From Nitrospira sp. (GTDB lineage Bacteria > Nitrospirota > Nitrospiria > Nitrospirales > Nitrospiraceae): DNA of 64,000 nucleotides. The stretch spans positions 1 to 64,000 of the forward strand of contig JAEURX010000048.1 of the NCBI GenBank assembly GCA_016788885.1, in the 5' to 3' direction. The notes under the pieces are model-generated. The model saw only the letters and a list, made by a program, of their open reading frames with translations. It was not told the DNA's origin and searched no databases. Both the position numbers and the translations under genes were made by a program. Below are positions 1 through 64,000 of the stretch, piece by piece; within the stretch, counting starts at the first letter, position 1, and every line of letters begins with the position of its first letter.

Positions 1-1
1 C

Positions 2-457
2 GGCTGGGCCCATCTGGCGGCGGTGATCGATTGTCATGATCGGGAAGTGATTGGGTACGAGTTCGCCTTGCGGAGTCGGGCGAAGGAGGCCGAGCGCGCC
101 GTGGAAGCCGCCTGCCTGGCCCGGTTTGGGACGCTGCGGCCCGTGGGGGCGCCGGTGCTGCGGAGTGACAATGGTCTGATCTTCCAGAGTCGACGGTTTC
201 GGCAAGCCTGCCGGGACTATCGGCTGACGCAGGAGTTCATCACGCCGTATACGCCGGAACAAAATGGGATTATCGAACGGTTCTTCCGCAGTCTCAAAGA
301 AGAGTGTGTCGGGCAGCACGTGTTTCGGACGTTCGAGGACGCGCGACGCGTCATTCGAGAGTGGATGCAGTGGTACAACCAGGAGCGCCCGCATCAGGCC
401 TTGGGCTATCGGAGCCCGATCCAATATCGGACGCAACAACTCACGCAGGTGGCTTGA
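2..457 (+). mobile_element. IS3-family transposase (OrfB/integrase core), 5' end outside window
   Basis: DDE transposase of an insertion sequence. The reading frame is open to the left edge, so the N-terminus and probably the first catalytic Asp lie outside. Visible are the strand leading into the VIDCHDREVIGYEF segment, the second catalytic Asp in LRSDNGLIF (about residue 57), and the catalytic Glu in EQNGIIERFFRSLKEE, followed by the typical IS3 C-terminal WYNQERPHQALGYRSP. The order and spacing match rve-domain OrfB proteins. The sequence about 20-30 bases after the stop (gggagcactaca) could be the right terminal inverted repeat, but the left end is not visible to test this. It sits beside a decayed gene, which fits an IS-associated eroding locus. 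Confidence 0.9.
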
Positions 458-698
458 TTTCAAGGGAGCACTACACTCCTGCCGGAACGCGATTGAAGAT
501 CTCCACGCATCCGCAGCATGCATAAAATCTCGGCAAACGCCCCACACCAGCATCCACTGCGTGCACGAGAAACCTAATCTGGACTGACTTGCGTTCCGGA
601 CAAGAGGGCTCACCTGGCATTGAATGGCTTTCGTCAGCCCAAGTACCCCGAGATGGCATACCACCACTTCCTCGGCACCAATGCATGACCCATAAGGG
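458..698. other. Non-coding/degenerate stretch after the IS
   Basis: Stop codons occur in all frames and nothing resembles a gene. It may hold the IS right end and further eroded N-terminal sequence of the following MEDS pseudogene, but I cannot support either by reading. Confidence 0.4.
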
Positions 699-1266
699 CT
701 CTCCCACGCCGCATCTGCCGGGAATGTCCGTGGTCATACGACAAAACTGACTGAGAACTATCGCTGTCCGTATCTCGATGCTCCGCCCAGAGTGGCCAGC
801 GTGCATCCCTCGCTCCTCGCCGTAGGCGATCGATGTCGCACGAGAGATTGCGAAAGGCAGTCTCGTGCTGTCCTCTGATAACACTCATCTCATAGAGGGG
901 CGATTCAACGCCGATCGAATGTTAGGTCTGCTTGAGCAGGCCTTGAATCAGGCAACGAAGGATGGCCATCACGGCCTGTGGGCTTCGGGCGATAAGAGTA
1001 CACAATTTGGACCGGAGAGAGACGTCACGACGCTTTAGGGTTCTGCGTAGCGATTAGAAGAATTCCTTCAGGCCCATCCAGATCCTTACGGCATCTACCA
1101 CTATCATGCGGACACCTTGCCCGGTGACGCCTTGCGACATGGGCTCTTCTCCCATTCGTCACGCTACATCAGCGAAACACGTTCCCGGCTCAATCCGTAT
1201 CTTGTGGAGCGAGAGGCGTTCGCGGCGCACGCATACAGCCATACCGCGCTGGATACGGTGGTCTGA
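699..1266 (+). pseudogene. Decayed MEDS-domain (DcmR-type sensory) protein gene
   Basis: No intact reading frame, but a continuous MEDS-like protein can be read. Frame A (from about 699) gives TENYRCPYLDAPPRVASV and ends LLAVG near 822. One extra base then shifts to frame B, which continues IDVAREIAKGSLVLSSDNTH, GRFNADRMLGLLEQALNQA, GLWASGD and FGPERDV. Frame B carries in-frame TAG at 1036-1038 and 1048-1050, and goes on with RLEEFLQAHPDPYGIYHYHAD, LPGDALRHGLFSH and ETRSRLNPYLVEREAF. From memory, intact relatives read LLEYEWRLEEF where this has L-stop-GSA-stop-RLEEF, so the stops replace Leu (TTG to TAG) and Trp (TGG to TAG) at preserved spacing. MEDS proteins are sensory proteins of uncertain ligand. 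The N-terminal part upstream of about 699 is not recognisable. Confidence 0.75.
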
Positions 1267-1466
1267 GATCTCTGTACGACGCCGGAGGCACTCATTCTGA
1301 ACGCCCTCCCTCCCAATGATCTGCAGTAACGTCTTCCACGACACACCTCACAGATCGACGCCGGTGTCCCCTGTGTGCACGGTACCGGCCATACGAACGC
1401 TCAGCCTCTTTCTCGTGTAGGCTTCTTGAGATCGTCACAGAAGACAGGCTGCGAGATCGGACCGCG

Positions 1467-2231
1467 CTACTTCCCGGCCCCAAGCCGTGAGTGGCGCACC
1501 GCCAGAGTGAGCGGCCGTGGCTCCAACTGCAACGGCTTGTGGTGCATGGCCAGCAACACCGCCTTCCCAGGAGTGGCTTGATAATCGCCGCGAAACTCTT
1601 TGTAATAGATCATCACCTTTCGCACATAGTCGCGGGTTTCTTGATAGGGCGGAATCGCACGATATCGCTCGACTCGTCGTTCACCCGCATTGTACGCGGC
1701 CACCGCCAGCCGTACGTTGCCATTAAACCGATCCAACAAATAGCGCAGGTGCCGCGCGCCGCCGCGAATGTTGTCGCCGGTATCATACAGATTGTGCACC
1801 CCGTGGCGAATCGCCGTTTCAGGAATCAATTGCATCAGCCCCACCGCACCCGCGCGCGAAATCACCGTGGGATTGAAGTCCGACTCAGCCTTGATTACGG
1901 CTAGCAGCAGGGCGGGGTGCAACTGGAACTGCCAGGCATATCGTTCGACCGCGTCTTCCACTTCTTTCACCGATACCCGATGTGCCAATCGGCGCGCCTG
2001 GGGATCAGCCGGACGAAACCGCTGATCGGTGGGAACATTTGTCATTTCAAATAGGCCGTTCGCACCGACATATCCATACATGTCACTCTCTGCAGACGCC
2101 GACTCTCCAACGACCAGCGCACTCGCAATCGCCAGAGGAAGGGCCCAGACAAGAGCGGTCCGCTCTCCGGCTTCGCGATCTTCAGGAAACGTGGAGTCCA
2201 GCTTGTTCCGGACACATCGTTCATGGGCCAT
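1467..2231 (-). CDS. Lytic transglycosylase (SLT domain), exported
   Basis: Cleaves peptidoglycan glycan strands, giving 1,6-anhydro-MurNAc ends. 254 residues with the ATG at 2231, chosen because GGGAGG lies 5-6 bases upstream. A longer frame exists but has no ribosome-binding site. A hydrophobic segment (about residues 27-45, WALPLAIASALVVG) ends in ASA and acts as signal peptide or anchor. A short DUF4124-like stretch (MYGYVGANGLFEMTNVP) precedes the SLT domain. The catalytic Glu is in AVIKAESDFNP, followed by GAVGLMQLIPETA and the AVAAYNAGERRV motif. The anhydro-MurNAc it releases is the substrate of the AnmK kinase encoded nearby (6.0-7.2 kb), although the two are not in one operon. Confidence 0.9.
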   Translation of the reverse strand: MAHERCVRNKLDSTFPEDREAGERTALVWALPLAIASALVVGESASAESDMYGYVGANGLFEMTNVPTDQRFRPADPQARRLAHRVSVKEVEDAVERYAWQFQLHPALLLAVIKAESDFNPTVISRAGAVGLMQLIPETAIRHGVHNLYDTGDNIRGGARHLRYLLDRFNGNVRLAVAAYNAGERRVERYRAIPPYQETRDYVRKVMIYYKEFRGDYQATPGKAVLLAMHHKPLQLEPRPLTLAVRHSRLGAGK

Positions 2232-2562
2232 ACTCCCTCCCATTTCTCCCGCCGCATAGAGTGCAGGGTCTCGCGTATCTCGCAAACCATCCTTACACCC
2301 GCAGATCTTGTGCCACCGTCGCATGGTGTACAAAAGCGCCCAGCCCCATGCACTTCAAACGGTTAGCACCTATCCCTCTGGACAGCCTCGGGACGGACGG
2401 GCCAACGAAACGAGCGATTTTTGGTCACAGCGCCGCCGAATTTTGGCCGTTCGCTCATTGCTATCCGTTGCGGAGCGCAAACCTTCTCCTGTTGACGAGC
2501 GAGACCGGGCCTGCCTCATAGATTGGCCGAATGAGAACCGCCACGCGGAAACAGGCTCTTGT

Positions 2563-2590
2563 TTGAACGTTGAAACCGACGTGCTAGAAT
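2563..2590 (+). promoter_or_regulatory. Candidate sigma-70 promoter for the GGDEF gene
   Basis: TTGAAC at 2563-2568, 16-base spacer, TAGAAT at 2585-2590. A transcript would start near 2597, giving a leader of about 180 bases before the ATG at 2780. The rest of 2232-2779 shows no convincing gene. Confidence 0.45.
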
Positions 2591-2779
2591 CGCCTCAGCT
2601 CAGTCACCACCAAGATGGAGTGCGCAACCAGAGCAGCCATCCCACGTGCCGGCAAGACAGCCTCCACCTACGATGACGACTTGCCTCTGCATACGAATCA
2701 CCCCCCTGGCCACAGAACCCTGCGTCACTCCCGGCAGGACCACCGTGTTCGCATTCTGCCGGGGTATGGGCACCGCCTC

Positions 2780-3712
2780 ATGATCAAACTGCTGCTGGTC
2801 GAAGACAACGCGGTCGATGCTCAACTCACGCAAGATCTTCTGGCCGAATGGTCCCTCAATCAGTTCGAGATCACCCATGCCTCCATGCTGTCGGATGGGC
2901 TCGCCAAGCTGAGTCGTGGCCGGTTCGACGCTGTCCTTCTTGATCTTTCGCTTCCCGACACCCATGGTCTCAGCACGGTCACCCAGGTGTTGGCCACGAG
3001 TCCCGACGTGCCGGTCGTCGTCCTCAGCGGACACGATGACCATCCGTTGGCGCTGCAAGCCCTGCAGCACGGTGCGCAGGATTACCTGGTCAAGGGGGAT
3101 GGTGGAACGGAGTTTCTTGCGCGTTCGATTCTGTATGCGATCGAACGCAAGAAAGCGCAGGAGCGTCTGACGTATCTGGCACAACACGATCAACTCACTG
3201 GATTGATCAACCGCCCCCTGTTTCGTGACCGCCTCATCCACGCGATGGCGCGCAGCAAACGAAAGGATCAACCTCTCGCAATCATGCTGCTCGACCTCGA
3301 TCGCTTCAAGGGCGTCAATGACACACTCGGCCACGATGTCGGGGATCAGCTGCTGAAAGAGGTCGCGGCGCGATTGCTGGAATCCGTCCGCGAAGTCGAT
3401 ACCGTCGCCCGCATGGGCGGCGATGAGTTCACCGCGATCCTGGAAGGCATTTCAGGCGAAGAGGATGTCCTGGTCGTCGCGAAACGGATCGTGGAATCGA
3501 TCGGCACTCCGTTTCAGATCGGGCCCCATCGCATCTCGATCGGCGTGAGCATCGGCATCACGCTATACCCGGCCGATGACGACAACATCGACGAACTGCT
3601 CAGGCATGCGGATAAGGCCATGTATGCCGCCAAGCAGCAAGGCGGGGGACGGTTTCATTTTCATGCACCAGCCGGGCGCTCACCATCGAGCACACCCGCT
3701 TCCCTCTCGTAG
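2780..3712 (+). CDS. Response regulator with GGDEF output (diguanylate cyclase)
   Basis: Two-component receiver fused to a c-di-GMP synthase, 310 residues. The frame is open upstream, but the receiver begins exactly at MIKLLLVEDN, so the ATG at 2780 is chosen. Receiver: acidic DN pair near the N-terminus, phospho-accepting Asp in DAVLLDLSLPD, Ser/Lys switch residues in VVVLSG and YLVKGD. GGDEF domain: LTGLINRPLFRDRL, LLDLDRFKGVND, then an intact GGDEF in RMGGDEF. REVD lies exactly five residues before GGDEF, matching the RxxD inhibitory I-site, so the enzyme should be active and product-inhibited. No partner histidine kinase is adjacent. A PilZ protein that could read c-di-GMP lies at 12.7 kb. 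Confidence 0.92.
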   Translation: MIKLLLVEDNAVDAQLTQDLLAEWSLNQFEITHASMLSDGLAKLSRGRFDAVLLDLSLPDTHGLSTVTQVLATSPDVPVVVLSGHDDHPLALQALQHGAQDYLVKGDGGTEFLARSILYAIERKKAQERLTYLAQHDQLTGLINRPLFRDRLIHAMARSKRKDQPLAIMLLDLDRFKGVNDTLGHDVGDQLLKEVAARLLESVREVDTVARMGGDEFTAILEGISGEEDVLVVAKRIVESIGTPFQIGPHRISIGVSIGITLYPADDDNIDELLRHADKAMYAAKQQGGGRFHFHAPAGRSPSSTPASLS

Positions 3713-3755
3713 ACGTAGCCCCCGCTTCCCGCCACGCACCACAGACTCCTCCGCC

Positions 3756-4589
3756 CTACCGCCCGATATCGGCGAGGGGCTGCTCCGTCACCACGAGCGA
3801 TCCGCGGGGATTAGGCAAAAATACATTCGCCGTCACCAACTCCTCGTGCGAAGGCGTCGGATGCGTATCCGGCGTCATGACGAGTCCCCAGTGCTGATTG
3901 TCACGACAGGTATTGCTCAACAACAGCGCCTCTGCGTGATGAAATAGGAGGATGCCGCTGAGCATGTTGGCATGGCACACATTACGCACACATTCCGGAT
4001 GGCTTCCCGGATCTCGCACCGCCAGCCCGAAATGATGGTTTCCGAAGCACTGATTGCCTGCCACGCGCGGCTGAGCACCGGCAAAGACAAAGATGCCGGA
4101 TTCCCGGTTGTAACAGACTTCGTTGTCGACAAACGTCGCGCGGGCTTCCGGACCATAAATCACGACGCCCGACAACACGCCTTCGGTCGCCCGACATTGC
4201 GTCACCGTGCACACAGAGTCCAGCAGATTCATCGCCGAATGCTGATCGCTCCCCACGTACCGAAACGTGATCCCCGTAATCAGTCCGCTGGGGACTCGCT
4301 GTAAATACAACGGTCCTCCGCGGCGGCTGTAGATCTGGACATGGTCACGCCCGGCGCCGATGAGCAGCACAGGCCGGTCGGCCACGAACACTTTGTCCTC
4401 GTACACACCGGGACGGATGAAAATCTGATCGGTCTCTTCGGCCTCCTTCAGCGCCGCGCTCGGCCGAATGTATGCGTGAGGGTCGCGAGCATCGACGATC
4501 AGCGTCCGCCCGCCCTTCGGATTGGGAGGCGGGTCATGAATGGGCTCGTTCCGAACTCCCGTGGAACCTGGTTCGTAGGGTCTTTCCAT
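3756..4589 (-). CDS. Right-handed parallel beta-helix protein (pectin-lyase-like/NosD-like)
   Basis: 277 residues with the ATG at 4589; a GTG two codons earlier is the alternative. It has the repeating short-strand pattern of parallel beta-helix proteins: an N-terminal LIVDARDPHAYIRPSAALKEA segment (ASG1-like start, predicting positions and widths), then rungs such as VLLIGAGRDHVQIYSR, SGVVIYGPEARATFVDN, SGIFVFAGAQPRVAGNQC and SGILLFHHAEALLLSN. The N-terminus is hydrophilic, with no signal peptide or lipobox, so it is probably cytoplasmic. No catalytic residues of polysaccharide lyases can be assigned. Substrate and role unknown. Convergent with the GGDEF gene, 43 bases away. Confidence 0.7.
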   Translation of the reverse strand: MERPYEPGSTGVRNEPIHDPPPNPKGGRTLIVDARDPHAYIRPSAALKEAEETDQIFIRPGVYEDKVFVADRPVLLIGAGRDHVQIYSRRGGPLYLQRVPSGLITGITFRYVGSDQHSAMNLLDSVCTVTQCRATEGVLSGVVIYGPEARATFVDNEVCYNRESGIFVFAGAQPRVAGNQCFGNHHFGLAVRDPGSHPECVRNVCHANMLSGILLFHHAEALLLSNTCRDNQHWGLVMTPDTHPTPSHEELVTANVFLPNPRGSLVVTEQPLADIGR

Positions 4590-4923
4590 ACACACCTGTG
4601 CCGCACACGCCTGCCGGCCTTACCGCGAAGTGGCGGAACAGCCGCACCGGAAGAATGCTAACCGATAACAACTGAGCATCCGGGATCTGTCAAGCCGAGC
4701 TCGTGGCACGCTCGCCGCCGGCAGTTTCCGTACACTCCTGCCTACTTTCCGCACCGAATGTTCCGTGCCAAGCTGAGTCGTCCAGTTCTGCTCACCGGGG
4801 AACCAGCCAATTTCACAGCAGATTTCCCTGACTCATCGAGCTGGTGCAATTCTTCCATAGGGACGAGGCACGACGCGCAGCCGGAACCAGCCCCGATTCA
4901 CCAGGGAAGAAAGAGGGAATCCC
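4590..4923. other. Intergenic region between divergent genes
   Basis: About 330 bases between the beta-helix gene (minus) and the TPR gene (plus). It must hold both promoters, but I see no convincing -35/-10 pair, repeat or RNA gene. Confidence 0.4.
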
Positions 4924-5445
4924 ATGACCATGGCTCGATTCACCACCGGTTCAGTCCGAGGCATCGCTGCAACAATGTTGTTATTCGCCATCCTCACACC
5001 CGCACCCAATCTGTTCGCGGCCACCCCTCAGCCCCCGGACGCCGCACATCGCCTTTACGATCGCGTCATGGAGGAGTTTCGACACAGGGACTATCCCGCA
5101 GCGCTCGCCGGCTTTCGCTTCTTCCTCGAACTGCATGGGCAGTCCTCACTCTCGGCCAATGCGCAATATTGGATGGGTGAATGCCAGTACCGCATGGGCC
5201 GACACAACGACGCGTTGGCGTCGTTCTTTAAGCTCATCTCCGACTACCCAATGAGCCAGAAACTCGCCGCCTCAACGCTGAAGATCGGACAGATCTACAC
5301 GAAGCAAGGCGATCGCGAAAAAGCGCAGATGATGTATGAACGCGTCACGGGCCAGTATCCCGACAGCCCCGAAGCCGACGTCGCGCGTAAGGCGCTGGAC
5401 GCCGAGGCCGCAAAGGGCGAACCGATCGCCACCGAGCCGAGTTGA
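4924..5445 (+). CDS. Periplasmic TPR protein, CpoB/YbgF-like
   Basis: 173 residues with a purine-rich AGGGAA six bases before the ATG. A signal peptide (GIAATMLLFAILTPAPNLFAA) is followed by tetratricopeptide repeats: AHRLYDRVMEEFRHRDYPAALAGF, NAQYWMGECQYRMGRHNDAL, STLKIGQIYTKQGDREKAQ. The spacing and NAQYWMGEC/YY.kg-like signatures match the C-terminal TPR domain of CpoB (YbgF), which works with Tol-Pal and peptidoglycan synthesis at division. The N-terminal coiled coil of full CpoB is missing and no tol or pal genes are adjacent, so it may be a general periplasmic TPR adaptor. Confidence 0.75.
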   Translation: MTMARFTTGSVRGIAATMLLFAILTPAPNLFAATPQPPDAAHRLYDRVMEEFRHRDYPAALAGFRFFLELHGQSSLSANAQYWMGECQYRMGRHNDALASFFKLISDYPMSQKLAASTLKIGQIYTKQGDREKAQMMYERVTGQYPDSPEADVARKALDAEAAKGEPIATEPS

Positions 5446-5505
5446 GCAGAGCGGCGAGGGCTCCGTCGCTTCCGGCGACGCAGTGACTGCGGCGATCCGG
5501 CGACC

Positions 5506-6024
5506 TCAATCGGGGTCGGCAAGATCCAACACGGTGACGAGCCCAGGCACGGTGTACGTATGCAGCGGGCTCAGTCGTACGAGTTGGATCCCGGCGGCCC
5601 GGAGCGCCCCGTCGAACAACGACTCGTCGGCGGCCTCCGGGGCATCTTCCGACACCGGGGGATTCACTTGCACCACCTTCTCAACCAACCGACTCCCCGG
5701 ATGTACCAGCACAAATGTCGCGCGTGTGAGCGCGAGTTCTCGCAACGTCTTGGCCGGCGGCGTACCTGACGGCGTCCGCAAATCCAGGATGCTCCAAAGA
5801 GGGATCTGGGTGAACAGCAGATACCGATCTTCCACCGCCATTCGCAGTAAGTTGTAGAGCTGCACTTCCTGATCCGTCAGCAACGGCTTGGCGGCAAACG
5901 ACATCCCCGACGAAGAGCCCCCCACCGGCACATCGGACGCCCGCCGACGACCGAATGTCTCCCATGCCAGACTTCCCAGAAAGACCAGCGCGCCGATTCC
6001 TAAAATTGGATACAGTAATTCCAT
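5506..6024 (-). CDS. Membrane-anchored DUF2726 protein
   Basis: 172 residues. An N-terminal transmembrane helix (LLYPILGIGALVFLGSLAW) precedes a cytoplasmic domain with KPLLTDQEVQLYNLLRMAVEDRYLLFTQIPL and ALTRATFVLVHPGSRLVEKVVQVN, the conserved halves of DUF2726, a fold related to restriction-endonuclease-like domains. The usual Cys-rich C-terminal extension is absent. Function unknown. Its start is 15 bases downstream of the anmK stop on the same strand, so the two are likely co-transcribed. Confidence 0.75.
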   Translation of the reverse strand: MELLYPILGIGALVFLGSLAWETFGRRRASDVPVGGSSSGMSFAAKPLLTDQEVQLYNLLRMAVEDRYLLFTQIPLWSILDLRTPSGTPPAKTLRELALTRATFVLVHPGSRLVEKVVQVNPPVSEDAPEAADESLFDGALRAAGIQLVRLSPLHTYTVPGLVTVLDLADPD

Positions 6025-6039
6025 CGCAGCCCGTTCAGA

Positions 6040-7224
6040 TCAACGGAGAGACCCTGCCTGCATGATCCGCATACCTGCGCCGCCGGGCACGACGGTGCCA
6101 AGCACCACCGGATGGCGTGCGCCCGTCACCCCAGGAACATTCGTGCAGTGCCCAAGCAGCATGTCGTGTGCGAGCAGGGCAAACGCCGTCGCCTCGAACG
6201 CCTTGCTGCTCCACCCGCAGTCGTCGAACGTCAACACCGGCGCCGGCGCGAACACCTCGCGAAGCGCGTCCATGATGGCGCGGTTGTAGACCCCACCCCC
6301 ACCGACGATCACATCATCGATCTCACCCGAGATCCACCGCCGACAGGAACCGATCGCCTCAGCCGTCCAAGCCGCGCAGGTCGCCAGCAGATCCTCAAGG
6401 GACAACCGCGTCTTGTGCTGCCTGGCAATCAGCGCCTGAACAAACGGGGCACCAAATTCTTCTCTCCCGGTCGACTTCGGCGGCCGCCGTACCAGAAAGG
6501 GATGCGCCATGAGTTCCCTGAGCAAGCCCTGATTGACCATCCCTCGCCGCGCCAGTCGCCCCCCGACATCGTAAGACCGCCCCCCCCGTGTCGCAGCCCG
6601 CATAATCGCATCCAGCACCATGTTGCCGGGCCCCGTGTCAAACGCGCGCAACTCGTGCACTCGCGCTCCCGCAGGGAGATACGTGATGTTGCTGATCCCA
6701 CCGATATTCACCACCACCCGACTTCGGCGAGGATGGCGGAACGCCACCGCATGAGCATAAGGAACCAGGGGCGCGCCTTCGCCCCCCGCCGCCAGATCAC
6801 GGGGCCTGAAATTCGCCACCGTGGTGATGCCCGTGCGTTCCGCAATGACGGCCGGCTCGCCGATCTGCAGCGTCGAACGGACCAGGCCCACTCCCGACTC
6901 GCGAATCCCCTTCGGCAAATGGTGAATCGTTTGTCCGTGCGATCCGATCGCATCGATATCGGCCGGCCGATACTTCGCCTTGCGAATCACACGAAGGGCC
7001 GCTTTTGCGAACAGCTCTCCCAGATAGGCATTCATATGGCAGATCTCCGCCACTTGCCCCTGCAGGGAGAGCTCCACCACCCGTTGCTGCAACGCAGGCG
7101 GATAGGGAGCCGACGTGAACGCCAGCGGGGTGATCCGCAATGTTTCGCCCCGCCGAACGATATCCACCAACGCGGCGTCGACGCCGTCGGCCGATGTCCC
7201 GGACATGAGCCCGACCACCTTCAT
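6040..7224 (-). CDS. anmK: Anhydro-N-acetylmuramic acid kinase
   Basis: Converts 1,6-anhydro-MurNAc plus ATP to MurNAc-6-phosphate in cytoplasmic cell-wall recycling. 394 residues; the ATG at 7224 has GGGAGGAG about seven bases upstream and gives the family-typical start MKVVGLMSGTSADGVDAAL (phosphate-binding loop). Other ASKHA-fold signatures: GSHGQTIHHLP, TVANFRPRDLAAGGEGAPLVP, VVVNIGGISNITYLP, AFDTGPGNMVLDA and DDVIVGGGGVYN. Full length. It complements the lytic transglycosylase at 1.5-2.2 kb, although no anhydro-muropeptide permease, NagZ or MurQ gene is adjacent. Confidence 0.95.
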   Translation of the reverse strand: MKVVGLMSGTSADGVDAALVDIVRRGETLRITPLAFTSAPYPPALQQRVVELSLQGQVAEICHMNAYLGELFAKAALRVIRKAKYRPADIDAIGSHGQTIHHLPKGIRESGVGLVRSTLQIGEPAVIAERTGITTVANFRPRDLAAGGEGAPLVPYAHAVAFRHPRRSRVVVNIGGISNITYLPAGARVHELRAFDTGPGNMVLDAIMRAATRGGRSYDVGGRLARRGMVNQGLLRELMAHPFLVRRPPKSTGREEFGAPFVQALIARQHKTRLSLEDLLATCAAWTAEAIGSCRRWISGEIDDVIVGGGGVYNRAIMDALREVFAPAPVLTFDDCGWSSKAFEATAFALLAHDMLLGHCTNVPGVTGARHPVVLGTVVPGGAGMRIMQAGSLR

Positions 7225-7370
7225 CTTGCGCTCCTCCCGCCAACCGGACACACGCCTCGACCTCGTCTTCGGTGCGCTACGCTAATAGAAAGCAGGCAAG
7301 GGGTCAAGCGGCGCATCTAACATGAGGCCGCGCGTTGACTTTGCGGAGGTCGGGTGTTACCGTCCGCCGG

Positions 7371-8297
7371 ATGTCTCGTCTGATTCTCTGTGTCCTGTTC
7401 ATCGCCCTCGCTGCACCATTTCACTGGACCACTTCCGTTTCGGTTTCGGTGGCTGCCGCAGCCGAACCCCTCAACGTCGTCGTGACCCTTCCGGTGTTGA
7501 AGGACTGGGTGCAACAGGTCGGTGGCACGCACGTGCGCGTCGTCTCCCTCATGACGGGCTACGAAAGTGAGCACACCTATTCGCCCAAGCCCAGCGATCT
7601 GGTGGCGGTCCGGAAGGCGACCCTCCTGTTCGAAGTCGGTGCGGGACTCGAGGTCTGGGTCTCGTCGTTGGTCAAGAATGCGGGCAATGCCTCGCTCCAA
7701 GTGATCACGACATCCAAAGACATTCCATTGATTCATGACCAACCCGAATCAGCCGAAGAGGCGCATGGACATGCGCATACGGCCGGGAATCCCCATGTGT
7801 GGCTCGATCCATCTTCAGCCGCGACGATGGTGCAGCATATTTCCAATGCCATGGCCGCAGCAGACCCGACTCATGCCGCAGACTACCGGGCGAATACCAC
7901 GACGTATCTCCAATCGCTCACACGCGTCCAGGATGAGACGTTGGGTCTCTTGCAGCAGCTGCCGAATCGCGCCGTCATCGTCCATCACCCGGCTTGGCCC
8001 TATTTCGCCCGTCGCTATGAACTACGCATCGCGGGGACCATCCTCACGCAACCCGGAGGTGAACCGTCCGCGCGACACCTACAAGCGCTCATCGAAACCA
8101 TTCGGCGTGACCACATTCGAGTCATCATCTCCGAGGTGCAGTTGAACCAGAAGGTTCCGCAGCTCCTCGCACGGGAAACTGGGGCACAGATCGCCGTCTT
8201 GACCACCCTCCCCGGGGGCGTGCCGGGCACCGAGACCTACCTCGACATGCTGCGCTATAATGTGCTCCAATTGGCCAGTGCCCTGAAACAGACGTAA
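7371..8297 (+). CDS. znuA: Metal ABC transporter substrate-binding protein (ZnuA/TroA family)
   Basis: Periplasmic metal-binding component, 308 residues from the ATG at 7371. The signal peptide (SRLILCVLFIALAAPFHW) ends near AAAAEP. The mature part has the cluster-9 binding-protein fold, with metal-ligand positions in YESEHTYSPKPSDL, AGNPHVWLDPSS and HHPAWPYFARRY, and an acidic residue in ISEVQLNQK. The His-rich loop EEAHGHAHTAGNPH is short compared with dedicated zinc ZnuA proteins, so zinc versus manganese is not certain. First gene of a three-gene importer cluster with the ATPase and permease that follow. Confidence 0.88.
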   Translation: MSRLILCVLFIALAAPFHWTTSVSVSVAAAAEPLNVVVTLPVLKDWVQQVGGTHVRVVSLMTGYESEHTYSPKPSDLVAVRKATLLFEVGAGLEVWVSSLVKNAGNASLQVITTSKDIPLIHDQPESAEEAHGHAHTAGNPHVWLDPSSAATMVQHISNAMAAADPTHAADYRANTTTYLQSLTRVQDETLGLLQQLPNRAVIVHHPAWPYFARRYELRIAGTILTQPGGEPSARHLQALIETIRRDHIRVIISEVQLNQKVPQLLARETGAQIAVLTTLPGGVPGTETYLDMLRYNVLQLASALKQT

Positions 8298-8356
8298 CCG
8301 CCGCGCCCAACCGGACATCGACTGACGATCCAGCAGCTTCATCGAACGACCCGCGC

Positions 8357-9139
8357 ATGACCCACCCCATTATTCGCTTCGACCACGCCACCTTCGGATT
8401 TCCCGGCACCATCGCGCTGGAGGACATTTCGCTCACGATTCCTGAATCCGAATTTGTCGGAGTGATCGGGCCCAACGGATCGGGAAAAACCACGCTGTGC
8501 CGCGCCGTGCTCGGGCTCATGGCGCCATTGAGCGGGACCCTCCGAGTCCTCGACTGTGCGTGCGAGGAGCTCCGCTGCCATCACCGCGCCCTCATCGGCT
8601 ATCTTCCGCAAAAGGGCATGCTCGATCGCAATTTTCCGGTCACCGTCCTGGAAGCCGTGATGATGGGACGCTACGGCGCACTCGGCCTCTTTCGACGCCC
8701 CTCAGGCAAGGACCGTGACATCGCCCGGCAGGCGCTCGCACAAGTCGGCATGGACCACCACCGGGACTCGGCACTCGGAGCGCTGTCGGGCGGGCAACAG
8801 CAACGCGTCTTCATCGCGCGGGCGCTGGCGCAGCAGCCCCGCATTTTGCTTCTGGATGAGCCCACCACCGGCCTGGACCTGACGGCACAACACAGTGTGG
8901 TGGAACTGATCCAGCAGCTCCATCAACAATTGAAACTGACGATTCTGATGATCACGCACGACATCAACATGATTCGCTCGCGAGTCGATCGATTGGTGCT
9001 GCTCAAAACCAGATTGTTCGCGGCCGGCCCACCGCATGAGGTGCTACAACCCGATATCCTCAGCCAGGTCTATGGAAAGGAACTGGTCATCACCGACAAG
9101 GACTTTGTGATCGTGGAGGATTACCACCATCATCATTGA
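8357..9139 (+). CDS. znuC: Metal ABC transporter ATPase
   Basis: 260 residues, energises the importer. Walker A GPNGSGKTT, Q-loop in GYLPQKGMLD, signature ALSGGQQQRV, Walker B ILLLDEPTTGLD and switch His in MITHDINM are all intact. The protein ends in YHHHH, a natural four-His tail; His-rich C-termini also occur on other ZnuC proteins and may sense zinc. Lies between the binding protein and the permease, with about 60 and 100 bases of spacing. Confidence 0.92.
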   Translation: MTHPIIRFDHATFGFPGTIALEDISLTIPESEFVGVIGPNGSGKTTLCRAVLGLMAPLSGTLRVLDCACEELRCHHRALIGYLPQKGMLDRNFPVTVLEAVMMGRYGALGLFRRPSGKDRDIARQALAQVGMDHHRDSALGALSGGQQQRVFIARALAQQPRILLLDEPTTGLDLTAQHSVVELIQQLHQQLKLTILMITHDINMIRSRVDRLVLLKTRLFAAGPPHEVLQPDILSQVYGKELVITDKDFVIVEDYHHHH

Positions 9140-9239
9140 GGATTCTCGTGAGGGCTGAGCCGGGACGGCATACGACTCGCTCGATCTCGAGGTGCCTTCT
9201 GTTGCCACTCCGGCACATGTCCCATCACTGACGAACACG

Positions 9240-10061
9240 ATGCTCGAACTGCTCACCTACGATTTCATGCAACGCTCCCTGCTTGCCGCCGCACTGGTCG
9301 GATCGGTCTGTTCCGTCATCGGCGTATTCGTGGTGCTGCGTGGACTGGCCTTTGCCGGTGCCGGGACGGCGCACGCCGCCTTTGCCGGGGTCACGCTCGC
9401 CTATCTCTTGGGGCTCCCCCCCCTGAGCCTCGCGATCGCCTTCGGACTGGCCACGGTCTGGATCACCGGATGGGTCGAGGAAAAAGGCCGCATGAAACTG
9501 GATGTCTCGATCGGCATCCTCTACACCGCCACCATGGCGCTGGCCATTCTGTTTCTGGGCTTGATGAAGACCTACAATCCAGAAGTCTACGGATATCTGT
9601 TCGGCAGTGTGCTGTCCGTCACGAAGGAGGAACTGCTGACGATCGGCGGGTTAAGTGTGGGGGTCTTGGGAACCATCCTGCTGCTCTCAAAAGAACTGTA
9701 CTTCATCGCATTCGATCAGGAAATGGCGGCAGCCTCGGGCGTCCCCGCTCGCCAGATTTTTTACCTCCTCCTGACCCTGGTCGCACTGACCGTGGTGATT
9801 GCGCTCAAAACCGTCGGCGCCATTCTGGTGTTTGCCATGATTCTGATTCCCGCGTCGACGGCTTACCAGCTCACCCACAGCCTGACGCAGATGACGCTCT
9901 ACTCCATGCTGATCGGCGTGTTCTGTTCGGTCACGGGCGTCCTGCTGTCCTACATGTTCGATTTGCCCTCGGGGCCGTCCATCGTCCTGCTCGCCACGAC
10001 CCTCTTTTTCCTGGCGGTCTGTTGCTCCCCGAAGCGACTGCATCGCGTGCATCAGGAATAA
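9240..10061 (+). CDS. znuB: Metal ABC transporter permease
   Basis: 273 residues from the ATG at 9240. A GTG at 9192 would add 16 residues that do not look like the family. Starts MLELLTYDFMQRSLLAA, typical of ZnuB/TroC permeases, with GVFVVLRGLAFAGAGTAHAAFAG and about eight transmembrane helices through SIVLLATTLFFLAVCC. The conserved FDQEMAAASGVPAR and AILVFAMILIPAS segments of the family are present. Completes the znuACB cluster. Confidence 0.92.
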   Translation: MLELLTYDFMQRSLLAAALVGSVCSVIGVFVVLRGLAFAGAGTAHAAFAGVTLAYLLGLPPLSLAIAFGLATVWITGWVEEKGRMKLDVSIGILYTATMALAILFLGLMKTYNPEVYGYLFGSVLSVTKEELLTIGGLSVGVLGTILLLSKELYFIAFDQEMAAASGVPARQIFYLLLTLVALTVVIALKTVGAILVFAMILIPASTAYQLTHSLTQMTLYSMLIGVFCSVTGVLLSYMFDLPSGPSIVLLATTLFFLAVCCSPKRLHRVHQE

Positions 10062-10147
10062 CCGTCGCTGGGTAGACCTGACTCTGAGGCGCCCCCTCGT
10101 GATGCAGGTCGAATGTGATCGGAACGTGATGACTTGGCGAGAGCGAA

Positions 10148-10588
10148 TCAGGCTTGAGAACCAGGATGCTTGCGCGACCACACCATGCCGGTCTGTTCCT
10201 TGGCACTGAAGCCAAGCCGCTCATAGAATCCCGGTCGGCGCGTGCACAGCCAGAACAATTCAACCTGCTGCAGCGTCGGGTGATCGAGGATGCGGCGGAC
10301 GATTTCGGTCCCGATCTTCTGACCTTGATAGTCGCGGTCGACAATCACATCCCAGATGGACGCCCGAAACACATAGTCGGTCAACACGCGCCCAAAGCCG
10401 ACCAGCCTGGCCCCATCCCATGCCGTAATGACAAGATCTGTGTGTGCCAGCATGGCCCGCGCCTGTTCAAGCGCACGGTCCTTGGCCCAGGGTGCCTGCC
10501 GGTATAATTGGATCAGTTGTGCCGCGTCGAAATCGTTGCGATCAGAAAATGTGATGGGTCGTTGGCCGGTCTTGAGAGCAGAAGGCAT
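10148..10588 (-). CDS. GNAT-family N-acetyltransferase
   Basis: 146 residues, single GNAT domain. Acetyl-CoA binding motif A is seen in WDVIVDRDYQGQKIGTEIVRRIL (Q-x-x-G-x-G/A variant with GQKIGT), preceded by beta strands LVGFGRVLTDYVFRASI and followed by the C-terminal RRPGFYERLGF signature (Tyr general acid position). Similar to YjcF/AtoC-like GNATs acting on small molecules. Substrate unknown. Convergent with the metal transporter operon. Confidence 0.85.
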   Translation of the reverse strand: MPSALKTGQRPITFSDRNDFDAAQLIQLYRQAPWAKDRALEQARAMLAHTDLVITAWDGARLVGFGRVLTDYVFRASIWDVIVDRDYQGQKIGTEIVRRILDHPTLQQVELFWLCTRRPGFYERLGFSAKEQTGMVWSRKHPGSQA

Positions 10589-10651
10589 CTTGTACTAAAT
10601 TAATCCCTCCACGCGCGGGGTGTCTATTCACTGTAGTGTAAGGGGAAGACC

Positions 10652-10831
10652 ATGGGAACGCAAGTACGAAGCTGTCCAAAGTGTTTTCAATTGATGTGGC
10701 TCAAACAAGACCATTACGAAGTCATCGATGAAGAGACGGTCCGTGCCAAGTGTCCGCACTGTAGCGCCACCGTCCGGTTTCAATTGGTCACCGCCGGTGC
10801 GAATGCTGCCGGACCGAAGATGGGACATTAG
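10652..10831 (+). CDS. Small zinc-ribbon protein (59 aa)
   Basis: A short gene supported by AGGGGAAG seven bases before its ATG and by its content. It carries two CxxC knuckles, CPKC near residue 9 and CPHC near residue 38, separated by FQLMWLKQDHYEVIDEETVRAK. This is the four-Cys zinc ribbon layout of regulatory or ribosome/transcription accessory proteins. The C-terminal tail is short and Gly/Ala-rich. No signal peptide. Divergent from the GNAT gene. Function unknown. Confidence 0.75.
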   Translation: MGTQVRSCPKCFQLMWLKQDHYEVIDEETVRAKCPHCSATVRFQLVTAGANAAGPKMGH

Positions 10832-10908
10832 GCCCTCCGCACCACTCCTCGCGGACGTACGGTCGGGCGACGCCCTGCGCCACTCCCTGAGCAAGGGGTA
10901 CACTGTGC

Positions 10909-11331
10909 CTACATTCCCCGCCCCGCCCCCTCAAGCTCCGGCTGACTGCCAGGGAGGATTTTGACCAACGCGCTACGGTACTCCCCCATCCGCTTCTCCT
11001 CCGGCGGGGCCATTTTAATTTCCTTGTCCCGCTGCATTCGCTCCAGATGATCCAGAACGGCCATCAGCGGCTGGACGGCGCCTAGCACATTGCCCACCTC
11101 GAAGGCTTCGAGTGATTCCATCAGATAGTCCTGCAGCCCCCTGAATGGGGAACGCCCGCTTTGCTCCCGAAATCGCAAGAGCGCCTGCTCGAACGCCTCG
11201 ACGGCTTCCGGTTTGGGTTTGACACCGGTCGGCACGGAGGCGAGATGCACGACCGTCGGTAACTTGGAGGCATACCCTTTGAGTTGCGCAATCAGCTCAC
11301 CGATCCGATCAAGCACTGCACTGGTTTCCAT
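10909..11331 (-). CDS. Conserved hypothetical helical protein
   Basis: 140 residues from the ATG at 11331, which has AGGAAAGGA upstream. Almost wholly alpha-helical (TSAVLDRIGELIAQLKGYAS, PEAVEAFEQALLRFREQSG, RGLQDYLMESLEAF, LMAVLDHLERMQRDKEIKM). No signal peptide, membrane segment or known catalytic motif. Sixty bases downstream of the rluD-like gene on the same strand, so it may be co-transcribed. I do not recognise the family. Confidence 0.75.
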   Translation of the reverse strand: METSAVLDRIGELIAQLKGYASKLPTVVHLASVPTGVKPKPEAVEAFEQALLRFREQSGRSPFRGLQDYLMESLEAFEVGNVLGAVQPLMAVLDHLERMQRDKEIKMAPPEEKRMGEYRSALVKILPGSQPELEGAGRGM

Positions 11332-11391
11332 GATAGTCCTTTCCTGAATACCCCCAACGGCACAGCGCACATCCCGCACACTGAGCCTCGC

Positions 11392-12372
11392 TCACGCTCC
11401 AGACATGACCTCGGCCGCGGTCGCGGCGTGGAGCAGGTCTCGGACCTGCTCCATATCGTGTGGGAACGGCACGTCGAACTGATGATACTCACCACCGGTT
11501 GGATGTATGAAGCCCAACGTGCGGGCATGCAGCATCACTCGGGGAACCGGAATACCCGCGACCGCCATCACTTTAGCCCCTCCATAGGTTTTATCGCCAA
11601 GGATGGGGTGGTCGATTGACGTGAGGTGCACCCGCAATTGATGGGTACGCCCCGTCCTCGGGGTGAGACGCACATGCGCCGCAAGCTTTCCATACCGTGC
11701 CTCGATCTGATACTCGGTCGCCGAGGCTTTCGGTTTGGTTGTCCGGGCTGAAAACTTTTTTCGCTCTTTCGTGTCCCGGCCGATGGCGAGTTCAATCACC
11801 CCGTGTCCCTTCTTCGGCCTGCCCCATATCAACGCCTCATACACCCGGGTGATCGTATGCTGTTTAAACTGGGCCGCCAAGGCGCGATGCGACTGGTCGG
11901 TCTTGGCAATGACCATCACACCGGAAGTTTCTTTGTCCAGGCGATGGACCAAACCCGGTCGCTCCTTTCCACCCACATGCGAAGGCGTGACGCCCGCTGT
12001 CGCAAAGTGATGCAATAGCGCGTTCACGAGCGTGCCCGACCAATTCCCCGGCGCCGGATGCACGACCAGACCTGCCGGTTTATTCAACACTAACAGATCG
12101 GCGTCCTCGTATAGAATCTCAAAGGGAATCGCCTCTGGTTGGAGATCGAGTGATTCAGGACGAGGCACTTCCATCCTGATCCGGTCACCCGGCTTGATCT
12201 TTTGACTCGGCCGCACGGGCCGGCCATTGATCTGTATCCGGCCCTCCCCGATCAGTCGCTGCAATGCCGAGCGGGAAAACGTTGGATCACGATTGGCGAG
12301 AAAGACGTCGATCCGTTTTGACGACTCACCTCCGGTCACCACGATCTCAACCGGAGTCGTACGTACTCTCAT
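11392..12372 (-). CDS. RluA/RluD-family 23S rRNA pseudouridine synthase (copy 1)
   Basis: Isomerises uridine to pseudouridine in RNA. 326 residues from the ATG at 12372, with a GTG one codon upstream. N-terminal S4 RNA-binding domain (KRIDVFLANRDPTFSRSALQRLI), then the RluA catalytic domain: LVLNKPAGLVVHPAPGNWSGTLVNALLHH, catalytic Asp in GLVHRLDKETSGVMV, and LTPRTGRTHQLRVHL. Domain order matches RluD, which modifies helix 69 of 23S rRNA. A second synthase of the same architecture lies at 14.05-14.96 kb, so specificity cannot be assigned to either. Confidence 0.93.
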   Translation of the reverse strand: MRVRTTPVEIVVTGGESSKRIDVFLANRDPTFSRSALQRLIGEGRIQINGRPVRPSQKIKPGDRIRMEVPRPESLDLQPEAIPFEILYEDADLLVLNKPAGLVVHPAPGNWSGTLVNALLHHFATAGVTPSHVGGKERPGLVHRLDKETSGVMVIAKTDQSHRALAAQFKQHTITRVYEALIWGRPKKGHGVIELAIGRDTKERKKFSARTTKPKASATEYQIEARYGKLAAHVRLTPRTGRTHQLRVHLTSIDHPILGDKTYGGAKVMAVAGIPVPRVMLHARTLGFIHPTGGEYHQFDVPFPHDMEQVRDLLHAATAAEVMSGA

Positions 12373-12702
12373 CACATGCTAACTGCTTGAAGGATGGCTG
12401 ACCTCACGGCGTGCGTAGGCTGACACAGGGGCTCGGCAAAAACAAGATGCCGAACTAGTCCACCGCTTCTACACATGTGCCACACAGATCATCCACATCT
12501 CATCCACATGATATTCACTCATGAGTAGCACGCGTGCATCATCATGACCCAGCCCAGTCTTGTTCAATTCTGACAGTCCAGCCGAAATTTTGACGCCACG
12601 TCCAAGTGCATTCTCATAGGCTCTTCCAGGATGGCCCTCTCCGCATGAACTAAAATCAGGTGGTTAGCGACGTATCTATTCAGCGTCTCATGGGCATTCG
12701 AA
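12373..12702. other. Intergenic region with TCATCCACA direct repeats
   Basis: About 330 bases with no gene. It contains TCATCCACA at 12489-12497 and 12500-12508, an 11-base period. The same nonamer recurs at 12773-12781 and TGTGGACAA at 12840-12848, inside the following gene. These resemble DnaA boxes (TTATCCACA) with one mismatch, or the TTGTCCACA variant. There is no obvious AT-rich unwinding element. Confidence 0.4.
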
Positions 12703-13245
12703 TTGCTTTCTATATCTCGCAGGTTCGAAGTCATACATGAGTTGGAGCAAGCCCTCGCGATGAACTCAGATTTCATCCACAGAATTCTCAGATCGCTCCA
12801 GAATTCTTTTGGCTCGAAATTACAGGTGCGCGTGCCACCTGTGGACAACCACAGGCCTTCGCCTGAACCGGTCGCCCAGCGCGAACGTCGCATCGACGCA
12901 CGATTTTCGGTCAAGACCCCATGCCTGTACGGGTTGCTGCGAGAACGACGGCAGGAGACACCGCTCATCTCGGGCAAGGCGCACTCGTTAAACATTAGCT
13001 CCGAGGGCATCCTCCTGCTGCTGGACCAAAAGGCCCTTGATGGGCAACTCCTTACACTCCACAATCCCGCCCTGCAGCCACAGCGAGAGACGAGTCTCTT
13101 TGAAGTGCGATGGACGACCGAACTACCGGTCGGATCGCAGCAGTCTTGTTATCTGGTGGGGTGTCATCTCGCCTTCGGACGTTTTCCCTTCTTTCTCCTC
13201 CAGCGTCGGCACTTGGACCGCGACATTTCAAGCCTCTCGCTGTAG
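12703..13245 (+). CDS. PilZ-domain protein (probable c-di-GMP receptor)
   Basis: 180 residues from a TTG at 12703; an ATG at 12760 would give 161 residues and is equally possible. An N-terminal helical part (RFEVIHELEQALAMNSDFIHRIL) precedes a PilZ domain. The two PilZ binding signatures are present: the Arg motif in RERRIDARF (RRxxxR) and N-I-S-S-E-G in AHSLNISSEGILLLLD (D/N-x-S-x-x-G). Later strands include LFEVRWTTELP and SCYLVGCHLAFG. It probably binds c-di-GMP made by enzymes such as the GGDEF protein at 2.8 kb. No neighbour indicates its target. Confidence 0.7.
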   Translation: MLSISRRFEVIHELEQALAMNSDFIHRILRSLQNSFGSKLQVRVPPVDNHRPSPEPVAQRERRIDARFSVKTPCLYGLLRERRQETPLISGKAHSLNISSEGILLLLDQKALDGQLLTLHNPALQPQRETSLFEVRWTTELPVGSQQSCYLVGCHLAFGRFPFFLLQRRHLDRDISSLSL

Positions 13246-13371
13246 TGACATACACCTCTTTCTTTCGTAATGACTGCCCTCTCAGCGCCGAGTTCATACA
13301 GTGCCGGGTCCAGCCACAGCCTTCGCCGAATTGCGTTGAAGTGGAGAGGCGAGGCGCTGAGGGCAGGGATG

Positions 13372-13856
13372 ACCAGGCTCCGTGGACATACTGATAACGG
13401 GACTCCACCATCTCTACGCCTAACGCTCTCGACATAAAGCGTGCCTGTCAATACGAATATCCACCTGCTCCTTACAGGCAGACGCGCCAAGAAGCTGAGA
13501 TACAGAACGCCTACGGTAGTGACTGCCAGACAGCCAACGATGGTCTAGGAGTAATAAACATGGCCTGTGGGATGCAGGCCCTCGAAGAGCTTGAACATTT
13601 CGTGAATCTGCGCGGCTTCGTCGAGGGAAAGATAATAAAAGATCTCGGCAAGTCCGGCCCAGTGTCGTCTGTCTTTGCCTCCGACCCTCCATTCACAGCG
13701 CGCGACCACCGTGAGCAAAGCGGCCCTCAAGAGCAGGATCATCGATGAGAATCATGCCGGCGCGTTGGCTTCGTGGCCCAGATTGAATTGCCGTTCAACA
13801 CCCCATTTGATAGTGAAGGCCCTGGACGTACTTCAGATATTGCCTGACACAATGCG
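13372..13856 (-). pseudogene. Decayed multi-pass membrane protein gene
   Basis: Minus-strand reading gives a coherent hydrophobic protein broken by stops and shifts: VRQYLKYVQGLHYQ (frame 1), shift near 13815, VERQFNLGHEANAPA, TGA at 13752-13754, FSSMILLLRAALLTVVA, GLAEIFYYLSLDEAAQIHEM, GLHPTGHVYYS, TAG at 13545-13547, TIVGCLAVTTVGVLYLSFLA, RWIFVLTGTLYV, shift near 13430, ALGVEMVESRYQYVHGA. Both stops fall where Trp (TGG) would read through (APAWFSS, YYSWTIVG). I recall similar intact membrane proteins but cannot name the family. Transmembrane helices: about three in the remnant. Flanks on both sides are non-coding. Confidence 0.65.
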
Positions 13857-14049
13857 CGCCCGATAAGCAGAACCCCGGGAGGGCCAGGCCAGCCTGCACC
13901 ATTTTGACGTGTGACTGACGGTCATAAGAGGGTTTCGAAGAGAGTGATCATGTGGCGAAGCATACCCATCCTCATACGGATGCCAAGGACTTGCCGCCAT
14001 ACATGCGCGGTAGCCCTTCTCCGTCTCACGTGTGGGATTGATGGAGCTT
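13857..14049. other. Degenerate intergenic stretch
   Basis: No gene-like frame. It sits between the membrane-protein pseudogene and the second RluD-like gene and is probably further eroded sequence. Confidence 0.35.
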
Positions 14050-14964
14050 TCAACGACGGAGCAGGTGACTGGTGGATTGGAAATCTTCCGGTGCCGCCAC
14101 AGTGAATTCACAATAGGTGTGATGTTCTGGATGTCGAAATCCGAGCCTCCTCGCATGCAACATCACCCTGGAGACCTGTGGGCCGTCCATCGTGCGGCAC
14201 TGACCTTCGCTGTAGAGGCGGTCGCCGAGAATCGAGTGTCCGATCGTCTCAAGATGCGCTCGAATTTGATGGGTCCTGCCTGTACGAGGCATCAGCACGA
14301 GATGCGAAGCCACTCCTCCAAAGATCTCCTCAACCCTGTATGCGGTGGTGGCGGGTTTCGGACGCAGGGTGCGCGTCGACGTCCGTGTCGGTCTGCCTGT
14401 CTCAGGACCAATGGCCTTGTCAATCAGGCCTACCGCCGGGTGCGGTACTCCATGGACGAGCGCTTCATATTCCCTGTTCACGCTGTGGCACTCGAATTGT
14501 TCCGACAGGCGCCGATGAGCCGCCTTGGTTTTGGCAACCACGAGGACCCCAGAGGTGTCCTTATCGAGTCGATGGACAACGCCGATGTGGTCTACGCTGC
14601 CGGACGTGTTCGCATGGTGGAGTAAGGCGTTGAGCAATGTGTCGTTCCAATGCCCGGGGCCTGGGTGAGACACAATCCCGGCTGGTTTGTTGACGACCAA
14701 GCAGGCAGCATCTTCGAAGAGAATGTCCAGCGCTTGCGTCTGCCCGTTGAACAACATGGGCGCCGGCTGCGGGGTGTCGAGGTGGACGATGTCACCCGGC
14801 TGAAGTTTCCGACTTGGTTTGGCGACTCGATGGTTGATGCGCACCCACCCGGCTTCGATCATTCGCTGTAAGGCCGCGCGCGACAACTTTGGTTCACGAT
14901 GAACCAGAAATAGGTCCAATCGTTTCGGTCGTTCCCCGGCAGAGATGATGAATTCGGTCTGCAT
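14050..14964 (-). CDS. RluA/RluD-family pseudouridine synthase (copy 2)
   Basis: 304 residues from the ATG at 14964, with a TTG three codons upstream. Same architecture as copy 1: S4 domain (KRLDLFLVHREPKLSRAALQRMI), LVVNKPAGIVSHPGPGHWNDTLLNALLHH, catalytic Asp in GVVHRLDKDTSGVLV, and LMPRTGRTHQIRAHL. Shorter than copy 1 by 22 residues, mainly in loops, and clearly divergent in sequence, so the two are old paralogues, not a recent duplication. It probably modifies a different uridine in 23S rRNA or tRNA. Confidence 0.92.
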   Translation of the reverse strand: MQTEFIISAGERPKRLDLFLVHREPKLSRAALQRMIEAGWVRINHRVAKPSRKLQPGDIVHLDTPQPAPMLFNGQTQALDILFEDAACLVVNKPAGIVSHPGPGHWNDTLLNALLHHANTSGSVDHIGVVHRLDKDTSGVLVVAKTKAAHRRLSEQFECHSVNREYEALVHGVPHPAVGLIDKAIGPETGRPTRTSTRTLRPKPATTAYRVEEIFGGVASHLVLMPRTGRTHQIRAHLETIGHSILGDRLYSEGQCRTMDGPQVSRVMLHARRLGFRHPEHHTYCEFTVAAPEDFQSTSHLLRR

Positions 14965-15075
14965 ACGTATCAAGCCCTGGCGATGCCGCGCGATAGCCTC
15001 ACGGCATTGCGCTTCAACCGAAGTCCTGCGCCTGGCTGGAAATGGCGCGATCTTGTGACGTCCCTACGACGTCCG

Positions 15076-15978
15076 TCAACGCGCGGGTGCTAGGCGTTCC
15101 TGGGGCGAACCAGGAGTGTCCCGCTTGAGTTGTTCGACTTGTCGTTCCTTGTCGGCAAGTTGGCCTTTGAGTTGCTGAATCTCCCGTTCAAGTCGGGAAA
15201 TCATGGTTGATGGGTCTGACAAAGTATCGTCGCTTAGGGATGATCCGTTCGGTTGAACTGGGCGAGTCTCGCCAGGTTGGCCGGGATACGGGGCTTGCTG
15301 TGTCACTGGTGATCGGTCCGTCAAGCGGAGATGGGCCAGATATCCGTCGTAGTCCAAGATCATTTCGTTCGCCGAGGCTCGGTGCCCCCCGGACCAGTTG
15401 GCTTTCATCGCCAGGACATATCGTCTTGGTTCAATGTTCAGGACACCGCCGCTTCCATGGACTGAATACAGGGGATTACTCTGGATCTTCGCGAGCTCTG
15501 GTGAGTGTTTCGTGAGAGGGGTTCGATGATTCGCAATGACAATATGAAGTCGATGCGCCTCCTGAAAGAGGCCGCCTGACGTGACCAGGCTGTCTTCGAT
15601 GCCGCCTTTCCGGATGACCGCGAAGGCCACCCATTCATGCGGTAAGGCCTGTTGGAACGCTGCCGTCACGCTCGGCAGGATCTGCTGCAGATCTTCGACT
15701 GAAAAGACATCGCGCACCGGCTTCGGTTCGTCCATCATGCCAACGCGCTGTTCGAGAAACAGCCTGCTGAGAATGGCAAACAGGTCCTGCTCATTCCAGT
15801 GAGCTGGATGTTGGTACTGCACTGAGGGGCGCTCAGAGGGGACAACAGAATCCAACCTCACGAACCATGTCGCCTCAGCCTGAATCGGTCGAGTCTGTAT
15901 TGGAGGCGCGGCGCACGCCGAGGCCAGGAGAAGAATGATGAGTCCAACGCAGGAGTGGAAGAGATTGGCGTGGAGCAC
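15076..15978 (-). CDS. Lipoprotein with C-terminal coiled coil, unknown function
   Basis: 300 residues from a GTG at 15978; the frame continues upstream antisense to nothing useful and over atpC, so the start is inferred from the signal peptide. Lipobox LLASAC follows a hydrophobic helix (SCVGLIILLLASAC), so the mature protein is lipid-anchored. The middle (DLFAILSRLFLEQRV, SVTAAFQQALPHEWVAFAVI, GGVLNIEPRRYVLAMKANWSG) is soluble and mixed alpha/beta. The end (STMISRLEREIQQLKGQLADK) is a coiled coil. Last gene of the ATP synthase block, about 60 bases after atpC, possibly co-transcribed. Family not recognised. Confidence 0.75.
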   Translation of the reverse strand: MLHANLFHSCVGLIILLLASACAAPPIQTRPIQAEATWFVRLDSVVPSERPSVQYQHPAHWNEQDLFAILSRLFLEQRVGMMDEPKPVRDVFSVEDLQQILPSVTAAFQQALPHEWVAFAVIRKGGIEDSLVTSGGLFQEAHRLHIVIANHRTPLTKHSPELAKIQSNPLYSVHGSGGVLNIEPRRYVLAMKANWSGGHRASANEMILDYDGYLAHLRLTDRSPVTQQAPYPGQPGETRPVQPNGSSLSDDTLSDPSTMISRLEREIQQLKGQLADKERQVEQLKRDTPGSPQERLAPAR

Positions 15979-16039
15979 ATTGGCGCCGAATGAACGGGCG
16001 CGAAGAAATCCACTGACGGGAGGTCGAGAGAGCGCCCCC

Positions 16040-16462
16040 TTACGCGTGGCCGGCTTTTCGAGCACGGTCGGCGATCTTCTTTCGAAGACGGGCTTTTTCG
16101 AGACTGATCTGCGCTTCTTTGACCTCTGAAGGGAGGCCTCCTGCCTGGAGGCGCTGTTCGGCCTTTTCCACGGCCTGCTGTGCGCGACCAACATCGATAT
16201 CCTCAGCCTTCTCGGCAATTTCGGCCATGACGGTGACTTTGGCAGGTGTGACTTCGGCATAGCCCCACAAGATCGACATGTAGTGCCAGACATCGTGTGA
16301 CTTATAACGCAGCTCGCCGATGCGCAGACTGGACAGGAGGTGGCAATGTCCCGGAAGGACACCGAACTCGCCCTCACTGCCGGGAGCGATGACTTCATCG
16401 ACCTCCTGGCTCAGGAGCAATTTTTCCGGCGTCACGACTTCTAACAGAATCTTTCCTGCCAT
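16040..16462 (-). CDS. atpC: ATP synthase F1 epsilon subunit
   Basis: 140 residues from the ATG at 16462 (CAGGAAAAG upstream). N-terminal beta-sandwich with EVVTPEKLLLSQEVDEVIAP, GSEGEFGVLPGHCHLLSSL and WGYAEVTPAKVTVMAEIAE, then the helical hairpin (RAQQAVEKAEQRL, SLEKARLRKKIADRARK). It couples rotation to catalysis and inhibits ATP hydrolysis. Last F1 gene in the atpHAGDC order, 115 bases after atpD. Confidence 0.95.
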   Translation of the reverse strand: MAGKILLEVVTPEKLLLSQEVDEVIAPGSEGEFGVLPGHCHLLSSLRIGELRYKSHDVWHYMSILWGYAEVTPAKVTVMAEIAEKAEDIDVGRAQQAVEKAEQRLQAGGLPSEVKEAQISLEKARLRKKIADRARKAGHA

Positions 16463-16577
16463 CGTTCTTTTCCTGCTCTCTAGCAAAAGGGCTAGCGGTC
16501 AGGATGCCCTGCCGTGCGCGCATCGGCCGAGCACCTTCTAAGCGTGCGCGGTCTGCGAGCACAAGGGCATCTGGCTG

Positions 16578-18056
<1,479 letters not shown>

Positions 18057-18088
18057 TTACCGTCGTGCAGCATTCCTCAGTCCAGATT

Positions 18089-18976
18089 TTATTTCAGGGC
18101 CTCTGCGCCACCCACGATATCCATGAGTTCTTTGGTGATGGCCGCCTGGCGGGTCTTGTTGTAATACAAGGTGACTTTCTTGATCAGCTGACCCGCATTC
18201 CGGGTCGCGCCGTCCATCGCCGCCATCCGTGCGCCATGCTCTGCGGCCGCCGACTCCAACAAAATACGGTACGTCTGAATTTGAAAGTGCTTCGGCACCA
18301 AGGCGTTCAGCAATTCAGCCTCATCCGGCTCGTACAAGTAGCTGCCACCGGTCGAAGTCTGCTCCGGCCCGTTTGGCGCAGTGCCGAACTCAGCAGCCGC
18401 GTCGATAGGGAATAACTTTTCGACGATCACGCGTTGTTGAATGGCTGACTTGAACTCGTTGTACACGACATAGAGCTCGTCGAAGGTGCCCTTCACAAAG
18501 TTTTCGGTCAGGTCTCCACCGATATCGATGGCATGCTCAAAACTCAATTTATCGAAAATCCCGGTCCACTCCTGCCTGATGGGCCAGGACCGCCGGCGGA
18601 AATAATCACGGCCCTTTCGTCCGATCAGGCTGAGATTGACCGACAACCCTTGCGACTCGCATTGCCGGACAAACTCGGCGCTCTTTCTGACGATGTTGCC
18701 GTTGAACCCACCGCAGAGACCGCGATCGCTCGTGACGACGAGGATTTCGATTTTCTTCCCTTCTCGCTTTTGGAGTAACGGATGGGAGGTACGATTCACA
18801 CGTTGGCTCAGATTGCTGAGCACCCCGCGCATCTTGTGCGCATAGGGTCGCGCAGCCAGAATACGATCTTGCGAACGCTTGAGCTTCGCGGCCGCAACCA
18901 TCTTCATGGCTTTGGTAATTTTCTGCGTATTCTTAAAGGCGGCGATTTTTCGCCGCAGAGATTGTAAGCTCGGCAT
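18089..18976 (-). CDS. atpG: ATP synthase F1 gamma subunit
   Basis: 295 residues, the central rotor shaft. N-terminal helix PSLQSLRRKIAAFKNTQKITKAMKMVAAAKLKRSQ and C-terminal helix AAMDGATRNAGQLIKKVTLYYNKTRQAAITKELMDIVGGAEAL are the two coiled-coil strands typical of gamma. The middle Rossmann-like domain (LVVTSDRGLCGGFNGNIV) is intact. 66 bases downstream of atpA. Confidence 0.97.
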   Translation of the reverse strand: MPSLQSLRRKIAAFKNTQKITKAMKMVAAAKLKRSQDRILAARPYAHKMRGVLSNLSQRVNRTSHPLLQKREGKKIEILVVTSDRGLCGGFNGNIVRKSAEFVRQCESQGLSVNLSLIGRKGRDYFRRRSWPIRQEWTGIFDKLSFEHAIDIGGDLTENFVKGTFDELYVVYNEFKSAIQQRVIVEKLFPIDAAAEFGTAPNGPEQTSTGGSYLYEPDEAELLNALVPKHFQIQTYRILLESAAAEHGARMAAMDGATRNAGQLIKKVTLYYNKTRQAAITKELMDIVGGAEALK

Positions 18977-19041
18977 TCGTGTACGCTCTCAGCCCCTAGC
19001 GTCACGCCCTCAGCTCGAGGCTGAACGGCAACGCGTGGTGG

Positions 19042-20559
<1,518 letters not shown>

Positions 20560-20561
20560 GG

Positions 20562-21101
20562 CTACTCCTTGGTCAACACTCGCTGCATGGCGCTCAGTCG
20601 GCCCCGGACCGTGCTGTCTACGACGGTGCTGCCCAGGCGGATATGGAGGCCGGCGACATGTTCAGGTTCTGTATGGAAAGTGACATCGACATCGCGCCGC
20701 AGGACATCGCGCAGTCGGGCGGTAATCCGATCCTGCTCCGTCGCGGGCAAGGCGGTTGCGGAGGACACGAGCACTTGCTGGGTCCCTTTGGATTCATCCA
20801 CCAGCTTGGCAAAGGCCTCGGCGATATCGGGCAGGAAACTGACGCGATTTTTTTTCACCAACTGATCGAGGAACCGCTTGACCACCGGCGGACATCCACA
20901 CTGAGTAGCCAATTCAATCAGCACGGCGAGCTTGGTGGCTTCCGGAAACACGGGTGAGGCAATCGCGTGCCGCAGGGCGGCTGATTGCGTGAACGCCTCC
21001 CCCAAACCATTCAATCCGGCTCGGGCCGACTCGATGCTGGGAGTGTCAAGAAGTTCGAACAGAGCCTTTGCGTATCGACGTGCGACGGCTGTCTTAATCA
21101 C
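20562..21101 (-). CDS. atpH: ATP synthase F1 delta subunit
   Basis: 179 residues from a GTG at 21101, forming the peripheral-stalk link at the top of F1. [13 protein letters not shown] start, [24 protein letters not shown] and the OSCP C-terminal signature [38 protein letters not shown]. First gene of an F1-only cluster (atpHAGDC). No atpB, atpE or atpF lies upstream, where mnmA is found, so the F0 genes must be elsewhere on the chromosome. Confidence 0.95.
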
Positions 21102-21115
21102 AATACCTATCCGCT

Positions 21116-21139
21116 ACGGTTAACCGTGTTTTGATCAAA
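21116..21139. promoter_or_regulatory. Two adjacent palindromes upstream of atpH
   Basis: ACGGTTAACCGT (21116-21127) is a perfect 12-base palindrome, and TTTGATCAAA (21130-21139) a perfect 10-base palindrome. They lie 15-38 bases upstream of the atpH GTG. They could be operator half-sites for a dimeric regulator of the F1 operon. No known consensus is matched. Confidence 0.4.
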
Positions 21140-21306
21140 CGGGAAGCTTGCGTGCGGTGGGCACGACAAAAAGCGCGCCAAGTTAGCATTCAAACGCTGG
21201 TACTGTCAAGGAGGAAGGGCACTTCACAAGGAGCAAGGCCCCAGATGTGATACACCGACCGCTTAGCAAAACCTGGTGAGACAAACCATTGTCGCCGCCA
21301 CACCTT

Positions 21307-22413
21307 CTATGCAGGAAGAAGATCTGCGGCCTCGGACCGCTGAATGATTCCCCCCCCGAGAACCCGATCGCCGGCATAAAATACGGCGGACTGTCCGGGG
21401 CTCAATGCTCGCTGCGGCTGATGAAATTGAGCCAGTAGGCGTCCTTCGCCAGAAGGGAGAAGCGTCGCCGTTGAGGGCGGAGAGGCATACCGAATCTTCA
21501 CTTCCGCTTCCACCGGGTGAACCCCAACGGCCTCATCGAAGACCCTCAGATCACCGATCACACATTGCGACTGGACAAGCTGCTCCTCGGCACACAGGAC
21601 AACCTGAGCCGACTCCGGCACGACCTTTTGCACATACAACCGCTGCCCCACCGCAACACCGAGTCCGCGACGTTGCCCCGGCGTGTAGAAGGCAATGCCT
21701 TCATGTCGACCGAGCACTTGGCCATCGACCCCCACGAACGACCCTGGCTGCTTCAGTTCGGGGCGCTCTTTCTCCAGAAAGGTGCGATAGTCCCCATGGC
21801 TGACGAAACAGATTTCCTGACTCTCCTTGAGCTCTTCGACCGGCAGCCCCAGCGCTTCGGCTTCCTGCCAGACCTGCTGCTTCTGCATGTGCCCGACAGG
21901 GAACAAGACCTTCGGCAGCCAGGCCGCATTCATGCGATAGAGAAAGTAGCTCTGGTCCTTGCGCGCGTCGAGCGCCCGATGCAACGACCACACCCCCTCG
22001 GCGTGGCCCACTCGCGCATAATGTCCTGTGGCCACATAGTCTATGCCACGCTCCTGGGCCAGGGCGTAGAGGGAGTGCAATTTCACACGCTCATTGCACC
22101 GGACACAGGGGTTCGGCGTGATGCCAGACGCATACCCGGCCACGAAATCGTCGATGACGCCGCGCTGAAAGACGTCGCGCCGATCGACCACTTCATATGG
22201 AATACGTAGACGCTGCGCCACAAATTTCGCAATGCCGATTTTGCAGCACCCCCGCTCTTCCCAGCGCTTTGATACCGCAATCGCCTCGTCTTCGTGCTCC
22301 CAGACCTGGAGGGTGACCCCGTGCACGTCGTAGCCTTGCCGCACGAGCAACGCGGCAGCGACGGAGCTGTCCACTCCGCCGCTCATACCTAGCAGCACAC
22401 TTTGGCGCTTCAT
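21307..22413 (-). CDS. mnmA: tRNA-specific 2-thiouridylase
   Basis: Thiolates U34 of tRNA Lys/Glu/Gln using ATP and a persulfide relay. 368 residues. PP-loop LLGMSGGVDSSVAAALL, catalytic Cys in NPCVRCNERVK, second Cys in ESQEICFVSHGDY, tRNA-binding TGHYARV and ALDARKDQSYFLYRM, and the C-terminal beta-barrel with ALSPGQSAVFYAGDRVLGGGII. Works on the same wobble uridine as MnmE-MnmG, which are encoded upstream in the same strand block. Confidence 0.97.
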   Translation of the reverse strand: MKRQSVLLGMSGGVDSSVAAALLVRQGYDVHGVTLQVWEHEDEAIAVSKRWEERGCCKIGIAKFVAQRLRIPYEVVDRRDVFQRGVIDDFVAGYASGITPNPCVRCNERVKLHSLYALAQERGIDYVATGHYARVGHAEGVWSLHRALDARKDQSYFLYRMNAAWLPKVLFPVGHMQKQQVWQEAEALGLPVEELKESQEICFVSHGDYRTFLEKERPELKQPGSFVGVDGQVLGRHEGIAFYTPGQRRGLGVAVGQRLYVQKVVPESAQVVLCAEEQLVQSQCVIGDLRVFDEAVGVHPVEAEVKIRYASPPSTATLLPSGEGRLLAQFHQPQRALSPGQSAVFYAGDRVLGGGIIQRSEAADLLPA

Positions 22414-22445
22414 AATTTCGATCGAGAGGATATCGGGATGATTAC

Positions 22446-22901
22446 TTACGGCTCTTGCGTCTTCACCTTGCCCCGATGGGCCACCAGGTCACGCACTCCG
22501 GGGTCTTGCGGCGCACCGAACTCCGACACGTCATCCTCCACCCACTTCTCCGCCCCCATGTTGCTCATGCCGTGGAAATGAGCCCCTTCTTCGATGACCA
22601 CCACTGGGCTCTGGATGTCGCCGATGAGAATGCCCGGCTTTTGAATCTCGACTTTTTGGGATGCAGTGACGGAGCCCTTCACCCGCCCACTGATTTCAAC
22701 CGAGCCGGCGGCAATCACACCCTTGATCACGGCACTTTCGCCGACGATCACCGCTCCGCCCGTGTGAACCTCTCCCTCTACACGCCCATCGATCCGAACC
22801 GTGCCATCAAACGTCACGATACCCTTAAAACTGGTGCCCTTCCCGAGAAAGGTGAACTTGTCAACTTCCGCGACGGACTGCTTTTTGGTCTCACCCCACA
22901 T
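22446..22901 (-). CDS. Bactofilin (polymerising cytoskeletal protein), copy A
   Basis: 151 residues. Central bactofilin (DUF583) beta-helix of short hydrophobic repeats: TFLGKGTSFKGIVTFDGTV, IDGRVEGEVHTGGAVIVGE, AVIKGVIAAGSVEISGRVKG, VTASQKVEIQKPGILIGDI. Flexible charged N- and C-terminal tails. Bactofilins form nucleotide-independent filaments at the membrane or in the cytoplasm. In Myxococcus the bactofilins BacNOP organise the ParABS system, so the position next to parAB here suggests a similar role. 32 bases upstream of mnmA. Confidence 0.92.
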   Translation of the reverse strand: MWGETKKQSVAEVDKFTFLGKGTSFKGIVTFDGTVRIDGRVEGEVHTGGAVIVGESAVIKGVIAAGSVEISGRVKGSVTASQKVEIQKPGILIGDIQSPVVVIEEGAHFHGMSNMGAEKWVEDDVSEFGAPQDPGVRDLVAHRGKVKTQEP

Positions 22902-23025
22902 CAGCGTCCTCCTTGACGTACCCCACAGCGGCGACCGGCCGTGGCGCGGACTAAAAAAAACTCACCCTGCCCGCTTCCTGCGCGCAAGGCCCACTCTGCC
23001 TGGACGAACTCGGCGGTGAACCGAC

Positions 23026-23502
23026 CTAGCCGTTCACCAGTTTCACACCTTGCCCACGTGTCGTCCCCTGAGGCTCACGCGTTCCCGTCTGGCTCATCTC
23101 CAGAGTCCCGTTGAAGACCACCCCTTCTTCCATCGCCAGCAACGGAGCCTTCACGCCCGCATTGACCACGGCAGGAGCCCGCAACTTTACCTTTTCACGC
23201 GCGCTGATATCGCCGGTGATCTTCCCCTTGCATACCACCGTCCCGGCTGTGATCTTCGCCGTCAACACGGCATCTTCCCCGACCAACAGCACGCCTTCCG
23301 TATGAATTTCTCCATCCAAATTGCCATCGATACGCACCGTGCCGTTATAAGAAATGACTCCCTTAAAGCTCACGCCCTTCCCGACAAAGGCATTGATTTC
23401 TTCGCTTCCTTCACGTGGTACCGCGGCTTCCAAATTGTCCATCTCCATTCCCTCACTTTGTCCCGCTTGACGCTTTCCCTCTGGCTTGTCCTTAATCCAC
23501 AT
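23026..23502 (-). CDS. Bactofilin, copy B
   Basis: 158 residues, with GGAGGTAGGGT directly before the ATG. Same fold as copy A: NAFVGKGVSFKGVISYNGTV, IDGNLDGEIHTEGVLLVGED, LTAKITAGTVVCKGKITGD, SAREKVKLRAPAVVNAGVKA. It has a longer charged N-terminal tail (KDKPEGKRQAGQSEG). The two copies share the core pattern but differ widely elsewhere, so they may co-assemble or play distinct roles. 140 bases downstream of parB and 125 upstream of copy A on the same strand. Confidence 0.92.
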   Translation of the reverse strand: MWIKDKPEGKRQAGQSEGMEMDNLEAAVPREGSEEINAFVGKGVSFKGVISYNGTVRIDGNLDGEIHTEGVLLVGEDAVLTAKITAGTVVCKGKITGDISAREKVKLRAPAVVNAGVKAPLLAMEEGVVFNGTLEMSQTGTREPQGTTRGQGVKLVNG

Positions 23503-23641
23503 ACCCTACCTCCACAAACAAATGACGATGCTCCGACCATTGACCGGGAACATCTACTAGCCGATTAGCGACATCAGCAACGTTCTGACGGCATTCTACT
23601 CCGGTCAAACAGAGAAAATCGCCCCGAAAATGTGCCGGCCA

Positions 23642-24490
23642 TTACTCAAGCAACCGCTCCACCAGCCCGTCCAATTCTTCCGGAGAAAAATAATGGATGA
23701 CGATTTTTCCGCCGCGACGTCCCCGCTGCACATCAACCCTGGTTCCCAGGCGTTTTTGCAGCCGCTCCTCGAGATCCGATCGCAAGGGTGCCCGAACGGG
23801 TCGCTTCCCTGCCTTCTTCGCTTCCGCATGGCCCTGCACCAACCGCTCCGCGTCGCGTACCGACAATTGCTCGCTGACAATCTGCGTGGCCAGACTCACT
23901 TGCGCAGCCGGCGTCATCAACCCCAAAATCACTTTCGCATGCCCTGCAGACAATTGATCCGCCTCAATCATCTGCTGTACTTCAGGAGGCAACGAGGTCA
24001 ACCGCAACATGTTCGCCACAGACGAACGATCGCAGGCAACTTTCTGCGCGATGGCCTCCTGGGTGAGTCCGAACTCGTTCACCATGCGCTGATAGGCCCG
24101 CGCGGTTTCCATGGGATTCAGGTCATCCCGCTGCAGGTTTTCCACCAAGGCGAGCACCATCGACTCTTGATCGGACACGTTTCGAACAAGAGCTGGAATC
24201 TTCTGTATTCCAGCCAACTTAGCGGCTCTCAGGCGTCTCTCTCCGGCAATGAGCTCATATATGCCGTCCCCCTTGCGTCGCACCAGAATCGGTTGCAGCA
24301 AGCCGTTTTGCTTGAGTGAAGCCGTCAGTTCAGCCAGCTCCACCTCGGAGAACTGCTGCCGTGGCTGAAACCGGTTGGGAACAATGGCTTCCAAGCGCAG
24401 TTCCTGCACGTCGCCGCGCTCAGGATCCGTGGTTATTCGACCGCTCGGCAAGAGCGCATCGAGACCTCTACCGAGGGCTTTTTTCTCCAT
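23642..24490 (-). CDS. parB: Chromosome partitioning protein ParB
   Basis: 282 residues; CTP-dependent clamp that loads at parS. N-terminal ALGRGLDALLPSG (ParA-contacting end), ParB/Srx domain with ELRLEAIVPNRFQPRQQF, LLQPILVRRKGDGIYELIAGERRLRAAKLAG (GERR CTPase/arginine motif), VLALVENLQRDDLNPMETA, then the helix-turn-helix GLTQEAIAQKVACDRSSVANMLRL and a C-terminal dimerisation domain ending in HYFSPEELDGLVERLL. The start overlaps the parA stop by 23 bases. Its likely targets are the two parS sites at 25288 and 25949. Confidence 0.97.
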   Translation of the reverse strand: MEKKALGRGLDALLPSGRITTDPERGDVQELRLEAIVPNRFQPRQQFSEVELAELTASLKQNGLLQPILVRRKGDGIYELIAGERRLRAAKLAGIQKIPALVRNVSDQESMVLALVENLQRDDLNPMETARAYQRMVNEFGLTQEAIAQKVACDRSSVANMLRLTSLPPEVQQMIEADQLSAGHAKVILGLMTPAAQVSLATQIVSEQLSVRDAERLVQGHAEAKKAGKRPVRAPLRSDLEERLQKRLGTRVDVQRGRRGGKIVIHYFSPEELDGLVERLLE

Positions 24491-25244
24491 GGGTCACAAA
24501 CTCCTTAGCTAGGGAAAGATAGGCCTGGGCACCGGAGGATGCCATGTTGTAAAGCAACGCGGGGCGCCCATAACTGGGAGCCTCAGCGAGTGTCACATTA
24601 CGAGGGATCATGGTTTGATACACGCTTTCACCAAAGTGCCCACGAATCTGCTCGACCACTTGGCGCGCCAGCGAATTCCGTGCGTCGTACATGGTGAGCA
24701 CAATGCCCTCAATCTCAAGACCGGGATTAAGGGACTGTCTCAGGCGCTGTATGCTCTCCATGAGTCGCCCCAAACCTTCCATGGCGTAATACTCACATTG
24801 CACGGGAATCAAGACTGAATGGGCCGCCACCATCGCATTGATCGTCAAGAGTCCAAGCGCTGGCGGGCAATCCAACAGAATGGTGTCATACCGATCGGCA
24901 ACTTCCGCCAAGGCTTCCTTCAGGCGCTGCTCTCGCCCCTCAATGTTCACGAGTTCGACCTCAGCGCCGGCAAGGTGTGAGTTGGCAGGAACCAAGGACA
25001 ACCCATTTACCGCAGTATTCATGGTCAGAGACGCGATACTTTCCTTCACAATCAAGGCATTGTAGATCGTCTTTCCCAGCGCCATAGCATCGACGCCAAG
25101 TCCGCTGGTGGCATTTCCTTGCGGATCAATGTCCACCAGCAACACAGATCCCCCTTCAATTGCCAGGGCTGCAGCGAGATTCACGGAGGTGGTTGTTTTT
25201 CCAACTCCACCTTTTTGATTTGCAACCGCAATGATTCGAGCCAT
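24468..25244 (-). CDS. parA: Chromosome partitioning ATPase ParA (Soj)
   Basis: 258 residues; deviant-Walker ATPase that moves ParB-parS complexes. ARIIAVANQKGGVGKTTTSVNLAAAL (deviant Walker A with the signature Lys), LLVDIDPQGNATSGLG, and TILLDCPPALGLLTINAMVA (Walker B). Nonspecific-DNA-binding Arg residues lie in the C-terminal third. Short N-terminus as in Soj, without the regulatory helix-turn-helix of plasmid type Ia ParA. Co-transcribed with parB. Confidence 0.97.
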   Translation of the reverse strand: MARIIAVANQKGGVGKTTTSVNLAAALAIEGGSVLLVDIDPQGNATSGLGVDAMALGKTIYNALIVKESIASLTMNTAVNGLSLVPANSHLAGAEVELVNIEGREQRLKEALAEVADRYDTILLDCPPALGLLTINAMVAAHSVLIPVQCEYYAMEGLGRLMESIQRLRQSLNPGLEIEGIVLTMYDARNSLARQVVEQIRGHFGESVYQTMIPRNVTLAEAPSYGRPALLYNMASSGAQAYLSLAKEFVTHGEKSPR

Positions 25245-25287
25245 CTCGCCCCCAATCCGCTAGAACATAGCCACATTTCAACCGTGA

Positions 25288-25303
25288 TGTTCCACGTGGA
25301 ACA
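25288..25303. promoter_or_regulatory. parS centromere site 1
   Basis: TGTTCCACGTGGAACA, a perfect 16-base palindrome matching the bacterial parS consensus (T-G-T-T-T/C-C-A-C-G-T-G-G/A-A-A-C-A). Lies between the rsmG stop and the parA start. ParB from the adjacent gene is expected to load here. Confidence 0.93.
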
Positions 25304-25308
25304 TCCAC

Positions 25309-25965
25309 TCACTTAGCAAATACCGACAACACTCGATGCCCGTACCCAGATGGAAGCTCATACTCGAGTTCTTTAAGCAAAGCAAGGTTGCCGAGACTAA
25401 CGCCTCCACCAACCCGTTCGGCTCGGTACAAAATCACCTTCCCACCGGGCTTGAGCAACTCCGCGAGCGCCGCCCCCCATCCATCCACTTTCAAGGCCCG
25501 AACCACAATATAATCAAATGCCTGAACCGAATCCTGCCTCTTCACATAGCCTTCCAATTTGGCAGTGATGACCGTCATGTTCTGCAAATCAAGCGATCCA
25601 ATCATGTACCGCAAAAACGAGCTCCTCTTCTCGCTTGGCTCAAGCAATACCATCGCCAGATCAGGCCGAACAAATTTCAGTGGCAAGGAAGGGAATCCAG
25701 CCCCGGCACCGATATCTAGCACGCACTTTTTTCCATTACTATCAATCACTTTCGCGCCAACAATCGAGTCAATGAAATGCTTCACCACAATCTCCTCATC
25801 CTGCTCAATGGCGGTGAGATTAATGGCCCGATTCCAGGTTTTCAGCTCACTCAAATAGCGAAGGAATTGCGAAATTGACGACCCAGGAAGGGGAAGTGTG
25901 AGCTGAGCGGCAAATGATCGAAGAGAGGCCTCGAACTGAGTTGCATCCTGTTCCACGTGGAACAA
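25309..25965 (-). CDS. rsmG: 16S rRNA (guanine-527-N7) methyltransferase
   Basis: 218 residues from a TTG at 25965, giving MFHVEQ, the same parS-encoded start seen in many RsmG proteins. SAM-binding motif VLDIGAGAGFPSLPLKFV, then LLEPSEKRSSFLRYMI, DYIVVRALKVDGWGAALAELLKPGGKVILYRA. N-terminal NRAINLTAIEQDEEIVVKHFIDSI is typical. Loss of RsmG gives low-level streptomycin resistance in other bacteria. Its start codon overlaps parS site 2 and its stop lies five bases before site 1. Confidence 0.95.
   Translation of the reverse strand: MFHVEQDATQFEASLRSFAAQLTLPLPGSSISQFLRYLSELKTWNRAINLTAIEQDEEIVVKHFIDSIVGAKVIDSNGKKCVLDIGAGAGFPSLPLKFVRPDLAMVLLEPSEKRSSFLRYMIGSLDLQNMTVITAKLEGYVKRQDSVQAFDYIVVRALKVDGWGAALAELLKPGGKVILYRAERVGGGVSLGNLALLKELEYELPSGYGHRVLSVFAK
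25949..25964. promoter_or_regulatory. parS centromere site 2 (embedded at the rsmG start)
   Basis: A second perfect TGTTCCACGTGGAACA, 661 bases from the first. On the minus strand it overlaps the rsmG initiation codon and encodes residues 1-6. ParB loading here could affect rsmG translation or transcription; this is inference. Confidence 0.93.
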
Positions 25966-26053
25966 TTACGCGAAATAGCTCACAGGGGTCAAGGTAAAGC
26001 TGCCGGCATGAGCAGGAAAATTCAGAAAGACAGTGACAATGACGGCGATCGGC

Positions 26054-27934
26054 CTATTCGCCCATGGCAGGCTGACGCCGCCAGCGTTCAAGCGCCACGA
26101 GAAGGAGCGAAATGGCAGCCGGCGTCACGCCTGAGATGCGGGAGGCTTGTCCGACCGTAGATGGCCTGACACGCCTGAACTTCTCCCTCACTTCACTAGA
26201 AAACCCGGAAACGCCGTCATAGTCGAACTCAGACGGTATGGCTCGCTGCTCAAACTTTTGCGATCGCTGAATCTGCTGAAGCTGTCGCTTGATATACCCT
26301 TCATACTTCACCTCGAGTTGAATGGCTTCTACGACCTCTGGATCACAGATATCTGCCCCACCGAAGACAGAGGCAACCTGTTGATAGGTGATGTCTTGGC
26401 GCCGAAGCACCTCGGCTAGCGACTGCGTCGGCGAAACCGTCCCTATTCCCCCCCCTTCGAGTAGACGCTTCACCTCTGGCGTAAGCCTCGGCCTTGTCTC
26501 CCTGAGCCGCCGAACCTCGCGCTCGATGAGTTCGCGCTTCGCCACAAGCCTTTCGCAAATCGCCGCTGGAATCAGCCCAATACGGTGGCCGATTTCCATG
26601 AGGCGCAGGTCCGCATTGTCATGACGAAGCAGGAGTCGATACTCAGCCCGAGACGTAAACATGCGATAAGGCTCCCTGGCATCCTTGGTAATCAGATCGT
26701 CAATCAGGACGCCAATATAGGCCTGCGATCGATCGAGAACGAGTGGCTCATTCCCACGGAGCTTCAATGCTGCGTTGATGCCGGCCATGATACCTTGAGC
26801 CCCCGCTTCCTCATAACCGGATGTCCCGTTGATTTGGCCAGCGTGGTACAGTCCCGCCACGAGTTTGGTTTCCAGCGTGCTGTGCAGTTGGCGCGGGGGA
26901 AAGTAGTCGTATTCGACGGCATAGCCAGGCTTCAATATCTTCGCCTGCTCCAACCCGGGAATAGTCATCAAAATAGCTGCCTGCACATCAACCGGCAGAC
27001 TGGTTGAAATACCGTTCGGATAAAATTCGTTCGTCTCCAAGCCCTCAGGCTCAATGAAAATCTGATGGCGATCTTTGTCGGCGAATCGAATGACCTTATC
27101 TTCAATGGATGGGCAGTATCGTGGCCCCACCGATTCAATCACTCCGCTGAATAACGGCGATCTATCGACATTTTTAGCAATAATATCATGCGTTTGAGAA
27201 TTCGTATGCGTCAGATGACACGGGACTTGCCGTAAAGGAATCTCCGTAGTACGATACGAGAATGGAGGTGGCGGTTCATCACCCGGCTGCAGTTCCATGA
27301 CAGAAAAATCGATGGAATCGCGATCGAGCCGAGGTGGGGTTCCGGTCTTCAGACGCCCAACCTCAAACCCAAAATCGCGCATGCAGTCGGACAGGCGTTC
27401 CGCTGACGATTCTCCGGCGCGTCCGGCGGGGAAATGGTTCAGGCCGATATGGATCAACCCCTTCAAAAACGTACCGGAGGTGAGCACGACTGCCTCGGTT
27501 TCGAGGTGGCTCCCTGCATCGGTGATGATGCCGGTGACGGAACCGGCACGAGTCAGCACCCGATCAACTGTCCCGCCCATGATGGTCAGGCCTGGCTGCG
27601 CCTTCAGGGTATCCTGCATGACCTGCCGGTACACCTTCTTATCGCACTGCGCCCTTAACGCACGAACCGCCGGCCCCTTACTCGTGTTGATCATGCGAAA
27701 CTGAATGCCCGCCCGATCGGTATTCCGCCCCATCTCGCCGCCCAAGGCATCGATCTCTTTCACGAGGTGCCCCTTCGCAATGCCGCCGATGGCGGGATTG
27801 CAGGACATCTGCGCAATCCGGTCGGGGTCCATGGTCAGCAACAACGTGCGGACTCCCATGCGCGCGGCGGCCAACGCGGCTTCACACCCTGCATGACCGC
27901 CTCCGACCACTATGACGTCGTACCGCTCACTCAT
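26054..27934 (-). CDS. mnmG: tRNA uridine 5-carboxymethylaminomethyl modification enzyme MnmG (GidA)
   Basis: FAD-dependent partner of MnmE, 626 residues from the ATG at 27934 (AAGGGA upstream; an ATG three codons earlier is possible). FAD-binding [101 protein letters not shown] and the C-terminal helical MnmE-binding domain through [17 protein letters not shown] and [17 protein letters not shown]. Full length. Starts 14 bases after the mnmE stop, in the usual mnmE-mnmG order. Confidence 0.97.
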
Positions 27935-27947
27935 TCGGGACATCCCT

Positions 27948-29378
27948 TCATTTTCCGATACAAAACTCAGAGAAGATGCGTTCGAGAATCTCGTCCGTCG
28001 TGATGGTACCGGTAATTTCGCCGAGCGCATCGGCCGCAATGCGAAGATCGAGAGCGATCAATTCACCCGCACGGTCCGCCGCTACCGAATGCTGAGCCTG
28101 TTCCACCCCGAGCAATGCACGCTGGCAAGCATCGGCGTGCCGAAGATTAGTCACCATGACGCCATCAGGCGATTCCACACCACCAGTCAGCACACGCTTG
28201 CGGATCGCTCCACGCAATGCATCCAACCCCATCTGCGTGGTGGCGGAAATATCAACAATGTCACTGTGGCCAGGACAGGCACCCTCGAGGTGCGTCGGCG
28301 ACAATTTGCGGGGCAGATCACACTTATTGACGACCAGGATCGAATGGACAGCTTGGTCGCTGGATAACAGCGACGAGTCCTCTTGGGAAAGCGGCTCAGA
28401 CCCGTCCAGGAGAATCAATGCCAAGTCGGCATCCGCCCATGCAAGCCTGCTGCGACGAATTCCTTCGGCCTCCACCGGATCGTGAGTCAGACGGATACCT
28501 GCCGTATCGATCAGTCGCACCGGAATCCCATCAATGCTGACGAGTTCCTCGAGTACGTCCCGCGTTGTGCCCGGAATGGGAGTGACGATGGCCCGATCAC
28601 TACGCAGCAACGCATTCAGCAAACTGGACTTCCCCACATTGGGGCGACCGAGGATCACAACCACGGCCCCTTCCCTCCAGATGCGACCGTCCTTCCCGGA
28701 CTCAACCAGGCGGCGAAGTTTGAGGTGCGTGGTCTCCAAAAGCCGAAGCAGTTCATCCTTCCGCACAAACGCAATATCTTCGTCCCCGAAATCGAGCGCG
28801 GCTTCGATGTGGGCCAAGGCGGTCACCAATTCGGAACGGATCTGCTCCACTTCGCGAGACAACATGCCTCGGCGCTGTGCCTGGGCCACGGTCAAGCTGC
28901 GCGCAGTCTTGGCGCGAATGGTATCAAGCACGGCCTCGGCTTGGGCAAGATCGAGCTTGCCGTTGAGAAATGCGCGTTTGGTAAATTCCCCTGGCTCTGC
29001 AAGCCTGGCTCCGGCAGCAAGCAACCATCGACAGAGCTGGTCGAGCACCACAGGACCACCGTGGCACTGCACCTCAACGACATCTTCCCCCGTATAGGAA
29101 TGCGGGCGCTTCATCACAACCACCAACGCCTCATCCAGGAGAGAACGTACCGGAAGCTCTTCTCCCTGCGGCACATCCTGAGCACGCGCAGGAGAGCGGA
29201 CATCCGCAACCGTGAGCTTGTGAGACACCAACTCAGAAAGGGGTTTGCCGGAGCGAGGAAGGACAACTTGGGCGGCGACATCAAGCGCATGCTGGCCGCT
29301 CACGCGAATCACGCCGATGCCCCCTTCACCAGGCGGGGTGGCGATGGCACAGATGGTATCGTCCAGCGCGCCATGCAT
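27948..29378 (-). CDS. mnmE: tRNA modification GTPase MnmE (TrmE)
   Basis: 476 residues. N-terminal formyl-THF-binding domain ([64 protein letters not shown]), then the G domain: P-loop [15 protein letters not shown], switch Thr in [18 protein letters not shown] in [10 protein letters not shown] and NKCD. It ends in the invariant CIGK-type tail (FSEFCIGK), whose Cys is conserved. Makes cmnm5U34 with MnmG. Starts 22 bases after the yidC stop; the jag gene usually between them is absent. Confidence 0.97.
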
Positions 29379-29399
29379 GACGCACCCAGTGGGGTGGAG

Positions 29400-31151
29400 T
29401 TATTCGGACTGGCCTTTTTGGCGCCTGCCGTTCTGCTTCTGCTCTTTCGACCCGTCTCCACCGGCAGCTTCGCCATCCGCCGCCGGGACTTGCCATTTTT
29501 TACCGAACAGACGCTCCGTGACAACCTGCTGGGTGATCGTCAGCGTATTGTTCGTGAGCCAATACAGCACCAACCCCGCAGGAAAATTCACGAACAAAAA
29601 CGTCATGAACACCGGCAAGAACAGCATGATCTTCGCTTGCGTCGGATCCATGGTGGTCGGCGTGATCTTCTGCTGGATGACCATGGTCGCACCCATGATG
29701 ATCGGCAACACATAGAACGGGTCCTGTACGGACAGATCCTTGATCCAAAGCATAAACGGAGCCTGACGAAGGTCGATGGTCATATAAAGAATGTTGAACA
29801 GCGCGACAAACACCGGCATCTGCAGCACCATCGGCAAGCACCCGCCGACCGGATTCACCCGGTGATCCTTGTAGAGCTTGATCAGTTCCTTGTTGAGTCG
29901 ATCACGATCATCCTTGAATTTAGTCTGGATCGCCTGGACTTTCGGCTGAATGACCTGCATCTGCTTCATCGACTTGTAGCTCTTGTACTGCAGCGGCACG
30001 AACATGAGCTTGATGAGCATGGTCAGCAGAATGATCGTGACGCCATAGTTGTGCGTAAACTCGTACAGGAAACGCAGCACGTAAAAAATCGGCTTGGCGA
30101 CCGCCTTAACCAGCGCCCAGCTTCCGAACACAAACCAGCCGAAATCAATCGTATCTTCCAGTCCGACATTCAACGCCTTGAGGATGTCATACTCCTTAGG
30201 CCCGGCATACAATTGCATGGTCAGGGCGGATCCGTTCGCAGGCGCGGGGAATCGAACGCCGGCCGACACCAGCTTGTCTCCCTCTTTCTTTGCCAGAGCC
30301 GACGCGGCCTTCTGCGGCATGAGCACACTCAAGAAATACTTATCCTGAATGGCCGACCATTTCACCTCGCCCTTGCGCTCGGCCTCACCATCAGGGGTCT
30401 CCTTCAACACCTTGTCATCGACGGAGGACGCCGAGCCCATGAGCCCGATAAATCCTTCCCCCCACTCCACAATGCCGAAGTTGGTTCCAAGCGTCACATC
30501 CAGCGGAGTCGTGATGCCTTGAGTCCTGACCGCAATGTCCACAACATAGGAGCCGTGGTGGAACGTCAGTTCTTTTTCGACCTGCAGATTACGTTGCGTG
30601 TCGTGATACCGAAATGTGAGGTGACCGACCGGATGGGCACTGTCGAGATGGGAAACGTCCTGAGTGACGTGGTACACCGCCGCGCCAAGATCGCTCGTGA
30701 GCGCCTGATCGCCGGTGACAAGGCTGAGCGGCCCCTTGAATCGCCCCCCTCCATACACGAGCTGCACCGGCACGGCCCCCTGCTCAGTCGCGGTCGTGTA
30801 TCGCTTCAGTTCCCAAGATTTTAGGACTGCGCCACGATTACTGAACTTGGCGCGAAACAGTTCCGTGTCCACCTCGACCGTTTGCTCCTCATCCTTGACC
30901 GCGCCTGTCGGGAGATCGTGTGAAGCAGGCGTCGCAGTGGCGGGAGGAGACGTCGTTCCGGCAGCACCGGCACTGTTGGTGGCATCACTCCCCGATGCGG
31001 AAGGCTTACCGTTGGCTGTGGTGGAACTACCTGTGGTGGCCACTTGCACCGGCTCAGACGGCGGCAACAAGCCCATGCCCTTCAGCAAGTAGTCGTAGCC
31101 GATAATGACGGCCAGGGACACGATAAGGAAAATAACGACTCGTTTTTCCAT
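29400..31151 (-). CDS. yidC: Membrane protein insertase YidC (long, Gram-negative type)
   Basis: 583 residues. N-terminal transmembrane helix (VVIFLIVSLAVIIGYDYLL), then a low-complexity Ser/Thr/Ala linker, a large periplasmic domain (about 85-350, VDTELFRAKFSNRGAVLKSWELKRY start) and the conserved five-helix insertase domain (FLYEFTHNYGVTIILLTMLIKLMFVPLQYKSYKSMKQMQ; hydrophilic-groove Arg region; GGCLPMVLQMPVFVALFNILY; FFVNFPAGLVLYWLTNN-like FLFVNFPAGLVLYWLTNN). The C-terminal tail is charged. Inserts membrane proteins such as ATP synthase subunits. Confidence 0.97.
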   Translation of the reverse strand: MEKRVVIFLIVSLAVIIGYDYLLKGMGLLPPSEPVQVATTGSSTTANGKPSASGSDATNSAGAAGTTSPPATATPASHDLPTGAVKDEEQTVEVDTELFRAKFSNRGAVLKSWELKRYTTATEQGAVPVQLVYGGGRFKGPLSLVTGDQALTSDLGAAVYHVTQDVSHLDSAHPVGHLTFRYHDTQRNLQVEKELTFHHGSYVVDIAVRTQGITTPLDVTLGTNFGIVEWGEGFIGLMGSASSVDDKVLKETPDGEAERKGEVKWSAIQDKYFLSVLMPQKAASALAKKEGDKLVSAGVRFPAPANGSALTMQLYAGPKEYDILKALNVGLEDTIDFGWFVFGSWALVKAVAKPIFYVLRFLYEFTHNYGVTIILLTMLIKLMFVPLQYKSYKSMKQMQVIQPKVQAIQTKFKDDRDRLNKELIKLYKDHRVNPVGGCLPMVLQMPVFVALFNILYMTIDLRQAPFMLWIKDLSVQDPFYVLPIIMGATMVIQQKITPTTMDPTQAKIMLFLPVFMTFLFVNFPAGLVLYWLTNNTLTITQQVVTERLFGKKWQVPAADGEAAGGDGSKEQKQNGRRQKGQSE

Positions 31152-31198
31152 GAAGGTTTAGACAGTGAGTAGCGGATGAAGTGTTGGTGCCACGACGG

Positions 31199-31462
31199 TT
31201 ACCTTACAGGATCAACACCGCCGGGATGGAAAGGATGACATTTTAACAGCCGTCGAACGGCCATCACCCCTCCTTTGAGTACACCATGCCGCTCGATGGC
31301 GTCCTGCGCATACACGGAACAAGTCGGATAGAAACGGCAGGCCGGCCCAAGCAGCGGCGAAATACAGGCACGGTAGATCGTCAGGAGTATGAGACACACG
31401 CGCCTCAGCGCGAGGGTTCCCCAAAACGGGCTAACCGCTGTCTTTGCAATGTGGCTCGCCAT
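31199..31462 (-). CDS. yidD: Membrane protein insertion efficiency factor YidD
   Basis: 87 residues from the ATG at 31462, or 66 from a GTG at 31399 just after the rnpA stop. Core [63 protein letters not shown] carries the family Cys residues (C in ACRFYPTCS and LKCHPF). The longer start overlaps rnpA by 58 bases, which is common for rnpA-yidD pairs. It supports YidC function at the inner membrane. Confidence 0.9.
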
Positions 31463-31758
31463 AGGCTTTGCAATTCTACAAACGACAGATTCAGGCACTC
31501 ACGTTTCGGAAACACTAGAAATGCATTCCCCGGCACTAACACTGGCCGAGCCGCACGACCTAGTTCGCGAAACAGGCGCTTCGCACGATTCCGGCGCACC
31601 GCCGTCCCGAACCGTCGACCGATCACAATCCCCATCATGGCATCCTGGGTCATGCCCGGACAAATTTGGAGATTGAACAGTCCCGTTGTGACACGCCGAC
31701 CATTTTTCTTGATGTGCTGGATCTCCCGGCTACGCTTCAAGAAAAACGGCACAGACAT
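31405..31758 (-). CDS. rnpA: Ribonuclease P protein component
   Basis: 117 residues from the ATG at 31758, which has TAGGAC five bases upstream; an upstream GTG would add five residues. Basic protein with the RnpA core [21 protein letters not shown] and the diagnostic [24 protein letters not shown] (RNR motif). Processes tRNA 5' ends with the RNase P RNA, which is not in this window. Follows rpmH, as in most bacteria. Confidence 0.96.
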
Positions 31759-31941
31759 TTGTCCTACCGCCATTACAAACCTGCCCGCTGGTTACCTGGC
31801 CGCGAGCCCTGGCAGACCAGAGATCGCACGTTGCCCCATTGACCTACGACAACCAGGTTAAGACGGCAGTGCCCACCCCAGGTCGAGGGCTCACCACCTG
31901 GATGTGTGCTTACATGCAGATAGCCGAGCGGCAGGAAAGAA

Positions 31942-32079
31942 TCAGACGGTGAGACGAGCGCGGCCTTTGGCTCGACGACGAGCGATGACTTTTCGGCCGT
32001 TCTTGGTGCTCATGCGCTTCCGAAATCCATGTTCCCGCTTGCGCTTGAGATTCGAGGGCTGCTTAAAAGTGAACGACAT
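31942..32079 (-). CDS. rpmH: 50S ribosomal protein L34
   Basis: 45 residues: a short basic protein starting [19 protein letters not shown], followed by [20 protein letters not shown], the L34 signature. AGAAGGAG lies eight bases before the ATG. It is driven by the consensus promoter at 32124-32152. First gene of the long minus-strand block. Confidence 0.97.
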
Positions 32080-32123
32080 GACGGACTCCTTCTGGAGAAA
32101 TCAACTTTCAATGAAGAGGCCGC

Positions 32124-32152
32124 ATTATAGGGGTGAGACGAGAGGGTGTCAA
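32124..32152 (-). promoter_or_regulatory. Consensus sigma-70 promoter for rpmH-rnpA
   Basis: On the minus strand: TTGACA (32152-32147), 17-base spacer, TATAAT (32129-32124). Both hexamers are perfect matches to the sigma-70 consensus. Transcription would start near 32117, about 38 bases before rpmH. Confidence 0.9.
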
Positions 32153-32490
32153 TCGATGCGGGGTCCCCGGCCTTCGACACCCGGAGGAGGCATGGCCTGA
32201 ATCGTAGAAGTGTCACCCCGGCAACCAAGCGAAGGAGATTCCAATCACCCATGAAACTCTTGAGGCACTCTTGCCCTCCCCTGACAAAGATGCCACAGCA
32301 CTCACCAAGTGTCGGATCAGTCGTTTGGCGCTAACCAATTGTTCCACAAGACAATTGCAAGACCAAGTCGTGACATGACTCTCTGGCACTCACATTGCGT
32401 CTTCATGAGCGGGGGAGCATATCGTCGCACGCACATAGGTGTGGTTCAAGAAGCTGATAAGGAAGAACCAGCGCTCCCGAAGAGGTCCTG
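32153..32490. other. Intergenic region between divergent rpmH and transpeptidase genes
   Basis: About 340 bases without a gene. It contains CAATTG-TTCCACAAG-ACAATTG near 32336-32357 as an inverted repeat. No DnaA-box cluster or dnaA gene is seen, although this is where an origin would often lie beside rpmH. Confidence 0.4.
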
Positions 32491-32550
32491 GCGGATCGTT
32501 ATCCGCAACCCACGCGTCAAAAGACGCGAAGAACTCGCAGGGGCGGCCCC
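32491..32550 (+). repeat. Array of three short hairpins upstream of the transpeptidase gene
   Basis: Three perfect stems in 60 bases: GCGGAT-CGTT-ATCCGC (32491-32506), CGCGTC-AAAA-GACGCG (32513-32528) and GGGG-CGG-CCCC (32540-32550). Then TAGAAT at 32558-32563, a possible -10 box ten bases before the ATG at 32573. Could be protein-binding sites, terminators of antisense transcription, or RNA structure. Confidence 0.55.
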
Positions 32551-32572
32551 CGCACGTTAGAATACATTGAGC

Positions 32573-33721
32573 ATGAACCATACACGCAACATCCGCAGAA
32601 TTGTGTTACGCATGGCCCTCATCGGCTCCCTGTCGATGAGTGTGGGCGGATGCGTCGAAACCGTTCCCGAAGAGTTGGTCGAAGCGGTCGAAAGCATCGA
32701 CCGTGATCTCTTCACACTGCGAGCCGCAGACCTCACACCCGAAGCCTACTCGAAGTTCTCTCGTCAATGGATCGCGCTGAGAGGCCGCATCGAGTCGGAG
32801 GAGAATATCGTTCGCTGGCCTTGGGAAGACAATGAGTTGGAAACGGAGCTGGAAGCCCTTCAGGCCGAAGGGACTCATCTCGTCGCCGAGGTCAATAGCC
32901 GCCTCCAGGCACAACGCACCGCAGCAGAAGCAAAGCTGGCCAAAGTCGAGCAACGACTGCGGCTCCTGAACACGAAGGTCGGAGACATCGGCAGTCGTGT
33001 GGTGCTTGGTGAACATCCCCTCGAAACCGAACTGCTCGTCAAGCAAGCACGCCATTATCTTGAGCAAGGACAATTCGACTACGCCAATCAAGCCTCTGAA
33101 CGCGCAAGCCAAAACCTGTTCAAACAAACGGCCCTGCTGACCAATGAATTAGGTCGTTATGCGGACGACGACCTGATCGCCGCCTGGCGGGAATCTGCAC
33201 GGCGCACCATCGACTGGTCGCGCAAAAATCGCGCGCATGCGATCGTCATCAGCAAAGCCGACCGCGTGCTCACGGTCTACAAGAGCGGACGGAAAGTCCT
33301 GACCTACCCGATCCGCCTAGGCTCGAAAGGCATCCGCGCAAAACAATATTATGGAGATGGCGCGACGCCTGAGGGCGAATATCGCATCCAGCGAAAACGC
33401 GGGCCTGGGCAAACGCCCTACTTTCGTGCGTTGATTCTCGATTATCCGAACGCTGAAGACCGACGCCGATTTGAAGAGGCACAACAAGCGGGACTGATTC
33501 CCAAGAATCGACAGATGCCCGGACTCATTCAGCTTCACGGCATTGCCCAAGGCATCACCGATCAGCCGTACGGCAGCATCGTCCTGGACAACCCCCAGAT
33601 CGCCGTACTGTTCGCTCAGGTGGCTGTGGGCACACCCGTGAATATTGTTGGGGCCTTGGAATCACACAACTCCGTCTCCCTCGTACTGGCCGACCTGGGC
33701 GATCAGGAAGAAGAAACCTAG
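32573..33721 (+). CDS. L,D-transpeptidase-like (YkuD) lipoprotein lacking the catalytic Cys
   Basis: 382 residues from the ATG at 32573. Signal peptide with lipobox SVGGC (residues around 24-28), then a helical/coiled-coil region (about 35-190: NELETELEALQAEGTHLVAEVNSRLQAQR, AAEAKLAKVEQRLRLLN), then a YkuD domain: AIVISKADRVLTVYKSGRKVLTYPIRLGS, ATPEGEYRIQRKRGP, GLIQLHGIAQGITDQPYGSIVLDN. In active enzymes the last segment reads H-G ... G-C-I-x-L-x-N. Here the His is present but the Cys position is Ser (GGC AGC ATC), and the loop before it is short. It is probably a non-catalytic or altered peptidoglycan-binding protein anchored in the outer membrane. Confidence 0.85.
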   Translation: MNHTRNIRRIVLRMALIGSLSMSVGGCVETVPEELVEAVESIDRDLFTLRAADLTPEAYSKFSRQWIALRGRIESEENIVRWPWEDNELETELEALQAEGTHLVAEVNSRLQAQRTAAEAKLAKVEQRLRLLNTKVGDIGSRVVLGEHPLETELLVKQARHYLEQGQFDYANQASERASQNLFKQTALLTNELGRYADDDLIAAWRESARRTIDWSRKNRAHAIVISKADRVLTVYKSGRKVLTYPIRLGSKGIRAKQYYGDGATPEGEYRIQRKRGPGQTPYFRALILDYPNAEDRRRFEEAQQAGLIPKNRQMPGLIQLHGIAQGITDQPYGSIVLDNPQIAVLFAQVAVGTPVNIVGALESHNSVSLVLADLGDQEEET

Positions 33722-33894
33722 CCTCCACAACAGCTCCCCCCACTCAAGTCGACGGCATTCGCTCTCACACGTACCCATCCCTTCTCCTCCCCGGCATCGG
33801 CATCAACGCGTTTGCCTTTTTACTTTCCCGAACCTAAGATACGGAACAGCCGACGCGCATTGTCGTTCCTCCACCCCATGGAAGAGAGCGTGTT

Positions 33895-35598
33895 ATGCCG
33901 ATCCGCCCCGACACATCATCGCTACCGACCGACCAGGCCATCGCCCGAACACTTGACGAGCTGGGCGGCAACCATGTCATCGAACGTATCTGGACCCGCG
34001 ACCACAGGGTGTGGAAACCGACCTCCAGAGAAATCGAAAACCGACTTGGTTGGTTGACGGTTCTCGATCACATGCAGGACGGGGTCTCCGATCTGCGAGC
34101 CTTTGCGCAAGCATCCCGAGAAGCTCGTATCACCGACGTGGTCCTGCTTGGGATGGGCGGGAGCAGCCTCGGCCCTGAGGTCTTGCGCTGCACCTTTGGT
34201 TCCTCCAAGGGCGCCCCGCGACTCTGGGTGCTGGATTCCACCGTACCTGGTTGGGTCCGGCAAGTGACCGCGACGATCCAGCCGGCGAGAACGCTGTTCC
34301 TTGTCGCCAGCAAATCAGGCGGTACGATCGAAGTGATGTCGCTCTTCGCCCACTTCTGGAACCTCGTACACCGCACCAAGGGTCATCGGGGAGGAGCCCA
34401 GTTTGTCGCGATCACGGATCCCGGAACCGGCCTGGAACGACTCGCGCAGGAGCGCGGATTTTGGCGTACCTTCACCAATCAACCGGACATCGGCGGGCGC
34501 TACTCAGTCCTCTCCTATTTCGGCCTCGTTCCTGCGGCACTGCTGGGACTCAATGTTGAAAAACTCCTGAACCGAGCGCTCGCGATGCGCGAAGCGTGTC
34601 GGCGCACCTCCACACCAAAGGACAATCCCGGGGCAGCACTGGGGGGCATGATGGCCGCCATGGTCAAAGCCGGTCGCGACAAAGTCACCCTCCTCACTTC
34701 GCCGACACTGCAGTCGTTCGGCCTGTGGGTGGAGCAATTGCTAGCGGAAAGCACCGGCAAAGAAGGGACAGGACTCATACCCGTAGCAGGAGAGCCCCTC
34801 GCTCCCCCGTCTGCCTATGGAGCCGATCGATTGTTTATCAGTCTTCGCCTCAAGGGCGACCGGAATGCCTCGTTGGATCGAGGCCTCGCCGCACTCCAAA
34901 ACGCCGGGCACCCAGTCTTCCGACTGCACTTGAGTGATCGATACGATCTGGGCGCTGAATTCTTCCGCTGGGAATTCGCCACTGCTGTCGCAGGACACGT
35001 GCTCGGCATTCATCCATTTGATCAGCCGAATGTTCAAGAAAGTAAAGACAACACCGCCCGTGTGCTCAAGGAGGTTGAGACCCAAGGGCGACTCCCCGCG
35101 TTGCCGACGCCGCCCCCGCCGCAGGCCCTCGCCCAGCTGCTGACGCAGGCTGCGCCCAATCGGTACGTTGCGATTCTCGCCTATACGACGCCAAGCCTCA
35201 AACTTGATGCCGCACTGCGCGCTCTGCGTAAGGCGATCATGACCAGATATCACCTGGCCACGACAGCCGGATACGGCCCTCGCTACCTACACTCCACCGG
35301 GCAACTGCACAAGGGTGGCCCCAACAGCGGACTCTTTCTTGAGCTCGTGGACGCCATGAAGCCGGATCTTTCGGTTCCGGAACAGCCCTATACATTCGGC
35401 ACTCTCGCTCTCGCCCAGGCACTCGGTGATCTTCAGTCGCTGCATAGCCATCAGCGCCCTGCGGTCAGGATCAGCCTTGGTACCGATCCCGTGCGCACCA
35501 TACGTCGCCTGGTCACACGACTCGCTCCAGCCGCAACAGCCCGCCGGAAACCCGCCCCAACCAGGCGGACCGCCTCAGCACGTCGAGCCCGTCGCTGA
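33895..35598 (+). CDS. pgi: Glucose-6-phosphate isomerase
   Basis: Interconverts glucose-6-P and fructose-6-P. 567 residues. Sequence is of the type seen as the PGI half of transaldolase-PGI fusions: VVLLGMGGSSLGPEVLRCTFG, LFLVASKSGGTIEVMS, GGRYSVLSYFGLVPAALLGLNVEKLL, catalytic Glu region in ESTGKEGTGLIPVAGEPL, and GYGPRYLHSTGQLHKGGPNSGLFLEL. No transaldolase domain is fused here. The C-terminus ends in an Arg-rich tail (ARRKPAPTRRTASARRARR), probably disordered. Followed at once by pgl, whose ATG is two bases after the stop. Confidence 0.93.
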   Translation: MPIRPDTSSLPTDQAIARTLDELGGNHVIERIWTRDHRVWKPTSREIENRLGWLTVLDHMQDGVSDLRAFAQASREARITDVVLLGMGGSSLGPEVLRCTFGSSKGAPRLWVLDSTVPGWVRQVTATIQPARTLFLVASKSGGTIEVMSLFAHFWNLVHRTKGHRGGAQFVAITDPGTGLERLAQERGFWRTFTNQPDIGGRYSVLSYFGLVPAALLGLNVEKLLNRALAMREACRRTSTPKDNPGAALGGMMAAMVKAGRDKVTLLTSPTLQSFGLWVEQLLAESTGKEGTGLIPVAGEPLAPPSAYGADRLFISLRLKGDRNASLDRGLAALQNAGHPVFRLHLSDRYDLGAEFFRWEFATAVAGHVLGIHPFDQPNVQESKDNTARVLKEVETQGRLPALPTPPPPQALAQLLTQAAPNRYVAILAYTTPSLKLDAALRALRKAIMTRYHLATTAGYGPRYLHSTGQLHKGGPNSGLFLELVDAMKPDLSVPEQPYTFGTLALAQALGDLQSLHSHQRPAVRISLGTDPVRTIRRLVTRLAPAATARRKPAPTRRTASARRARR

Positions 35599-35599
35599 G

Positions 35600-36382
35600 A
35601 TGTCATCCAGGCCTGAGCTGCATACCTTCGCAGATGCGCAGGACCTCGTGGTGGCCGCGGCAGACCTCTTCGTACAACTGGGGCAGCAGGCGATTGCCGA
35701 ACGTAACCGATTCCTGGTGGCGCTGTCCGGCGGCTCAACGCCGAAGGCTCTCTATGCCGCCCTTACACGTCCACACATTGCGCAACACTTAGACTGGCGC
35801 AAGGTCCATTTCTTCTTCGGAGACGAACGCGGCGTGCCGCCCACACATGCCGAGAGTAACTTTGGCCTCGCCCAGGCCATGCTCTTTCACCCCTTGCACA
35901 TTCCCTCCTCCTTGATCCATCGCATGCGGGGTGAGGACCCGCCGGAGTCTGCCGCGATCGACTACGAAAGGACGCTGCGTCGCATAGCCGCTCCTGTCAC
36001 AGGACAATGGCCGGTTCTGGACCTGATCCTCCTGGGAATGGGCGATGATGGCCACACCGCCTCGCTGTTCCCCGACACTCCTGCGGTGACCGACACGATC
36101 CGTTGGGTGGTTCCGGGTTACGCTCCGCAGGGGACTCGCTCACGCATCACCATCACCCTAGGTGTGATCAATCATGCGAGTGTGGTACTGTTTCTGATCG
36201 CCGGGCGAAATAAGGCCGTCGTCGTCCAGCGCATTTTGGAAAGAAGCGCCGACGATCCCAGCCCCTATCCAGCCGCACTGGTTCGGCCTGAACACGGGCG
36301 GCTGTTGTGGTACCTAGATCGCGCCGCAGCATCGGAATTGACCATAGCTCCACAACATTTGACATCGCGAGAGGATCCATGA
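35600..36382 (+). CDS. pgl: 6-phosphogluconolactonase
   Basis: Hydrolyses 6-phosphogluconolactone in the oxidative pentose phosphate pathway. 260 residues from the ATG at 35600. DevB-type fold: FLVALSGGSTPKALYAAL, KVHFFFGDERGVPPTHAESNFGLAQ, LDLILLGMGDDGHTASLFPDTPA (catalytic region) and VVLFLIAGRNKAVVVQRIL. The stop overlaps the glk start as ATGA. No zwf or gnd lies in the window. Confidence 0.94.
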   Translation: MSSRPELHTFADAQDLVVAAADLFVQLGQQAIAERNRFLVALSGGSTPKALYAALTRPHIAQHLDWRKVHFFFGDERGVPPTHAESNFGLAQAMLFHPLHIPSSLIHRMRGEDPPESAAIDYERTLRRIAAPVTGQWPVLDLILLGMGDDGHTASLFPDTPAVTDTIRWVVPGYAPQGTRSRITITLGVINHASVVLFLIAGRNKAVVVQRILERSADDPSPYPAALVRPEHGRLLWYLDRAAASELTIAPQHLTSREDP

Positions 36383-37464
36383 TTCTGGCAGGCGATATCG
36401 GCGGCACGAAAACGAATTTGGCTCTCTATGAATGGACCAGCGGACGTGTCGAGCCGATCCGTGAAGATAGTTTTCATAGTGCGGACTATACAACCTTAGA
36501 AGACATCGTCGAAGAATTCCTGAGCACGCCACTGGCCTCGCCCATGTCCGAGGGAGAGCAGGAACAAGAGTCAGATGGCGCGACTCCAGACACCGAGACA
36601 AGCGCCGTTGAGAACGGCCCCGAACCGATTCGAGTCACGGCCGCATGCTTCGGCGTAGCGGGCCCGGTCATCGACAACCGGTGCCGCACCACGAATCTTC
36701 CTTGGGTCATCGAGGGAGCTTCCCTCGCCGAGCGATTCGCCATTCCCCAGGTACGACTCCTCAATGATCTCGAAGCAACCGCCCATGGCATCCTTCTCCT
36801 CACACCGGATGAAATCGTCGCCCTGAATGCCGGTACGCCGCCCAAAAAGAAACAAGCCCTGGCGCTGATCGCAGCCGGCACCGGCCTCGGTGAATGTATT
36901 CTGTACTGGGACGGGACCCGCTATCGTCCCGTGCCCTCCGAAGGCGGGCACACGGACTTTGCGCCCAACAGCGACACGGAGATTGAATTGCTGCGGCATC
37001 TCCGCGGCAGTTACCTGCACGTCAGCTACGAACGAATCGTGTCAGGCCCAGGCCTCCACGCCATTTATGACTATCTCCGTGACACCAAGAAAAATGAGCC
37101 GACCTGGCTGGCGGAAAAAATCAAGGTCGGCAACCCGGCCGCTGAAATTGCCGAAGCAGGACTGAAGGGCCAAGCCGAGATCGCCACGCAGGCGCTGGAT
37201 TTATTCGCGACCATTTACGGCGCCGAGGCGGGCAACCTGGCACTGAAGGCCCTGACGTTGGACGGCGTCTACGTCGCCGGAGGCATCGCCCCCAAATTAC
37301 TCAAGAAACTGCAGGATGGTTCGTTCATGCGCGGCTTTACCAACAAAGGCCGTTACAAACGGATGATGACCCAGATTCCGGTACAGGTCGTGATGAACGA
37401 CAAAACCGCCCTGCTCGGCGCCGCCTCCATGGCGGCTCAACTGACCTCATCACATGCATCATGA
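36379..37464 (+). CDS. glk: Glucokinase
   Basis: ATP-dependent phosphorylation of glucose. 361 residues from the ATG at 36379 (GAGAGGATCC upstream). ATP-binding MILAGDIGGTKTNLALYEW, VTAACFGVAGPVIDNRCRTTNLPWVI, LLNDLEATAHGI (catalytic Asp), LALIAAGTGLGECIL, PSEGGHTDFAP and GVYVAGGIAPKLLKKL are the Glk-family landmarks. An acidic insert (EGEQEQESDGATPDTETSAVENG) about residues 62-84 is unusual for the family and probably a surface loop. ATGA overlaps with both pgl and rpiA indicate one transcript. Confidence 0.94.
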   Translation: MILAGDIGGTKTNLALYEWTSGRVEPIREDSFHSADYTTLEDIVEEFLSTPLASPMSEGEQEQESDGATPDTETSAVENGPEPIRVTAACFGVAGPVIDNRCRTTNLPWVIEGASLAERFAIPQVRLLNDLEATAHGILLLTPDEIVALNAGTPPKKKQALALIAAGTGLGECILYWDGTRYRPVPSEGGHTDFAPNSDTEIELLRHLRGSYLHVSYERIVSGPGLHAIYDYLRDTKKNEPTWLAEKIKVGNPAAEIAEAGLKGQAEIATQALDLFATIYGAEAGNLALKALTLDGVYVAGGIAPKLLKKLQDGSFMRGFTNKGRYKRMMTQIPVQVVMNDKTALLGAASMAAQLTSSHAS

Positions 37465-38162
37465 CATCATCATACGATCTCGATTCTGAAAAGCGGCAAG
37501 CTGCCCTCAAGGCAACCGAATTCGTGCGCGACGGCATGGTCGTCGGACTGGGTACTGGGACGACGTCCAAACATTTGATTCTGGCGCTTGGGGAGCGCGT
37601 CCGCGCCGGGCTGAAGATTCAGGCCGTCCCGACCTCCCACGACACGGCCGCCCTCGCACGACAAGCCGGCATTCCACTCATCGAATCCGACAATGCCTGG
37701 ATGATCGATATCGCCATTGACGGCGCCGATCAGGTCGACCCTCAATTGAATCTCGTCAAAGGTGGCGGCGGGGCGTTGCTCAAAGAAAAAATCGTGGCCG
37801 CAGCTGCGAAGCAATTCGTCGTCATGGTCGACCACACGAAGCTCGTGCCGGGACTCGGGGGAAGTTTCCCGCTGCCGATTGAAGTGGTTCCGTTCGGATG
37901 GGGTAGCACCGCACGCAACATCGAACAAGCCTCCGGAGGACAAGCCGTGCTGCGCGAACGCACCGGCACCGTATTTCAAACCGAGGCCGGCCATGTCATC
38001 CTCGATCTCCATATGCCGAAGATCGACGACCCGGCCACGCTGGAAATCGAATTGAATCAAATTCCCGGCATCGTTGAAACCGGGCTGTTCATCGGACGGA
38101 CCGGCATCCTGATCGTCGGCCATGCACAGGGCGTCGACGTCACCCATGCCGCGAAACCATGA
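37461..38162 (+). CDS. rpiA: Ribose-5-phosphate isomerase A
   Basis: 233 residues. KATEFVRDGMVVGLGTGTTSKHLILALGE (phosphate loop), DIAIDGADQVDPQLNLVKGGGGALLKEKIVAAAA (catalytic Asp/Glu and Lys), LPIEVVPFGW and GHVILDLHM. Interconverts ribulose-5-P and ribose-5-P for the Calvin-like/pentose pathways. Starts inside the glk stop (ATGA) and its own stop overlaps the pepN start (ATGA). Confidence 0.96.
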   Translation: MTSSYDLDSEKRQAALKATEFVRDGMVVGLGTGTTSKHLILALGERVRAGLKIQAVPTSHDTAALARQAGIPLIESDNAWMIDIAIDGADQVDPQLNLVKGGGGALLKEKIVAAAAKQFVVMVDHTKLVPGLGGSFPLPIEVVPFGWGSTARNIEQASGGQAVLRERTGTVFQTEAGHVILDLHMPKIDDPATLEIELNQIPGIVETGLFIGRTGILIVGHAQGVDVTHAAKP

Positions 38163-40936
38163 CCGATGGATCGCCCGATCCTCCGGTTACACGCCGACAC
38201 ACAGCACTGCTGGTCGCTCGTGCCACAGCCAACGCCATCTTCTGGATCGGCACCTGGCAGGGCGCCTCATGGCTACTCTTCGCCAACAGGGCTTGGAGCG
38301 CGCCGACTTCCTCTCACGACCCACGACAGTCCACGACTAACTTGGTGACGCCATCCATGAACACACAGGATCCTTACCGACTCCCATCCCACGTCCGGCC
38401 GACTCACTACGACTTGCGCATCGAGCCCGACCTCACGGCTCACACCTTTACCGGCCATGAGGCCATTACCCTGACGGTGATCGAGCCGACCTCAGACATC
38501 CTACTCAATGCCACAGAGTTGGAAATCTCCTCCGCCATAGTGTCCGCTGAGAGCCAATCGCCCAGAGCCGGAGCCGTCGAGATGGACGACGAGCACCAGC
38601 GATGCCGCATCACCTTTCCACACGTGATTCCAGCAGGCACATGGACATTGCATCTGACCTTTCGCGGAACCTTGAACGACAAACTCCGCGGATTCTATCG
38701 CAGCAGCTACAAGGACGGCCAAGGCGTCGTCCATTCCCTGGCCGCCACACAGTTTGAGGCCACAGATGCGCGACGGGCTTTTCCCTGCTGGGATGAGCCG
38801 CAATTCAAAGCCGTCTTCGCCGTCACATTGGTGATCGATCCCTCACTGACGGCGATCTCGAATACCCGCGTCATCGAGGATCGGCAAGAACACGGGAAGC
38901 GTGTGGTCCGGTTTGCCGAGTCGATCAGGATGTCCACCTATCTGGTCGCATTCATCGTCGGACAGCTGGTGCCAACGCCTCCCATCATGGCGCGGCAGAC
39001 CCCGGTCCGGCTCTGGTCCGTGCCGGGCAAACAACACCTGACCGCCTTTGGACATGAGATCGCCGTTTACTCGCTCAATTTCCTCGCCGAGTATTACGAC
39101 AGTCCCTATCCTGGCGACAAACTCGATCTGATCGCCATTCCGGATTTTGCCTCCGGCGCGATGGAGAATCTGGGCGCGATCACCTTTCGAGAAACGGCCT
39201 TACTCCTCGACCAGCGAACCGCCACCCACGCCGAGCAGGGACGTGTCGCCGACGTCGTGGCACACGAGAATGCCCACATGTGGTTTGGAGACCTGGTCAC
39301 GATGGCCTGGTGGAACGGGCTCTGGCTCAACGAAGCCTTTGCGACCTTCATGGAAATGCTGGTCGTCGACGCCTGGAAGCCGGAATGGGAACGCTGGACA
39401 GCCTTCGGCATCGCCCGTGCCGCAGCCTTGTCGGTGGACGGGCTGCTCAGCACCAGGCCGATCGAATTTCCCGTGCACGCGCCCAAAGAAGCCGAGGCCA
39501 TGTTCGACGTGTTGACCTATGAGAAGGGCGCATCGGTATTGCGCATGCTGGAACAACATCTCGGACCAACGGTCTTCCGGGATGGAGTCCGCCACTACCT
39601 CACGGCGCATGCCTATGGCAATGCAGAGACCACAGATCTCTGGGTTTCGCTGGGACAGGCCTCAAAGCACGATGTTCCGGCGCTTATGAACGAGTGGATT
39701 TTCTCACCAGGCTATCCCGTGCTCTCGCTGAGCGTGGAATCATCATCGACCCTCACGCTGCGGCAACATCGCTTCACCTACGCCGAAGATACGTCGACGT
39801 CCTCGTCACCATCGGTTGCGCCACACTGGCAGATTCCGATCCAATTGCGCATCGACACCGGACAAGGCACGGAAACCAGGCGTCTGTTACTGGGCGATCG
39901 GGAAAGCCATATCCCGTTGCCTCAGGATTGGACGTCGATTCTGGCAAATGAAGGCGGGCACGGATTTTACCGCGTCCGCTACAGCGCGGAATTGTTGGCC
40001 CGCTTACAGATGCGAGGCTTGCACACGCTCGATCCGGTCGAGCGATTCAATCTCCTGAACGACACCTGGGCCTCGACCGTTGCGGGGATGGTGGCCCCCG
40101 TAGACTACCTCGCCCTCACCGAACATTTTCATGGGGAGCGAGATCCGCATGTCTGGGCCGTCATGTTGGGTTCGTTTTCCACGATGCATCAGCTGCTGGC
40201 GGAAGACGATCGCCCGCGGCTGGCCGCGCTCGTCCGGAAGCGACTCGCCACGACGTTTGCCGACCTGGGCTGGACACCCCGTGCCGATGAACGCGAATTG
40301 GTCAAGGAGTTACGCGGGGATATCATTCGAGCCTTGGGCACACTGGGGCGCGATGAGGCCATTCAAGCTCAGGCAGCGGAGGCGTTTCGCGAGCTACAGA
40401 CTCAGACCAGACCCATCGACCCTAATGTCATTCCCGCCTTGGTCTCCATCCTGGCCTTCACAGGGGACGAGGCTCGTTATGAGGACTTCGCCGGCCGAGT
40501 CCGTGCAGCGACCACCCCGCAAGAGGAACGCCGCTATCTGTTCTCGCTCGCGGCATTTCGACAGCCCGCTTTGCTGGAGCGAACACTGGCCAAGACACTC
40601 ACCGATGACGTCCGAACCCAGGATGCGCCCTTCCTCGTCAGCAGCCTACTCCACAATGTCTACATCCGTGAAAAGGCCTGGGAGTTCGTGAAACGCAATT
40701 GGGAACGGATGGATCGGCTGTTTCCCAAAAGCGGCCTTCGACGCATGTGTGGAGGCATTGTCGGGCTCTCCACCCCTGACCTGGAGCGAGACGTACGGCA
40801 ATTTTTTGCCACACGCAAGATCGACCTCGGCGGAAAAAGCCTGCAGCAGTACCTCGAACAACTACACATTGCCGTGCGCTTTGGTGAACGTGACCGCGAG
40901 GCGATTCGCACCGTGTTGGCAAGCAAGACGCATTGA
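38159..40936 (+). CDS. M1-family aminopeptidase (PepN/ERAP-like)
   Basis: Zinc aminopeptidase, 925 residues from the ATG at 38159, coupled to rpiA by ATGA. The conserved part begins at MNTQDPYRLPSHVRPTHYDL (ATG 38357), so the first 66 residues, which include FWIGTWQGASWLLFANRAWSA, may not be translated or may form a membrane anchor. Substrate motif GAMENLGAI, zinc site VVAHENAHMWFGD...NEAFATFME (HExxH with the second Glu 18 residues on), and the catalytic Tyr region in TYEKGASVLRMLE. The C-terminal ERAP1-like helical domain is complete. Cytosolic peptide degradation is likely. Confidence 0.93.
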   Translation: MTDGSPDPPVTRRHTALLVARATANAIFWIGTWQGASWLLFANRAWSAPTSSHDPRQSTTNLVTPSMNTQDPYRLPSHVRPTHYDLRIEPDLTAHTFTGHEAITLTVIEPTSDILLNATELEISSAIVSAESQSPRAGAVEMDDEHQRCRITFPHVIPAGTWTLHLTFRGTLNDKLRGFYRSSYKDGQGVVHSLAATQFEATDARRAFPCWDEPQFKAVFAVTLVIDPSLTAISNTRVIEDRQEHGKRVVRFAESIRMSTYLVAFIVGQLVPTPPIMARQTPVRLWSVPGKQHLTAFGHEIAVYSLNFLAEYYDSPYPGDKLDLIAIPDFASGAMENLGAITFRETALLLDQRTATHAEQGRVADVVAHENAHMWFGDLVTMAWWNGLWLNEAFATFMEMLVVDAWKPEWERWTAFGIARAAALSVDGLLSTRPIEFPVHAPKEAEAMFDVLTYEKGASVLRMLEQHLGPTVFRDGVRHYLTAHAYGNAETTDLWVSLGQASKHDVPALMNEWIFSPGYPVLSLSVESSSTLTLRQHRFTYAEDTSTSSSPSVAPHWQIPIQLRIDTGQGTETRRLLLGDRESHIPLPQDWTSILANEGGHGFYRVRYSAELLARLQMRGLHTLDPVERFNLLNDTWASTVAGMVAPVDYLALTEHFHGERDPHVWAVMLGSFSTMHQLLAEDDRPRLAALVRKRLATTFADLGWTPRADERELVKELRGDIIRALGTLGRDEAIQAQAAEAFRELQTQTRPIDPNVIPALVSILAFTGDEARYEDFAGRVRAATTPQEERRYLFSLAAFRQPALLERTLAKTLTDDVRTQDAPFLVSSLLHNVYIREKAWEFVKRNWERMDRLFPKSGLRRMCGGIVGLSTPDLERDVRQFFATRKIDLGGKSLQQYLEQLHIAVRFGERDREAIRTVLASKTH

Positions 40937-40960
40937 CCGGAAGGCGAGAGCCGACGCTCG

Positions 40961-43633
40961 TCACTCGTGCCGTAGCACGCTCAACGGAGGCTGCCCGAGA
41001 AGCCGGTAGGTGCTGAGAAACCCGACCAAGAGGGTGAGGAGTATGGTGCACCCCAGCCCGATCCCCAGCAACTCGGGCTCCAACGCCCAGGGTAATTCCA
41101 GGATATACCGCAGGATGGCCCACGAAAACGCACTGGCGAGGACGACACCGATCGTCCCCGCCACGCAACCCAGGAGCGCATATTCGGCAGCAAAGGATCG
41201 CGCGATCAACCCGCGTGTCGCGCCGAGCGCTTTGAGAATGACCGCCTCATAGAGCCGGCGATACCGTGTCGCGGCCAACGCCGCCGCCATCACCAGCGCG
41301 CCGGCCAACAGACAAAAGACCGCCACCGCACGAATAGCCAACGACAAACGATCGAGCACGCGGGCGAAACTGCCCAACACCTCACCGATGTTGATGGCGG
41401 TTACGTTGGGAAACGCCGCGACCACTGCCGACTGAAACGCCGCCTCGTCCCGAGGCGCCACGTGAACCGTGGCCACGTAGGTCATCGGCGCACCATCAAG
41501 CGAACCCGGAGACATGATCAGATAAAAATTGGTCGAAAAATTTCCCCACTCGACTTTTCGAATGCTGCTCACCTCTGCCTGAATGATGGTGCCCTGGATG
41601 TTCAGATCGACCAGCGTACCGACATCGATTCCAAGGCTCTTCGCCGCTTCCTCCTCGACGGACACTTGCGGTCGCACAAGCTTTTGCCCCGGTCGCCACC
41701 ACGCGCCTCGTACGATCCGGTTCTCCTTGGGCAATTCATCCAGAAAGGTCAGCACGTACTCCCGATTCACATACCAGTTCTTGCGCTTTTCCTCACGTGA
41801 CTGATTGGGCGCCTCCTCCTGCTCGGATTCACGATCCAGGGTGACCACCCGACCGTCGATGGCATGGAACCGCGAGCGGACCAACGGCGTCAAGTCCGGC
41901 GCGACATCGCCGGTTCGTCGATGAACCAGCTCAGCAAACGCAGCGGCCTGATCCGGCTGAATGTCGATAAAAAAGAAGGTCGGCGAATCCGATGGCCGGT
42001 TCTCTCCCACCTGCCGCACCAACGCATGTTCCAGCAATCCGATCGCAAGAATCACCATCACCCCGACGCCGAGTGCGACCATCACGCCGAGCGCCTGCCC
42101 TCCGGGACGTTGAAGATTGCCGAGCGCCTGTTTGACGGACAACGCCCGCGGCACAGGCATCACGCGCAGTCCCAGCAACAACAGGTGAGCCGCGGCAGTC
42201 AACACCACCAGAGCAACCACCAACCCGGCAATGAACAGCCCCCCAATGGCCCACGACCCGGCCTGCCACACCGACAGTCCCGCCAACCCCAGCGCGATAC
42301 CGGCAGCTGTTGCAGCCCGCATGGGATCCGCGGTGATCATGCGAGCCGCTCGTCTCCACCAGGATGCGCCGCGCAATACCGCCCCAATAGGCGCTCCTTC
42401 CACATCGCGGCGGAAAATGGCCGCCGGCTTGATGTCACGGATCGTCAGCAACGGCCACACACTGAACAGCAACGTGGTCAGCACGCCTAAGGCCAGGCCC
42501 TTTGCGATCGGAATCAGCGCGGAAACGGAGAGCAGCGCAGAAAATTCGATCTGCTGCAACACATCGGTGGCGAGTAGTGTGGAAACCGCCTGCGGCAAGA
42601 TCGATTGCAGCATGACTCCGATACCGATGCCCCCCACACTGCCCAGGAAACCCAATCCGACAGCCTGCCCCAAATAGGAGGCGATGATCGTGTGCGTGTC
42701 TGCACCCACGGTCTTGAGAATCGCGATAGATTGCAGTTTCTCGCGCAGAAATGCCTGGATCGACAGGGCCACACCGATTCCGCCGACAAACAACGCCGTC
42801 AGGCCGACCAGTCCCAAATACCGAGCCAATTGCTCGAGAAACTGCTTGAGCTGCGGTTGCGCATCCCGATAGGAAGACACCCGTGCGGACTCTGCGGTCA
42901 GACGACCTCGCAATTCGTGCAGCAGCGGTGATGGAGTCATGGTCCCAGGCAGTTTCAAGAGATGCCGCTCGCGCACACGACTGCCCAGCTTCATCAAATG
43001 TGCCGCCGCGAGTCCTTCCTGAGAAATCAGCACGCGCGGCCCCAAGCTGAACATGTTGGCCATACGATCCGGTTCGGTGTAAATCACCCCCGTGATCACG
43101 AACGACACATCCCCGATCTTGATCGCATCACCAACCGCCAACCCCAAACGAATCAAGAGCCCATCTTGTACCACCGCACCGTGACAGGCCTCGCGACAGA
43201 CATTGCCTGAGGGATGCAGCAACTCTGTGAGCGGGCGATCCGGCGCCGTCCTCACCACCCCATAGAGCGGATACCCCGACTCCACGGCTTTTAATTCAAC
43301 CAACTGCGTCACGTCTGCTGCGCCATTGGCCCGATCGATCCGCGCAACCATCGCGACCAATTCACTCACGCGTGTACTGAGAATTCCGCGCTCCGCGAGC
43401 TGCTTGAGCACGGCGAGACCGATATCCCCCAGCGGTCTGGATGCCCGAATCTCGAGATCTCCTCCCAACAACCCCCGTGCTTCCTTGAGCACCGCGCGCT
43501 CAACATTGGCCGAAAAGAGGGAGACGCCGACCACCGCACCGACACCCAGCGCAATACAGGCCAGGAAATAGAGGAAATGGCGCCAGGCGGACCGCAATTC
43601 CCGCCAGCCCATGATGAGCCAAAAAGGCATCAT
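40961..43633 (-). CDS. ybbP: ABC transporter permease with FtsX and MacB-like domains (YbbP)
   Basis: 890 residues, two-half permease. N-terminal MGWRELRSAWRHFLYFLACIALGVGAVVG transmembrane segment and periplasmic part, first FtsX block (QLARYLGLVGLTALFVGGIGVALSIQAFLREKLQSIAILKTVGA), several helices in the middle, then the second FtsX block near the end (LAIRAVAVFCLLAGALVMAAALAATRYRRLYEAVILKALGATRGLI). Duplication of FtsX domains matches YbbP. The start overlaps the ATPase stop (ATGA). It probably moves a lipid or envelope substrate with YbbA. Confidence 0.9.
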   Translation of the reverse strand: MMPFWLIMGWRELRSAWRHFLYFLACIALGVGAVVGVSLFSANVERAVLKEARGLLGGDLEIRASRPLGDIGLAVLKQLAERGILSTRVSELVAMVARIDRANGAADVTQLVELKAVESGYPLYGVVRTAPDRPLTELLHPSGNVCREACHGAVVQDGLLIRLGLAVGDAIKIGDVSFVITGVIYTEPDRMANMFSLGPRVLISQEGLAAAHLMKLGSRVRERHLLKLPGTMTPSPLLHELRGRLTAESARVSSYRDAQPQLKQFLEQLARYLGLVGLTALFVGGIGVALSIQAFLREKLQSIAILKTVGADTHTIIASYLGQAVGLGFLGSVGGIGIGVMLQSILPQAVSTLLATDVLQQIEFSALLSVSALIPIAKGLALGVLTTLLFSVWPLLTIRDIKPAAIFRRDVEGAPIGAVLRGASWWRRAARMITADPMRAATAAGIALGLAGLSVWQAGSWAIGGLFIAGLVVALVVLTAAAHLLLLGLRVMPVPRALSVKQALGNLQRPGGQALGVMVALGVGVMVILAIGLLEHALVRQVGENRPSDSPTFFFIDIQPDQAAAFAELVHRRTGDVAPDLTPLVRSRFHAIDGRVVTLDRESEQEEAPNQSREEKRKNWYVNREYVLTFLDELPKENRIVRGAWWRPGQKLVRPQVSVEEEAAKSLGIDVGTLVDLNIQGTIIQAEVSSIRKVEWGNFSTNFYLIMSPGSLDGAPMTYVATVHVAPRDEAAFQSAVVAAFPNVTAINIGEVLGSFARVLDRLSLAIRAVAVFCLLAGALVMAAALAATRYRRLYEAVILKALGATRGLIARSFAAEYALLGCVAGTIGVVLASAFSWAILRYILELPWALEPELLGIGLGCTILLTLLVGFLSTYRLLGQPPLSVLRHE

Positions 43634-44334
43634 GAGAGAGAATCAGGCTGGCTCGGCTGGCAGCCCGTCAATTGGTCGGAGGCAATCCGGCCGTCCCGAA
43701 TGGTGATGACCCGCTCCAGCGTGGCAGCCAACTGCGAATCGTGGGTGACCAGGACCAGCGTCGTGCCCGCGTCGCGGTGCAACGCCATGATCAATTCGAT
43801 GACATGTCGGCCCGTGGAGGAATCCAAGTTCCCGGTCGGTTCATCTGCCAGCAGAATCGGCGGGCGACAGGCAAAGGCGCGGGCCACGGCCACACGCTGC
43901 TGCTCCCCTCCCGACAACTGCACAGGATGGTGCGACATCCGGTGCCCCAAGCCGACGGCCTCCAACAATTCGCACGCTCGCTCACGACTGCGCGGATCTC
44001 CGGCGAGTTCGAGTGGAATCGACACATTCTCCAAGGCCGTCAACGTGGGAATCAGATGGAATGACTGAAAAATATATCCGATACTGGCAAGGCGCAGACG
44101 AGCCATCGCCTTTTCTCCGAGGCCCGTAATGTCCACCCCGTTGAGGCAAATCGTCCCGGAAGTCGGCCGGTCGAGCCCCGCGATCAGGCCCAAGAGCGTA
44201 GATTTCCCGCTCCCGGATGGTCCCACGATCGCGACCGTCTGCTTGTCGGGAATATCTAGGGTGACGTCATCCAGTATTGTCACCAGTTGTCCCCCGGCCT
44301 CGAGTTGCATCGTCACATGTTGCGTGGCAATCAT
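43630..44334 (-). CDS. ybbA: ABC transporter ATPase (YbbA/LolD family)
   Basis: 234 residues from ATG 44334. In-frame ATGs at 44346 and 44379 are alternatives; a TATAAT on the minus strand at 44385-44380 would place the transcript start downstream of 44379. Walker A VGPSGSGKSTLLGLIAG, Q-loop IFQSFHLIPTLTALENV, signature VQLSGGEQQRVAVARA, Walker B ILLADEPTGNLD, and switch His in VTHDSQLA. Couples to YbbP. Divergent from tesA, the same arrangement as in enterobacteria. Confidence 0.93.
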   Translation of the reverse strand: MIATQHVTMQLEAGGQLVTILDDVTLDIPDKQTVAIVGPSGSGKSTLLGLIAGLDRPTSGTICLNGVDITGLGEKAMARLRLASIGYIFQSFHLIPTLTALENVSIPLELAGDPRSRERACELLEAVGLGHRMSHHPVQLSGGEQQRVAVARAFACRPPILLADEPTGNLDSSTGRHVIELIMALHRDAGTTLVLVTHDSQLAATLERVITIRDGRIASDQLTGCQPSQPDSLS

Positions 44335-44379
44335 ACGGTCTCTCATCGGTTGATGGGTCTCAGGCAGCAGCAAATTCAT

Positions 44380-44387
44380 ATTATACT
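44380..44387. promoter_or_regulatory. Overlapping divergent -10 boxes between ybbA and tesA
   Basis: The stretch ATTATACT reads TATACT (44382-44387) on the plus strand, seven bases before the tesA ATG, and TATAAT (44385-44380) on the minus strand. Clear -35 hexamers at the right spacing are not seen. If both are used, the two transcripts would compete for polymerase. Confidence 0.4.
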
Positions 44388-44393
44388 GTAGTC

Positions 44394-45191
44394 ATGACAA
44401 CCCGCTCCGACCTTTTCCCCGCCATCTGGCGCCTCGGCGCAGCGTACCTCGCAACGCTGCTCACCATTGGTCTGTCAGCATGTGATCCATCAACTGCGCC
44501 CACATCGCCGCCCTCACCGACTACCCGGTCGGCGCCGCAACCTGAGACCAGAGAGGTCCAGCCCCAGCCTCCCGCAGTCACAACGCCGACTTCACCAGCC
44601 AGCACACGCCCCAAAATTGTGGCGTTCGGCGATAGCCTGACGGCCGGTCTCGGAGTCGCGCCCAACCAGTCCTACCCTGCACAGTTGCAGAGACGACTCG
44701 ATGCGTTAGGATACCCGTACCTGGTGCTCAACGCCGGGGTCAGCGGTGACACCTCTGCCGGGGGGCTCCGCCGCGTCTCCTGGGTTCTCGCAGGGAATCC
44801 ACATCTGGTGATTCTCGAATTAGGCGGGAACGACGGATTGCGGGGCTTGAGCCTGCAGGAAACCCGTTCGCATCTGGATGCGATCATCAGGCGACTCAAA
44901 GAGACGGAGGTGCTGGTGATTCTTGCCGGAATGAAGCTGCCACCGAACTATGGAGAAGAGTACACGAACAAGTTCGAAGCCATGTACAGGGACTTGGCCC
45001 ATGTCCATTCGCTTCCCTTGATTCCATTCTTGCTGGAAGGAGTTGGGGGACAACCATCTCTCAATCAGGCCGATGGCATCCATCCCACCGCGGAAGGGTA
45101 TCGGATAGTCGTTGAAAACGTGCTGCAAAGTCTGCTGCCAGTACTGAACAAGCCGGCAGCAGCCAAGGCCGGGACAAAAAAGAAGGCGTGA
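44394..45191 (+). CDS. tesA: GDSL-family arylesterase/lysophospholipase, lipoprotein (TesA-like)
   Basis: 265 residues from the ATG at 44394. Lipobox LTIGLSAC, then a Pro/Thr/Ser-rich linker (PTSPPSPTTRSAPQPETREV), then an SGNH hydrolase: block I IVAFGDSLTAGLGV (nucleophile Ser), block II Gly in LNAGVSGDTSAG, block III LELGGNDGLRG, block V DGIHPTAEGY (catalytic Asp and His). Hydrolyses acyl esters at the cell surface or in the periplasm. Divergent from ybbA-ybbP, a widely conserved synteny. Confidence 0.93.
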   Translation: MTTRSDLFPAIWRLGAAYLATLLTIGLSACDPSTAPTSPPSPTTRSAPQPETREVQPQPPAVTTPTSPASTRPKIVAFGDSLTAGLGVAPNQSYPAQLQRRLDALGYPYLVLNAGVSGDTSAGGLRRVSWVLAGNPHLVILELGGNDGLRGLSLQETRSHLDAIIRRLKETEVLVILAGMKLPPNYGEEYTNKFEAMYRDLAHVHSLPLIPFLLEGVGGQPSLNQADGIHPTAEGYRIVVENVLQSLLPVLNKPAAAKAGTKKKA

Positions 45192-45234
45192 AACATCATC
45201 CCCGCTCACAATGAGCAGAGCAACATTTCACGCC
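45185..45234. terminator. Nested stem-loop between convergent genes (possible bidirectional terminator)
   Basis: Outer arms GGCGTGAAA (45185-45193) and TTTCACGCC (45226-45234) enclose a second stem GCTCA-CAA-TGAGC (45204-45216). It sits at the tesA stop and before the stop of the convergent 58-residue gene. There is no U-tract, so intrinsic termination is not assured. Confidence 0.45.
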
Positions 45235-45254
45235 GAACCATCAGGAGGAGTAGG

Positions 45255-45431
45255 TTAGCTCTTCTTGAAAAAGGTGTCGTATACGCCGAAGCCCAAGATC
45301 AGGGCGATCAGGGTGTAGTACAGACCCGTGATACCGCTGTAATCCGGCGGCCCCTCGCTGACATTGGCAAATGCATTCGCTGCCTGAAGGACCCCGACTC
45401 CGCCCAAGACTCCCACTATCAGCTTGTTCAT
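45255..45431 (-). CDS. Small exported/membrane protein (58 aa)
   Basis: A short gene with a strong GGGGGAG ribosome-binding site six bases before its ATG and a clear promoter upstream. MNKLIVGVLGGVGVLQAANA is a signal peptide with a likely cleavage after ANA. The mature part FANVSEGPPDYSGITG is followed by a transmembrane helix (LYYTLIALILGFGVYDTFF) and a KKS tail. It would thus be a single-pass protein with a short outside N-terminus. Function unknown. The strong expression signals suggest an abundant product. Confidence 0.85.
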   Translation of the reverse strand: MNKLIVGVLGGVGVLQAANAFANVSEGPPDYSGITGLYYTLIALILGFGVYDTFFKKS

Positions 45432-45472
45432 GATCTCCCCCTTGTAATCAAGGACTGCCCAAAGAGGCCCGC

Positions 45473-45502
45473 ATTGTACTGAAGGGAAGAGGGATGACGC
45501 AA
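45473..45502 (-). promoter_or_regulatory. Promoter for the 58-aa exported protein gene
   Basis: Minus strand: TTGCGT (45502-45497), 18-base spacer, TACAAT (45478-45473). Start near 45466, about 35 bases before the ATG, with the GGGGGAG site in the leader. Confidence 0.7.
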
Positions 45503-45574
45503 GGGGGTATGAAACGGAAGGATTTGAGAGGATCCTCCACTGGTGGCAGGCACACTATTCTCGCTCGATTGCCT

Positions 45575-46387
45575 TTACGCCTTGCCGAGCGCTTTCAGCA
45601 TTGACGCCACGTCTCGACAGGTGCCAGACAACCCCTCTAGACGGCGGCCCTTCTCAGTCACGAGTGTGGCAATAGCCTTGACCTCCCCTTCGAACTGCTC
45701 AATATGCCGTGAGAGATCAGCGGTCTTGTTGAGTACGGCCTTCTGCTGCTCCACCTCACGCTGCAGATCATGGCAGATGGCCTGAAGGGATTTGGCCTCC
45801 TTCACCGACACCTCCAGATCCTGAGTGAGGCGAGCCACCGTCGCTTCCCGACTGCGAACGTCTGAGTCGAGTTGAATCTGGGTGACTTCACTCTCACGGC
45901 GCCGCTCATCCAACTGTTGAATGATGTGCGTCCAGGTTGAAACGAGCCCGGGCTGGATATTGGGCTGTTCGGGAACCGGTTGGCCACCTTGAATCGCCTG
46001 CACCACACGCTGCATCCACTCCGTGAATTGTGTCAATTCTCCCAATTTCACATCGCTCGAAGGCGCGGCCGTTGCGGCAGCCGGTTCGACTTGTGGGCGA
46101 AGCGTGCTTGGTCTGGCCTTGGGCACGATGCGCGCGTTCGACCACCGTTGATACTCCAGCAACGCCGCCACACCATGCCGGCACATCGGCTGTTCGGGCA
46201 GGGTACAAGAACACTTGGCCTCCAGATTGCCATTGGCCAGGCGAATGGTTTGTTCGTACAACCCGGAATTCCCCATGACCGATGAGGTCAATTCGGTGTC
46301 TGACGCATCCGTCAGTTGCACCCGACGTTCTGCCTGGTACTGCTTCCCAATCTGAAAAGCTTTCGGCTCCACGACGGAACTGATCAT
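45575..46387 (-). CDS. SWIM zinc-finger protein with long coiled coil
   Basis: 270 residues from the ATG at 46387, chosen for GGAGG upstream; an earlier ATG at 46441 exists. N-terminal region (SSVVEPKAFQIGKQYQAERRVQLTDASDTEL) leads into a SWIM finger, C-S-C-x7-C-x-H in AKCSCTLPEQPMCRHGVAALLEYQRW. Then a Pro/Ala linker and a coiled coil from about residue 145 (WTHIIQQLDERRRESEVTQIQLD, TVARLTQDLEVSVKEAKSLQA, ICHDLQREVEQQKAVLNKT). SWIM fingers bind DNA or protein. No catalytic domain, so it is probably a structural or regulatory adaptor. Confidence 0.8.
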   Translation of the reverse strand: MISSVVEPKAFQIGKQYQAERRVQLTDASDTELTSSVMGNSGLYEQTIRLANGNLEAKCSCTLPEQPMCRHGVAALLEYQRWSNARIVPKARPSTLRPQVEPAAATAAPSSDVKLGELTQFTEWMQRVVQAIQGGQPVPEQPNIQPGLVSTWTHIIQQLDERRRESEVTQIQLDSDVRSREATVARLTQDLEVSVKEAKSLQAICHDLQREVEQQKAVLNKTADLSRHIEQFEGEVKAIATLVTEKGRRLEGLSGTCRDVASMLKALGKA

Positions 46388-46656
46388 GGCTGCCTCCAGC
46401 AACCCCAGGCGGTCAGCCGAACATGCAATTTTGCCCCTCATAGTGTCACCTGTGACATGATTGATCCCACTGAATCGGCCTTGCAGCCTCCCGAACGATC
46501 GCCCAAGTCCCATGCTGTTACCATCCGATAGCTACCTGCTCGAGAGGAGACCTGAGTGTACGATAGACACGTCCTCCCGACCATCCCCGCAAGGGAGGGG
46601 ACGAGAACAGACACGGCAAACGGAAGGCCTCGTTACAGCCTAATCGCTGACTCTCC

Positions 46657-47673
46657 TTATCGGCACCGCCGGGGAGCGCCTTGAGATCCCGGGGGCGTCA
46701 ACCAGACAAAATCCGCGATTCCTTCCAGCATCGACTCGGACAGCTCGGCGGCTCGCTCAGGCTCAAACGTTGCCAGGTAGACCGTCACCTGCTTGAGTCC
46801 GGCAGGTTCCCGTCGCGCCACACGGTTCGGGACTGGCAATCGATACTGCACGTGCCCCCCACCGGTATAACTCACAACCGGGCCCTGGGAGAGATCCGCA
46901 GCAAGTCTGATCCTGTCGAACACTGCAGCGATGGTCTTGGCCATCCCCTCATCCCGCACCATGGAGGCCTGATACATGGTCAGATAATCTTCAGGAGCCC
47001 CACCTCCGTGACAAGCCTGGAGCTGTGACAGGATTCGGGAACGGTACGCCGAATCATCGACGATGGTCTCTCCCTCCATCCCCCACTGACGCCACTCCGG
47101 CTGTCCTTTCGCCAGATCGAGTCCCTGCTTCACGACCTGGCGAATCAGGGGCTTCGGCGGGTTCATTGCCACCAAGGAGAGCTGGTGCTCTCGGGCAAAC
47201 TGCACGAGCGGTTCGTAATCCTCGAAGGCGCCGCCCCAGTTCTGCTTCCAGCCGACGCGTTCGAGAAAGTCTGCCCGAGATGGCTCTTTCGACGTGAGGT
47301 AGCGATCGAGCTCCGCCTGCCCGTCCCAACCGAACATCTCCATCGCCAACACAGGCCGCCGCCCACGATCGGCCAGCGACCGAAGAACCACCAAGGCAGC
47401 ATCGATATGCGCGCGATTATGATGCTCCTCGCCCAGATAGATGACGTCATACCCGGCCAATTGCTCCAACCACTTCTCCATCGACACCGCGCGGCCTGAT
47501 CTGGCATCCAACACCTGCCCGGGTGCCCATTCATCCCCCGGCTGCCCCACGGATACGACTGCGGGGCCTTTCGCCTGGCACCCCCACACATTTAGCAGCA
47601 GCACCGCGAGAATGAAGAATCTCTCGCCCCTCTTCAACCAGCTTGTGCATGCACGCATGTCGAATCTCTGCAT
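46657..47673 (-). CDS. ChaN-family (DUF399) haem-binding-type lipoprotein
   Basis: 338 residues from the ATG at 47673 (GGAGG upstream; a longer frame lacks a site). Hydrophobic segment and lipobox FFILAVLLLNVWGC. ChaN domain: VIYLGEEHHNRAHIDAALVVL (GE.H.n motif), PVLAMEMFGWDGQAELDRYL, DYLTMYQASMVRDEGMAKTIAA and VVSYTGGGHVQYRLPVPNRV. ChaN of Campylobacter binds two haems and is linked to iron uptake. No iron genes are adjacent, so substrate is uncertain. Divergent from the methyltransferase-like gene. Confidence 0.87.
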   Translation of the reverse strand: MQRFDMRACTSWLKRGERFFILAVLLLNVWGCQAKGPAVVSVGQPGDEWAPGQVLDARSGRAVSMEKWLEQLAGYDVIYLGEEHHNRAHIDAALVVLRSLADRGRRPVLAMEMFGWDGQAELDRYLTSKEPSRADFLERVGWKQNWGGAFEDYEPLVQFAREHQLSLVAMNPPKPLIRQVVKQGLDLAKGQPEWRQWGMEGETIVDDSAYRSRILSQLQACHGGGAPEDYLTMYQASMVRDEGMAKTIAAVFDRIRLAADLSQGPVVSYTGGGHVQYRLPVPNRVARREPAGLKQVTVYLATFEPERAAELSESMLEGIADFVWLTPPGSQGAPRRCR

Positions 47674-47816
47674 CACGCCTCCTTCACATGCGCATCGCAC
47701 GTCCGTCATCGCGACTCGCTTGACTCCTTTACGACAGGCTCGATACTCTGCGCAACGCCATTTCACAGCATAGCATCTGCACACACCGGATGTGCGCTTC
47801 ACCATCTCGTCTAGTC

Positions 47817-49145
47817 ATGGCTATTGAGCCTCACCAGTCGGCCGTGTTTCGCAAGCAGATTGCTGCTGCTCGGTCCGCCGATCCAACCGCGTGGGACGCC
47901 TCGCGTCACCTGGTCCATCCGGCAGCCTGGCCCACGACGCGAGACCAACTGATCGCGGCCATCGCGGCCTCGACCGTTCCGGACGACATCAAACACAGCC
48001 TCATGGCCGCCTTCACATCCGACCAGGGCGCGACGGATCGCACATTCTCCACTGATGTACTCAAAGAGCTCACCGGGTTACCAGCCACCAAAGGCCTGCG
48101 CGCCCTCTGCGTCTTCTTTGGATTGCGGGTGAACTCCCCCGCCAAATGGCCGATCCCCTCCATTGCACCTGCGGCGATCGACTCGTTCCTGCAACAACAC
48201 CGCAACCCCTTTGAGCTGCTCACGGATCACGTTCCCGCATCGGTGCTGGATCTGGGCGCGGGCGATCTCTCCTTTGCGGAAGAACTCGCCAGCATGTATG
48301 GAACATCCCTGGCGGCGCAACAGAGGCCGCTGATCCTGCACTGCCTCGACCGGTTGAACCCGAACTCGCAACTCGGTGGGCCTCTACATGCCCATCCGCT
48401 TCGTCTTAGCCGATTACGGGCCACGCCGAATCTGGACTTTCGCTTCTACGGCGATCAAGACATGTTTGGACTGGACCTGCTGGAACGAGACCAACGTCTG
48501 GCCACCCGCTATCTCATCGTCACCTGTTGGGCCCCGGCCACGCCGACCTTTGCGTATGAACCGACTCGCCTCTCTCCGGCCTGCCTCACCGAGGAATTGC
48601 GCCGCACCAAAGGAGATTCCCGGCAGGTCCGGCATGGGAAAGAGTCGGCACTCGAGGTCCTGCATGGAGGACGGAGCCTGCTCTTCCCCCCGTGGAAATT
48701 CGATATCCGCGGCCCGCTCGCCTTGCTGGAGTTGATGGCCTCTCGAGGGGCCCTGTGCGTACTGGGAGCGGTTGATTCTCAGGTGTTTTGGGAAATTCTC
48801 TCCCAGTTGGTCGATGATCCGGCCATGAGACCGCCGGATGTGATTCTTTCGGCACAGAATCTACCGACCGTGTTCGGAAAGATCTATGATCGCCTGTCCG
48901 CCCTCCCACCAGGGCAGCCTTGCCGGCTGGCCGACCTCACACCATTGCGAAGCCAATTCCCCTCTGTGCTGCACACATCGACCAGTCAGACCGCACCGTA
49001 TCGATTCCGACAGGTGACGATCCAACGTGGTGCCTTATTCGAGGGCATTCCCGCCAGCAGCACCGCCAGAAAGTTCCAAGGGATGGCGGAAGAAACTCCC
49101 CCCTGGTTTCTCAGCCTCGTACCCGAACCGCTCGACGTCACGTGA
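47817..49145 (+). CDS. Unknown protein with SAM-methyltransferase-like motif
   Basis: 442 residues from the ATG at 47817. An N-terminal helical region (to about 130; includes FSTDVLKELTGLPATKGLRALCVFFGL) precedes VPASVLDLGAGDLSFAEELASMYG, a good glycine-rich SAM-binding motif I, and LILHCLDRLNPNSQ (acidic end of strand 2). Later parts (RYLIVTCWAPATPTFAYEP, GPLALLELMASRGALCVLGAVDSQVFWEIL) are consistent with a Rossmann-like fold. No motif identifies the substrate, and catalysis may be lost. Soluble. Not in an operon with a recognised partner. Confidence 0.7.
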   Translation: MAIEPHQSAVFRKQIAAARSADPTAWDASRHLVHPAAWPTTRDQLIAAIAASTVPDDIKHSLMAAFTSDQGATDRTFSTDVLKELTGLPATKGLRALCVFFGLRVNSPAKWPIPSIAPAAIDSFLQQHRNPFELLTDHVPASVLDLGAGDLSFAEELASMYGTSLAAQQRPLILHCLDRLNPNSQLGGPLHAHPLRLSRLRATPNLDFRFYGDQDMFGLDLLERDQRLATRYLIVTCWAPATPTFAYEPTRLSPACLTEELRRTKGDSRQVRHGKESALEVLHGGRSLLFPPWKFDIRGPLALLELMASRGALCVLGAVDSQVFWEILSQLVDDPAMRPPDVILSAQNLPTVFGKIYDRLSALPPGQPCRLADLTPLRSQFPSVLHTSTSQTAPYRFRQVTIQRGALFEGIPASSTARKFQGMAEETPPWFLSLVPEPLDVT

Positions 49146-49214
49146 CCGACTGAGGACAGCCCACAAGGCCTGCCCTCGCCGTCCTCTGCTTCACTGCACG
49201 AACAGCCGGATAAA

Positions 49215-49243
49215 TTGACGGTCTCCAGACCCTTTGTTAGACT
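49215..49243 (+). promoter_or_regulatory. Promoter of the moxR operon
   Basis: TTGACG (49215-49220), 17-base spacer, TAGACT (49238-49243). Start near 49250, about 46 bases before the GTG at 49296. Confidence 0.65.
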
Positions 49244-49295
49244 TCGAACATACACACCATGTGCCGAAGATAACCCTCGTCACCAACACTCCATC

Positions 49296-50237
49296 GTGAA
49301 TTCTTCTCACTCTATCAAACTGTTACAGGACAATATCGCGCAGGTGATCAAGGGCAAGTCGCGCGTGATTGAACTCGCGGTCGTCTGTCTGTTAGCCCGA
49401 GGACACCTCCTGATTGAGGACGTGCCCGGCGTCGGCAAGACCACCTTGGCGCACAGCTTGGCGCGCTCCCTCGACTGCTCCTTCAAACGGATTCAGTTCA
49501 CCAGCGACCTCTTGCCCTCCGACATCGTCGGGATTTCCGTCTTCAATCGCCAGAAACAATCGTTCGAGTTCATCCCCGGCCCCCTGTTCGCCCACATCGT
49601 GCTGGCTGATGAAATCAACCGCACGACGCCGAAAACGCAGAGCAGTCTGCTGGAAGCGATGAGCGAGGCCCAGATTTCCGTGGACAACCAAACCTACCCG
49701 CTGCACCAGCCATTTATGGTCATCGCCACGCAAAACCCTGCGGAGTATCACGGCACGTTCCCGCTTCCGGAGTCTCAAATGGATCGATTCCTCATGCGCC
49801 TGCGCATCGGCTACCCCACGCCAGACGAGGAACGGAAGGTGCTAGAGCGGCCTCAATCGCTGCATCCCGCCAGCGAGCTGCAACCCGTCCTCACCGCACA
49901 ACACATTCTGGATCTCCAAGCTCAGGTCGAAAAAGTCAGGATGGAGGAGAGCCTGATGGATTACCTGCTGGCAATCGTCCACGCCACCAGGCACGCCGAA
50001 GTGCTGTCTCTCGGGGTGAGCACGCGAGGCGCACTCGCACTGACCAAGGCGGCCAAGGCGCTTGCACTGGTCCGAGACCGAACATATTGCCTGCCCGAGG
50101 ACATCAAGGAACTCGCTCCGGCCGTCCTGTCCCATCGAGTGATGCTGAGCCGTGCCCAAGGCGCGCGGGCGAAAAGCGTCGAACAGGCCGAAGGGGTGAT
50201 TCACGATCTGCTCGAGAGCATTCCGGTTCCCGTGTGA
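49296..50237 (+). CDS. MoxR-family AAA+ ATPase
   Basis: 313 residues from a GTG at 49296. An upstream TTG at 49215 lies in the promoter -35 box, so it is not the start. Walker A LLIEDVPGVGKTTLAHSLARSL, Walker B VLADEINRTTPKTQSSLLEAM, sensor 1 in MVIATQNPAEYHGTFPLPESQMDRFL, and a C-terminal lid helix domain (ALALTKAAKALALVRDRTYCLPEDIKELAPAVLSHRV). MoxR ATPases act as chaperones for VWA or DUF58 partners; here the next gene encodes DUF58. First gene of the moxR-DUF58-transglutaminase operon. Confidence 0.94.
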   Translation: MNSSHSIKLLQDNIAQVIKGKSRVIELAVVCLLARGHLLIEDVPGVGKTTLAHSLARSLDCSFKRIQFTSDLLPSDIVGISVFNRQKQSFEFIPGPLFAHIVLADEINRTTPKTQSSLLEAMSEAQISVDNQTYPLHQPFMVIATQNPAEYHGTFPLPESQMDRFLMRLRIGYPTPDEERKVLERPQSLHPASELQPVLTAQHILDLQAQVEKVRMEESLMDYLLAIVHATRHAEVLSLGVSTRGALALTKAAKALALVRDRTYCLPEDIKELAPAVLSHRVMLSRAQGARAKSVEQAEGVIHDLLESIPVPV

Positions 50238-50284
50238 CGCAGCCCAGCACCCGAACACAGGACCGGACGAGCCACGGCCAGGAC

Positions 50285-51457
50285 ATGCCCCATACGATGC
50301 GACCGGCCACCACCATGGCGTTCCAGTCTCTTCGTCTGTCCCTCCATCGCCTGTCCCAACATCGCGCCATCCGCGTGACAACGGAAGGCACTCGCTTCCT
50401 CTTGTTGACCCTGGCCGTGGGTATCGCGGCTGTCAATACCGGCAACAATCTGTTCTATCTTTTGCTCGCCATGATGTTGAGCCTGATTGTGCTCTCCGGG
50501 CTCTTATCGGAACAGTGCGTCCGTCGACTGGAATTCCATCGCCACCTGCCGGACGCCTTGTTCGTACACCAACCAGCCGTCGCGAGCGTGTGGATCGCCA
50601 ATCACAAAACACAGATTCCAAGCGTGTCCCTACGGGTCCTCGACGTCGTAGGCGGGCAGGATGCCGATCGCGGCCTTCACCTCACTCACCTCGCACCAGG
50701 AAGCTCAACGCTGCGCTCGTACCAACTGCTGATCCAGCGGCGGGGGACATACCACCTCGATGGCATTCGCGTGATCACCCCATTTCCGTTCGGGCTGTTC
50801 CAGAAGAAAGCCTTCTACCCCTGCGAGGCCACCCTGATCGTTTGTCCGGCCCTCATTCCACTGCCGCCGTTGCGACTGCGGGAGTTGCAGTCGGTCGGAC
50901 AGGAGCAGGCGTTGTCACGGCGCGGACCAGGGACGTCTCTCTACAACCTGAGAGAGTTTCGCCCCGGCGACGATTCCCGCGCCATCCACTGGCTTACCAC
51001 AGCCAGAACCGCCAAACTGATGATCAAGGAAACCGAAGCCGAAGACCAACACACCATCACGCTCGCACTGCTCACAGCCTGCCCGGATGAAGAAGACCGC
51101 ACCTTCGAACGCGCACTATCCATTGCCGCCTCCCTGGTTGAGCACTTTCTGAAAGACGGGGTGCGCCTCTGCCTGCTCATCGGCGATCAGCAGGAACTTT
51201 GGGCCGAGGGGGAAGAAGAATCCCTTCGCCTCTTTCACGCGCTGGCACTCTGCGAACGACGTCCGGTGACCACCAGCGCGGCTGAGCAACAGGGCATGGC
51301 CCTCTCGTTGGCGGCCTCAGCAGAGGGCCCGACGATCTTGCTCTCTGCGTGGAGCAATGCCGTCCACGGCGAGGCGTTCCGAGCCGTAGACCTGATACTC
51401 ACGCCTCACACCCACAAGGATCTCTTCGATGCTGCTGGACCAGGCCTTCCGGCTTAG
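50285..51457 (+). CDS. DUF58 membrane-anchored protein
   Basis: 390 residues from ATG 50285; 50315 is possible. Two N-terminal helices (FLLLTLAVGIAAVNTG, NLFYLLLAMMLSLIVLSGLL) anchor a soluble part with a beta domain (about 90-190, STLRSYQLLIQRRGTYHLDGIRVITPFPFGLF) and the DUF58 signature GTSLYNLREFRPGDDSRAIHWLTTARTAKLMIKE, a VWA-like fold. The C-terminus continues (ERALSIAASLVEHFLKDGVRLCLLI). Ends 29 bases inside the transglutaminase gene. Function in envelope or protease regulation is inferred from the family. Confidence 0.9.
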   Translation: MPHTMRPATTMAFQSLRLSLHRLSQHRAIRVTTEGTRFLLLTLAVGIAAVNTGNNLFYLLLAMMLSLIVLSGLLSEQCVRRLEFHRHLPDALFVHQPAVASVWIANHKTQIPSVSLRVLDVVGGQDADRGLHLTHLAPGSSTLRSYQLLIQRRGTYHLDGIRVITPFPFGLFQKKAFYPCEATLIVCPALIPLPPLRLRELQSVGQEQALSRRGPGTSLYNLREFRPGDDSRAIHWLTTARTAKLMIKETEAEDQHTITLALLTACPDEEDRTFERALSIAASLVEHFLKDGVRLCLLIGDQQELWAEGEEESLRLFHALALCERRPVTTSAAEQQGMALSLAASAEGPTILLSAWSNAVHGEAFRAVDLILTPHTHKDLFDAAGPGLPA

Positions 51458-53642
51458 TTCAATCCTCCTGGCGGCAGCCGGCTTCGCCAGCCTGACGCTC
51501 GCCATAACCCTCCCACCGTGGCTTCTGGTCCTGGCCGGTGCCGCGTTTGCGGTGGCTCTGTTGCGGGTTCAGCACCCCGGCGCGATGTCCGACACCATGC
51601 GCCACTTCCGGCTCTCCGCCCTCACCTGGAATATTTTTCTCCTGCTCGCCTTCGCCGGATTTTGGATCGACCTGTTGCTGATTTCTCAGGAAGTCCTGCC
51701 AGCGGGAATTCACTTCCTCGTACTACTCTTGGTGAACAAACTCTCCAACCTCGACCTGCGGCGTGATTTTTTGCATCTCTATGCCATCAGCCTCATTGCG
51801 CTCCTGGCATCCGCCGCGTTGACGACTCAGATCTGGTACGCCCCGTTCTTCTTCATCTATCTGGTCATCGGTGTCTGGACCCTCCTTCTCTATCACTTGA
51901 TGCACGAACAGGAAGAACAGGCGGGTCATCCGGATCACGTCTCTCCACCAACACCACCTGTCACACCATTCCCGCGACTGACGCTGCGCTTCTTTTGGAC
52001 CACCAACGCCATGGCTGCCGGCGCGTTTGGTTTCACCCTGTTGTTCTTCTTCTCCATCCCACGAGTCGGGGTCGGGTTCTTTCAGCACGATCAGGGAGAA
52101 AGTCTGCGGACGACGGGATTCTCGGAACAGGTCGATCTCGGCGTCATCGGACCGGTGAAGCAGGATCCGAGCATCGTCATGCGAGTGGAACTGCCTGATC
52201 GTGTCGGCCATGAATTCAAACAGGAGCCACTGTATCTCCGCGGCGTGGCGTACAACCGCTACGACGGGAAATCGTGGAGCAACAGTCTGCCGCACCGGCG
52301 GATGCTCACGGAACTTCCCGAAGGAACCTTTTCGCTTCGCACACCAGGGACAAAACCACCGGCCACCACCCGGCAGGTCCGACAAGACATTCTCCTCGAG
52401 CCACTCGACACGGCGGTGCTCTTCGGCGCGCCGCTTCTGACAACTGTCAAAGGCAATTTTCTCTCAGTCCAATCGGACCTGACCGGTTCCTTCCACCTGC
52501 CGTTCCCCCTCCACACTCGCATTCAATACACCGCCTACTCCGCGCCCACCACCTTAAGCGCGACGGAAAAGATGGCCGCCGCGCTGGTCTATCCGGATTT
52601 CATCCTCCAGGAGTACCTTCATACGCCTGCGATCAATGCCCAGATCACGGACCTCGCGCGACAGATCACTCAACCCGCGACTACCGTCGCGCAGGCCGTT
52701 TCGCTCGTCCATACTCATTTACTGACCAACTATCGATACAGCCTGGATGTGCCCTCGCTGCAATCAGCCCATCCCCTTGATGATTTTCTGCTGACCCGAA
52801 AAACCGGCTATTGCGAGCACTACGCCACAGCCATGGTGGTTCTGCTCCGCACCGTCGGCATTCCAGCACGACTGGTCACGGGATTCCTTGCCACCGAGTG
52901 GAACGAATTCGGCGGCTACTATACGGTGCGACAACGAGATGCCCACGCCTGGGTGGAAGTCTATTTTCCGCAATCAGGGTGGATCACGATCGATCCCACG
53001 CCGCCCGCCCCGAACGCAGTCGGCCCCACCTGGTGGCACTCAGCCAGCAGCGCGATGGATTCACTACGGCTCCAGTGGGATCGGCTCTTCGTCCACTTCA
53101 GCGCACACGATCAGTTCACGGTGGTGCAGGGTATTCGGGAGAGCGGGGAGGCCGTGCGCGTGGGGCTCTCCGAAACAATGAGTGCCCTGGCGGCACAGGG
53201 TGCAGCCCTTGCTGGTCAGGTGGTGACCGCTCTGACCCCGGACGGCATTCCGCATCATGCCGTCACGCTCGTGCTGGCGCTCGGCGCGATGTCAATCGGC
53301 ATCATGCTGGCACGACAGTACTGGAAAGAAACAGCGCCACAAAACAGTTTCTCTCGTCAGCAGCAGACCGTCATCACGCTCTACACCGACATGGTGCACT
53401 GTTGCGCGGAGCAGGGGATCGTGAAACCGGCCAGCACCACGCCGCGGGAATTTCTTCATCACATTCGTGAACGATGGAGCGAAGCCTGGCCCATGGTCGA
53501 TTCCGTCACACGACTGTATGCGCGGGTGCGATTCGGGGAGGCAGCACTGTCAGCAGAGGAAATCACGACCGCAGAAAACGACTTACGCCGCCTCCGCACA
53601 CTCAGTCGCCCCGCAAAGCCCACGCCACAACCATCACGCTAA
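51429..53642 (+). CDS. Transmembrane transglutaminase-like protein (TgpA family)
   Basis: 737 residues. About six N-terminal transmembrane helices (ILLAAAGFASLTLAITLPPWLLVLAGAAF, ALTWNIFLLLAFAGFWIDLLLI, ALIALLASAALTTQIWYAPFFF and others), then a large periplasmic domain (about 210-610) with the transglutaminase core: catalytic Cys in TRKTGYCEHYATAMVVLLRTVGIPARLVTGF, His in QRDAHAWVEVYFPQSGWITIDPTPP, and Asp in the same stretch. A C-terminal helix (HHAVTLVLALGAMSIGIML) is followed by a cytoplasmic tail. TgpA is essential in Pseudomonas. Third gene of the operon. Confidence 0.93.
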   Translation: MLLDQAFRLSSILLAAAGFASLTLAITLPPWLLVLAGAAFAVALLRVQHPGAMSDTMRHFRLSALTWNIFLLLAFAGFWIDLLLISQEVLPAGIHFLVLLLVNKLSNLDLRRDFLHLYAISLIALLASAALTTQIWYAPFFFIYLVIGVWTLLLYHLMHEQEEQAGHPDHVSPPTPPVTPFPRLTLRFFWTTNAMAAGAFGFTLLFFFSIPRVGVGFFQHDQGESLRTTGFSEQVDLGVIGPVKQDPSIVMRVELPDRVGHEFKQEPLYLRGVAYNRYDGKSWSNSLPHRRMLTELPEGTFSLRTPGTKPPATTRQVRQDILLEPLDTAVLFGAPLLTTVKGNFLSVQSDLTGSFHLPFPLHTRIQYTAYSAPTTLSATEKMAAALVYPDFILQEYLHTPAINAQITDLARQITQPATTVAQAVSLVHTHLLTNYRYSLDVPSLQSAHPLDDFLLTRKTGYCEHYATAMVVLLRTVGIPARLVTGFLATEWNEFGGYYTVRQRDAHAWVEVYFPQSGWITIDPTPPAPNAVGPTWWHSASSAMDSLRLQWDRLFVHFSAHDQFTVVQGIRESGEAVRVGLSETMSALAAQGAALAGQVVTALTPDGIPHHAVTLVLALGAMSIGIMLARQYWKETAPQNSFSRQQQTVITLYTDMVHCCAEQGIVKPASTTPREFLHHIRERWSEAWPMVDSVTRLYARVRFGEAALSAEEITTAENDLRRLRTLSRPAKPTPQPSR

Positions 53643-53856
53643 CCCCGCCTGTGGCCATATGACACCCAGCGCTTCGCACAGCAGAAAGGGCTGACGGAGG
53701 GTCACCGCTAGGCTTCCGTAGCCCCATCCCATGGTGCTTCACTGCGCGAGAAAACGGTAGGCGGATCAGGATGCCCTGAGGCTCTCGATCGTCGAGGCAA
53801 ACATAGGGTGAGGAACATATTGTAAGGAAGCATGCCGCTGAGAAGGTGAGGAAAGT

Positions 53857-53931
53857 TGGAGCGGGAAACGGGATTTGAACCCGCGACCCTCGCCTTGGCA
53901 AGGCGATGCTCTACCACTGAGCTATTCCCGC
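53857..53931 (-). tRNA. tRNA-Gly(GCC)
   Basis: Minus strand, 75 bases including an encoded CCA. Acceptor GCGGGAA pairs with TTCCCGC; D-loop AGCTCAGTGGTAGAGC; anticodon stem TCGCC-TTGCCAA-GGCGA with GCC in the loop; T-arm CGCGGGTTCAAATCCCG-type loop (GGTTCAAATC). The discriminator is T, as expected for tRNA-Gly in bacteria. No neighbouring tRNA genes. Confidence 0.97.
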
Positions 53932-54129
53932 TTCGACCCGTCAGAAGAAGCGGGATTCTACCTACCGGATGCAAAGACTGTCAAGCCGGAGGCCACAAAT
54001 ATCGTTGTCGATTCGACATCAGGCACCTACGCGGGACCACGTTGGGCGTCGATACCACATGAACAGACGCCCTGGCCTGCGCTGGAAATTTAGCCTTTCG
54101 ACTCAGGGCTGCCTGCTTCTTCTGTCCAC

Positions 54130-54158
54130 TTGACGGACTGAAGAGGCTTGAGTACAGT
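54130..54158 (+). promoter_or_regulatory. Candidate promoter upstream of the 109-aa gene
   Basis: TTGACG (54130-54135), 17-base spacer, TACAGT (54153-54158). Start near 54165, about 42 bases before the GTG at 54207. Confidence 0.5.
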
Positions 54159-54206
54159 GAGTGTAATGTCGTATTTCGCCAATATGATCAGCGAGGTAAC
54201 CCTAGC

Positions 54207-54536
54207 GTGACCTCCCGCCCGCAGCACTCGGCTCCCTTTGCAGCACTAGCCATTCCGTTTGACGACTATCTCGCGTCCGGCAAAATTCCCGAAGGGTTGC
54301 TGGTCAGTGAATATGTGGAGCAGCAATTCGTGGAGCGGTTGGTGCACTACGTACTGAGCGTCCCGGCTGGCAGTTACTCGATGGCCCAGCTCAGCCGACT
54401 GCTCGAGCAACTTGATCCCCGTGCCCAGGTCTTTTTCTTTAAACGACTGAAAGAGAACAGTCCGGACAGTTTGAAGGACTTTGCTCCGCTGTATTACGGA
54501 TTCATGAACGAGTTCCATTCCCTCCTGTTTACGTAA
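54207..54536 (+). CDS. Hypothetical protein (109 aa), soluble helical
   Basis: Starts at a GTG with GCGAGGTAA upstream. Predicted helical: PFDDYLASGKIPEGLLVSEYVE, FVERLVHYVLSVPAGSYSMAQL, SRLLEQLDPRAQVFFFKRLKEN, DSLKDFAPLYYGFMNEFHSLLF. No signal peptide or known catalytic motif. Has its own promoter, and the next gene has another, so it is probably monocistronic. Family not recognised. Confidence 0.7.
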   Translation: MTSRPQHSAPFAALAIPFDDYLASGKIPEGLLVSEYVEQQFVERLVHYVLSVPAGSYSMAQLSRLLEQLDPRAQVFFFKRLKENSPDSLKDFAPLYYGFMNEFHSLLFT

Positions 54537-54561
54537 GTCGCTGCCTTACAAAAAAAATACC

Positions 54562-54589
54562 TTGTCGCCCCCCTAATCTCAGGTATAAT
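54562..54589 (+). promoter_or_regulatory. Promoter upstream of the 122-aa gene
   Basis: TTGTCG (54562-54567), 16-base spacer, TATAAT (54584-54589). Start near 54596, giving a 26-base leader with AAGGAG before the ATG at 54622. Confidence 0.7.
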
Positions 54590-54621
54590 CACGAGAACCT
54601 CTTAATGAGCCAAGGAGCATT

Positions 54622-54990
54622 ATGAATCCCACGTTACAACGCGCTGTTACGAGTTTTTATAATCTGGTCTACGAAGCCCAGACGTTTGCGACCACCATGT
54701 CCCGGATCGATACCGCTGAGCAGGAGCATTACGCCGGTCGGATCGAAGGCCTGAACTGGGTCCTGGATCGCTGTCAGGAGCTTGAGGACATGGACGCCAA
54801 TATCACTCCGACCACGCTGCAACGCGTGTTGACGGAAGTGAAGTCAGACCTGGATCATGAGCTCTCCGTACAACGTCGCGAAAAAGGCCGACGGGCTGAC
54901 GGACGCGAAGAAGCCCTGACCTTCGTGGCGGACTATTTGTCGAGCCTGATCACGGCAACTGAGATCGAATCCGCCAAAACCTCCGTGTAA
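54622..54990 (+). CDS. Hypothetical helical protein (122 aa)
   Basis: AAGGAG lies six bases before the ATG. The sequence is alpha-helical throughout (LQRAVTSFYNLVYEAQTFATTMSRI, EQEHYAGRIEGLNWVLDRCQELEDM, LQRVLTEVKSDLDHELSVQRREKGRR), with heptad character. One Cys. No membrane segment. Possibly a small structural or regulatory protein. Family not recognised. Confidence 0.75.
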   Translation: MNPTLQRAVTSFYNLVYEAQTFATTMSRIDTAEQEHYAGRIEGLNWVLDRCQELEDMDANITPTTLQRVLTEVKSDLDHELSVQRREKGRRADGREEALTFVADYLSSLITATEIESAKTSV

Positions 54991-55047
54991 CCGCCTGTCG
55001 ATTGTCTCCAGGCTCATTCTTCGTTATGGCCTCCTCCGAGGGCGACT

Positions 55048-55287
55048 ATGGCCCGTGAATGGATCATCTTCGCCATCTGCCTCGGCTTGGGAGGCCATAT
55101 TGCCCTTGCCGTCGTGTTACATGCTCCGGACATGTGGCCATGGAGCAAGGCCTGGCTATACGGCCTGATTTCGGGGTTTGCCCTCTATGTCGTGGTGCAA
55201 GTCGTTCGCTCCCTGTGGTGGGTTTTTCGTGGAAGGAATGCCGACGAGCCTGAGGCCCGCGAAGACCAACCTACCAGCCGCTCATAA
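55048..55287 (+). CDS. Small membrane protein (79 aa, two helices)
   Basis: Two transmembrane helices (WIIFAICLGLGGHIALAVVL and AWLYGLISGFALYVVVQVVRSLWWVF) with a short PDMWPWSK linker, then a charged cytoplasmic tail (RGRNADEPEAREDQP). 57 bases after the previous gene. Function unknown. Confidence 0.65.
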   Translation: MAREWIIFAICLGLGGHIALAVVLHAPDMWPWSKAWLYGLISGFALYVVVQVVRSLWWVFRGRNADEPEAREDQPTSRS

Positions 55288-55312
55288 CGTAACGCGTGCC
55301 CACCGCCGCACA

Positions 55313-55342
55313 TTGCACCTTCCCCCCCTCTCTCAGTAGAAT
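55313..55342 (+). promoter_or_regulatory. Promoter abutting the zinc-ribbon gene start (candidate leaderless mRNA)
   Basis: TTGCAC (55313-55318), 18-base spacer, TAGAAT (55337-55342). The ATG at 55350 is seven bases downstream of the -10, where transcription would start. Confidence 0.55.
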
Positions 55343-55349
55343 ACGAGCG

Positions 55350-55637
55350 ATGCAAGGCCGATCGAACAAACCCACTCCACCAGGATGGCCGCCTCGAGCC
55401 ATGCACCCACGATCTACCCCCGCAGCCCAGCCCGCCCGCCAAGCAGATCAGTATGACTCCTTCAACGCCTCTCTGCTCTATTGCGGGCATTGCCGACAAG
55501 CGACGCCCACCCGCCAACGTCTCCTGCTCGTGCTCCCCACCGGGAATCTCTACGAGTATCTTTGTGCGCAATGCGGAACCTCGACCGGTTCCAAAACTGA
55601 AAATGCCACGCCCGAAAGCGGACTACTCAGCCCCTAG
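55350..55637 (+). CDS. Small zinc-ribbon protein (95 aa)
   Basis: ATG at 55350, just at the expected transcript start. The Pro-rich N-terminal half (SNKPTPPGWPPRAMHPRSTPAAQPARQ) is probably disordered. The C-terminal half has two CxxC knuckles in SLLYCGHCRQATPTRQRLLLVLPTG and YEYLCAQCGTSTGS, separated by two beta strands: a four-Cys zinc ribbon. A later ATG (55401) could start a 78-residue form. No signal peptide. Function unknown. Confidence 0.65.
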   Translation: MQGRSNKPTPPGWPPRAMHPRSTPAAQPARQADQYDSFNASLLYCGHCRQATPTRQRLLLVLPTGNLYEYLCAQCGTSTGSKTENATPESGLLSP

Positions 55638-55763
55638 GCCAGACAGCCACAGCGTAAACGTCGTTGTGCGGTGAACGGAGCTTCGAGCAGGCCCGCGGGA
55701 TAACAGCCCGTGCACGTGGTCCAATGGTGGAATGGAACGGAGAAAGAATACGTCGGGAGGACG

Positions 55764-56048
55764 CTAGCTGACCTGGTCGAGCGGGATCCCCTCATCAATG
55801 AGCATGACAGGGATGTCTTCCCGCACCGGATAGAGAATTTTCTTGTCCGCGCGAATTAACCCGGCGTCCAGTTTCTCAGTGACGGGTTTCTGTGCATAAT
55901 TCTTGAGCTGGCCGCGATCGATGGCCCCATTGATCTTTTCAATCAACCCCTCGTCGGCGAGCACCACAGCCTGCTTGGTGTCGGGGCAGCACAAGATGGC
56001 GACTAGATCTTTATCGAGATTTACCTTTTTTCGCGGGGCATCACTCAC
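55764..56048 (-). CDS. Trm112-like zinc-binding/scaffold protein
   Basis: 94 residues from a GTG at 56048; the frame is open further upstream but overlaps the divergent gene region, so the start is inferred. Conserved part NLDKDLVAILCCPDTKQAVVL ... KKILYPVREDIPVMLIDEGIPL matches Trm112/UPF0434: one CCPD knuckle at the N-terminus and the IRADKKILYPVREDIPVML half. The second Cys pair of zinc-binding members is absent, so zinc binding may be lost. Often partners methyltransferases. Divergent from the DUF502 gene. Confidence 0.8.
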   Translation of the reverse strand: MSDAPRKKVNLDKDLVAILCCPDTKQAVVLADEGLIEKINGAIDRGQLKNYAQKPVTEKLDAGLIRADKKILYPVREDIPVMLIDEGIPLDQVS

Positions 56049-56202
56049 GGTCACGCTCTCAATCTCACCCGACGGGGTGACGCTAAGGTTACGCGCAAGA
56101 TAGTCCAAATGGAGCGGTAGATCAAGAAGATACCAAAACGGCTCTCCATCTGATATCGTAACTTGCTCAGTCGGCACCCGCGCATCATCACCAGGAATCG
56201 AC

Positions 56203-56829
56203 GTGACTTCTTCGCATCGGCTTGGCCGCATCTTTCTCACGGGGCTCATTGTACTGGTCCCGGCGTGGGCCACGTTTCTGATCCTTACGGCCCTGTTCGA
56301 AACCTTGGATTCGCTTCTGCTCGATCTCATCGGACGACAAATCCAGCCCTACGCTCCAGGCCTCGGCATCCTGCTGCTGCTTGGCATGGTGCTCATCGTC
56401 GGCGCCATCGCCACGCAAGTCATCGGGCAACGCGTTGTCCATTGGACCGAGACGACGGTCGATCGGATTCCCTTGATCCGCAGCATCTATCTCACCTTGA
56501 AAAGTATGACGGATCTTCTGAACTATCGAGCTCGCTTCGGACAAAGTACGGTCGTGGCGTTTCCCTTTCCACGGGACGGACTCTGGGCACTCGGCTTCGT
56601 GATGGGCTCTCCGCCGCCGGCCCTGCAAATCGCCCCGATGGTCGAACTCGTGATGGTCTTCGTTCCAACGGCCATCCACCCCTTTACCGGGTATCTGGCC
56701 ATGATCCCCAAGTCCCAACTGCAACCGCTGAACCTCCTGCCGGAAGAAGCGTTGAAACTGGAATTTTCCGCGGGATTGTATCGTCCCTTACAAGGCTGGC
56801 TCACTTCCCCGGCACACAAACCGTCATGA
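56203..56829 (+). CDS. DUF502 membrane protein
   Basis: 208 residues from a GTG at 56203. Two transmembrane helices near the N-terminus (LGRIFLTGLIVLVPAWATFLILTALF and YAPGLGILLLLGMVLIVGAIATQV), then a soluble domain with VDRIPLIRSIYLTLKSMTDLL, VVAFPFPRDGLWALGFVMG, and VMVFVPTAIHPFTGYLAMIPKSQLQPLNL, the DUF502 signature (T.P.P.TGYL). Function unknown; a family member in plants is involved in membrane processes. The stop overlaps the next start (ATGA). Confidence 0.9.
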   Translation: MTSSHRLGRIFLTGLIVLVPAWATFLILTALFETLDSLLLDLIGRQIQPYAPGLGILLLLGMVLIVGAIATQVIGQRVVHWTETTVDRIPLIRSIYLTLKSMTDLLNYRARFGQSTVVAFPFPRDGLWALGFVMGSPPPALQIAPMVELVMVFVPTAIHPFTGYLAMIPKSQLQPLNLLPEEALKLEFSAGLYRPLQGWLTSPAHKPS

Positions 56830-57344
56830 TCCCGGCAAACCGATTGCGCGTCCGCCCCGCGACGGTGGACGACCTGGACCTTCTCACAGCGTTCAGCGCC
56901 GCCATGGCCTGGGAAACCGAACAGCGCCGCTTGGATGTCACGCGTTTACGACAGGGCACGCAGGCCGTCATTGAGCGACCGGACCGGGGGCAATTCTATG
57001 TTGCGGAATTGCGTCAGGACCCACCGGCCGATACAGTGGTTATGGGACAGCTGCTGATTACCTACGAATGGAGCGACTGGCGGAATGCCCAGTTTTGGTG
57101 GATCCAGAGCGTCTATGTGGCGCCTCGCTGGAGGCAGCAGGGCGTGTATCGATCCATGCATCACACCATTGTCGACCTGGCCCGCTCGAGAGCCGATGTG
57201 TGCGGCATTCGTCTGTACGTCGAAGGAGACAATGCCGTCGCCAAACAAGTCTATGAACGCGTGGGGCTCTGTGCCTCGACCTATCGCATCTATGAGTCCG
57301 ACTTCGTCTTGCCCAGCCCCCATGCCAATGAACAGCAGCCCTGA
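56826..57344 (+). CDS. GNAT-family N-acetyltransferase
   Basis: 172 residues, coupled to DUF502 by ATGA. Strands RLRVRPATVDDLDLLTAFSAAMAWE, VVMGQLLITYEWSDWRNAQFWWIQSVYVAPRWRQQGVYRSMHHTIVDLARSR, then VCGIRLYVEGDNAVAKQVYERVGL, a typical C-terminal GNAT motif. Motif A reads RWRQQGVY, where the second Gly of R/Q-x-x-G-x-G/A is replaced by Tyr, but the fold is clear. Substrate unknown. Confidence 0.87.
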   Translation: MIPANRLRVRPATVDDLDLLTAFSAAMAWETEQRRLDVTRLRQGTQAVIERPDRGQFYVAELRQDPPADTVVMGQLLITYEWSDWRNAQFWWIQSVYVAPRWRQQGVYRSMHHTIVDLARSRADVCGIRLYVEGDNAVAKQVYERVGLCASTYRIYESDFVLPSPHANEQQP

Positions 57345-57380
57345 CACGCGCAATCTCCGCTCGCGGAAGGAGGAATGATC

Positions 57381-57761
57381 ATGCGACGAACGGGCCTACT
57401 CCTCGCCACCATGATGCTGATGCTGAATGCCTGTGCATTCAGCCGAGGCACCCTCGGTGACGAAATCAAAACCGACACCATCAATGCGATCAAGAAGGGA
57501 GTCACGACCAGAACGGAAATCCTGGCGCAGCTCGGCGCTCCAGACCGCCTCCTCCAATTAAACGGACGCGATCTGTTTCAATACTACCGGTACGACGCAA
57601 AAGTCGGCAGCCTGCTCCTGATCGTGGCCAACTTTTCGCGGGTTTCCGTAAAAAGCGACGATCTTTTTGTCATCATCAATCGCGACGGCATTGTGGAAGA
57701 GGTCATCGCGTCAAAACGCACGGACAATCTCGAGTTCCGCTTCTGGCCTTTCGGAGATTGA
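57381..57761 (+). CDS. Small BamE/SmpA-like lipoprotein (copy 1)
   Basis: 126 residues from ATG 57381, eight bases after AAGGAGG; ATG 57375 is too close to that site. Signal with lipobox MLNAC (MLMLNAC), then a SmpA/OmlA-like fold: DTINAIKKGVTTRTEILAQLGAPDRLLQLNGRDLFQYYRYD, strands LLLIVANFSRVSVKSDDLFVIIN and IVEEVIAS. The G-x-T-x-x-E-I-x-x-x-L-G-x-P-D motif is diagnostic. Likely outer-membrane anchored. Four bases separate it from copy 2. Confidence 0.85.
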   Translation: MRRTGLLLATMMLMLNACAFSRGTLGDEIKTDTINAIKKGVTTRTEILAQLGAPDRLLQLNGRDLFQYYRYDAKVGSLLLIVANFSRVSVKSDDLFVIINRDGIVEEVIASKRTDNLEFRFWPFGD

Positions 57762-57765
57762 CGCC

Positions 57766-58188
57766 ATGATCCACCACTCTCTCTGCCTGAGGCTGCTGGC
57801 CTCAACCACACTCGTGCTGATCCTGTCAGGCTGTAACGTCGCCCGGCTGACCATCAACACCCCCCTGACGCCGGAGTCCGTTTCGTTTATTGCCGAGGGC
57901 CGCACCACACTGGCCGAAGTCGTTGCGACCTTGGGGGCTCCCGACACCATCACCGACGCCGATTCCGGCACCGTCGTGACCTATCGATTCCTCAATGCCA
58001 AATACTCTCGGGTCAATTTCGGATGGCTGGTCAAACCTTGGTCTCCTGTCGATCCCGACCTCATCTTCTCTCGCTCAGGCTTGGGAACCGATGCGTTCGA
58101 GCTCGTCTGCGACAACAATTGGATTGTCACGCACCGGGCATTCGTACGCCATCGCCCGGAACCGCCGTTTACCCCCTATCCATTCTGA
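57766..58188 (+). CDS. Small BamE/SmpA-like lipoprotein (copy 2)
   Basis: 140 residues from ATG 57766. Lipobox LILSGC after a strong signal helix (LLASTTLVLILSGC). Same fold as copy 1: SFIAEGRTTLAEVVATLGAPDTITDADSGTVVTYRF, then RVNFGWLVKPWSP. Tandem with copy 1 and likely co-transcribed, an ancient duplication. Neither sits near bamA or other Bam genes, so a BamE role is unproven. Confidence 0.85.
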   Translation: MIHHSLCLRLLASTTLVLILSGCNVARLTINTPLTPESVSFIAEGRTTLAEVVATLGAPDTITDADSGTVVTYRFLNAKYSRVNFGWLVKPWSPVDPDLIFSRSGLGTDAFELVCDNNWIVTHRAFVRHRPEPPFTPYPF

Positions 58189-58221
58189 CACCCGTCCGCT
58201 CGCCCCGGAAGCCCCTGTCAA

Positions 58222-58250
58222 TTGCCGCCTGCCTGCCATGTCGCTATAAT
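58222..58250 (+). promoter_or_regulatory. Promoter abutting the LOG-family gene start (candidate leaderless mRNA)
   Basis: TTGCCG (58222-58227), 17-base spacer, TATAAT (58245-58250, perfect -10). The ATG at 58258 lies eight bases on, at the expected start of transcription. No ribosome-binding site is visible. Confidence 0.7.
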
Positions 58251-58257
58251 GCCGCGC

Positions 58258-59115
58258 ATGGGTGCAGAGTTTTCCGACGCATCACCGAACCAGCACACCG
58301 TCGTCACGTCATCCTCGTACATCCCGGCCGATCGAGACACCGATTTTCTGCAGCGCGATGAGCTACGTCCGCTGCGGCTCGGGCTGGAGTTACTCAAGCC
58401 TGAGTTGATTCAAACCGAACAGGGCATTCGCTCGACGATCGTGGTCTTCGGCAGTGCGCGCCTTCTCGAACCGTCGCGCGCCAGACAGGCCCTCGAAGCA
58501 GCCACGGCGGAGCTGAAGATGGCTCCTCAAGATCAGGCGCGACAACAACGCGTCAGGGTCGCCGAACGGAGACTCGCCCTCGCCCCCTACTACGACATTG
58601 CACGCGAGTTCGGCCACCTGGTGTCTTCCACCTGTCAAATCGACGGACAATGCGACTACGTGATCGTCACCGGTGGAGGCCCCGGCATCATGGAAGCCGC
58701 CAATCGCGGCGCGGCGGATGCCGGCGCCAAGTCGATGGGGCTTAACATCACCTTGCCCCATGAACAACAGCCCAACGCCTACATTACGCCGGACCTCTGT
58801 TTTCAGTTTCGCTATTTCGCTCTGCGCAAAATGCATTTCCTGCTGCGCGCGCGAGCGCTGGTCGTCTTTCCCGGCGGATTCGGCACGCTCGACGAACTGT
58901 TCGAGACCCTCACCCTGCTGCAGACCGGTAAAACCCGCAACATCACCATCGTGCTGATGGGCCGGGCCTACTGGGAACGCCTCATCAACTGGACACTGCT
59001 GGTCGAAGAAGGCCTGATCGGACCGGATGATCTGTCGTTATTCCACTTCGCGGAAACGGCCCAGCAAGCCTGGGACCTCATCAGCCGAACGCATGGAGGG
59101 CCATCCGCACGATGA
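58258..59115 (+). CDS. LOG-family protein (TIGR00730-type, lysine-decarboxylase-like fold)
   Basis: 285 residues from the ATG at 58258; an ATG at 58249 lies inside the -10 box. N-terminal extension, then the Rossmann-like LOG domain: IRSTIVVFGSARLLEPSRA, YDYVIVTGGGPGIMEAANRGAADAGAKSMGLNITLPHEQQPN, and the PGGFGTLDE phosphate-ribose hydrolase motif in LVVFPGGFGTLDELFETLTLLQTGK. LOG proteins release cytokinin bases from nucleotide 5'-monophosphates, or have nucleotide-monophosphate hydrolase activity. Coupled to the beta-CASP gene by ATGA. Confidence 0.92.
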   Translation: MGAEFSDASPNQHTVVTSSSYIPADRDTDFLQRDELRPLRLGLELLKPELIQTEQGIRSTIVVFGSARLLEPSRARQALEAATAELKMAPQDQARQQRVRVAERRLALAPYYDIAREFGHLVSSTCQIDGQCDYVIVTGGGPGIMEAANRGAADAGAKSMGLNITLPHEQQPNAYITPDLCFQFRYFALRKMHFLLRARALVVFPGGFGTLDELFETLTLLQTGKTRNITIVLMGRAYWERLINWTLLVEEGLIGPDDLSLFHFAETAQQAWDLISRTHGGPSAR

Positions 59116-60509
59116 AACTCTCGTTTCACGGAGCTGCACGATCGGTCACCGGGAGCCGCCATCTCCTGGAGATGCCTGGCAGCAAAATCCTTCTGGACTG
59201 CGGGCTCTTTCAGGGGCAGAGGCAGGAAGCCGACCGACAAAATCGGTTCCTCGGGTTCGATCCACGAGCGATCAATGCCGTCCTGCTCTCGCATGCCCAT
59301 ATCGATCACTCCGGCGCGCTGCCCGTGCTCGGGAAGCACCAGTTTCGGGGAAATGTCCACATGACCCGGGCCACGGCCGATCTCGCGGCGGTGATGCTCG
59401 AAGACTCGGCCCGCCTGCAGGAGAACGACTGCGCCTATCTGAATCGGAAAGAAAACCGTCGCGGAAAACGCTGTCTACAGCCGTTCTACGAATCCAGCGA
59501 TGCACGCGCGATCATCCGCCGCTTTGTCGGGGCACGCTACGGCGACTCGATTAAGGTCACGCCCCGCGTCACCGCCTCTTTCCATGATGTGGGCCACATT
59601 CTTGGATCCGCAGCCATTCGCCTGAAGTACTCCGCCCGCGGCAACAGCACCACCGTCCTCTTCTCCGGAGACTTGGGACGCACGCAGATGCCGATCCTCC
59701 GCGATCCGGCACCTCCGCCAAGCTGCGATGTCCTGATCATCGAGTCCACCTACGGCGATCGGTTGCACGAAGAAGTCGGTGACGCGCTCACGAGGAAAGC
59801 TCAACAGCTCGTCGCGCATGCCAAGGCGCATCACAGCAAAATCATCGTGCCGGCCTTTGCCCTTGGGCGGACGCAGGAACTCGTCATGCGGATCAAACAA
59901 CTGGTGGCCGAAGGGCGAATCGACCCACTCCCCATTTATATCGACTCGCCGCTGGCCTCAAAAGTCACAGACGTGTTCCGCAAGCACCCTGAATGTTACG
60001 ATGAGGAAACCTATCGCACCTTCACGTCTGAAGGAGACCCGTTTGCGGCTCGGTACATCCGATACGTCTCGTCACCGGACGAAAGCAAACGGCTGAATAC
60101 CCTGAAAGGTCCCTGTGTGATCATCGCCTCCTCAGGGATGTGCGAGGGGGGACGTGTCGTGCACCATCTGAAACATGCGATCCAGGACGAAGCCAACATG
60201 ATCGCCATCGTGGGCTTTCAGGCTGAACACACGCTGGGGCGCAGGCTGGTGGAGGGATGGGATGTGGTCCCAATCTTCGGCATTCCAACACCACGCCGCG
60301 CGCAGGTCGTGGTGTTCAACGGACTCTCCGCCCATGCAGATCGAAACGACCTGCTCGCCTATGTGCGAGCCATCACACCGGCTCCGCAGCAGGTGTTCGT
60401 CGTCCATGGGGAGGAAAAACAGGCGCTCTCCCTGGGGGCTGCCATTCAAGCCGAACATCCGCACATGTCAGTCGTCGTGCCCGCCAAAGAAAGCAGTTAC
60501 GACATCTAG
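59112..60509 (+). CDS. Metallo-beta-lactamase/beta-CASP RNase (CPSF-like exonuclease family)
   Basis: 465 residues. MBL fold with metal motif VLLSHAHIDHSGALP (HxHxDH), LQENDCAYLNR and ASFHDVGHILGSAAIRL, beta-CASP domain with VLIIESTYGDR, IIVPAFALGRTQELVMRI, IYIDSPLASKVTDVF, CVIIASSGMCEGGRVVHHL, and C-terminal NGLSAHADRNDLLAYV and VFVVHGEEKQALSL (motifs A-C). This is the RNA-processing/RNase J-related group. Coupled to the LOG gene. Cytoplasmic. Confidence 0.93.
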   Translation: MKLSFHGAARSVTGSRHLLEMPGSKILLDCGLFQGQRQEADRQNRFLGFDPRAINAVLLSHAHIDHSGALPVLGKHQFRGNVHMTRATADLAAVMLEDSARLQENDCAYLNRKENRRGKRCLQPFYESSDARAIIRRFVGARYGDSIKVTPRVTASFHDVGHILGSAAIRLKYSARGNSTTVLFSGDLGRTQMPILRDPAPPPSCDVLIIESTYGDRLHEEVGDALTRKAQQLVAHAKAHHSKIIVPAFALGRTQELVMRIKQLVAEGRIDPLPIYIDSPLASKVTDVFRKHPECYDEETYRTFTSEGDPFAARYIRYVSSPDESKRLNTLKGPCVIIASSGMCEGGRVVHHLKHAIQDEANMIAIVGFQAEHTLGRRLVEGWDVVPIFGIPTPRRAQVVVFNGLSAHADRNDLLAYVRAITPAPQQVFVVHGEEKQALSLGAAIQAEHPHMSVVVPAKESSYDI

Positions 60510-60554
60510 CGAGGCTGTTCATCGGCCATGACGCATGGGAGGACCTCCATAGGT

Positions 60555-61820
60555 ATGCACCATTCCACCATCGCCTCTGATTCGCTGATCGCCTGTGCGA
60601 TGCTCGTCGTTACCCTGTTCGCCTTACCGGCCTCGAGTGCGGAGATCCCATCCGACGTTGAGGATCCCCCTCGCATTCGCGCACGCGCGCTTGGATTGAA
60701 CCTCGGGCGCCTGGAGCCCGGGCCTTTGAATGCCATTACCGATGTGCCGGGAGTGAAGGTCGGCCAAGTCACGCTGATGCAGGGGGATGGTGCGTTAAAG
60801 CCCGGGGAGGGACCGGTTCGAACCGGCGTGACAGTCATCGTGCCGCGAGACGATGTGTGGCACAAGAAAGTCCCAGCCGGAGCGTTCGTGTTGAACGGCA
60901 CCGGGGAAATGACCGGACTGGCTTGGGTCGCGGAATCGGGATTTCTTGAATATCCGATTGCCCTCACCAATACCCTGAACGTGCCTCGTGTCGCCAACGG
61001 CGTCATCAGTTGGATGCTCCGTCACTATCCCGGAATCGGCATCACCGACGACACGCTCACACCGGTCGTGGCAGAGTGCGACGACGGGCGTTTGAACGAC
61101 ATTCAGGGGCGCCACGTTTCCGAATCCGACGTCATGCGAGCGCTCGATGAGGCGGCACCAGGACCAGTGGCAGAGGGGAGCGTCGGAGCGGGAACCGGCA
61201 TGATCTCGTACGGATTCAAGGGTGGCATCGGGACAGCGTCTCGTCGGCTTCCCGCAGCAGAGGGAGGATTTACGATCGGGGTGTTGGTCAACGCCAACCA
61301 TGGGCGGCGGCCTGAACTGACCATGGGTGGTGTCCCGATCGGGCGCCAATATGACGCAGTGGGGCCTCAATCCGGCCGTCCGGGAGAAGAGTCGCCACAG
61401 CGACTGCACACCGTTCGCGAAGGATCGAGCGGGAATGCCGAGGGATCGATCATCATCATCATCGCCACCGATGCGCCACTCGACAGTCGGCAACTGACTC
61501 GACTCGGCAAGCGCGCGGCACTCGGCCTGGCGAGAACCGGTTCAACCGCCCGCCATGGCAGCGGCGACTTCATGTTGGCGTTTTCCACCGGCAACGTCAT
61601 TCCTCATTACCCCAACGAGCCCACCTTTTCACTCCTACATCTTGCCGATACGCATCTGAATGCGGCCATCACGGCCACCGTGGAAGCCACGGAAGAAGCG
61701 ATTCTGAATGCACTGACCGGGGCCACGACTGTCACGGGGCGCGATGGATTTCGCGCAGACGCCATCTCGCTCCCGCGCCTACGCGAACTGCTCTCGGCCG
61801 ATACGCCCCCGCACCGTTAG
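60555..61820 (+). CDS. P1-family (S58, DmpA-type) peptidase, exported
   Basis: 421 residues from ATG 60555; an ATG at 60528 would add nine residues. Signal peptide (IACAMLVVTLFALPASSA). DmpA fold: GPLNAITDVPGVKVGQVTL, RTGVTVIVPRD, GEMTGLAWVAESGFLEYPIALTNTLNV, GSVGAGTGMISYGFKGGIGTASRR (the auto-cleavage/nucleophile region near the end of the alpha chain), and TIGVLVNANHGRRPELTMGGV. Members are N-terminal-nucleophile-like aminopeptidases that self-process into alpha and beta chains. Probably periplasmic. Confidence 0.85.
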   Translation: MHHSTIASDSLIACAMLVVTLFALPASSAEIPSDVEDPPRIRARALGLNLGRLEPGPLNAITDVPGVKVGQVTLMQGDGALKPGEGPVRTGVTVIVPRDDVWHKKVPAGAFVLNGTGEMTGLAWVAESGFLEYPIALTNTLNVPRVANGVISWMLRHYPGIGITDDTLTPVVAECDDGRLNDIQGRHVSESDVMRALDEAAPGPVAEGSVGAGTGMISYGFKGGIGTASRRLPAAEGGFTIGVLVNANHGRRPELTMGGVPIGRQYDAVGPQSGRPGEESPQRLHTVREGSSGNAEGSIIIIIATDAPLDSRQLTRLGKRAALGLARTGSTARHGSGDFMLAFSTGNVIPHYPNEPTFSLLHLADTHLNAAITATVEATEEAILNALTGATTVTGRDGFRADAISLPRLRELLSADTPPHR

Positions 61821-61844
61821 GCCCCGCCGGCAGGGCCTCACACC

Positions 61845-61873
61845 TTGCTTTTAGTCAGGACCGCGGCTATTCT
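61845..61873 (+). promoter_or_regulatory. Candidate promoter upstream of the 75-aa gene
   Basis: TTGCTT (61845-61850), 17-base spacer, TATTCT (61868-61873). Start near 61880, 25 bases before the ATG at 61905. Confidence 0.45.
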
Positions 61874-61904
61874 CGTGATTCATCCGTACGTGATCCGGAG
61901 GGCT

Positions 61905-62132
61905 ATGGCTGATTATACGTTGGGAGGCAGCCTCACGCTGCAAAACGCGATCGAGAAGAACGTACGGTTTGCCGACTTTCTCAACACTCGAATGGCCCAC
62001 GCCCTGGAAACGCAAGACCCGACAGAACTCCACTATGTACTGGCACAGCTGGACGATTTTCATTCGTACATGTGGCGCTACTATAAGAAACTCGCCACGG
62101 AACGCTCTGAACGCATGAACCCGGGTGTCTGA
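61905..62132 (+). CDS. Small hypothetical helical protein (75 aa)
   Basis: CCGGAGGG lies four to five bases before the ATG at 61905. The protein is acidic-to-neutral and helical (SLTLQNAIEKNVRFADFLNTRMAHALE, ELHYVLAQLDDFHSYMWRYYKKLATER). No signal peptide or membrane helix. Family not recognised. A GTG of the FIST frame overlaps its stop region. Confidence 0.7.
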   Translation: MADYTLGGSLTLQNAIEKNVRFADFLNTRMAHALETQDPTELHYVLAQLDDFHSYMWRYYKKLATERSERMNPGV

Positions 62133-62178
62133 CCGCGCGTGCCTGAGACGCCCCAAACCCCGACACAAAGACAATCCC

Positions 62179-63405
62179 GTGATTACCGCACCGTCATCGA
62201 CACTTCGGTTTGCCTCGGCCCTTACGCGCCACAGTAGCCCACAGGCGGCAGCCGATGAATTGGTCCGAGCGATCCGAGAACAGCTAGGCGCGGCTCGAAT
62301 CGATCTCGCATTTCTGTTTGTCTCGATTCAGCATGCAGATCAGGCCGATGCCCTAGTCCAAGCCCTCCGCGAGGCGCTCGATCCGGCCACGCTGGTCGGG
62401 TGCACGGGTGAAGGGGTCATCGCCACGGGGCGCGAGATCGAATCAGGACCGGCGGCCACGCTCTGGGCAGCCCATTTGCCGGGTGTCGTCGCCCAGCCAT
62501 TGCGACTTTCGTTTTCAAGCGTGCACGACCAATTCTCCTTGCGTCATTGGCCAGACATGGACACGGACGGCGATACGCCACTCGCCATGCTGCTGTTTGC
62601 CGATCCCTTCTCCACCCCGATGCAGGATGTGCTCTCGGTCATCGAGGAGCAGTACCCGGGGACCCGAGCGTTGGGCGGACTGGCCGGCGGCGGCCAGGAC
62701 CTGGGCGAGAATCGGTTGTTTCTCGATGATGTGGTCCACACCGATGGGTTGGTTGGCGTGGCACTGTCCGGGCCCATCACCGTGCACACCGTCATCTCGC
62801 AAGGGTGTCGCCCCATCGGAGAACGGTTTATCGTCACCAAGGCCGAGCACAATGTCATCCAGGAACTCGGCGGTCGTCCCGCTCTACACTGTCTCCAAAC
62901 AGTCTTCAGCCAGTTGAGCAGCGAAGAGCGCGCCCAGGCCCAACGCGCACTTCATATTGGCATTGCCATGGATGAACAACGGGCGCAATTCACACGCGGC
63001 GACTTCCTCATCAGGAATCTCCTTGGGGCAGATCAACAGACCGGAGCCATCGTGATCGGAGACGTCGTTCAGGAGGGACAGACCGTACAGTTTCAGGTAC
63101 GGGATGCTCAGGCTGCCGACGAGGATCTACGGGTACTGCTGGCCGCCGCTCATCCCGGCTCGCGGCCGCTCCCACTTGGCGCGCTGTTATTCAGTTGTTG
63201 TGGACGCGGAAAAGGGCTGTTCGGCATTCCGAACCACGACGCGGCTGTGTTGGGAGAGCAGTTGGGTGCGATCCCTCTGGCCGGATTTTTCGCCCAGGGC
63301 GAAGTCGGTCCAGTGGGAGGACGGAATTTTCTCCATGGCTATACAGCCAGCATTGCGATATTTTCTGAACCAAAGCGCAGCGAGAAGGTGAGCGGCCGCT
63401 ATTGA
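62179..63405 (+). CDS. FIST-domain sensory protein
   Basis: 408 residues from a GTG at 62179; a GTG at 62125 overlapping the previous stop is the alternative. [75 protein letters not shown]; then [77 protein letters not shown] and [58 protein letters not shown] domains are ligand-sensing modules, often with signalling output, but no output domain is fused here. Confidence 0.9.
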
Positions 63406-63460
63406 CCCAGAGCAGGCTCGCGACATCCGGCTGTCTCACGGGCAACACGGAGCTATACGT

Positions 63461-63904
63461 ATGAACACTCGCTTCAGGCAGACGATATGGAGTATCGTGG
63501 CACTCGTCGCACTCAGCATGGGAGGACCAATTATGGCACAAGGGGAACAAACCGGTTCGGCCGCCGAAGTGACCACCGCTTCAGGACTCAAATACATCGA
63601 TGTGGTCGTGGGAACCGGCAAGGAAGCCGCACGGGGCAACCTCGCCACCGTGCACTACACCGGATGGCTGACAAACGGGAAAAAGTTCGACAGTTCTGTT
63701 GACCGTCGAGATCCGTTCTCGTTTCCCATCGGAGCAGGACAGGTCATTCGAGGCTGGGATGAAGGGGTTGCCGGAATGAAAGTCGGCGGCAAGCGAAAGC
63801 TGACCATTCCCCCGGACTTGGGGTATGGAGCCCGTGGCGCAGGCGGCGTGATTCCACCGAACGCGACGCTCGTCTTCGACGTAGAGTTGCTCGAGATTCG
63901 ATAA
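63461..63904 (+). CDS. FKBP-type peptidyl-prolyl isomerase, exported
   Basis: 147 residues. Signal peptide ([20 protein letters not shown]). FKBP domain: [108 protein letters not shown], with all active-site positions (Tyr, Phe, Asp, Ile/Val, Trp, Tyr, Phe) conserved. Single domain, periplasmic prolyl isomerase/chaperone role. Confidence 0.95.
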
Positions 63905-63963
63905 CACCGGCTCGGCGGCATCGAGTGACACACGCCGTCTTGCCGAATAATAACGCCACACCC

Positions 63964-64000
63964 ATGAAACACACACCGCTGATTGACGCACACCGACAGG
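63964..64000 (+). CDS. Start of a gene cut by the window edge (possibly gcvT-like)
   Basis: ATG at 63964 gives MKHTPLIDAHRQ before the edge. This resembles the beginning of aminomethyltransferase-family (GcvT/YgfZ) proteins (K-x-TPL.d.H), but 12 residues are too few to be sure, and no ribosome-binding site is clear. Confidence 0.35.
   Translation, partial: MKHTPLIDAHRQ

Follow-up and report, generated by a model that had tools for sequence, protein, structure and literature searches.

Why does a chromosomal centromere site overlap the 5′ end of a gene for a ribosomal RNA methyltransferase, and does the overlap matter to the gene through the peptide it encodes, through transcription, or not at all? 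This question is raised by a locus of Nitrospira, a genus of nitrite-oxidising environmental bacteria; a search of the literature recovered no account of chromosome segregation for Nitrospira nitrifiers. The DNA analysed is a stretch of 64,000 nucleotides from a Nitrospira sp. draft genome (contig JAEURX010000048.1; hereinafter the window), in which Pfam matches give the minus-strand gene order mnmG-rsmG-parA-parB. The genes of the locus and its two parS sites, in coordinates of the window, are:

26054..27934, minus strand: mnmG (gidA), the upstream neighbour (Pfam GIDA, E 2.8e-172)
25949..25964, no strand: parS site 1, overlapping the rsmG 5′ end; a perfect palindrome of 16 bp that covers -8 to +8 of the predicted promoter
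25309..25965, minus strand: rsmG (gidB), 16S rRNA methyltransferase G (Pfam PF02527, GidB, E 7.5e-41)
25288..25303, no strand: parS site 2, between the rsmG stop and the parA start
24468..25244, minus strand: parA (soj) (Pfam AAA_31, E 3.3e-64)
23642..24490, minus strand: parB (spo0J), with ParB_N, HTH_ParB and ParB_C domains
23026-23502 and 22446-22901, minus strand: two bactofilin genes (PF04519), downstream of parB

The earlier note on this DNA had described perfect 16-mers flanking rsmG, and both are indeed exact copies of TGTTCCACGTGGAACA, at 25288-25303 and 25949-25964. The genome-wide count that it had suggested as a check recovered just these two in the whole assembly (3.92 Mb, 75 contigs), 661 bp apart, as against about 0.0007 perfect copies expected from base composition; copies with one mismatch are absent, and versions with two mismatches occur at three more places, each on another contig. 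A 16-mer scattered over the chromosome is thereby ruled out, as the 3.92 Mb hold no other copy at 0-1 mismatch. Site 2 is set 5 nt downstream of the stop codon of rsmG, with about 43 nt left to the parA ATG. The positions of both sites are kept in all 54 Nitrospira family genomes, that of site 1 with at most one mismatch, and a parS directly 3′ of rsmG, as in site 2, recurs in several further classes of this phylum. Across the phylum, the parS motif was found in 211 of 245 genomes, mostly in one or two copies, and a reversed control motif in none of the 245.

The encoded ParB is of the kind expected to bind such a site: Pfam detects its ParB_N, HTH and C-terminal domains, and it can be aligned across the DNA-binding helices to Spo0J/ParB chains from solved structures. 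Read from the alignment, its specificity residues are R (173) and G (201), not the Q and R of Noc; R and G at these positions are absolutely conserved in parS-binding ParBs (PMC7383237). With regard to the replication origin, the distance from parS to dnaA is 155-424 kb in eight relatives, about 4-10% of the genome, and in Ca. N. defluvii, numbered from dnaA onward, the GC skew changes sign at that gene, with parS 328 kb off. An origin inside the window is ruled out: no GC-skew switch was found within it, and dnaA of the same draft genome sits on another contig. The genome G008 was left out of these distances, since its value of 1.06 Mb is not to be trusted given a patchwork GC skew typical of joined scaffolds; the skew sign of this single contig flips many times, and it probably consists of contigs joined in arbitrary order. 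Many bacteria have parS beside dnaA; the pair described here is a normal origin-side centromere, though not one adjoining dnaA. The reading of the two TGTTCCACGTGGAACA sites as the chromosomal ParABS centromere beside parAB is thus well supported, and the claim of a centromere adjoining parAB holds up on several counts: the sites are unique and conserved, they are accompanied by a parS-type ParB, and they lie on the origin side in complete relatives. The two 16-mers would then constitute the entire parS set of the Nitrospira chromosomal ParABS system.

We anchored an alignment of the 54 family genomes on the parS at the rsmG start and examined what lies upstream. TTGAC begins 27 or 28 nt upstream of site 1 in every one of them, CGTA is invariant at -6 to -3 from the site (54/54), and the columns between these elements and further upstream carry little information. 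Both are also held in all 38 genomes whose upstream flanks share less than 45% mutual identity, which argues that TTGAC and CGTA are under selection. The elements at issue, together with the candidate start codons, are:

25987..25992, minus strand: TTGACC, predicted -35 element of the rsmG(-parAB) promoter (TTGAC in 54/54 and 38/38)
25963..25970, minus strand: invariant CGTA (25967-25970; 54/54) with the predicted -10 TAATTG (25963-25968) at the genus spacing
25963..25965, minus strand: in-frame TTG, the rsmG start of the earlier note (MFHVEQ)
25954..25956, minus strand: GTG at the parS centre, predicted start of transcription and of leaderless RsmG translation, 12 nt after the T of TA
25309-25956, minus strand: rsmG if the GTG start is used (215 aa, MEQDATQ...)

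The block abutting parS reads TTGAC-N18/19-TA in all 54 family members. In 864 kb of genus DNA (the window and two other genus members), we counted 42 sites of the form TTGAC-N18-TAnnnT and 28 with N19, versus about 6 at other spacings; the TA of CGTA falls 18 or 19 nt after TTGAC, that is, at the spacings enriched in the genus. Nitrospira at large appears to use TTGAC-N18/19-TAnnnT promoters. The final two bases of the -10 TAATTG are positions 1-2 of parS, and the hexamer ends in G (parS position 2) where T is usual. This final G may make for a weak rsmG promoter, and it accounts for a generic promoter scan having reported none for rsmG. Taken together, a putative rsmG-parAB promoter most likely overlaps parS site 1.

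Beside site 2, no conserved promoter-like block was found in the 54 family genomes, and this site, ahead of parA, would be a ParB loading point without a conserved promoter. Outside the family the block is absent, while parS stays at the rsmG start; the promoter overlap is therefore not required for the centromere. A search of a genome-contig collection with a single RsmG protein as query gave no match, and the DNA pattern of promoter plus parS was used instead, recovering at least 118 stretches in the public genome collection; among the matches listed, all 80 but two are labelled Nitrospira, Nitrospiraceae or Nitrospirae/Nitrospirota. The two exceptions, titled "uncultured Nitrosospira", have the Nitrospira block of promoter and parS and are probably mislabelled.

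These distributions bear on the plainest alternative, namely that both parS sites are ParB loading points only, that their placement round rsmG is historical, and that transcription is unaffected. It draws on distant families that have parS near rsmG or parA but not at a conserved promoter, and on Pseudomonas aeruginosa, where the genes by the intragenic parS1 and parS2 show no derepression when ParB is at its native level (PMC5521831). We consider it rather unlikely, for it leaves aside that a promoter-like block, invariant throughout the family, abuts one parS and not the other.

If site 1 is part of a promoter with the TA at -12, the mRNA would be expected to begin at or close to the central GTG of parS. 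The codon before parS is TTG in 36, GTG in 13 and ATG in 5 of the 54 genomes, whereas parA starts with ATG in 48 of 54. We sought a Shine-Dalgarno signal at both candidate rsmG starts, the NTG and the GTG, and found none, while parA has one; the mean energies of anti-Shine-Dalgarno pairing are -2.3 kcal/mol for the NTG, -0.7 for the GTG and -6.2 for parA, with a background of -3.1. Between parS and the RsmG core, the spacing takes the values 106, 109, 112, 115 and 121, changing only by multiples of 3; the coding frame therefore runs from parS on, and the start lies at or before parS, which the GTG fits. Among promoters of the genus, an ATG or GTG opens an ORF 12-13 nt after the T in 10 cases, versus about 2 expected; the parS GTG stands at 12 nt from the TA, behind a hexamer whose last base is G and not the T of TAnnnT. 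Nine of these 10 leaderless candidates start with ATG, and GTG starts are less usual. As a general observation, Nitrospira appears to have leaderless genes with starts 12-13 nt after the TA. The most likely start of RsmG is thus the central GTG of parS, giving a protein that begins MEQ... from a leaderless mRNA.

The competing view is that parS is here plain rsmG coding DNA, with translation starting at the NTG (TTG in the window) and giving MFHVEQ, and the block serving as an upstream promoter or translation signal. An in-frame NTG is kept in 54 of 54 family members, never as CTG, and a few relatives have ATG at that codon. Nevertheless, ATG accounts for just 5 of 54 as compared to 48 of 54 for parA, the Shine-Dalgarno signal is absent, an in-frame stop usually comes right before the NTG so that no leader fitting the predicted promoter is left, a normal distance from -10 to +1 puts the mRNA 5′ end downstream of the NTG, and parS is found in other reading frames in other families. 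We accordingly regard this as unlikely. In two neighbouring families of the order, parS is again found where rsmG starts, but read in other frames or situated just before or overlapping a downstream ATG, and the MFHVEQ peptide is therefore not what is conserved; with codons 2-5 fixed by parS and the frames differing in other families, MFHVEQ as a conserved peptide is ruled out. The peptide is thus a by-product of the DNA site. Hence, parS at 25949 does overlap an in-frame TTG reading MFHVEQ, as had been noted; however, the TTG as the real start is probably wrong, and the proposal that the site matters by encoding the first residues of RsmG is not supported, in view of the 36/13/5 mixture of TTG, GTG and ATG, the missing Shine-Dalgarno signal and the other frames elsewhere. 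What ties parS to rsmG appears to be the promoter overlap rather than the peptide. By the same token, predictions of rsmG that begin MFHV.. in the Nitrospira family probably place its start wrongly, by three codons.

That the TTGAC...CGTA block is instead an accessory protein-binding site aiding ParB or SMC loading, with no promoter at all, is highly improbable: it is conserved as strongly as parS and its -10 hexamer is off consensus at the last base, but its 1-nt variable spacing and the promoter spacing of the genus fit a -35/-10 pair, and parS site 2 lacks the block.

We therefore return to the promoter overlap, and favour with moderate confidence a reading in which parS overlaps the rsmG-parAB promoter, the mRNA is leaderless with a GTG start, and ParB represses its own operon. 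Site 1 would be fused to a housekeeping promoter whose elements are TTGACC at -36 and TA at -12/-11, parS itself spanning -8 to +8, and transcription would begin at, or a base or two from, the central GTG of the palindrome. Translation of RsmG would start from this GTG, on a leaderless mRNA that would also carry parA and parB. Loading of the ParB clamp at parS and binding of RNA polymerase to the promoter would be mutually exclusive; ParB covering -8 to +8 would shut out RNA polymerase and impose negative feedback on rsmG-parA-parB, and it is from this mutual exclusion that we propose repression of the operon by ParB. ParB would thus probably control its own production, while for segregation it would load at the same parS sites. 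We infer that the promoter is active, that transcription and leaderless translation start as described, that parA and parB are co-transcribed with rsmG, and that ParB occupies the sites and represses the operon. Transcription of rsmG could also come from read-through of mnmG. Pressed further, the reading would give one palindrome four roles in the Nitrospira family, those of centromere, tail of the -10 element, transcription start and leaderless start codon; we put this forward tentatively, at slightly less than an even chance. If it is true, ParB concentration would directly set the transcription of its own operon along with that of a ribosome-modifying enzyme. The locus also offers one conserved site at which to test directly whether ParB regulates its own chromosomal par operon.

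The arrangement is a variant of a known layout, outlined in mycobacteria. In Mycobacterium bovis BCG, parS overlaps the -10 hexamer of the gidB promoter, and repression by ParB was proposed by the authors (PMC2346475). As in BCG and M. smegmatis, the Nitrospira parS lies over a -10, here a predicted one, upstream of gidB before parAB, with two parS per genome, and as in M. smegmatis it marks the gidB 5′ end (PMC2346475); at the sequence level, TAATTG runs into parS in 54 of 54 family genomes. The mycobacterial site differs in being TGTTTCACGTGAAACA rather than TGTTCCACGTGGAACA, with the second copy inside parA and not between rsmG and parA (PMC2346475), and unlike in mycobacteria, the parS centre in Nitrospira is the predicted start of both transcription and translation, conserved family-wide. 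In Thermus thermophilus, the part of the published account consulted places chromosomal parS inside gidB, the gene directly preceding parA (PMC4409726); unlike in Nitrospira, this part describes a single parS and reports no promoter overlap (PMC4409726). In P. aeruginosa, ParB on the intergenic parS3 and parS4 represses adjacent promoters, although, unlike in our proposal for Nitrospira, the genes so regulated are not the par operon (PMC5521831). Leaderless genes of bacteria lack a Shine-Dalgarno signal and have a TA-like element some 12 bp ahead of the start codon (PMC3160421); rsmG likewise has a TA, exactly 12 before its proposed start, and no Shine-Dalgarno signal, but departs from them in that the last T of TAnnnT is a G, set by parS. 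Likely new here are the fusion of promoter with parS across the whole family and a probable leaderless start inside a centromere site.

Two smaller features of the locus deserve mention. A weak terminator-like hairpin lies at 26000-26015 (minus strand), in the gap that separates mnmG from the predicted promoter of rsmG. A link between bactofilins and ParABS is known in Myxococcus, which the bactofilins after parB recall; in the eight other family genomes examined, a tandem bactofilin pair is found no more than about 3 kb from rsmG, and two genomes belonging to the same order have a single bactofilin near the locus.
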